From: a virus | Length of the DNA stretch: 29,460 nt | Direction: 5' to 3' (one strand) | IMG/VR virus record: IMGVR_UViG_3300017782_000131 | Span: 1 to 29,460 of that record | Notes under the pieces: model-generated | Told to the model about the DNA's origin: nothing | Databases searched by the model: none | What the model saw: the letters and a program-made list of their open reading frames with translations, nothing else | Shown: positions 1 through 29,460 of the stretch, in pieces | How positions within the stretch are numbered: the first letter of the stretch is position 1 | Layout: the number at the start of each line of letters is the position of its first letter | Made by a program: the position numbers and the translations under genes

Positions 1-310
1 AGGTGGTGGTGCAGGTGGTGTTGGTGCTTCAGCTGCAAGTGCAGGTGCTGGTGTTGCTGGTAACGGTGGTGTTGGTGCTTCTAATTCTATAACAGGAACT
101 GCTGTATTTTATGCAGGTGGTGGTGGTGGTGGTAGTCAAAATAGCGGTAGTGCTGGAACACCTGGAACTGGAGGTTCTGGTGGTGGAGGCACTGGACTAT
201 ATTATGGTGGACCTGGTGCTGGAGCTTTAAATAATGGAACTCCTAATACCGGCGGGGGAGCTGGTGGAGGTGCATTTGGCGCAACTATACCATCAGGAGG
301 ATCAGGAATA
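1..310 (+). repeat. Low-complexity GGT/GGA-rich coding repeat
   Basis: Imperfect runs of glycine codons (ggt, gga, ggc) make this stretch far richer in G than the rest of the window. It lies inside the glycine-rich fibre gene. Such runs can change length by slippage or recombination, which would vary the fibre without breaking the frame. The variability itself is inferred. Confidence 0.6.
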
Positions 311-451
311 GTTATACTACGTTATCCTTCCGCTCACTCAATAACAGTAGGAACTGGTTTAGGCACAGGAGTTTTAAACGGAACAGTTAGTGGTGGAACA
401 GATAAATATACTACATTTACTTCAGGAACAGGAACAATAACATTTAGTTAA
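1..451 (+). CDS. Glycine-rich fibre/adhesin-like protein, 3' part
   Basis: The reading frame is open from base 2 and stops at TAA 449-451, so only the C-terminal ~149 residues are present. The first ~100 residues are low-complexity Gly/Ala/Ser/Asn with runs of up to six glycines. They end in the segment GGSGIVILRYP, a pattern typical of glycine-rich C-terminal domains of phage tail fibres and adhesins. A more polar tail rich in Thr, Ser and Gly follows. The next fibre-like gene (599-1537) ends in a related pattern (GSIILYY), which suggests a set of related receptor-binding proteins. The role in host contact is inferred from composition and neighbours; no receptor can be named. The start lies outside the window. 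Confidence 0.75.
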   Translation, partial: GGGAGGVGASAASAGAGVAGNGGVGASNSITGTAVFYAGGGGGGSQNSGSAGTPGTGGSGGGGTGLYYGGPGAGALNNGTPNTGGGAGGGAFGATIPSGGSGIVILRYPSAHSITVGTGLGTGVLNGTVSGGTDKYTTFTSGTGTITFS

Positions 452-462
452 AAAACAATAAA

Positions 463-588
463 ATGGCAGGAACATTAGTAGAATCAACAAATGTAGATTC
501 ATCAATCATAAAAACAATAACATTAACACAAGCGGCATATGACGCACTAGGGTCTTATGATGCAAGCACAATATATATAACAACATAA
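463..588 (+). CDS. 41-residue fibre-associated micro-protein
   Basis: ATG at 463 lies 11 bases after the stop of the upstream glycine-rich gene, and the frame ends at TAA 586-588. The C-terminal half reads as an ITLTQAAYDAL segment followed by STIYIT. This resembles the short 'T-x-x-x-YDAL...NTLYIV' motif common at the ends of phage fibre and minor tail proteins, here as a stand-alone tiny protein. It fills most of the gap between two fibre-like genes and keeps the local pattern of an A-rich leader without Shine-Dalgarno. It could be a small fibre accessory or oligomerisation peptide, or a remnant separated from a larger fibre. The motif and intact frame make it more likely real than chance. 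Confidence 0.6.
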   Translation: MAGTLVESTNVDSSIIKTITLTQAAYDALGSYDASTIYITT

Positions 589-598
589 AATATAAGAA

Positions 599-1537
599 AT
601 GGCAATATATTTAGGAGCAACAGAACTAACTACCGGAGGAGCAGCTACAGGAGGCGGAAGTTTTACTAAACAAAAAATATACAGTTCTATGAGAGCACCT
701 ACTTCTTGGACTGATTTTAAAATTTTTAATGCAGGAGCAACAGCAGCAATAAATGGCTATATTCAACCAAATAGCACTTATATTGATATTACAAATTGGG
801 CATCTAGTTTTCCTATGTGGGGTGCTGCAAGAGCATTTTTAACAGGTACTAAAGTTTCAGTTACTGATAGCAATACAGGTGTTACTCAAGTTTTCACTTT
901 AGGTAGTGCAATTCAAGGTGCAACAACCATAGGAGCAGGTGCAATTATGTACAATGTAACTCCTAATGTTGGTGTAGGAATTAATGGAGGTGCTCCGATT
1001 ACTTGGGTAGAAATGGATACAGCTACGGTAAATCCTGCAAGTGATTTAGGATTAGCAGACAATTCTCAAATTGGGTATTTTATGGTAGGGGGAGGATCTT
1101 CTGGTTATGTTTATGCTAATGGTGCAAGAGGTGGAATAGGTGGAAGCGTTTTATCAGGAATGGCAACTATAACTACCGCTGCAACAGACTTAACATTAGC
1201 AATTGGCTATGGAGGAAAAGCTACAACTTATGGGGGTACCGGCTATCAGGATGGAGGTGAGTCTTCAATTTCAGGAGGTTTAACATTAACTACTGCTGAT
1301 GGAACTAATGGAGCCGGCACAGAAGGTACAGCTAATGGAGGTTCTTATGTTTCTGCAACATCAATGCCTGGCCCTGGGATAAATGGATTTGGAGCAGGTG
1401 GAAGAGCAACTTCTAACGGGTATGGTCCCAGCGCTGGCCCCAATAATGGAGTTGCTCACGGATATGGTCTTGGGGCTGCAGGGTACTCTAGTGCTAATTA
1501 TGTAGGCTCAGATGGTTCTATTATTTTATACTATTAA
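599..1537 (+). CDS. Glycine-rich tail-fibre-like protein
   Basis: This 312-residue protein begins at ATG 599, 10 bases after the preceding stop, with an A-rich leader. Residues 1 to about 150 are mixed polar/hydrophobic and could form a compact domain. From about residue 160 the sequence is dominated by Gly, Ala, Ser, Thr and Tyr, with many GG pairs. It ends in a short aromatic tail (GSIILYY), like glycine-rich receptor-binding tips of phage fibres. No enzyme motif is visible. Together with the truncated gene at 1-451 and the micro-gene between them it forms a fibre/adhesin block. A role in host recognition is inferred from composition and position. Confidence 0.65.
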   Translation: MAIYLGATELTTGGAATGGGSFTKQKIYSSMRAPTSWTDFKIFNAGATAAINGYIQPNSTYIDITNWASSFPMWGAARAFLTGTKVSVTDSNTGVTQVFTLGSAIQGATTIGAGAIMYNVTPNVGVGINGGAPITWVEMDTATVNPASDLGLADNSQIGYFMVGGGSSGYVYANGARGGIGGSVLSGMATITTAATDLTLAIGYGGKATTYGGTGYQDGGESSISGGLTLTTADGTNGAGTEGTANGGSYVSATSMPGPGINGFGAGGRATSNGYGPSAGPNNGVAHGYGLGAAGYSSANYVGSDGSIILYY

Positions 1538-1578
1538 AAAATAAAAAAAACAAGTAATAATATATTATAAACCAATAT

Positions 1579-1601
1579 GCTAAAGAAAGCTTACCTTTGG
1601 C
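1579..1601 (+). other. Imperfect palindrome in the gap before the chaperonin cluster
   Basis: GCTAAAG and CTTTGGC can pair over 7 base pairs (one G-U) around a 9-base loop. No U-run follows, so it is a weak candidate for a terminator. The palindrome overlaps the promoter-like element at 1592-1599 and could equally be an operator. It lies in the largest gene-free gap of the window (1538-1640). Confidence 0.25.
1592..1599 (+). promoter_or_regulatory. Candidate Bacteroidota -7 promoter element (TACCTTTG)
   Basis: TACCTTTG matches the Bacteroidota sigma factor -7 consensus TAnnTTTG exactly. It sits in the largest intergenic gap, about 42 bases before the ATG at 1641, at the border between the fibre genes and the chaperonin cluster. 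No clear TTTG -33 element is present at the expected spacing. A TATAAT also occurs at 1604-1609 but has no convincing -35. In DNA this AT-rich a match by chance in the gap is not rare, so confidence is modest. Confidence 0.4.
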
Positions 1602-1640
1602 ATTATAATAATTTGTGTAAGCTAAAAAACCAATACCAAA

Positions 1641-1931
1641 ATGACACTATATTACCGGACTAGTACGTGGAATAGTCAACCACAAATTTCAGAAGAAACC
1701 AAAAACCTTTGGAAGCACATCGCTGATAAAGAAAATTGGCGTATAACCCAATTACCAAACGGATTTTTTCAAACTGAATATCAAGATCTTAAAATAGATA
1801 CTGATTGGAATGATGTAACTAGAAGAGAAACATTAGAAGGAGCTGAGGCTGCTATTGATGCTTCAATTGAATATTACAAAAAGAAAATTGGTTATCTTGA
1901 AGGACCTAAAGTTGTAAAAACTTTCAAATAA
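1641..1931 (+). CDS. Conserved small phage protein of unknown function
   Basis: This 96-residue protein starts at ATG 1641 after an A-rich leader and stops 27 bases before groEL. It is hydrophilic, with aromatic residues early (LYYRTSTWN) and several Trp residues. The C-terminal helix-like part carries AAIDASIEYYKKK and ends in GPKVVKTFK. I recall similar small proteins, with the same ending, in uncultured marine phages, but cannot assign a function. Because it follows the candidate promoter at 1592-1599, it may be the first gene of the chaperonin transcript. Confidence 0.7.
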   Translation: MTLYYRTSTWNSQPQISEETKNLWKHIADKENWRITQLPNGFFQTEYQDLKIDTDWNDVTRRETLEGAEAAIDASIEYYKKKIGYLEGPKVVKTFK

Positions 1932-1958
1932 ATATTACTAATCAAATCTAATTAAATT

Positions 1959-3512
1959 ATGTCAGACGCAATCGTCAAAAACCTTAGCTTTGGAAATGAA
2001 GCTAGGGAAAAAGTATTTGAAGGTATAAATAAACTCACTAATGCTGTCAGCTCTACATTAGGAGCTGGCGGTAAGTGTGTAATGCTGGAAGATGGATCAG
2101 GTAAACCTGTTATTACAAAAGATGGAGTAACTGTAGCAGATAGTATTATACTGTTAGATCCAGTTGAAAACATGGGAGCAACACTTTTAAAAGAAGCAGC
2201 TCGTAAAACAGTAAAAGAAGCAGGGGATGGAACTACTACAGCTACCGTATTAGCTCATGCAATACTTCATGAAGCCTCTAAAATACATAAAGGTATAAGT
2301 ATAAGAGATGTTAAATTTGGGATTGAATTAGCTCTTAAAAAGACTTTAAAATATTTAGATAAAATTAAAGTTCCTGTTAAAGGAAATATGATTGATCAAA
2401 TAGCTACTATTTCAACTAATAATGATTCTGATCTTGGTAAAATAATTGGTGATGCTTTTAGAGCAGTAGATGAAACAGGTGTAGTTATGATGGAAATGTC
2501 ATCACTTGCAGAAACAGAAATTGAAATTGTAGATGGTGTTCAATATGAAAAGGGATTAACAAACTCTCATTTTATAACAAGTAAAGAAAATAGAACAGCT
2601 GAATTAGAAAATCCGGAAGTTTTATTAATTGAATCACCAGTAGAAAATGTAAGACAAATACAAAGTATATTAGAATACGTTATAAAAAACAATAAACCTT
2701 TATTAATAGTAGCAGATATTGAGCAACCAGTTATAGCCGCTTTAGCCATGAATAAAGTAAAGGGTAATATAAAAGTTAATGTTATAAATGCTCCTACATA
2801 TGGGATAACTAAAAAAGAAATGTTAACTGATTTAGCTATGTTAACGGGAGCAACAATAATTAATGAAGATTTAGGTGATGATTTAGATTTTATTAAACCA
2901 GAATTTTTAGGGACATGCTTAAAAAGTATTACAACAGATGAAGAAACTATAATTCAAGTTTCTGAACCTTCAGGAGAAGTTTTAAAATCTATAAAAAAAA
3001 TAAAAAAAGATTTAAATAAAAATAAACCTCCTGCAGAAATAATTAGGTTAGAAAAGCGCTTAGCTCGTTTATCAGCTAAAATAGCAATAGTAAAAGTAGG
3101 TGCTAATTCAGATATAGAATTAAAAGAAAAATCAGATAGGGTTGAAGATGCAATATGTGCAACTAAAGCTGCAATAAAAGAAGGTATTGTTCCAGGTGGA
3201 GGTATAGCATTACATAATGCGGCTGATTCAATTAAAAATCCATCAACATCTGAAAAAATACTTATAAATGCAATTAAATATCCATATAAAACAATATTAA
3301 GTAATGCGGGTATTACATATGGAACATTTTTAGGTGAAGGTACTGGTATTAATGTAATAACAGGTAAAAGTTGTAATCTTATTAAAAGTGGTATTATAGA
3401 TCCACTGCTAGTTACAAAAAGTGCATTATCAAATGCAGTATCTGTTGCAACTACAATATTATCTACAGATTGTGTAATCAATAATTTAAGAGTTGATGAA
3501 GGCAATAGGTAG
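1959..3512 (+). CDS. groEL: Phage-encoded chaperonin GroEL (Hsp60)
   Basis: This 517-residue protein is a full group I chaperonin. It would form an ATP-driven ring that encloses unfolded proteins in the cytoplasm. The equatorial ATP site is intact: GDGTTTAT at residues 89-96, with D90 matching E. coli D87. RVEDA carries D397, matching the hydrolysis residue D398, and GGG lies at 413-415. The apical domain is recognisable in the middle (PLLIVADIEQPVIAALAMN). The E. coli C-terminal GGM repeats are absent; the protein ends in RVDEGNR, close to the end of the folded equatorial domain. ATG at 1959 gives the usual N-terminus (FGNEAR). The groES reading frame starts inside the last codons. Phage GroELs are known but uncommon; its clients are probably capsid or tail proteins (inferred). 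Confidence 0.97.
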   Translation: MSDAIVKNLSFGNEAREKVFEGINKLTNAVSSTLGAGGKCVMLEDGSGKPVITKDGVTVADSIILLDPVENMGATLLKEAARKTVKEAGDGTTTATVLAHAILHEASKIHKGISIRDVKFGIELALKKTLKYLDKIKVPVKGNMIDQIATISTNNDSDLGKIIGDAFRAVDETGVVMMEMSSLAETEIEIVDGVQYEKGLTNSHFITSKENRTAELENPEVLLIESPVENVRQIQSILEYVIKNNKPLLIVADIEQPVIAALAMNKVKGNIKVNVINAPTYGITKKEMLTDLAMLTGATIINEDLGDDLDFIKPEFLGTCLKSITTDEETIIQVSEPSGEVLKSIKKIKKDLNKNKPPAEIIRLEKRLARLSAKIAIVKVGANSDIELKEKSDRVEDAICATKAAIKEGIVPGGGIALHNAADSIKNPSTSEKILINAIKYPYKTILSNAGITYGTFLGEGTGINVITGKSCNLIKSGIIDPLLVTKSALSNAVSVATTILSTDCVINNLRVDEGNR

Positions 3513-3756
3513 AAATTTAATAATAAATAAAACAGCTAAAGAAATATCTAAAACAGAAGGAGGATTGCTTTTAGCGGATGCTCATAAAGATGATGTAAGA
3601 TATATAGAAGCAGAAGTAATATCAGTAGGTGATGAAGTTGAAGGCATAAAACAAAAAGATAAAATATATTTTGATAAACATGCCGGACATATTATAGAAA
3701 TAAACAAAACAGCTTATCATGTTATAAAATCTTCTGATATAGTTGTAGTGTTATGA
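3496..3756 (+). CDS. groES: Co-chaperonin GroES (Hsp10)
   Basis: This 86-residue protein caps GroEL and closes the folding chamber. The pattern fits Hsp10: an N-terminal GRNLIINK strand, a mobile-loop region containing the hydrophobic GGLLL (matching the GroEL-contacting GIVL of E. coli), EAEVISVGD, a KQKDKIYFDK strand, and a C-terminal DIVVVL like the usual DILA end. It is about ten residues shorter than E. coli GroES. I chose ATG 3496; a TTG three bases upstream is in frame and would add one residue. Either start lies inside groEL, giving an overlap of 17 to 20 bases and implying coupled translation. The order groEL-groES is the reverse of the usual bacterial operon. Confidence 0.93.
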   Translation: MKAIGRNLIINKTAKEISKTEGGLLLADAHKDDVRYIEAEVISVGDEVEGIKQKDKIYFDKHAGHIIEINKTAYHVIKSSDIVVVL

Positions 3757-4199
3757 AAAAGCTTAAAGCAAGTGAATTAAGAGATATAAACTTGCTAAAA
3801 CATTATAGAATAATTCGAAAATGGGCTTGTCGTAATAACAATTTAAATGATGCTGATTTAGAGCTTTTAATTTATTTTGATTGCACTAAATTATTTACAA
3901 AACAAGATTATAAGATAGGTACGTACGCTTACAGCTGGGATAATAAGCGCTGGAACAGATTATTGAAAGAGAGTTGGATTGAAGTATGGAGACGTCGGAA
4001 TCAAACTACTCAAAAGTATAACATATACAAAGTTTCATTTAAGTGTAAACAGCTAATAAGTAGAATGTACCGTATTATGCTTGGTGAAGAAGATATTCCT
4101 AGTAGTGAAAAAAGAAATTCAATTATGAGGGGTAAAACTTACACTGATATTGTTTTGCAAACTGCAATAAAAAATGTAAATAATGATAAAAATAGATAA
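3753..4199 (+). CDS. Conserved phage protein, possible winged-helix fold
   Basis: This 148-residue basic protein begins at ATG 3753 in an ATGA overlap with the groES stop, so it is probably translationally coupled to the chaperonin pair. The pattern LNDADLELLIYFDCTKLFTKQDY, then TYAYSWDNKRWNRLLKESWIEVWRRRN, then YNIYKVSFKCKQLISRMYRIML resembles a MarR-type winged helix: helices, a recognition helix, a beta wing, then a dimer helix. I recall close look-alikes in uncultured marine phages, often without annotated function. DNA binding, for example late gene control or packaging, is a hypothesis. No metal site is evident. Confidence 0.75.
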   Translation: MKKLKASELRDINLLKHYRIIRKWACRNNNLNDADLELLIYFDCTKLFTKQDYKIGTYAYSWDNKRWNRLLKESWIEVWRRRNQTTQKYNIYKVSFKCKQLISRMYRIMLGEEDIPSSEKRNSIMRGKTYTDIVLQTAIKNVNNDKNR

Positions 4200-4200
4200 T

Positions 4201-4443
4201 ATGAAAAAAGAAGAATCAGCATTTAGTTATTTAGGAGCTGTTGATCCTATGGGAACAACATTACCTTCTGCTGACTTACAAGGAATTATGCCAATTCCAG
4301 GACAAGCAAGTAGGGGTCCTGCTATGCCTCCCTCACCATTTACTCCTAGAGAAATGCAAACTGGAGCACAAATATTTGGACAACCCATACCTAATTCATT
4401 TGATAGAGAAATACCAACAACAAATTTAAATAATACACAATGA
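4201..4443 (+). CDS. Small proline-rich protein, unknown
   Basis: This protein is 80 residues from ATG 4201, two bases after the preceding stop. An in-frame ATG at 4183 would add six residues and overlap the previous gene. It is rich in Pro, Gly, Met and Gln (PIPGQASRGPAMPPSPFTP) and looks disordered, with no hydrophobic core or membrane segment. Its end overlaps the next start by four bases (ATGA at 4440). It resembles the short unstructured proteins found around virion genes of marine phages. A minor virion component is possible but not shown. Confidence 0.6.
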   Translation: MKKEESAFSYLGAVDPMGTTLPSADLQGIMPIPGQASRGPAMPPSPFTPREMQTGAQIFGQPIPNSFDREIPTTNLNNTQ

Positions 4444-4712
4444 AAGAAGATAAAGCATACAATGCAGCATCAAAAAATAAAAAAGTAGGAATAGTAGGTG
4501 AATCACATATATGGGACGGGCCTTTAAGTCAAGACAATCGTCAGCACGCACCAGGTTCTAGTAGTGGTATCAATGGAATGGAAGTTTCTAAATATCCTAC
4601 AAAAGCATATCCTGCAGGTACACCTATTACTTCAATAGCTCAAGCTAATAAAGGAGGAGATGCAAATGCCCTTAAGTCTGTAAAAAGATATACAGGTAAT
4701 GCTAAATTTTAA
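4440..4712 (+). CDS. Small hydrophilic protein, unknown
   Basis: This 90-residue protein starts in a four-base ATGA overlap with the upstream gene. It is polar, rich in Gly, Lys, Asn and Ser, with a central segment HAPGSSSGINGMEVSKYP. It shows no signal peptide, membrane helix or catalytic motif. The tight overlap and intact frame support it as a real gene co-translated with its neighbour. I do not recognise a family. Confidence 0.6.
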   Translation: MKEDKAYNAASKNKKVGIVGESHIWDGPLSQDNRQHAPGSSSGINGMEVSKYPTKAYPAGTPITSIAQANKGGDANALKSVKRYTGNAKF

Positions 4713-4719
4713 ATCGACA

Positions 4720-4872
4720 ATGACGGATTTGAAGCTTTACATTATAAATGGTGCATCGCTGATGGTTTCATTAATGAGCATCGACGCATATTTAAAAATA
4801 ACTTTATTGCTTTTAACAATTGGTTATACTATTCATAAGTGGTATATTTTGAGTAAAAGCGCTAAAAAATAA
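4720..4872 (+). CDS. 50-residue membrane protein, candidate holin
   Basis: ATG 4720 opens a 50-codon frame ending at TAA 4870-4872, filling the gap between two genes. The protein has two hydrophobic stretches, at about residues 5-15 (LYIINGASLMV) and 22-33 (LKITLLLLTIGY), and a basic end (LSKSAKK). Small size, membrane segments and a charged C-terminus fit a small holin or holin-like protein. It lies 5 bases before the M15 peptidase gene, the normal neighbour of a holin. Small phage membrane proteins with YII..SL and IGYTI.KWY patterns are familiar from marine phages. The function is inferred from topology and context. Confidence 0.65.
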   Translation: MTDLKLYIINGASLMVSLMSIDAYLKITLLLLTIGYTIHKWYILSKSAKK

Positions 4873-4877
4873 GTAAT

Positions 4878-5345
4878 ATGAAAAGTAAGTATATTAGCGA
4901 ACATATAACTTACAGTGAATCTATAAAATCCTCAACCGCAATACGAAAAGGTATTGAAAATATACCAACAGAATATCAAATGCAAAACATGAGCCAAGTA
5001 GCTGATAAAGTATTTGAACCACTACGCGAATGGGTTGGAGGACCAATTAAAGTAACTTCGTTTTTTCGCTGTGAAGAATTAAATAAAGCAATAGGAGGAA
5101 GCTCTAGATCGCAACATTGCGAAGGAAGAGCAATTGATGTTGATGATATATATAATTATAAATCAAATGCTGAAATGTTTCATTTTATAAAAGACAATTT
5201 AGATTTTGATCAATTAATATGGGAATATGGAAATTCTCATAATCCCGACTGGGTACATTTTAGTTTTATATCAGAAATGGAAAATAGAAAAAGAATACTC
5301 CAAGCTTTTAGAAAAGATGGTAAAACACAATATAAAATAATATAA
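4878..5345 (+). CDS. M15-family zinc peptidase, probable endolysin
   Basis: This 155-residue protein has the M15 (D-Ala-D-Ala carboxypeptidase/L-Ala-D-Glu endopeptidase) signature: SSRSQH with zinc ligand H80, GRAIDVD with D87, and DWVHFSF with H127; E116 in LIWEYG is a plausible catalytic acid. The family cuts peptide bonds in the stem peptides of peptidoglycan. There is no signal peptide, so access to the wall would need a holin, and the small membrane gene ending 5 bases upstream is the natural candidate. Length matches single-domain phage M15 endolysins. A virion-associated wall peptidase is the alternative. The stop overlaps the next start by one base (TAATG). Confidence 0.88.
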   Translation: MKSKYISEHITYSESIKSSTAIRKGIENIPTEYQMQNMSQVADKVFEPLREWVGGPIKVTSFFRCEELNKAIGGSSRSQHCEGRAIDVDDIYNYKSNAEMFHFIKDNLDFDQLIWEYGNSHNPDWVHFSFISEMENRKRILQAFRKDGKTQYKII

Positions 5346-5665
5346 TGCCGTACGTACAAATAAATTCACCATTTCTTAAAAGATCAAAGCCACCTGCTCC
5401 TTCAAAAAAGAAGTCATTAGGCTATTATAATAAAGCTAAGTCTACAGGTACAGGAGCTGCAGCCGGCGGCGGTATGTCTGAAAAAGGTGTTAAAAAATAT
5501 AAAAGAGATAATCCAGGTAGTAAACTTCAAACGGCAGTTACTAAAGATCCTAAGAAACTTAAAAAAGGAAGTAAAGCTTGGAAAAGACGTAAATCATTTT
5601 GTGCTAGATCTAAGGGATGGAAATCTAAAAGAGGTAGAGCTGCACGACGTCGATGGAACTGCTAA
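5345..5665 (+). CDS. Small Lys/Arg-rich phage protein (KSFCAR...RWNC type)
   Basis: This 106-residue, very basic protein starts in a one-base TAATG overlap with the endolysin stop. The second half carries KKYKRDNPGSKLQTAVTK, KRRKSFCAR and a C-terminal RRRWNC. This looks like a family of small basic proteins in marine myo- and podophages (possibly the family catalogued as DUF6321; recalled, not searched). The charge suggests nucleic-acid binding, for example with packaged DNA. The two conserved cysteines could pair or bind metal. No experimental role is known to me. Confidence 0.75.
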   Translation: MPYVQINSPFLKRSKPPAPSKKKSLGYYNKAKSTGTGAAAGGGMSEKGVKKYKRDNPGSKLQTAVTKDPKKLKKGSKAWKRRKSFCARSKGWKSKRGRAARRRWNC

Positions 5666-5675
5666 AGTAAAAATT

Positions 5676-5858
5676 ATGAAAAAATTTCCACAAATTAAAA
5701 AAGCGAACAGAGGTAAATTTACAACATGGGCAAAAGCTAATGGTTTTAAAGATGCTTGTTCTGCAGCTACAGCAGTAATGAAAGCAAAAAAAGGAAAGTA
5801 TAGTAAAGACGTTAGGGAAATGGCAAATTATGCAAATAACTTTGGTTGCAAAAAATAA
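5676..5858 (+). CDS. 60-residue conserved basic protein, unknown
   Basis: I chose ATG 5676. A longer in-frame version from 5487 would overlap the preceding gene by 179 bases, and its extra N-terminus has no sensible composition. The protein is basic and compact, probably helical (FTTWAKANGFKDACSAATAVMKAKK), ending YANNFGCKK with two cysteines. Small proteins with the same AWAK..GF..ACSAA layout are familiar from uncultured marine phages. It lies 10 bases after another basic Cys-containing protein, and the two may act together. Function is unknown. Confidence 0.7.
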   Translation: MKKFPQIKKANRGKFTTWAKANGFKDACSAATAVMKAKKGKYSKDVREMANYANNFGCKK

Positions 5859-5879
5859 TTAATAATTAAAATTAAACAA

Positions 5880-6092
5880 ATGGGAACTAAAATAACTAAA
5901 GGTAATGTGCGTGCCGCAATGAGGGATGATAAAGCTCACATTGATTATTTAAAAAGAGATGTACTTGATGATCAGCGTAAAGGTGGTAAATATAAAGATA
6001 TTAATCAAACAGCTGATGAAAAACATATTTCAAAACTAGCAGGGGACATCAAGAGTGATGGATCTTTTTTAAGTAAACACATGAAACACTAA
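5880..6092 (+). CDS. 70-residue hydrophilic protein, unknown
   Basis: ATG 5880 follows an A-rich leader 21 bases after the previous stop. The protein is charged (Lys, Asp, His rich), probably helical, with HIDYLKRDVLDDQRK in the middle and SKHMKH at the end. No motif is recognised. It fits the run of short basic genes between the endolysin and the second holin. Confidence 0.6.
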   Translation: MGTKITKGNVRAAMRDDKAHIDYLKRDVLDDQRKGGKYKDINQTADEKHISKLAGDIKSDGSFLSKHMKH

Positions 6093-6096
6093 TATT

Positions 6097-6366
6097 ATGA
6101 AAAAAATGGGATACAATCAAAGCAAACACCCTTTAAGCATGAAGGGCGTAACAGATAATAATAAATTTGGAGCACCTTTAAATGGTAATGCCTTTGGAGG
6201 AAAAATGGCTGAATATAAAGCAAAAGGAATGAGCAAAGAAGCTGCTGCTAAACAAGCTGCGGCAGATTTAAAAGACATGCCTGTTGATAATAGAGGTTCT
6301 GCGCTTGCAAATCTTAACAAAGGTTACGGATCAAAAATGGGTAAACCTGCTAATTCAAAAAAATAA
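6097..6366 (+). CDS. Small protein with shared DLKxMP / SALxNLNKGY motifs
   Basis: This 89-residue protein starts four bases after the previous stop. It is Lys, Ala and Gly rich, with an Ala/Lys helix (SKEAAAKQAAADLK). Its C-terminal part has two short motifs that recur in nearby genes: DLKDMPVDNR at 57-66 and SALANLNKGY at 68-77. The first recurs in the proteins at 6368 and 7610; the second begins the protein at 6368 as SALFNLNKGY. The lack of a hydrophobic core suggests an unstructured or binding peptide. Function is unknown. Confidence 0.65.
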   Translation: MKKMGYNQSKHPLSMKGVTDNNKFGAPLNGNAFGGKMAEYKAKGMSKEAAAKQAAADLKDMPVDNRGSALANLNKGYGSKMGKPANSKK

Positions 6367-6367
6367 C

Positions 6368-7108
6368 ATGAAAAAAAATTCAGCTCTTTTTAATCTTAAT
6401 AAAGGTTATAAAACTCCCTTAGAAGTTGACGGGTTAATTATAAAAGCTTTAAGAAGTATAGGTACTAAAGAAGTTGCAGATAAAGTGCAACAAAGAAGAA
6501 GAGCTTCTGGTAATCTTACTATGGCTGAATTAGCTGCTAAAAAAACGTCTACATCCAATAAAGCCAATTTAGGTCCTATTGGATCTGCAAAAAATGATTT
6601 TGGTCCTATGACTGAAAAACAAGCTAACTATGCGGCTAATCAATTAAAACCACCAACTCAAATAAAATCTATTGGAACAAGTGGTGTGCAAAATGATGGA
6701 TCCGGAAATGAAGGATTTGGTATAGGCTCTTCAGCTAAAACAAAGCCGGCGGTAAAAACAAAACCAAAAGTAAAAGCAAGAAAGAAAGTTAAAGCTGTAA
6801 AAACTACTAACACTTATGCACAAAAAATTAAAACTGATGGACCAAAAGTTAAATCTGCAGAAGCAAAAGCTGATTTAAAAATTATGCCTATTGTTAAAGA
6901 TGCAACAAATTCTAGAAAAAGTAGAAGATTAAAAAAGACTATTGCAAAAGCTAGTCAAGCAAGAGCTAAAGGTGAAAAAGCTATTAAAAATATTAAGTCT
7001 TCAAGTAGTACATCTGATATTGCTAAAAATCAATCAAAAGCACTTAAGCAAAGAAGAAAATATGATAGAATGGCTAAAAGAGCAGAACGTATTGGAAAAA
7101 GAATGTAA
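6368..7108 (+). CDS. Basic, motif-bearing protein, possible DNA-associated virion component
   Basis: I place the start at ATG 6368, one base after the previous stop. An in-frame upstream ATG at 6284 would overlap that gene and add residues without a pattern. The 246-residue product is strongly basic. It opens with SALFNLNKGY (residues 5-14), has DLKIMPI at 169-175, and ends in a Lys/Arg-rich helix-like tail (LKQRRKYDRMAKRAERIGKR). The middle is rich in Lys-Pro-Thr repeats (KTKPAVKTKPKVKARKKVKA). Histone-like or DNA-condensing roles fit the composition but are inferred. No enzymatic motif is present. Confidence 0.65.
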   Translation: MKKNSALFNLNKGYKTPLEVDGLIIKALRSIGTKEVADKVQQRRRASGNLTMAELAAKKTSTSNKANLGPIGSAKNDFGPMTEKQANYAANQLKPPTQIKSIGTSGVQNDGSGNEGFGIGSSAKTKPAVKTKPKVKARKKVKAVKTTNTYAQKIKTDGPKVKSAEAKADLKIMPIVKDATNSRKSRRLKKTIAKASQARAKGEKAIKNIKSSSSTSDIAKNQSKALKQRRKYDRMAKRAERIGKRM

Positions 7109-7121
7109 TAAAAATAATTAA

Positions 7122-7304
7122 ATGAAATCAAGAGGATTAGGTGATACAGTAGAAAAAATTACTACTGCTACAGGAATTAAAACAATTGTAGATAGAGTTT
7201 CGGAAGGATTAAACATCCCATGCGGATGTAGTCATCGTAAAGAAGCATTAAATAAAATGTTCCCATATAAACAGCAACAAAAAAGTGGCATTCAGTTTAA
7301 ATAA
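7122..7304 (+). CDS. 60-residue conserved protein with CGC motif
   Basis: ATG 7122 follows an A-rich leader. The pattern GLGDTVEKITTATGIKTIVDRVSE, then PCGCSHRKEALNKMFPY, is one I recognise in small proteins from many marine and gut phages. The two cysteines flank a glycine, and a basic RKEALN segment follows. The function is unknown; the cysteines could bind metal in a multimer. It overlaps the next frame by 20 bases if that gene starts at GTG 7285. Confidence 0.7.
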   Translation: MKSRGLGDTVEKITTATGIKTIVDRVSEGLNIPCGCSHRKEALNKMFPYKQQQKSGIQFK

Positions 7305-7599
7305 CCCACCATATACTATTGATAATACTCCTATCTATAATGTAAATTTAGGTGAGGGTGTTTTAGGTAAGGCTAATCGTAATGGTAGTATTTTAGTAAA
7401 TAAAGATATTACTAATAAAGAGCAGTTAAAAAATGTTATAAACCACGAGCAAGTTCATTTAGATCAAATGCGTCGTGGTGATTTAGATTATAACGACTCA
7501 GCGGTATTTTGGAAAGGTAAAAGATACCCACGTGCAACAATGAAAGAAGGTGCTTCAAATTTACCTTGGGAAAAAGAAGCATATAATAAAACAATTTAA
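7285..7599 (+). CDS. Small HExxH protein, putative metallopeptidase
   Basis: This 104-residue protein appears to start at GTG 7285, overlapping the upstream gene by 20 bases; no nearby in-frame ATG was found. NHEQVHLDQ places an HEQVH zinc-binding motif at residues 54-58, followed by GDLDYND, FWKGKRYPR and LPWEKEAYN. HExxH on a helix followed by a downstream acidic residue (E98 in WEKEAY) fits a very small zincin-like domain; E98 could be the third ligand. Similar short proteins with HExVHvxQ and LPWEKEAY occur in marine phages. It may process virion proteins, or be a non-catalytic virion part; its substrate is unknown. Confidence 0.68.
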   Translation: MAFSLNNPPYTIDNTPIYNVNLGEGVLGKANRNGSILVNKDITNKEQLKNVINHEQVHLDQMRRGDLDYNDSAVFWKGKRYPRATMKEGASNLPWEKEAYNKTI

Positions 7600-7609
7600 T
7601 ATAAAAAAA

Positions 7610-8110
7610 ATGAATAAAGATTTAAAATACATGCCTATTGATAATAGAGCTACCTCAGACGGAACTCCATTTAGAAATAACGCAATTAAAAAAATGGAGT
7701 CTAGCGCTTTGTTTAATCATGTAGATGGACATCCAAAACCAGTATCAAAAGAAAATCCGTTTGGACCAGCCCCTGAAGGTTTTGGTGATTCAAGAACTGG
7801 ATCTTTTAGAACAGAAGTTACGCCTACAAAAAGAAGTTTAAAATCTTTAGAAAATGAATTTGAAACAAAAATGTCACGTAGACAACAACAACCGTCTCAA
7901 CCTGGTCCTGATAGATTAACTCAATTTCAAGCTCAAAAAGATGCTGATGCATTTGGAAGATTAAGTAGAACAGATCCACAACAATTTAATAGAATTTCTA
8001 GTATAGCAAAAAATTATAATATGTCAGGCCCTGATATAAAAACAATGATAAAACTACAAGAAAGTAAAATAAAAAGATTGAATCGCGGTGGAGGCTCGGT
8101 TAAACAATAG
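7610..8110 (+). CDS. Motif-bearing hydrophilic protein, possible virion component
   Basis: I set the start at ATG 7610, 10 bases after the previous stop; an ATG at 7550 is in frame but lies inside that gene. The 166-residue product begins MNKDLKYMPIDNR (DLKxMPIDNR motif) and soon has SSALFN at 31-36, so it carries both motifs shared with the genes at 6097 and 6368. The rest is polar, Gln/Pro/Arg rich, and probably extended; the C-terminal part (MSGPDIKTMIKLQESKIKRLNRG) looks helical. Function is unknown; clustering and shared motifs suggest the three proteins share a partner. Confidence 0.65.
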   Translation: MNKDLKYMPIDNRATSDGTPFRNNAIKKMESSALFNHVDGHPKPVSKENPFGPAPEGFGDSRTGSFRTEVTPTKRSLKSLENEFETKMSRRQQQPSQPGPDRLTQFQAQKDADAFGRLSRTDPQQFNRISSIAKNYNMSGPDIKTMIKLQESKIKRLNRGGGSVKQ

Positions 8111-8113
8111 ATT

Positions 8114-8494
8114 ATGTGGCAAGTATTGCTTGGATTATTAAAAGGTGGACGCGGGGGTAAAACTCCAATAGGTAATTTAGCTTGGGATATACGAGAAGCA
8201 ATAAAAGGTAAGGAGTTAGATCCTAATGAATTAATATCTTTACAAACTAAAATAAATGAAATTGAAGCAGGCCATCGTAGTATATTTGTTGCTGGTTGGC
8301 GACCATTTATTGGATGGATTTGCGGAATTGCTTTAGCCTATAATTTTATTGTTCGTGATTTGTTTATATGGATATTAAAGCCTATTGATATTCCACCTGC
8401 TTTACAAATGGAACATTTAATGACAGTTTTATTAGGCATGCTTGGTCTTGGCGGCCTACGAACTTTTGAAAAAATAAAAGACAAAACAAAATAA
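8114..8494 (+). CDS. Holin-like membrane protein of the GTA 3TM type
   Basis: This 126-residue protein has a soluble N-terminal half and two to three membrane segments: residues about 57-75 (RSIFVAGWRPFIGWICGIA), 76-90 (LAYNFIVRDLFIWIL), and 101-113 (LMTVLLGMLGLGG). It ends LRTFEKIKDK. The pattern RPFIGW...AYNF...LLGMLGLGGLRTFEK matches my memory of the Holin_3TMs family, named for gene-transfer-agent release. Such proteins form inner-membrane holes that release the endolysin. It lies 2.8 kb from the M15 gene, and the 50-residue protein at 4720 is a second holin candidate. Confidence 0.85.
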   Translation: MWQVLLGLLKGGRGGKTPIGNLAWDIREAIKGKELDPNELISLQTKINEIEAGHRSIFVAGWRPFIGWICGIALAYNFIVRDLFIWILKPIDIPPALQMEHLMTVLLGMLGLGGLRTFEKIKDKTK

Positions 8495-8532
8495 AATAAT
8501 TATATTTACAAATAACAATTAAATTTAATAAA

Positions 8533-8790
8533 ATGAAAAAAGTAGAAACAACATCTATATCTACAGAAGAATTAGAAAAAATTCAAAAACAACAAGAAAC
8601 CTTAAGCGACACTATAAAAGCTATAGGGCAGTTAGAATCTCAAAAGCATGCATTACTGCATCAGCAAGCGGGGCTTAGTCAAGAAATTGAGGAATTTAAA
8701 CAAGAGCTTGAAACTAAATACGGTAGAATAAGAATTAATATCGAAGATGGTTCTTATACTGAAATACCTGAAGAAGAAAACAAAGAATAA
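8533..8790 (+). CDS. Coiled-coil small protein, unknown
   Basis: This 85-residue acidic protein is predicted coiled coil over roughly residues 12-65, with heptad-like Leu/Ile spacing and a QLESQKHALLHQQAGL stretch. The C-terminal part (YGRIRINIEDGSYTEI) looks like a short beta hairpin. Small proteins with the same order are common in marine phages next to head genes. No membrane segment, so a spanin is unlikely. An oligomerising accessory protein is likely; its role is unknown. Confidence 0.7.
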   Translation: MKKVETTSISTEELEKIQKQQETLSDTIKAIGQLESQKHALLHQQAGLSQEIEEFKQELETKYGRIRINIEDGSYTEIPEEENKE

Positions 8791-8792
8791 TA

Positions 8793-9020
8793 ATGTCTTC
8801 TATTATTAGAAAAATAAGTATTGGAGCTGATTATAAAAATGAAGCTATGCATTATGCTATAGGGCAGCAAGTTTATGGAGGCCATGAAATAGCTTACATT
8901 TTATTTGAAGATCAAGATAGTTCATATAATATTCATATTAAAAAAAATAATGAAATTATGCCTTGGAAAAAGTTTAATTCTAACATGGCTATTTCTGTAG
9001 AATATGATCTACAATATTAA
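8793..9020 (+). CDS. 75-residue conserved protein, unknown
   Basis: ATG 8793 follows the previous stop by two bases, and its own stop abuts the next ATG. The sequence (RKISIGADYKNEAMHYAIGQ, then PWKKFNSNMAISVEYDL) appears to be a small beta-rich domain. I recall look-alikes in uncultured marine phages with no function. The back-to-back spacing with its neighbours indicates a shared transcript. Confidence 0.68.
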   Translation: MSSIIRKISIGADYKNEAMHYAIGQQVYGGHEIAYILFEDQDSSYNIHIKKNNEIMPWKKFNSNMAISVEYDLQY

Positions 9021-9626
9021 ATGAAAAGCATATACGATTTTATAATAAAACCCGCAGGCGAAAGATATAATAATGAAATTAAAATTAACAATAAAAAATT
9101 AATTTTAAATACATCTATTGAAAATTGGAAAGCAATAAATAGAATTGCTTTAGTAATTGAAACGCCTATAGCATATTCAACTAAAATAAAAAAAGGTGAT
9201 TTAGTTGTTGTTCATCAAAATGTTTTTAGGAAGTTTTATAACATGAAAGGCAAGCAACAAAACAGCCGGTCATGGTTTAAAGAAAATCAATATTTTTGTG
9301 ATATAACACAAATGTATTTATATAAACAAAATAACAAATGGAATACAATATCTGAACGTTGTTTTGTTAAACCAATAGTTGATACGGACGTTTTAACGCT
9401 TGATAAAGAAAAAAAGCTTGTTGGTATATTAAAATATGGTAATAGCTCCTTAAAAGTTGCTGGAATCAATCCAGGAGACTTAATTGGGTTTACACCAAAC
9501 AGTGAATGGGATTTTATTATTGATAATGAAAGACTTTATTGTATGCAATCTAATGATATAGTAATTAAATATGAATACGAAGGAAACGAAGTTGAATATA
9601 ATCCAAGCTGGGCAAAAAGCAGTTAA
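9021..9626 (+). CDS. Beta-rich protein, possible tandem GroES-like barrels
   Basis: This 201-residue protein starts directly after the previous stop. Two segments share a layout like the GroES barrel. The first is ALVIETPIAYSTKIKKGDLVVVH with G59-D60, then HQNVFRKFY. The second is KLVGILKYGN...VAGINPGDLIGF with G152-D153. In each, a strand, a turn with KxGD or PGD, and a hydrophobic strand follow one another, as in GroES (VGD...KDKIYF). The last part (NDIVIKYEYEGNEVEYNPSW) resembles a closing strand like GroES DIV. No mobile-loop GGIVL-like motif is clear. I infer a double-barrel protein; homology to co-chaperonin is only a hypothesis, and it may be a structural protein. Confidence 0.6.
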   Translation: MKSIYDFIIKPAGERYNNEIKINNKKLILNTSIENWKAINRIALVIETPIAYSTKIKKGDLVVVHQNVFRKFYNMKGKQQNSRSWFKENQYFCDITQMYLYKQNNKWNTISERCFVKPIVDTDVLTLDKEKKLVGILKYGNSSLKVAGINPGDLIGFTPNSEWDFIIDNERLYCMQSNDIVIKYEYEGNEVEYNPSWAKSS

Positions 9627-9843
9627 AGAATTAATTAAAGTAGCTGAAGAAAAAATTGTTACAGGAGGAGATGATGATATATCTGCAGATAGATTAAAAA
9701 ATGCAGCAGCAACAAAAAAATTAGCAATATTTGATGCGTTTGAAATACTTACACGTATTGAAGCTGAAAAAAGTTTATTAGAAAATAAGCCACTAGAAAA
9801 AAAAGAATCATTCAGCGGATTTGCTGAGAGAAGATCAAAATAA
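9571..9843 (+). CDS. Small protein at the terminase small-subunit position
   Basis: This 90-residue protein starts at ATG 9571, inside the end of the previous gene (overlap 56 bases), and its stop overlaps the terminase start by one base (TAATG). It is mostly helical: AGQKAVKELIKVAEEKI, then ISADRLKNAAATKKLAIFDAFEILTRIEAEKSLL, then FAERRSK. The helical, charged character and position immediately before the large terminase fit a small terminase or packaging accessory. I know similar proteins before the large terminase in marine phages without assigned function. A helix-turn-helix is not clear, so TerS is a hypothesis. Confidence 0.65.
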   Translation: MNTKETKLNIIQAGQKAVKELIKVAEEKIVTGGDDDISADRLKNAAATKKLAIFDAFEILTRIEAEKSLLENKPLEKKESFSGFAERRSK

Positions 9844-12050
9844 TGTACGCGCAAACATTGGTTCAAAATGTTTCCCCAATAAAACCTAATATAATAAAAA
9901 AAAATAATAGGTATAAAAAATGGGAGTATGGTTATAATAAAGAGCATGATGTAATTATTATAAGCAAAGATGGTACCATTGGTGATATTATTCAAATACA
10001 AAATTTAGTAATAGCCTTACCTAAAGCACCTAAAGTTGTTGAAAATAATAATAATATTTGGCAACCTCACGTTTTTCCAAAAGAATTAAATCAAATTAAA
10101 AGTATATTTGAATGGGAAACTTATCCTAGTAATTTTAAAGATAAATGGTATGATTATATCAATAGAGAATTTACAAGGCGTGAAGAAGGTTATTGGTTTA
10201 TTAATAATAAAATTCCTACTTATATTACTGGCTCTCATTATATGTACCTGCAGCACACCAAAATTGATGTTGGGAAGCCAGACTTCAGAGAGGCTAATAG
10301 ATTCTTCTTCATTTTTTGGGAAGCCTGCAAAGCCGATAAACGATGTTATGGAATGTGCTATCTTAAAAACCGTAGATCCGGTTTTAGCTTTATGTCTTCA
10401 GCAGAAACCGTCCATCAAGCTACAATTACTTCAGACGCACGGTTTGGGATATTGTCCAAATCAGGCTCTGATGCTAAGAAAATGTTCACAGATAAAGTTG
10501 TACCCATATCAGTTAACTACCCGTTTTTTTTCAAACCAATACAAGACGGAATGGATCGACCCAAGTCAGAGCTTGCATACAGGGTTCCAGCATCAAAGTT
10601 TACTAAAAAGAGTATTACTGAAACCAGTGAAAAACAAATATTAGAAGGATTAGATACAACTATTGATTGGAAAAACACTGGAGACAATAGTTATGATGGT
10701 GAAAAATTAAAATTATTAGTACACGATGAATCAGGCAAATGGGAAAGACCTGACAATATTCTTAATAATTGGCGAGTAACAAAAACTACATTAAGATTAG
10801 GTAGTAAAATTATAGGTAAGTGTATGATGGGATCAACATCTAATTCACTTGATAAAGGCGGAAAAAATTTTAAAAAATTATATTACGAATCTGATGTTAC
10901 AAAAAGAAACCGCAATGGACAGACTAGCTCAGGATTATATAGTTTGTTCATACCTATGGAATGGAACTACGAAGGATTCATTAATACTTATGGATTTCCT
11001 GTATTCGAAACACCCGAACAAATTGTTCAAGGTATCGACAACGAAGAAATTGATATAGGAGTAATACAACATTGGGAAAACGAAGTTGATGGTTTAAAAG
11101 ATGATCAAGATAGTTTAAATGAATTATATCGGCAATTTCCAAGAACAGAAGATCATGCTTTTAGAGATGAAGCTAAACAAGCTTTATTTAATTTAAGTAA
11201 AATTTACGAGCAAATAGATTATAACAATGATTTGCGTAATACAAATGTAATAAGTCAAGGTAATTTTCAATGGTATAATGGAATTGTAGATACAAGAGTT
11301 ATCTTTACTCCAAATAAACAAGGAAGATTTAAAATAAGTTGGATACCACCATATAATCTTCAAAATAGAACAATAGAAAAAAATGGAATTAAATACCCCG
11401 GAAACGAGCACCTGGGTGCTTTTGGTTGTGATAGTTATGATATTTCTGGTACGGTTGATAGGAGGGGTTCGAATGGATCACTTCATGGGCTAACAAAGTT
11501 TTCAATGGAAGAAGCTCCATTAGATCAATTTTTTTTAGAATATATAGCCAGACCACAAACAGCAGAAATATTTTTTGAAGATGTATTAATGGCATGTGTT
11601 TTTTATGGAATGCCAATACTTGCAGAAAATAATAAACCAAGATTATTATATCATTTTAAAAGAAGGGGTTACAGAGGGTTTTCAATGAATAGACCTGATA
11701 AAAAATTTAGTAAATTATCTGTAACAGAAAAAGAAATTGGTGGAATACCTAATTCAAGTGAAGATATAAAGCAGGCTCATGCAGCTGCTATAGAATCTTA
11801 TATAGAAACTAAAGTGGGTTTTTTAGGAGAAGGATATGGCGATATGTATTTTCAAAGAACGTTAGAAGATTGGGCAAAGTTTAATATTAACAATAGAACT
11901 GCTCATGATGCATCAATTAGTTCAGGACTTGCAATAATGGCTTGTAATAAAAATAGATATGCACCTGTAAGTAAAAGAATTAAAACTACAATAAATTTAG
12001 GTATAAAAAAGTACAATAATGATGGTAGTACCTCAAAAATTATAAAATAA
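9843..12050 (+). CDS. terL: Terminase large subunit (packaging ATPase-nuclease)
   Basis: This 735-residue protein is the motor that cuts and pumps phage DNA into the prohead at the portal. A deviant Walker A lies around residues 174-182 (LKNRRSGFS), Walker B LKLLVHDES has D295-E296, and a motif III-like segment CMMGSTSN follows. The C-terminal nuclease half shows FGCDSYD (D530, D533) and AHDAS (D689), the acidic residues expected of an RNase H-like fold. Its stop abuts the portal ATG. Bases ~10240-10620, across the Walker A region, are about 40% GC against 28% either side. The N-terminal ~100 residues are additional to the core. Confidence 0.93.
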   Translation: MYAQTLVQNVSPIKPNIIKKNNRYKKWEYGYNKEHDVIIISKDGTIGDIIQIQNLVIALPKAPKVVENNNNIWQPHVFPKELNQIKSIFEWETYPSNFKDKWYDYINREFTRREEGYWFINNKIPTYITGSHYMYLQHTKIDVGKPDFREANRFFFIFWEACKADKRCYGMCYLKNRRSGFSFMSSAETVHQATITSDARFGILSKSGSDAKKMFTDKVVPISVNYPFFFKPIQDGMDRPKSELAYRVPASKFTKKSITETSEKQILEGLDTTIDWKNTGDNSYDGEKLKLLVHDESGKWERPDNILNNWRVTKTTLRLGSKIIGKCMMGSTSNSLDKGGKNFKKLYYESDVTKRNRNGQTSSGLYSLFIPMEWNYEGFINTYGFPVFETPEQIVQGIDNEEIDIGVIQHWENEVDGLKDDQDSLNELYRQFPRTEDHAFRDEAKQALFNLSKIYEQIDYNNDLRNTNVISQGNFQWYNGIVDTRVIFTPNKQGRFKISWIPPYNLQNRTIEKNGIKYPGNEHLGAFGCDSYDISGTVDRRGSNGSLHGLTKFSMEEAPLDQFFLEYIARPQTAEIFFEDVLMACVFYGMPILAENNKPRLLYHFKRRGYRGFSMNRPDKKFSKLSVTEKEIGGIPNSSEDIKQAHAAAIESYIETKVGFLGEGYGDMYFQRTLEDWAKFNINNRTAHDASISSGLAIMACNKNRYAPVSKRIKTTINLGIKKYNNDGSTSKIIK

Positions 12051-14462
12051 ATGAATGTATATACAAACCCTAATAGCTCATTTCCAAGTCAAGTAGTAAG
12101 CAATGAAGAAAAAGCCAGTATAGATTATGGTAGACAAGTTGCTCATGCTATAGAAAGAGAGTGGTTTAATCAAGGTAGAAGTAATTGGAATAGATACCAA
12201 ACTTCTTGGAACAATTACCACCAGTTAAGATTGTATGCCAGAGGTGAACAATCAATTCAAAAATATAAAGATGAATTATCTATTAATGGTGATTTGTCTT
12301 ATTTAAATTTAGATTGGAAACCCGTGCCGGTTATACCAAAGTTTATAGACATTGTAGTAAATGGTATCTCAGATAAAGATTTTGAAATAAAAGCTTTTGC
12401 TCAAGACCCTGCATCATTACAAGAAAAAACAGAATATGCAAGAAGTGTATTAAGAGATATGTATACACAAGAATTACAAGGAATGGCTAATAAATTATTA
12501 GGTGAGGATTTTTCTAATTCACCTATAGCTGCAGAACAATTGCCAGAAACTCCAGAGGAGTTAGAAGTTATGATGCAAACTAGCTATAAACAATCTGTAG
12601 AAATAGCTGAAGAAGAAGCTATAAATAATGTACTTGCTAATAATAAATATGATAACATTAAAAAAAGATGTGTATATGATTTAGCTGTATTAGGCATTGG
12701 TGCTTCAAAAACATCATTTAATGTAACAAATGGAATTGTTGTTGATTATGTTGATCCAGCTTATTTAGTTTATTCATATACCGAAGATCCTGATTTTGAA
12801 GATATATATTATGCTGGTGAAGTAAAATCAATAACAATACCAGAATTAAAAAAGCAATTTCCGTATATTTCTGAAGAAGAATTAAAAGATATACAAAATA
12901 TGCCAGGTAATAAGCAATACGTTTCAGGCTGGGGTAATTATGATGAAAATACAGTTCAAGTATTATACTTCGAGTATAAAACTTACATGAATCAAGTGTT
13001 TAAAATAAAGCAGACAGAAAGTGGATTAGAAAAAGTAATTGAAAAACCAGACACTTTTAATCCTCCTCCAAATGATAATTTTGAAAGAGTTTCAAGAACA
13101 ATTGAAGTATTATATGATGGAGTTAAAGTATTAGGTAATAATACAATGTTAAGGTGGGAGTTATGTGAAAACATGACTAGGCCTTACGCAGATACTACTA
13201 AAGTTAAAATGAATTATGCTGTTACGGCACCTAGAATGTATAAAGGTCGTATAGAATCGCTAGTAAGTAGAATTACGGGATTTGCTGATATGATTCAATT
13301 AACTCATTTAAAATTACAACAAGTAATGTCTAGAATAGTTCCTGATGGAGTATTTTTAGATATGGATGGATTAGCAGAAGTGGATTTAGGTAATGGTACA
13401 AATTATAATCCAGCCGAAGCTTTGAACATGTATTTTCAAACAGGTAGTATTGTAGGAAGATCTTTAACACAAGATGGCGAATTAAATAGAGGTAAAGTTC
13501 CTGTACAAGAACTAACTTCCTCTGCGGGCCAAGCAAAAATAAATTCATTAATTGGTACATATCAATATTATTTGCAAATGATAAGAGATGTTACCGGATT
13601 AAATGAAGCAAGAGACGCAAGCACCCCTGATAAAAATGCATTAGTTGGATTACAAAAGATAGCAGCAAATCAATCTAATATTGCAACTAAACATATTTTA
13701 AAATCTAGTTTATTTTTAACATTAAGAATATGTGAAAATATATCATTAAGAATTGCTGATTGTTTAGAAAATCCATTAACTAATGAATCATTAAAACAAA
13801 GTATTTCAAAATTTAATGTTAAAACATTAAATGAAATAAAAGATTTAAATTTATATGATTTTGGTATATATTTAGAATTAGAACCAGAAGCAGAAGAACA
13901 AGCTCAATTAGAACAAAATATTCAAGTTGCATTACAATCAGGTGGAATTGATTTAGAAGATGCAATTGATATAAGACAAATTAAAAATTTAAAGCTTGCT
14001 AATCAAACTCTTAAATTTAAACGTAAGAAAAAACAAGAAGCAGTTGAAGCACAGCAATTAGCTAATATAAATGCTCAAGCAGAAGCAAATGCAAAAGCTT
14101 CTGAAGCAGCTGCATTAGCAGAGGTACAAAAGCAGCAGGCTATTACAGCTGAGAAAGTTAGTATTGAACAAGCTAAGTCACAATTTGAAATTGAAAGAAT
14201 GCGTACTGAATCTCAAATTAAAAGAGAACTTATGGCAGAGGAATTTAATTATCAAGTTCAATTAGCTCAAGCTAAAGGTAAAGCTGAAACAAATAAAGAA
14301 AAAGAAATTGAAGATCGTAAAGATCAACGTGTTCGAATACAAGGAACACAACAATCTGAGTTAATAAATCAAAGACAAAATGATTTATTACCTAAGAATT
14401 TTGAATCCGCTGGAAATGACAACTTAGACGGATTTGGATTAGAACAATTTAATCCTAGATAA
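12051..14462 (+). CDS. Portal protein
   Basis: This 803-residue protein would form the dodecameric ring at one head vertex through which DNA enters and leaves. It follows the terminase stop with no gap, the standard order. The body has the portal pattern of a mixed N-terminal region, an acidic helical insertion (residues ~145-200), a central core, and a long amphipathic Gln/Ala/Glu coiled coil (residues ~660-770) extending into the head. The tail is polar and ends FGLEQFNPR. The length is large and resembles portals of crAss-like and marine podophages. Identification is by order, length and layout, as no single motif is diagnostic. Confidence 0.85.
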   Translation: MNVYTNPNSSFPSQVVSNEEKASIDYGRQVAHAIEREWFNQGRSNWNRYQTSWNNYHQLRLYARGEQSIQKYKDELSINGDLSYLNLDWKPVPVIPKFIDIVVNGISDKDFEIKAFAQDPASLQEKTEYARSVLRDMYTQELQGMANKLLGEDFSNSPIAAEQLPETPEELEVMMQTSYKQSVEIAEEEAINNVLANNKYDNIKKRCVYDLAVLGIGASKTSFNVTNGIVVDYVDPAYLVYSYTEDPDFEDIYYAGEVKSITIPELKKQFPYISEEELKDIQNMPGNKQYVSGWGNYDENTVQVLYFEYKTYMNQVFKIKQTESGLEKVIEKPDTFNPPPNDNFERVSRTIEVLYDGVKVLGNNTMLRWELCENMTRPYADTTKVKMNYAVTAPRMYKGRIESLVSRITGFADMIQLTHLKLQQVMSRIVPDGVFLDMDGLAEVDLGNGTNYNPAEALNMYFQTGSIVGRSLTQDGELNRGKVPVQELTSSAGQAKINSLIGTYQYYLQMIRDVTGLNEARDASTPDKNALVGLQKIAANQSNIATKHILKSSLFLTLRICENISLRIADCLENPLTNESLKQSISKFNVKTLNEIKDLNLYDFGIYLELEPEAEEQAQLEQNIQVALQSGGIDLEDAIDIRQIKNLKLANQTLKFKRKKKQEAVEAQQLANINAQAEANAKASEAAALAEVQKQQAITAEKVSIEQAKSQFEIERMRTESQIKRELMAEEFNYQVQLAQAKGKAETNKEKEIEDRKDQRVRIQGTQQSELINQRQNDLLPKNFESAGNDNLDGFGLEQFNPR

Positions 14463-14494
14463 TTTTTTATTAATCAATTTTATACTATTATATT

Positions 14495-15703
14495 ATGTCA
14501 ACAACACCAGAAATTAAAGAGGGGGATTTCAAAATAAAGAAAAAACCTAAAATGAAAAAGCTTGGGAAAAAAAACGAAATTACAAAAGTAAATTTGGTTG
14601 AACCTAAAGTTGAAAAAGAAGAAACAGTTACAAAAGTAATTGTACCTAACGAAAAAAAAGAAGAAGATGCCGTTCAGGAGCAAAGCACAAATGAAGTGGA
14701 TGTTCGCGAATCATCCGAAGATGGCAAAAAAGTGGTTGAAGGAAACAATGAACCCAAAACTACTGCCAAAGATTCTAAAGAAGAAACAGTCTTAGAAGAA
14801 ATTGTTGAAATTGGGGACAAAGAAGAAACCAAGCAAGAAACAATTAAAGAAGAAATTAAAGAAGCGGTAAAAGACGAAAGAATTTTACCCGAAAATATTG
14901 AAAGCTTAGTTTCATTTATGAAAGAAACTGGTGGAAATATTGAAGATTATGTTCGACTAAATGCAGATTATAATAATGTTAATGATAAAACGCTTTTAAG
15001 AGAATATTATAAAAATACTCGTCCTCATTTAGATTTTGAAGAAATTAGCTTTCTTATGGAAGATGAATTTGAATATGATCAAGACGTAGATGATGAGCGA
15101 GATGTACGTAAAAAGAAATTAGCGTACAAAGAAGAGGTTGCAAAAGCCAAAAGTTATTTGGATGAGCTTAAAAGTAAATACTATCAGGAAATCAAGTTGA
15201 AACCTGGTGCTACTCAAGAGCAACAAAAAGCTTTAGACTTTTTTAACAGATATAATGAAGAACAAAATGTCGCTAAACAGCAGCATGAACAATTTAAATC
15301 TAATACTAAACAATTATTTAATAATGATTTCAAAGGTTTTGATTTCAATGTAGGTGATAAAAAGTTTAGATATAAAGTTCAAAATACAGATCAAGTTGCT
15401 GATAATCAATCTAATATCAACAATATTATTGGGAAGTTCCTAAATGATAAAGGTGAAGTTGTGGATACTAAAGGTTATCATAAAGCTATGTATGCAGCAT
15501 CTAATGTAGATAAAATTGCAAATCATTTTTATGAACAAGGAAAAGCTGATGCAGTTAAGAACGTTATTGATAAATCCAAAAATGTTAGCACAGAGCCTAG
15601 AGCTACTGCTGACGGAAATGTATTTGTTAATGGTCTTAAGGTCAGAGCTATAAGTGGACTTGATTCTTCAAAATTAACAATTAAGAAAAAAAGATTCAAT
15701 TAA
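14495..15703 (+). CDS. Scaffold-like acidic head protein
   Basis: This 402-residue protein lies between portal and major capsid, the normal scaffold position. Residues 1-130 are extremely Lys/Glu rich and disordered (e.g. KKKPKMKKLGKK, then many EE/KE pairs). Residues ~130-330 are helical, with coiled-coil potential (SYLDELKSKYYQEIKL). The C-terminal part is basic (KLTIKKKRFN), which could bind capsid as in other scaffolds. The N-terminal coding region is somewhat richer in GC (about 40% over 14641-14760). It probably guides prohead assembly. No protease motif is seen. Confidence 0.75.
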   Translation: MSTTPEIKEGDFKIKKKPKMKKLGKKNEITKVNLVEPKVEKEETVTKVIVPNEKKEEDAVQEQSTNEVDVRESSEDGKKVVEGNNEPKTTAKDSKEETVLEEIVEIGDKEETKQETIKEEIKEAVKDERILPENIESLVSFMKETGGNIEDYVRLNADYNNVNDKTLLREYYKNTRPHLDFEEISFLMEDEFEYDQDVDDERDVRKKKLAYKEEVAKAKSYLDELKSKYYQEIKLKPGATQEQQKALDFFNRYNEEQNVAKQQHEQFKSNTKQLFNNDFKGFDFNVGDKKFRYKVQNTDQVADNQSNINNIIGKFLNDKGEVVDTKGYHKAMYAASNVDKIANHFYEQGKADAVKNVIDKSKNVSTEPRATADGNVFVNGLKVRAISGLDSSKLTIKKKRFN

Positions 15704-15721
15704 AAATTAAAATTTAAAATT

Positions 15722-17158
15722 ATGGCAACAGTTCCAGTGGCCCCGGTATTTGGGTCAATTAAACCGTCTCAAAAGCAACAGCTTTTAGAGACAAATTATT
15801 TAAGTTTCACCGATGGTAACAATGACTTCGCGCAACAATACCTTCCTGAAATTTATGAACAAGAAGTAGAGCGTTATGGAAACAGAACATTATCTGGCTT
15901 CTTAAGAATGGTTGGTGCAGAAATGCCCATGACTTCTGACCAAATTGTATGGTCTGAGCAAAACCGTTTACATATTGCTTATGATGGATGTACTCACTCA
16001 GCTGCAGTAGCAGATGATATTACATTCCCCGTAGGTGGTGCAGGTGCAGCATTTGTTGAAAATGTTATTTCTGTAAATCAAACTATCGTTATTATGAATC
16101 CAGCTAATGGAGCAGAAGTTAAAGCTCTTGTAGTTGCAAGCGTAACAGCAGGTGGTGTGGCTAGTATTTCTGTTAAATCGTATACATCAGCTAATGTTGC
16201 TCCTACGATTGCACAGGCTACGGCAGGATTAAAAATATTTGTTTATGGTTCTGAATATAGAAAAGGAACTACAGACAATGATATTAAAAGTGTAACTCCA
16301 AGTTTTACACAGTTTCAAAATTCCCCTATCATTATTAAAGAAAAGTATGCGATCAATGGATCTGATACTGCTCAAATAGGATGGGTTGAAGTAGCAACTG
16401 AAGATGGAACATCTGGATTCTTATGGTATTTAAAAGCTGAATCAGAAACTCGTTTACGTTTTGAAGATTACTTAGAAATGGCTGTAGTTGAAGGAGAATT
16501 AGCAGCAGCTGGTTCTGGTGTTGCAGGAATTGCAGGTATTGCTTATGGTGGTACTCAAGGTTTATTTGCAGCTATTCAAGATAGAGGTAATGTAGTAAGT
16601 GGCTTCGTTGCTGCTGGTGGATTAGGTACATTTGACAATATCCTTAAAAATTTAGATACTCAAGGAGCTATTGAAGAAAACATGCTTTTCTTAAATCGTT
16701 CTACGTCTTTAGATTTTGATGATATGTTAGCTACTCTTTCTGCTGGTGCAAATGGAGGAACAGCTTATGGATTATTTGAAAACTCTGAAGAGATGGCATT
16801 AAATCTTGGATTTACTGGTTTCCGTAGAGGTTCTTATGATTTCTATAAAACTGATTGGAAATACTTAAATGATGCTTCTACTAGAGGTGCAATGGCAGAC
16901 AATCCTATTGATGGTGTCCTTGTTCCAGCTGGTACATCAACTGTATATGACCAAATCTTAGGAACTAATATCAGACGACCTTTCTTACATGTACGTTACC
17001 GTGCATCTGAAGCGGATGATAGAAGAATGAAGTCTTGGTTAACAGGATCTGTTGGAGGTGCATATACATCTTCATTAGATGCGATGGAAGTTCATTTCCT
17101 ATCTGAAAGATGTTTAGTAGTTCAGGCTGCAAACAACTTCGTATTATTTACTAAATAG
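15722..17158 (+). CDS. Major capsid protein (probable HK97 fold)
   Basis: This 478-residue protein follows the scaffold-like gene and would build the head shell. The N-terminal region (LLETNYLSFTDGNNDFAQQYLPEIYEQEVERYGNRTLSG) is helical and charged like the N-arm and E-loop region of HK97-type capsids. A central beta-rich domain (~100-215) may be an inserted domain. The end (FLHVRYRASEADDRRMKSW...VVQAANNF) fits the A/P domain closing strands. The stop is a double TAG TAG, and a strong intrinsic terminator follows at 17180-17210, as expected for a gene needing a high transcript level. The fold is assigned by order and length, not by a diagnostic motif. Confidence 0.82.
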   Translation: MATVPVAPVFGSIKPSQKQQLLETNYLSFTDGNNDFAQQYLPEIYEQEVERYGNRTLSGFLRMVGAEMPMTSDQIVWSEQNRLHIAYDGCTHSAAVADDITFPVGGAGAAFVENVISVNQTIVIMNPANGAEVKALVVASVTAGGVASISVKSYTSANVAPTIAQATAGLKIFVYGSEYRKGTTDNDIKSVTPSFTQFQNSPIIIKEKYAINGSDTAQIGWVEVATEDGTSGFLWYLKAESETRLRFEDYLEMAVVEGELAAAGSGVAGIAGIAYGGTQGLFAAIQDRGNVVSGFVAAGGLGTFDNILKNLDTQGAIEENMLFLNRSTSLDFDDMLATLSAGANGGTAYGLFENSEEMALNLGFTGFRRGSYDFYKTDWKYLNDASTRGAMADNPIDGVLVPAGTSTVYDQILGTNIRRPFLHVRYRASEADDRRMKSWLTGSVGGAYTSSLDAMEVHFLSERCLVVQAANNFVLFTK

Positions 17159-17179
17159 TAGATTATACATATTATTATT

Positions 17180-17210
17180 CAGGGGGCGCAAGCCCCTTGG
17201 GTAATTTTTT
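17180..17210 (+). terminator. Rho-independent terminator after the capsid gene
   Basis: Bases 17180-17187 and 17192-17199 form an 8-base-pair GC-rich stem (one G-U pair) around a GCAA tetraloop. After a short spacer a run of six T ends at 17210. This is the clearest intrinsic terminator in the window. It lies 22 bases after the stop of the major capsid gene and would set a transcript end or attenuate readthrough into the tail genes. Confidence 0.85.
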
Positions 17211-17237
17211 ATATTAACTTTTAAATTATATTATATC

Positions 17238-18062
17238 ATGGCTAAAAAAGCTAAAAATATTGATGCTCCAGTAATTGAACAGGAAGCACCAGTGGTAAAA
17301 GAAACAATTAAAAAATCCACTAAACCACAGTGGGAAATTAAAGACAGAAATTATTATTTAACAGGAAACAAAAGTCCTTTAACATTAACAATACCTTCTC
17401 GTCATACAACTAAAGTTCCATTACTATGGTTTGATTCTAAAACTAATGAACAAAAGGAACTAAGATATGCAACTAATCAAACTTCTCCATTTGCTGCGGA
17501 GCAAAAAGGTGAAGCAACATTAGGGCATATTATTTTTAAAGACGGAACATTAACAGTTCCAAAAGAAAAACAAAATTTGCAAAAATTATTGTCATTATAT
17601 CATCCAAAATTAAATGTTGCATATACAGAATTTGATGCAATAGAAGAAGCTAAAGATGAATTAGATGATTTAGAAATGCAAATTGACGCATTAAATGCTG
17701 CTAAGAATATTGATATAGATCATGCAGAAGCAATCTTAAGAGTTGAAGTAGGTTCTCAAGTAACCACAATGAGCTCAAAAGAAATAAGAAGAGATCTATT
17801 ATTGTTTGCTAAACGTAAACCAGATTTATTTTTAGATTTAGCTGCTGATGATAATGTTGAGCTACGTAATATTGCAATTGTAGCACAGGAATCAGGTATT
17901 ATAAAATTATCGCAAGATCAAAGAACATTTTCTTGGGCTTCGAATGATAAAAAATTAATGACTGTTCCGTTTGATGAAAATCCATATTCAGCAATGGCAG
18001 CTTTTTTCAAAACAGATGAGGGTACTGAAGTATTTAAATCTATTGAGAAAAAATTAAAATAA
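17238..18062 (+). CDS. Conserved capsid-adjacent protein, unknown
   Basis: This 274-residue protein is downstream of the capsid gene, beyond the terminator. It has a Lys/Glu-rich disordered N-terminus, then WEIKDRNYYLTGNKSPLTLTIPSRHT, a LGHIIFKDGTLTVPKEKQNLQKLLSLYHP segment, and an acidic helix (DAIEEAKDELDDLEMQIDAL). It continues MSSKEIRRDLLLFAKRKPDLFLDLAADDN and ends NPYSAMAAFFKTDEG. I recognise the whole pattern from proteins that follow the capsid gene in uncultured marine phages. Function is unknown; a head decoration or completion role is plausible from position. Confidence 0.8.
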   Translation: MAKKAKNIDAPVIEQEAPVVKETIKKSTKPQWEIKDRNYYLTGNKSPLTLTIPSRHTTKVPLLWFDSKTNEQKELRYATNQTSPFAAEQKGEATLGHIIFKDGTLTVPKEKQNLQKLLSLYHPKLNVAYTEFDAIEEAKDELDDLEMQIDALNAAKNIDIDHAEAILRVEVGSQVTTMSSKEIRRDLLLFAKRKPDLFLDLAADDNVELRNIAIVAQESGIIKLSQDQRTFSWASNDKKLMTVPFDENPYSAMAAFFKTDEGTEVFKSIEKKLK

Positions 18063-18072
18063 CATGTAATAT

Positions 18073-18110
18073 TAATATAAGGGGGATATGAAAATTATCC
18101 TCCTATATTA
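18073..18110 (+). other. Long intergenic stem-loop
   Basis: Left arm 18073-18088 and right arm 18096-18110 pair over 15 base pairs with one bulged A and one G-U, around a 7-base loop. The core includes five G paired to CC-T-CC. No T-run follows on the + strand, so it does not look like an intrinsic terminator. It lies between the capsid-adjacent protein and the first neck gene, and could be an RNA processing site, a stability element, or a translation control for the gene at 18126. Confidence 0.6.
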
Positions 18111-18125
18111 AAATAATAAAAAATA

Positions 18126-18884
18126 ATGGCTATAAACGTAAACACCGTATATCAAACCGTTTTATTAATATTAAATAAAGAACAAAGAGGTTATATGACA
18201 CCTCAAGAATTTAACAATATTGGTAATCAGGTTCAGCTTGAAATATTTGAAAAGTATTTTGAAGATTTAAATCAGCAAATACGTGTTCCACAAGCCGATA
18301 CAGATTATTCAGATAGAATAACAAATTTAGATGAAAAAATATCTATTTTTAAAACATTTGGAAATGCTACGTATGATTCAACAACGAATCCAGCAACTCC
18401 GTATTTTACATTACCAACCACAGATGGATTTGGAGAAACTATAACTTTTTATAGATTAGGTACTGTATTATATAACGATGAAGTTGAACTTCAAAGACTT
18501 CAAAGAGGTGATTTTTATTATATTAATAAATCACAATTAACAAAGCCATCAACTTCTTGGCCTGTTTATTTATATGAAAACAATAAACTTTTTGTAAAAC
18601 CAATTGAAATAACTTCAAAAATAACAGTGGATTTTATAAGAAAGCCTAAAAATGTTATATGGGGCTTTGATGTAGGGGGTTTAGGGCAATATATATATAA
18701 TGCCAATCCTTTTAATGCTGCTACACAACCAACTGGATCGGTAAATTTTGAATTGCAGGATTCTGAACAAACAGAAGTAATATTAAGAATATTAATATAT
18801 GCGGGAATAGTTATTAGAGATCCTCAAATTATTCAAGCAGCAGCACAACAAGTTCAAATGGACGAAATAAACAAAAAAAGCTAA
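18126..18884 (+). CDS. Neck/ring-type virion structural protein
   Basis: This 252-residue protein opens with NVNTVYQTVLLILNKEQRGYMTPQEFNNIGNQVQLEIFEKYFEDLN, a pattern I recognise from structural proteins of marine phages in the position after the capsid. The rest is beta-rich (FTLPTTDGFGETITFYRL, VYLYENNKLFVKPI) with the helical C-terminus IIQAAAQQVQMDEINKK. Similar proteins occur in crAss-like and Cellulophaga podophages as head-tail or ring components. It is probably in the neck between portal and tail. It is separated from the next gene by only six bases. Confidence 0.75.
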   Translation: MAINVNTVYQTVLLILNKEQRGYMTPQEFNNIGNQVQLEIFEKYFEDLNQQIRVPQADTDYSDRITNLDEKISIFKTFGNATYDSTTNPATPYFTLPTTDGFGETITFYRLGTVLYNDEVELQRLQRGDFYYINKSQLTKPSTSWPVYLYENNKLFVKPIEITSKITVDFIRKPKNVIWGFDVGGLGQYIYNANPFNAATQPTGSVNFELQDSEQTEVILRILIYAGIVIRDPQIIQAAAQQVQMDEINKKS

Positions 18885-18890
18885 TAAATT

Positions 18891-20123
18891 ATGGCAGAAG
18901 TTGACGGAGGTTTAATAACCGAAACAAATAGACAATATTACGAAGGTACTCAGGGCTTTAAAGTTGCAGCTAATCAATTATCTTTTACTACAACTTTTAA
19001 TACTAAATTAATATATGGTAATTATTCACCTACAGATCCAAATTTTGGATTAAATAATTTTGTACTTTACATAAGCTTAACAGGTTTGCCTGGTAGTTTT
19101 GTTGAATATATTCAAGAATATACTGTTTTTCAAAATACAATAACTTTTACAAATGCTTTAGCAACTGGAAGTTTTGTTGTTGTACAATTAAAAACTGAAA
19201 CAGGTGGGGAATATGGAAATGAAGATGCTTTTGGAAGGACTACTCAAGAAAATTATGGAAGTTATCAATATACATCAATGAATGATGTAATTAATAATTT
19301 TATGATTGCATATGTAGGGGCTGGAAAGTTAATACCAAGTGTTAAAAGAACAGATGTTTTATTTCATGCTAAAAGAGGGCTACAAGAATTTAGTTATGAT
19401 ACTTTAAAAAGCATACATTCATCCGAATTAACCATACCACCAACTTTATCTGTTCCATTACCGCAAGATTATGTAAATTATGTAAAATGTTCATGGGTAG
19501 ATAAATTAGGTGTTAAACATATTATTTATCCTACAACTTTAACTTCAAACCCTTATAATACACCTTTGCAAGATAATAACGGGGCACAAACTTCCGGCTC
19601 TTATGATCAAGGGTTAGAAGGCACATCTCAAACTAACGAAAGATGGGATAAAGCAAATCCAAGATTATTAAGTGGAGGTATTACAACTGAAGATATTAAT
19701 AATGGATTAGCACCATTAGATATATGGAATTTTGATTGGGGATACGGAGGTTTTTATGGTCAACGTTATGGGCTGGATCCAGAGTTAACACAAGTAAATG
19801 GATGGTTTACAATAGATGAAAGAGTTGGTAAAATGTCTTTTTCGAGTGATCTAAATGGAGCATTGATAATACTGGAATATATATCAGATGGTGTTGCTTA
19901 TGATACAACAATGAAAGTGCCTAAAATGGCTGAAGAAGCATTATATGCTCATATTAGTCATGCTATATTAGCTAGCCGTATTAATATACCTGAATATGTA
20001 ATTAACCGATTAAAGCGTGAACGAAGCGCTAAATTAAGAAATGCTAAAATTAGATTATCTAATATTAAATTAGAAGAATTTACTCAAGTAATGACTAATA
20101 AATCCAAGTGGATTAAACACTAA
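18891..20123 (+). CDS. Tail tube/neck-type structural protein
   Basis: This 410-residue protein begins six bases after the previous stop. An N-terminal beta domain (~10-110: FTTTFNTKLIYGNYSP, then FVVVQLKTETGG) is followed by YTSMNDVINNFMIAYVGAGKLIPSVKRTDVLFHAKRGLQEFSYDTLK. That segment resembles the core of tubular tail A-type proteins of short-tailed phages. The C-terminal part (EEALYAHISHAILASRINIPEYVINRLKRERSAKLRNAKIRL) is a basic helical bundle, also characteristic. It probably joins portal ring to tail hub. Assigned by pattern and order, without a search. Confidence 0.72.
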   Translation: MAEVDGGLITETNRQYYEGTQGFKVAANQLSFTTTFNTKLIYGNYSPTDPNFGLNNFVLYISLTGLPGSFVEYIQEYTVFQNTITFTNALATGSFVVVQLKTETGGEYGNEDAFGRTTQENYGSYQYTSMNDVINNFMIAYVGAGKLIPSVKRTDVLFHAKRGLQEFSYDTLKSIHSSELTIPPTLSVPLPQDYVNYVKCSWVDKLGVKHIIYPTTLTSNPYNTPLQDNNGAQTSGSYDQGLEGTSQTNERWDKANPRLLSGGITTEDINNGLAPLDIWNFDWGYGGFYGQRYGLDPELTQVNGWFTIDERVGKMSFSSDLNGALIILEYISDGVAYDTTMKVPKMAEEALYAHISHAILASRINIPEYVINRLKRERSAKLRNAKIRLSNIKLEEFTQVMTNKSKWIKH

Positions 20124-20129
20124 AATTAA

Positions 20130-23100
20130 ATGGCTGAAGTAAAAAATGCTTTTATTAAATCCAAAATGAATAAAGATCTTGATGCTAGATTACTACCATC
20201 AGGTGAATATCGAGAAGGAATTAATATACAAGTTAGTAGATCCGAAGGAGCTGACGTTGGAGCCTTACAAAATGTAAGAGGTAATAAATTACTTTTAGAT
20301 TTTGCAGCTTTAACTAGTGTACCTAATTTGACTACTATTGGTCAATTTACAGATTCAACTAATGAGGTTATTTATATATTTTTAACAGATTATACACCTC
20401 TGTCTACTAATCCAAATGCTTTTAACCCTAATGCAAATAATTTTGTTTATTCTTATAATGTAAATTCAAATACAGCTACTCCTTTATTACAAGGTGCATT
20501 TTTAAATTTTGCTACAACTAATTTAATTATTGGTGTAAATGTTTTAGAAAACTTTTTATTTTTTACAGATAATAGAAATCAACCTCGTAAAATAAATATT
20601 GCTTCTGCAGCACCTATAGCTCCAGCCACAACACCTACTTATTATACTAAAGAAGAACAAATATCTGTTGCTAAATATAATCCATTTGAACCTATACAAC
20701 TTTACAAAGAAACAGGTGCAAATACAGGTGTTTATGAAACAGCTATGTATGATAGAACTAGCCAAAATTTACCAAATGGTACACCAAATCCATATTATGC
20801 AGCTAATTATCCTGGAGATCCAAATTATTTAAATGATAAATTTGTAAGATTTAGTTATAGATTTAAATTTGATGATAATGAGTATTCATTAATTGCACCT
20901 TTTACTCAACCTGCTTTTATACCAGATCAAGACGGATATTTTTTAAATAATACTACGCCCACTGGTAATTCTAAAGATGAAAATTCAGCTTATAGAAGTA
21001 CAATAGTTGATTTTATGGAAAATAAAGCAGATAATATTTTGTTACAAATTCCATTACCTTCTAATGCAAATCAATTGAACAATAGCTTTAAAGTAAATGA
21101 AATTGAAATTTTATATAAAGAATCCGATGGAACTACAATAAAAGTTATAGATACTATTGATATACAAACTGCAGATTTTGTGTCTAATACTACAGACATT
21201 GTTCAATATAATTATCAAGCCAGAAAACCTTTTAAAACATTACCAAATGCAGATTTAATCAGAGTATATGATAAAGTACCTGTAAAAGCTTTTGGTCAAG
21301 AAATTATTAGCAATAGAGTTGTATATAGTAATTTTCAAGATAAACATACTCCACCTGCTAATATAGAGTATTCAGTAAATGCATCTAATAAATCCGCATT
21401 TAATGTTTCAGGAACGAATGAAACACAATGGGATACAAGTATTACTGAATATCCTATGCATACTTTAAAACAAAATAGAAATTATCAAGTTGGTATTGTT
21501 TTATCTGATAAATTTGGAAGAACATCTTCTGTAATTTTATCTTCTGTAACAGCAGACGACGTTACTGAAAGCGGTAGTGTGTTTAAGGGATCAACATATT
21601 ATCATCCTTATAAAACAACAGCTAATAATTTACCAGCTACTTGGCCTGGTGATTCATTAAAAGTTTTATTTACAAGTGAAATTACAGGTGGCGGAGCAGG
21701 ATTATATAATGGAAATACGGGATCAGCTAGTTATAATCCGCTTGGCTGGTATTCGTATAAAATTGTTGTAAAACAAACAGAACAAGATTATTATAATGTT
21801 TATTTACCTGGTATTTTAAATCAAGATCCTGGGGGATTACTAGATGATCCTAAAGATACAGTTTCTTATATAACTCTTTTAAATGATAATATAAATAAAG
21901 TACCACGTGATTTAAGCGAAGTGGGGCCAGAACAAAAACAATTTAGAAGTTCTGTACAATTGTTTGGAAGAGTTACTCCTGATGCTTCAACTAATATTCC
22001 AGCTTTTAATGAACAATATTATCCTGGTCAATCATCAGATACGGTATCTACTATTGGAGAACAAAATGATATATTAGGCACAACAACAGATTACTCTGAT
22101 ATTTATCAATCTAAATCAAATCCTTTATTAGCAAGATCAACACAGGGTGATTCTACAAATCCTATAGGTGCTGATATACATGCTTCTGGTAATTACAATA
22201 TTTTATTAGGTATATATGAAACAAGCCCTACTTTATCATTATTAGATATTTATTGGGAAACTTCAACAACAGGTCTTATATCTGATTTAAATTTAGCAAT
22301 TAATACTGGTAACCAAAATCCAACAGGCTTTAGTCCTATTACTTATACTCAATCTGAAGTAAATGGAATAAATTCAGTTATTACAAATGATTTTTGGCCA
22401 TTAGATTTAACTGATAATCCTATACCCCTTTCTCAAGTTAATATAAATACTATAGTAGACGGAACAGGCGCTAATAGGACAGGTATAATTATAATTAAAA
22501 CAGCAAGCGGAACTCCAACGCCAAACGGAGCAACATATTCGCAAGATTCTTATGTGTTACAAACTTCGGCATATTTCTTTTTTAACTCGGATCCTAATCA
22601 AAATAATTTTACATTTAATTTTAATGTTCAAGATTTAGGTAATGCTTCTTCTACAATAATAGATTACCAAGCTAGCTTAGCAAATGCTACACCTCAAATA
22701 ACTAACTGCCCTTCAACTATAGCTGTTGTTCCAGGAACACAAGACATATTTACATTTACAGGAAATAATGGCTCAAATACTGGAGGAAGTTATACAAGTC
22801 AAGGTTTAGTGTGGAGTTTAATTAATGGTGATCCTACATCACCAATTACAATTGATTCATCTACTGGTGTATTGCAAGATTTAACAGGAACTGCTGCAGG
22901 ATCTTTTTCCGGTACGGTTACATTAACAGATGCAGACGGGGGATCAGCTAATGGTGCGCTAAGCACAACATGTCTTATAAATACCACCGTTGGGGCTGAG
23001 CCTGCTAATGGAGCTTTTGCTGATTGCAAAACTATTGCTGGTGGTTTAGGGGCAATAAGTCAAGGTTTTTATTGGGTATCAGACGTAACTAATGCAGCTC

Positions 23101-24428
23101 AGCAAAGTACAACAATAGATAATTTAAGACAACCTATATCTGCGTTAGCATTAAATGACAATTTAGCATCTCCAACAGAAGCTGCTGTAACTGTAACAAG
23201 ACAATATTGTAAAACTTTGCAATCTCAACCTCCTGTTATTACTAATAAAAACAATAATGTTGTTTATAATAACAATCAATCTTTAAGCAACTTAACACAA
23301 GGCACTGCATATATAAGTGTTGATTTTGAATTAAAACAATATTCAGCACCTGGCTTAGCATTTGCATTTACTGGAAGTGGTGGTAACGCAGGAACTAATT
23401 GGGCGCAAGGCCCCTACGTAACTTGGCCTTGTTATTTACAATATCGTCCTAATGCTTCTAGTCCTTGGGTAAGAGCTACAGATATAGAAAACAATCAAAT
23501 ATTTTTTGGTGGCGCTCAAGAAGTAAATTATGAAGCTAATTTAGTTAATTCTGGTTTTAATATATTTTCTTCAGATACAGGTCCAAATACAATAAATAAA
23601 GAAGGTGTTATTAATCAAAAAAATACTTCAACACCGGTGTTAGGTAACAATTTTGTAAATGGTATTGATGTTACTGATGTAATGTCTGTTATGACTCAAT
23701 ATTCAGGTGCTAATGGTCAATTTGGGCCATTATTTGGAAAAGCAAATAGAACTTTTGCTATTGGTAAAGATCAAGGTTATAAACAACAACCTGATAAATT
23801 TGGAGATTATAGACTTTTAGTTGGTTATCCTTTTGGAGCTGCTCAATATTATAATGGATATTATATTGGTCCTAATGCTCAAGAAGGAGTAGTAACTATT
23901 AATATGGATCTTAATAATCCATCAGCTGGAAATGTAAGATGTCCTGAAACAACTTCTGTTTTTTATAATAGTAATCGTTATAATATAACAATAAAATATG
24001 GAGATTTTTATTATCCCAAAGATTATCCTACTTGCCCTTCATCATCACCAACATTTTTTGAATATAAAGTTTCATCAAGTGGTGATAGCACAAGTATTAA
24101 CTCGTTAAAAAATTCAACTCCATCAGTATCTGTATTTGCGAAAGAATGGCATTGTAAATATGTAACTCAATTTTATACAGATTCAGCATTATCAACAAAA
24201 TGGACACCAACTAGTCAATCATCAGGCAAATGGCATACTTATATTCCTGCATTTAGTAATACTAAAACAGGTAGAGATGGAACATGGAATTCATGGATAA
24301 AAGGAGAAGGCCAACCAATTACAAATAATTTTGCTTATACTGATCAAGATAGAAGATGGGCGGCACAATTTAATGCTACTGGAGAAAAATTAACTAGGAC
24401 TGCAACACCTTCAGAAACTGGTCAGTAA
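20130..24428 (+). CDS. Large tail structural/stabilization-type protein with Ig-like insertion
   Basis: This 1432-residue protein, the largest here, starts six bases after the previous stop. The N-terminus (KSKMNKDLDARLLPSGEYREG, then SEGADVGALQNVRGN) is a hallmark I recall for a very large marine phage structural protein, sometimes called a stabilization or tail hub protein. The body is beta-rich. Residues ~852-953 form an Ig/cadherin-like domain with DSSTGVLQDL and GSFSGTVTLTDADGG, as in surface-exposed adhesive domains. In related phages, as I recall, the C-terminal part continues with a domain here encoded separately at 24458-25888. It probably forms the tail body, with the Ig-like domain exposed. 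Confidence 0.78.
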   Translation: MAEVKNAFIKSKMNKDLDARLLPSGEYREGINIQVSRSEGADVGALQNVRGNKLLLDFAALTSVPNLTTIGQFTDSTNEVIYIFLTDYTPLSTNPNAFNPNANNFVYSYNVNSNTATPLLQGAFLNFATTNLIIGVNVLENFLFFTDNRNQPRKINIASAAPIAPATTPTYYTKEEQISVAKYNPFEPIQLYKETGANTGVYETAMYDRTSQNLPNGTPNPYYAANYPGDPNYLNDKFVRFSYRFKFDDNEYSLIAPFTQPAFIPDQDGYFLNNTTPTGNSKDENSAYRSTIVDFMENKADNILLQIPLPSNANQLNNSFKVNEIEILYKESDGTTIKVIDTIDIQTADFVSNTTDIVQYNYQARKPFKTLPNADLIRVYDKVPVKAFGQEIISNRVVYSNFQDKHTPPANIEYSVNASNKSAFNVSGTNETQWDTSITEYPMHTLKQNRNYQVGIVLSDKFGRTSSVILSSVTADDVTESGSVFKGSTYYHPYKTTANNLPATWPGDSLKVLFTSEITGGGAGLYNGNTGSASYNPLGWYSYKIVVKQTEQDYYNVYLPGILNQDPGGLLDDPKDTVSYITLLNDNINKVPRDLSEVGPEQKQFRSSVQLFGRVTPDASTNIPAFNEQYYPGQSSDTVSTIGEQNDILGTTTDYSDIYQSKSNPLLARSTQGDSTNPIGADIHASGNYNILLGIYETSPTLSLLDIYWETSTTGLISDLNLAINTGNQNPTGFSPITYTQSEVNGINSVITNDFWPLDLTDNPIPLSQVNINTIVDGTGANRTGIIIIKTASGTPTPNGATYSQDSYVLQTSAYFFFNSDPNQNNFTFNFNVQDLGNASSTIIDYQASLANATPQITNCPSTIAVVPGTQDIFTFTGNNGSNTGGSYTSQGLVWSLINGDPTSPITIDSSTGVLQDLTGTAAGSFSGTVTLTDADGGSANGALSTTCLINTTVGAEPANGAFADCKTIAGGLGAISQGFYWVSDVTNAAQQSTTIDNLRQPISALALNDNLASPTEAAVTVTRQYCKTLQSQPPVITNKNNNVVYNNNQSLSNLTQGTAYISVDFELKQYSAPGLAFAFTGSGGNAGTNWAQGPYVTWPCYLQYRPNASSPWVRATDIENNQIFFGGAQEVNYEANLVNSGFNIFSSDTGPNTINKEGVINQKNTSTPVLGNNFVNGIDVTDVMSVMTQYSGANGQFGPLFGKANRTFAIGKDQGYKQQPDKFGDYRLLVGYPFGAAQYYNGYYIGPNAQEGVVTINMDLNNPSAGNVRCPETTSVFYNSNRYNITIKYGDFYYPKDYPTCPSSSPTFFEYKVSSSGDSTSINSLKNSTPSVSVFAKEWHCKYVTQFYTDSALSTKWTPTSQSSGKWHTYIPAFSNTKTGRDGTWNSWIKGEGQPITNNFAYTDQDRRWAAQFNATGEKLTRTATPSETGQ

Positions 24429-24457
24429 TTAATATAATAAATAAGTAATAATAAAAT

Positions 24458-25888
24458 ATGGCAGCAGTAGTAGAAGTTAAATATTTTAACAGCTTTATAT
24501 TAAGAAAAGTTGTAGATGCAAGCGGCGATAATGTTATTTGGAATGGTATTAATGGTTCAGCTAAAGCTATACCACAAGATGCTACAGCAAATCAATCAAA
24601 ATCATGGTTTGTTGAAGAAGCTAGAATACGTGGTGGTTATAATAATACTAATGTAGATTATGGTGTGCGCGCTTATTTAGTTGAATCTGAACCTAATGCT
24701 ATACATAAACAAAATTCATTAATATATTCAGGAGTATTTAACTCAAGAACAGGCATTAATAATACTAATGTATTCTCAGTTGGGGAAGATATTACTAAAT
24801 CTGTTGATCCTGCTAATGGTTCAATACAAAAGTTATATGCGGAAGATACAAATCTTATAATATTTCAAGAAAATAAAGTTAATAGAGCTTTAATTGATAA
24901 AGATGCAATTTATTCAGCTGAAGGAAATGCTACTGTAACTACTGGGCCTAATGTAATTGGTCAAATACAAGCTTTTGCTGGAAACTTTGGTATAAGTAAA
25001 AACCCAGAAAGTTTTGCAGTATATGGCTATAGAAAATATTTTACTGATAAAGAAAGAAATGCTGTACTAAGATTGTCAGTTGATGGTATATCAGAAATAT
25101 CTAAATATGGAATGTATGATTTTTTTAGAGATAACTTAAGCTCATTAAATAGTACAACTACAAGTGGTAAAGCAATGGGTATGTGGGATATTTACAATAA
25201 ACAATATGTATTATCATTACAACCAGATATGAATAGGGCACCAGCACCTAACCCTACATATCATACATTATCATTTAATGAAGATGTAAAAGGATGGGAA
25301 AGTTTTTATACATATAAGCCAACATTAGGAACAAGTTTAAAAAATAACTTTTATACTTTTAACGATGCAGCATTATATATTCATTACAGCTTTGATGTAA
25401 GCCATGGAACGTTTTATGGTGCTACCAGCTCATCTTCTATAGAGTTTGTATTTAATCCTCAAGTAAGCTTATCAAAAGTCTTTAAAACAGTTAATTATGA
25501 AGGTGATAATGGATGGCAAGTTGATAGTTTTAAATCAGATTTACAAAAAGTTGGTAATCCTATAGCTGTATCTGCTATAAATCAAGATGTAACTACAAAA
25601 GTATATAGTTATAATGAGGGTGCTTATGATAATTATGGCAATCAATTTCCTAATGTATTAACTCCGCCAATTAATTATGCCGGATTTGTACGTATGGAAA
25701 ACAAATACAAAGCTAATTTAGTAAACAATAGTGTAGCTGCAGCAGGTGAAGTAATATTTGGAAATGCCGTTACAGGTATTAAAGGTTATTTTGCAACAGT
25801 TAAAGTATCTACTGATTCTGTTACTGATCCTGGAGGTGCAAAAGAATTATTTGCCGTATCTTCGGATTACATTGAATCATCTTATTAA
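24458..25888 (+). CDS. C-terminal-half partner of the large tail protein
   Basis: This 476-residue protein follows 29 bases after the giant tail gene. It contains LIYSGVFNSRTGINNTNVFSVGEDITKSVDPANGSIQKLYAEDTNLIIFQENKV, then ALIDKDAIYSAEGNATVTTG, GNFGISKNPESFAVYGYRKYFTDKERNAVLRLSVDGISEIS and MYDFFRDNL. This is a pattern I recall as the C-terminal segment of single large structural proteins in other marine phages. It has its own ATG and a gap, so the two halves are separate polypeptides that probably assemble together. The rest is beta-rich with no catalytic motif. Tail-hub or stabilization function is inferred. Confidence 0.75.
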   Translation: MAAVVEVKYFNSFILRKVVDASGDNVIWNGINGSAKAIPQDATANQSKSWFVEEARIRGGYNNTNVDYGVRAYLVESEPNAIHKQNSLIYSGVFNSRTGINNTNVFSVGEDITKSVDPANGSIQKLYAEDTNLIIFQENKVNRALIDKDAIYSAEGNATVTTGPNVIGQIQAFAGNFGISKNPESFAVYGYRKYFTDKERNAVLRLSVDGISEISKYGMYDFFRDNLSSLNSTTTSGKAMGMWDIYNKQYVLSLQPDMNRAPAPNPTYHTLSFNEDVKGWESFYTYKPTLGTSLKNNFYTFNDAALYIHYSFDVSHGTFYGATSSSSIEFVFNPQVSLSKVFKTVNYEGDNGWQVDSFKSDLQKVGNPIAVSAINQDVTTKVYSYNEGAYDNYGNQFPNVLTPPINYAGFVRMENKYKANLVNNSVAAAGEVIFGNAVTGIKGYFATVKVSTDSVTDPGGAKELFAVSSDYIESSY

Positions 25889-25898
25889 AATAAAATAA

Positions 25899-26798
25899 AT
25901 GGAACAAATTTTAGACACATTAATATATAGGCTTTTAAATGCCCCTGAAAACATTTCTTATGGAATAGCTCCTCTTGTAGCTGGCGCTTTAATATCTGGT
26001 GGTATTTCATTAATAGGAAGTTTATTTAGTGCTGGAAGTGCTAATAAACAACGAAAAAAAGCAGAAGAAGAGAAAAAAAGAACTGATGCTAAAATTTCTT
26101 CATTAGAAAGAACTAGACAACCTATTGTAAATCCTTATGCTAATGCAAAAGACATTAGTTCAATGGCTAGCGATTTAAGTGGTATGATGTCTAATCCTTA
26201 TGGTGATTTAGGTGTTGCAACAGGGGCAGCAGAAATACAAATGGAACAATCTGATTTAGCTTTGGCTAATACATTAGATACTTTAAGAGCAACAGGTGCT
26301 AGTGCTGGAGGAGCTACTGCTTTAGCGCAAGCAGCATTACAAAGCAAACGACAAGTTTCAGCAGATATTGAAAAACAAGAGGTTGCTAATGAAAGATTAA
26401 AAGCACAAGGTGAAGCTCAATTACAAGCAGTTAAATTTAGTGAAGCACAAAGAATGCAAGGATTACAAATTAGCGAAGCTCAAAGACTACAACAAGCTGA
26501 TATAGCGGGTCAACAATATATGTTTGGCGCTCAAGAAAATAGAGATGCTGCCGCTCTTGATAGACAAGCTGGATTAGCAACTCAAGCTGCTGTTAATATT
26601 AATGCTGCTCAAGCAAGTAAAGCAGCCACAATAAGTGGTGGTATAAATGCAATAGGAAATATAGCGGGTTCTTATATACAATCTAATGCTCCCGGAACAG
26701 GAGGAGTTGGAACAGTTGGAGGTACAGCTAAAACAAATCCAGCTGATAGATTTAATCAATTTCAAAATATTAATTTTGGAACCATTTCAAGCCCTTAA
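25899..26798 (+). CDS. Internal virion/ejection-type protein
   Basis: This 299-residue protein has a Gly/Ala-rich hydrophobic segment at ~22-46 (IAPLVAGALISGGISLIGSLFSAG), a basic charged stretch, then long Ala/Gln helices. These include repeated SEAQR units (KFSEAQRMQGLQISEAQRLQQ) and YMFGAQENRDAAALDRQAG. This resembles internal proteins of short-tailed phages (T7 gp14-like and P22 gp7-like) that leave the virion with DNA and help form a channel in the cell envelope. The GAQENR...LDRQAG part is familiar from marine phages. It is 10 bases after the previous gene. Confidence 0.7.
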   Translation: MEQILDTLIYRLLNAPENISYGIAPLVAGALISGGISLIGSLFSAGSANKQRKKAEEEKKRTDAKISSLERTRQPIVNPYANAKDISSMASDLSGMMSNPYGDLGVATGAAEIQMEQSDLALANTLDTLRATGASAGGATALAQAALQSKRQVSADIEKQEVANERLKAQGEAQLQAVKFSEAQRMQGLQISEAQRLQQADIAGQQYMFGAQENRDAAALDRQAGLATQAAVNINAAQASKAATISGGINAIGNIAGSYIQSNAPGTGGVGTVGGTAKTNPADRFNQFQNINFGTISSP

Positions 26799-26813
26799 AA
26801 TAATTAAAAAATT

Positions 26814-28376
26814 ATGAGTTATAGAAATCCACAAATAGTACAACCTGCAAAAGTAGGAGAAATATATGGGGCAGGAATTGCACAATTTGGAAAAAATATT
26901 TCAAAAGGTATTGATGCATATGCTCTAAAACAAGAAAAAATTCTTAAAGAACAACAAGCTGAATTAAAAAAGCAACAAGATTTATATAATAAAGTAGATT
27001 TTGAAAAAGCTCAAATGACAGCTAATTTTCAACAAAAAACAAAAAAATATCAATTATCTGATCAATTAAGACCTATTGCTGATCAAGCTATTAAAAACTT
27101 TGGGGATGCTAAAATAGCATTGTTAACTGAAACAGATCCTGCAAAAAGAGCTGAATATAATAAAATGTTACAAAATTCTTATTCAACATTAATTGATGCT
27201 GAAGCTTTTGTTGGTGCATTACAAGCAGATAGTCAAGATTATTTAAGCATCCAAAATGCAGGCGAAATTGGAATTACTAAAGGAATTGCTGCAACAGGAG
27301 CCGATGCTACTATAAACCAAGAATTTTTACAGACTATAAGTGCTATGAAATTAGATGGATCTATTAATATAACTCAAGATCTTGAAAATGGTAGTTTAAA
27401 TGTAATTGCTTATAGAGGAGACGGCTCACAAATAAGATCTTTAAATTCTACTAAATATTTACAATCTGGTAATTCATTAATATATGATATTCCAGATACT
27501 AATACAGAATTTTTAAAAGATGTTGATAAACAAGTACTTAATGATAAAGGAGGATTTAAAGATGAATTTATTGGTGAATTTGAATCAACAACTTTAACAA
27601 TTGGTAATGATAAATATAATCAAACATATAGAAAAGTAAATACTAATGCTGTAGTAAAAGCCGCAGCACCAGCTATACAAGGACAAGTTGCATCTTATAA
27701 TGCTATGACTAATCAACAAAAAGAAGATGTTTGGGCTAACCAATTAAATAAAAACAGATCTGAAGCACTTACTGCGACTGATGAGCAAATAGCAAAAGCT
27801 TATCAGGATTTACTTATAAAAGATATTGGAACTCAACCTGGACTTACAACAATTAATGGTGAATATGCATTAGCAGGTAATCCTATTAAAATAGACCCAC
27901 CAAAGCCCACAAAAGCATCTAAACCTAGTAAAAAAGAAATAACTGCCGGCAAAATGGCTAATGATATATTAGCAGAAGGTAATGTATTTAATTTTCCTAG
28001 AGCACCTCAAAGTAATGTAATACAAACTATAGGTAATTTAGAAATTAAAGAAAATGATACCGCTCTTGAATCAACTTTAAATCGCATGGGCTTTAATGTT
28101 AAAACAGCTAGAGACGAAGACGATAAATTTGTAGGTTATGATATTAATTTAAAAGGAGCTCCAAAAACTTCAAGAATAGAATTAGATATTAATAAACCAA
28201 TTAGTAAAAAAGATTTTTATAGAGAATTATTAATTGCTTCTGGTTATGATGTGCCAACCGCTAAAAGCGTTGCGGATGATTTATTAAACGCATTAACAAT
28301 ACAAGGTGGTTTTACTCCACCAACTCAAGATGAAATGAATGCAGCTGATTTATTGCAAAAATATACAACAAAATAA
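26814..28376 (+). CDS. Probable internal virion protein, unknown fold
   Basis: This 520-residue protein starts 15 bases after the previous stop. The N-terminal ~100 residues are amphipathic helical (ISKGIDAYALKQEKILKEQQAELKKQQDLYNKV), followed by mixed alpha/beta sequence and a Lys-Pro-rich stretch (DPPKPTKASKPSKKE) about residue 365. It ends in a short helical domain (FYRELLIASGYDVPTAKSVADDLLNAL). No enzyme motif is seen. Position between two ejection-type genes suggests a virion-internal or tail role, comparable to T7 gp15, but this is inference. Confidence 0.65.
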   Translation: MSYRNPQIVQPAKVGEIYGAGIAQFGKNISKGIDAYALKQEKILKEQQAELKKQQDLYNKVDFEKAQMTANFQQKTKKYQLSDQLRPIADQAIKNFGDAKIALLTETDPAKRAEYNKMLQNSYSTLIDAEAFVGALQADSQDYLSIQNAGEIGITKGIAATGADATINQEFLQTISAMKLDGSINITQDLENGSLNVIAYRGDGSQIRSLNSTKYLQSGNSLIYDIPDTNTEFLKDVDKQVLNDKGGFKDEFIGEFESTTLTIGNDKYNQTYRKVNTNAVVKAAAPAIQGQVASYNAMTNQQKEDVWANQLNKNRSEALTATDEQIAKAYQDLLIKDIGTQPGLTTINGEYALAGNPIKIDPPKPTKASKPSKKEITAGKMANDILAEGNVFNFPRAPQSNVIQTIGNLEIKENDTALESTLNRMGFNVKTARDEDDKFVGYDINLKGAPKTSRIELDINKPISKKDFYRELLIASGYDVPTAKSVADDLLNALTIQGGFTPPTQDEMNAADLLQKYTTK

Positions 28377-28387
28377 AATAGTTTAAT

Positions 28388-29460
28388 ATGAATGAAATAG
28401 AAGCTATTGTTCAGCGCATGATTGATGCAGGTGAATCTGAAGAAAATATTGCAGCTGTTATAAAATATTATGAATCCCAAGAATTGGGAAAGCAAACTCC
28501 CACAGCGCCGGGTGCGGTTGTGGAGGAAACTGTAGCACCCGTAAGCGCAGATACGGGATTAGTTTCGGAAACCGTTTCTTCGGATTTACCGTCAGCTGAA
28601 GTATCTGGCTTTGAATCTATAAAAAATTCATTATATAATATTGGAACAGACTTTGGAAGAATTGCTGATTTTTGGACAGGAGATTCAGCCGCTCTAGATA
28701 TTGCAAGTGCTGCTATAGCTAACTCTGTTTTTGGTGAAGAAAATGTAGAAGAATTTATTAAAGAAAATAAAGACAATGAATTTCTTACAGAAGGATTAGG
28801 TACTGAAGAAATTTTAGAAAAAATACCAGAAAGAGAAAAAGAAAAACAATTACGTAAACCTACTCTTGAAATTATTGAAAGTTTTAAAGAAGGTGAGTTT
28901 TTAAAAGGAGGAGCTGCAATAGCAAGTGCTTTTTTAAATACAGTAGGATCAGCAGCTTATGGTGTTGCAACTGCAGGAGCTGGATATTTCATGGACTATG
29001 CAGCAGATAATTATATAGAATATAATAAAGGATTAGCTAAAAGAAAAGGAAAATCATTAGAACAGCTTATACAGGACGACGAAGCAGATACCGCTAAACC
29101 TATGGGTATTGCATACTTTCAAGCTTTTGCTGAAAATACTGGTCTTGGTAAAATGATTGCTCCATTAAAAAAAGAAGCTGCTAAATCAATATCTAAAACT
29201 ATTATTGGAAGACAATTTGGTGCTAAAGGATTAGCGGTTTTAGGAGCCGCAAGAGTTGAAGCTGGAACTGAAATGTTCCAATATGGTGCTGAAGAATATA
29301 ATAAAAAATTAGGTGAAACTGGTAGTCAAAAAGAAGCTGCTGGAGAATTTGTTAATGCTGTATTTTCACAACAAGGATTTGAAAGCGGATTACAAGGAGC
29401 TTTTGGAGGTGCAGGTATGAAAGGAGCTAGATTGTTAGCTAGTAGTAATTCAAGACCTCC
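28388..29460 (+). CDS. Large internal virion-type protein, 5' part
   Basis: ATG 28388 opens a frame still open at the window end (357 codons visible), so the C-terminus is missing. The first ~25 residues (VQRMIDAGESEENIAAVIKYYES) resemble the N-terminus of large proteins at the end of structural clusters in marine phages. Residues ~35-75 are a Val/Ser/Thr/Pro-rich acidic linker encoded by a GC-rich patch (60% in 28501-28560). Next are helices and a Gly/Ala hydrophobic segment (~172-208: GGAAIASAFLNTVGSAAYGVATAGAG). A hydrophobic, helical large protein here could be an ejection protein with a channel-forming role. No lysozyme motif is visible in the part present. Confidence 0.68.
   Translation, partial: MNEIEAIVQRMIDAGESEENIAAVIKYYESQELGKQTPTAPGAVVEETVAPVSADTGLVSETVSSDLPSAEVSGFESIKNSLYNIGTDFGRIADFWTGDSAALDIASAAIANSVFGEENVEEFIKENKDNEFLTEGLGTEEILEKIPEREKEKQLRKPTLEIIESFKEGEFLKGGAAIASAFLNTVGSAAYGVATAGAGYFMDYAADNYIEYNKGLAKRKGKSLEQLIQDDEADTAKPMGIAYFQAFAENTGLGKMIAPLKKEAAKSISKTIIGRQFGAKGLAVLGAARVEAGTEMFQYGAEEYNKKLGETGSQKEAAGEFVNAVFSQQGFESGLQGAFGGAGMKGARLLASSNSRP

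Follow-up and report, generated by a model that had tools for sequence, protein, structure and literature searches.

The 29,460-base virus record IMGVR_UViG_3300017782_000131, analysed over its whole length and referred to here as the window, encodes a complete, divergent GroEL-GroES pair in which groEL comes first and groES begins within its end. Judged from related sequences, this reversed pair is no oddity of one phage and is common to many relatives. We think it likely that the two genes specify a chaperonin dedicated to the phage, whose enlarged chamber would fold late virion proteins. Earlier publications already describe phages that carry both genes and connect gene order with GroEL phylogeny; what is added here is a structural reading of the pair, together with a linked gene for a probable tandem co-chaperonin. 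The general statement that phages carry chaperonins is in this way turned into testable structure-function predictions. The features concerned are the following:

1959-3512, plus strand: groEL, a phage group I chaperonin of 517 aa, without the GGM tail
3496-3756, plus strand: groES, a phage co-chaperonin of 86 aa with an ATG start, without the roof hairpin by alignment and model
3496-3512, plus strand: overlap of the groEL end and the groES start, 17 bases
4878-5345, plus strand: M15 peptidase endolysin (PF08291, 59.3 bits; phrog_894, endolysin), context and alternative client
8114-8494, plus strand: holin-like protein (PF11351, 38.6 bits), context
9021-9626, plus strand: second co-chaperonin-like gene, probably a tandem Cpn10 (Cpn20-like) protein, 201 aa
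9843-12050, plus strand: terminase large subunit (phrog_6681, E 8.5e-161), context
12051-14462, plus strand: portal protein (phrog_6547, E 6.8e-148), context
15722-17158, plus strand: probable major capsid protein, 478 aa (phrog_13704, 'virion structural protein', E 1.3e-93), proposed client

A first-pass annotation of the window had placed the pair in a phage virion region. This is a fair description, given that terminase, portal and capsid-type genes lie nearby, though the terminase starts 6.3 kb past the groEL end. The capsid role of 15722-17158 is assigned because the gene sits after the portal gene. Two frames ahead of the chaperonin genes, at 2-451 and 599-1537, are glycine-rich and look fibre-like by eye; the second of them has no match in Pfam. 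The best named-phage match for both the terminase (64%) and the capsid-type protein (48%) is the Manatee Spring isolate ctfjg026, followed by elemo, Panino and the Cellulophaga phages and, for the terminase only, by Tenacibaculum phages; apart from ctfjg026, the names of the matching records point to flavobacterial hosts. Given that a 61.6-kb IMG/VR record (L172, L255) has an identical GroES and a tandem protein 94% identical to the window's, and that the ctfjg026 genome is circular with 60.9 kb, the full phage genome is probably near 61 kb.

Both proteins pass their Pfam cut-offs (GroEL, PF00118, 209.9 bits against 34.3, residues 26-508; GroES, PF00166, 45.5 bits against 21.1), which bears out the complete pair that had been proposed from the sequence; GroEL further matches the PHROG family 'chaperonin groEL' (E 6.9e-126). 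Chance is excluded as the source of the pair because of these domain scores and because the same pair recurs in all 80 related loci kept, the best 80 of at least 591. At the subfamily level, GroEL passes the NCBIfam cut-offs of NF009487 (461.8 over 352) and NF000592 (458.9 over 397) and does not reach those of NF009489 and NF009488. Against the equivalog model TIGR02348 it scores 448.3 bits, below a cut-off of 582.1 that is passed by 79 of 80 and 39 of 40 genomes in two cellular draws (the phyla of MAGs titled Sphingobacteriales and Maricaulis). By its profile scores, then, the window GroEL is a divergent relative, not a bacterial housekeeping GroEL. Plasmid-borne GroELs account for 1,324 records among the matches listed, all below 60% identity.

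The ATP site had been described as intact, and its catalytic residues are indeed kept: D52, D87, G88, T89-T91, D398, G415, G416 and D495 (E. coli numbering) are all retained. None of the 12 ATP-site positions scored varies among 44 cellular rows; among 29 viral rows 11 do not vary either, and G415 is nearly invariant. The exception is P33 of the nucleotide-binding loop, invariant in the 44 cellular rows and replaced by A in the window and throughout the viral representatives. The phage GroEL would thus hydrolyse ATP at a near-standard site.

The order of the two genes is reversed relative to that of cells, as had been pointed out. In the IMG/VR scan, from which the best 80 of at least 591 relatives were kept, groEL is followed by groES on the same strand in 80/80 loci, whereas groES lies upstream of groEL in all 49 cellular loci. 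The latter comprise 30 and 14 loci drawn from two phyla (80 and 40 genomes; best-scoring matches only), labelled Bacteroidota and Pseudomonadota after MAG titles, plus four MAG loci and one Acinetobacter contig; the cells sampled are of these two phyla. For the groES start, the list of open reading frames gives a TTG at 3493, and we adopted the ATG at 3496, the start common to relatives; it falls inside groEL, so that the frames overlap, as claimed, by 17 bases. The same overlap occurs in 70 of the 80 loci, with 4 bases in six, 20 in two and 1 in one, so that 79 have some overlap. The only locus with a gap (L074) has 361 bases between the genes. With this arrangement, translation of groES from its overlapping frame would probably be coupled to that of groEL. 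Among named phages, groEL comes first in elemo (Flavobacterium; 1-base overlap), in Maribacter phage Panino (a 44-aa frame between) and in isolate ctfjg026, while the host order is found in Cellulophaga phi38:1 and Calle_1 (a small gene between), Flavobacterium immuto and MaF61. All of these carry both partners, and the earlier remark that phages usually supply only one is outdated.

The conserved order has a phylogenetic counterpart. From 137 full-length viral GroELs, 22 representatives were taken at 80% identity, 12 of which were used in a careful tree of 53 rows; cellular rows, mostly from a random draw, number 28 in a quick tree and 23, including E. coli, in the careful one, which left out MaF61, cr108_1, cr111_1, L108 (a row from a MAG) and several close rows. 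In this careful tree, the rows with the order groEL-groES fall on one side of a single branch (support 99/93) outside the cells, with one order change, and phi38:1 (Cpn10, small gene, groEL) is the sister row to this clade. A viral clade with conserved order, which the first-pass annotation had named as the observation that would support it, is therefore found. In the quick tree, which includes the rows left out of the careful one, the viral clade has a support of 91 and long branches meet. The deep branching order in these alignments is unsure, with long branches for elemo, Panino and phi38:1 and with an unrooted tree; likewise, the split 'viral rows plus Bacteroidota' is already in the unrooted tree, and a clade test on it is uninformative.

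These trees bear on whether the pair could be a host groESL operon captured recently, with its order rearranged. Phages do capture cellular GroELs, as shown by two Vibrio phage GroELs that group with E. coli in the careful tree. However, the cells, together with the phage GroELs that nest within them, all lie past a 100/99 branch, and against the GroEL model the window protein scores 448 bits where full-length cellular copies score 730-902. Placement of both genes inside one host clade with host-like order, which had been named as the sign of such an event, did not occur among the cells sampled. Recent host capture is supported by neither tree (cells of two phyla sampled), and we regard it as highly improbable.

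The lid of the phage pair departs from the E. coli model. The mobile-loop-like GGLLL that had been noticed is present in GroES, with G23 and L24 invariant in 30/30 rows and L26 in at least 90%. An AlphaFold2 model (30 rows thinned from 165 loci, with two short false rows removed before alignment) has a mean pLDDT of 84.7, falling below 50 at mobile-loop residues 16-19 and 24-28, and places a coil at the roof position. It matches GroES structures with Z up to 11.9 (1wnr_G: Z 11.8, 75 aligned, rmsd 1.4). Counting the residues between E. coli G44 and D63, the roof is 9 residues long in the window, 18 in E. coli and 11 in T4 gp31. The cellular GroES have 17-18 in 43 of 49 cases, with a roof shortened to 12-13 in the other six. 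By contrast, it is 9 in 157 of 159 IMG/VR loci and 11 in two (two scans sharing contigs, some counted twice), and 9 in 17 of 19 MAG-borne viral types and 7 in two (some loci fetched twice). In named phages, it is 9 in four of seven (Panino, elemo, ctfjg026 and Bacteroides phage DAC19), 16 in phi38:1 and Calle_1 and 18 in immuto; MaF61, whose protein has 187 aa, was excluded from the count. The roof hairpin is thus missing from the window GroES, by alignment and by model. Bacterial GroES usually have this hairpin, but since Gp31 is without it, it does not define a GroES. In DAC19 (L005), the roofless GroES is found with the order groES-groEL and with a GroEL near the cellular GroELs; hence roof loss and gene order are not tied. 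That the roof is missing from T4 Gp31, DAC19 and the window clade suggests that phage lids have been repeatedly reshaped. At the opposite end of the chamber, the GGM tail is absent, as had been noted: counted from E. coli position 525, E. coli has 24 residues, and 7 are left in the window, as in 17 of 22 viral representatives.

A close precedent for the lid is T4 gp31, which is reported to lack the roof loops, to give with GroEL a chamber 8% larger, and to be essential for folding the capsid protein gp23 (PMC6318259). The window GroES resembles it as a phage co-chaperonin without the roof hairpin, and differs in that Gp31 works with the host GroEL and has a longer mobile loop, the two being 13% identical in a structural alignment. 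With neither a lid roof nor a GGM floor tail, the closed chamber of the phage pair should be larger, or open-topped, as with T4 Gp31. As to what it would enclose, a GroEL chamber takes roughly 60 kDa. The 1432-residue tail protein, suggested in the first-pass annotation as a client, is far larger than this limit and is therefore unlikely to be enclosed; the 478-residue capsid-type protein is a better candidate. Late virion proteins would most likely be the ones folded, the capsid-type protein first.

A different use of the same machine also has to be weighed, namely a general or lysis-related folding aid that protects the endolysin or replication enzymes, or keeps cell proteins soluble late in infection, and does not fold the capsid. 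The EL and AR9 phage chaperonins are reported to act on endolysin in vitro (PMC9598537), and in the window the M15 endolysin gene starts 1.1 kb past groES. Furthermore, two phages with homologous terminases are without GroEL: phi19:3 has the short Cpn10 and the tandem protein, and Gundel_1 has none of GroEL, short Cpn10 and tandem gene. Such phages can evidently do without GroEL, which favours an auxiliary role and counts against capsid folding. The loss of the roof, on the other hand, parallels T4 Gp31, whose reported role in capsid-protein folding is essential, and in 139/139 loci with room the terminase follows the tandem Cpn10 gene, although this concerns the second gene and not the pair. 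We hold a general or lysis-related role to be possible, if somewhat doubtful, and continue to favour a chaperonin dedicated to virion proteins.

If the chaperonin is dedicated, its two partners may also be private to each other. In E. coli GroEL, the apical residues Y199, Y203, L234, L237, F204, V263 and V264 bind GroES and substrate. All 44 cellular rows have L at 234 and V at 264, where all 29 viral rows have Q and M. Y199, Y203 and V263 are likewise invariant in the 44 cellular rows, while the 29 viral rows have L at 199 in 25, H at 203 in 23 and A at 263 in 24. Two contacts are retained among the viral rows (L237 in 29/29, F204 in 27/29), which counts against a fully changed surface. The binding surface is thus partly changed and fixed in a new form; the phage GroES would cap the phage GroEL, and the pair is probably not interchangeable with that of the host. 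In support of joint descent, the distances among GroELs track those among the GroES proteins over 34 rows (r 0.82, with 0/5,000 permutations as high), the correlation being weak in the 23 nearest rows (r 0.31, 50/5,000 permutations as high).

The same data bear on a reading in which both the phage GroES and the tandem Cpn10 protein would serve host GroEL, in the manner of T4 Gp31, with the phage GroEL as a separate, partly redundant machine. The gene content of phi19:3, with both co-chaperonins and no GroEL, indicates that co-chaperonins alone are workable in a relative. But the conserved overlap, the joint descent and the apical changes fixed in the GroELs of the same clade all argue for a private pair, and action on the host GroEL seems unlikely to us.

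The contacts between rings may have changed as well. Single-ring GroEL made in the laboratory works in cells only after a change of lid contact or of other residues. Mutations of single-ring GroEL are reported at R452, E461, S463 and V464 (PMC5575113, where R451A is written once and R452A once). In the viral rows, positions 452, 461, 463 and 464 lie at the 87th, 93rd, 100th and 99th percentile of variability, and none of 20,000 random sets of cell-conserved positions was as variable, in an entropy test that ignores relatedness. The window has K, T, G and T at these positions. At least 80% of viral rows lack counterparts of E. coli 429-435 and 467-470, in an alignment that is gapped near 461-470. 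Against a loss of ring contact, K at 452 is a conservative, basic residue, 11 of the 22 representatives have E or D at position 461, and 13 of the 22 retain K105. Given that conservation is lost at four single-ring positions, it is plausible that the phage GroEL acts as single or loosely paired rings. Having unconserved inter-ring positions and a GroES of its own, the phage GroEL could be the equivalent in nature of the laboratory single-ring GroEL.

The second co-chaperonin-like gene, at 9021-9626, was found by a loose GroES profile; existing annotations of elemo, Calle, phi38:1 (RefSeq), Panino and phi19:3 already name it cpn10 or GroES. Its protein matches phrog_13932, 'co-chaperonin GroES' (E 2.5e-24, residues 1-182), and has no match in Pfam, while its relatives in phi19:3 and phi38:1 do pass the Pfam Cpn10 cut-off. 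An AlphaFold2 model (38 rows thinned from 150 loci; mean pLDDT 88.4) aligns over residues 1-185 with the Chlamydomonas Cpn20 chain 7ekq_R (Z 9.8, 160 aligned, rmsd 4.0; Foldseek TM 0.53 for the whole model against Cpn20). Single GroES chains match the C-terminal half only (residues 106-185, Z up to 8.1). By hhalign against cellular GroES, this half scores as a GroES-like domain (89% probability, E 2.3e-6, 40 columns), and the N-terminal half gives only a 9-column match at 3% probability. The roof segment, read by eye, is short in both domains. On the strength of the model, we conclude that the product is probably a tandem Cpn10, or Cpn20-like, protein; it would share with chloroplast Cpn20 the two GroES-like domains per chain, and differ in being viral and encoded beside a terminase.

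The position of this gene is constant among the loci scanned. Two overlapping IMG/VR scans gave 80 loci each, and a terminase lies at most 1.5 kb downstream in 68/68 and 71/71 loci with room, or 139/139 with some contigs counted twice; the remaining 12 and 9 loci end too soon. Upstream, groEL is found in 17 of the 18 first-scan loci with at least 7 kb. Across 11 chosen phage or virus records, GroEL is present in 9, the tandem gene in 10 (split in one) and the short Cpn10 in 10, and 10 of the 11 carry both the short and the tandem Cpn10. In G128, the record that contains L211, both groEL and the tandem Cpn10 gene are divided into two frames, which suggests sequencing errors or decay. The core genes of Pervagoviridae are also reported to include a chaperonin cpn10, where it is not told whether the short or the tandem one is meant (PMC8776804).

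With two kinds of lid-like protein encoded in a single phage genome, one may ask what a virus needs a Cpn20 for. In chloroplasts, Cpn20 and Cpn10 are reported to form mixed seven-domain lids (PMC3542282, PMC5780408), and the phage tandem protein, encoded just ahead of the terminase, may by its model be a second or mixed lid. In a bolder form of this proposal, three tandem chains and one short Cpn10 would make up seven domains in a chloroplast-like mixed lid, closing a natural single-ring phage GroEL whose roofless, enlarged chamber is tuned for virion proteins; taken as a whole, this is quite unlikely. The structure matched best, 7ekq, is that of a ClpP complex, so that capping of a ClpP by the modelled protein is another possibility.

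Several groups have described related systems. Marine et al. 2017 (ISME J) reportedly dealt with viral groEL-groES pairs of virioplankton. As summarised in a Lake Baikal paper (PMC9611531), that work linked gene order to GroEL phylogeny in viral metagenomes and concerned genomes above 70 kb, whereas those discussed here are nearer 61 kb. GroEL and GroES homologs are reported for Panino (PMC11590407), and, among 78 environmental genomes from the phi38:1 group, GroEL for 36 (Nishimura et al. 2017, PMC5332604). As far as the published descriptions go, the virioplankton pairs and the elemo, Panino and ctfjg026 genomes are like the window in having both partners, groEL first and a divergent viral GroEL; what is added to them is the reading of the roof, the tail, the apical surface and the ring contacts, and the linked tandem Cpn10 gene. 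For roof loss, ring-contact change and a Cpn20-like gene in this clade, no description was found in the parts of the open-licence literature consulted. Compared with E. coli GroEL-GroES, the phage pair is alike in fold families, catalytic residues and the mobile-loop tripeptide, and differs in gene order, roof, GGM tail, some apical contacts and inter-ring positions.

The giant phages EL, OBP and AR9 also encode GroEL-type chaperonins, the window differing in its adjacent, conserved groES gene. The OBP and AR9 chaperonins are reported to be single rings and that of EL a double one, all working without a co-chaperonin (PMC9598537); the OBP GroEL and that of the window share 23.5% identity over 78% of the latter. 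A GroES profile run over about 2.5 kb either side of GroEL found nothing in two Vibrio Ackermannviridae, Vibrio 2.275, Va1, OBP, LR756501, cr108_1 and cr111_1. In the crAss-like cr108_1 and cr111_1 (L095, L096), a small frame overlaps the groEL end much as groES does in the window, and is no Cpn10 by Pfam.

Finally, GroELs of the viral type, most with groES downstream, occur in MAGs labelled Euryarchaeota, Alphaproteobacteria, Flavobacteriaceae, Aliivibrio and others (L086-L092, L108-L123). Most simply, they are virus contigs in bacteria- or archaea-labelled bins, and one MAG (G004) has eight GroEL matches, probably of this origin. Conversely, a record named Acinetobacter phage MD-2021a (L249) has a host-type groS-groL amid bacterial housekeeping genes and looks like a bacterial chromosome.
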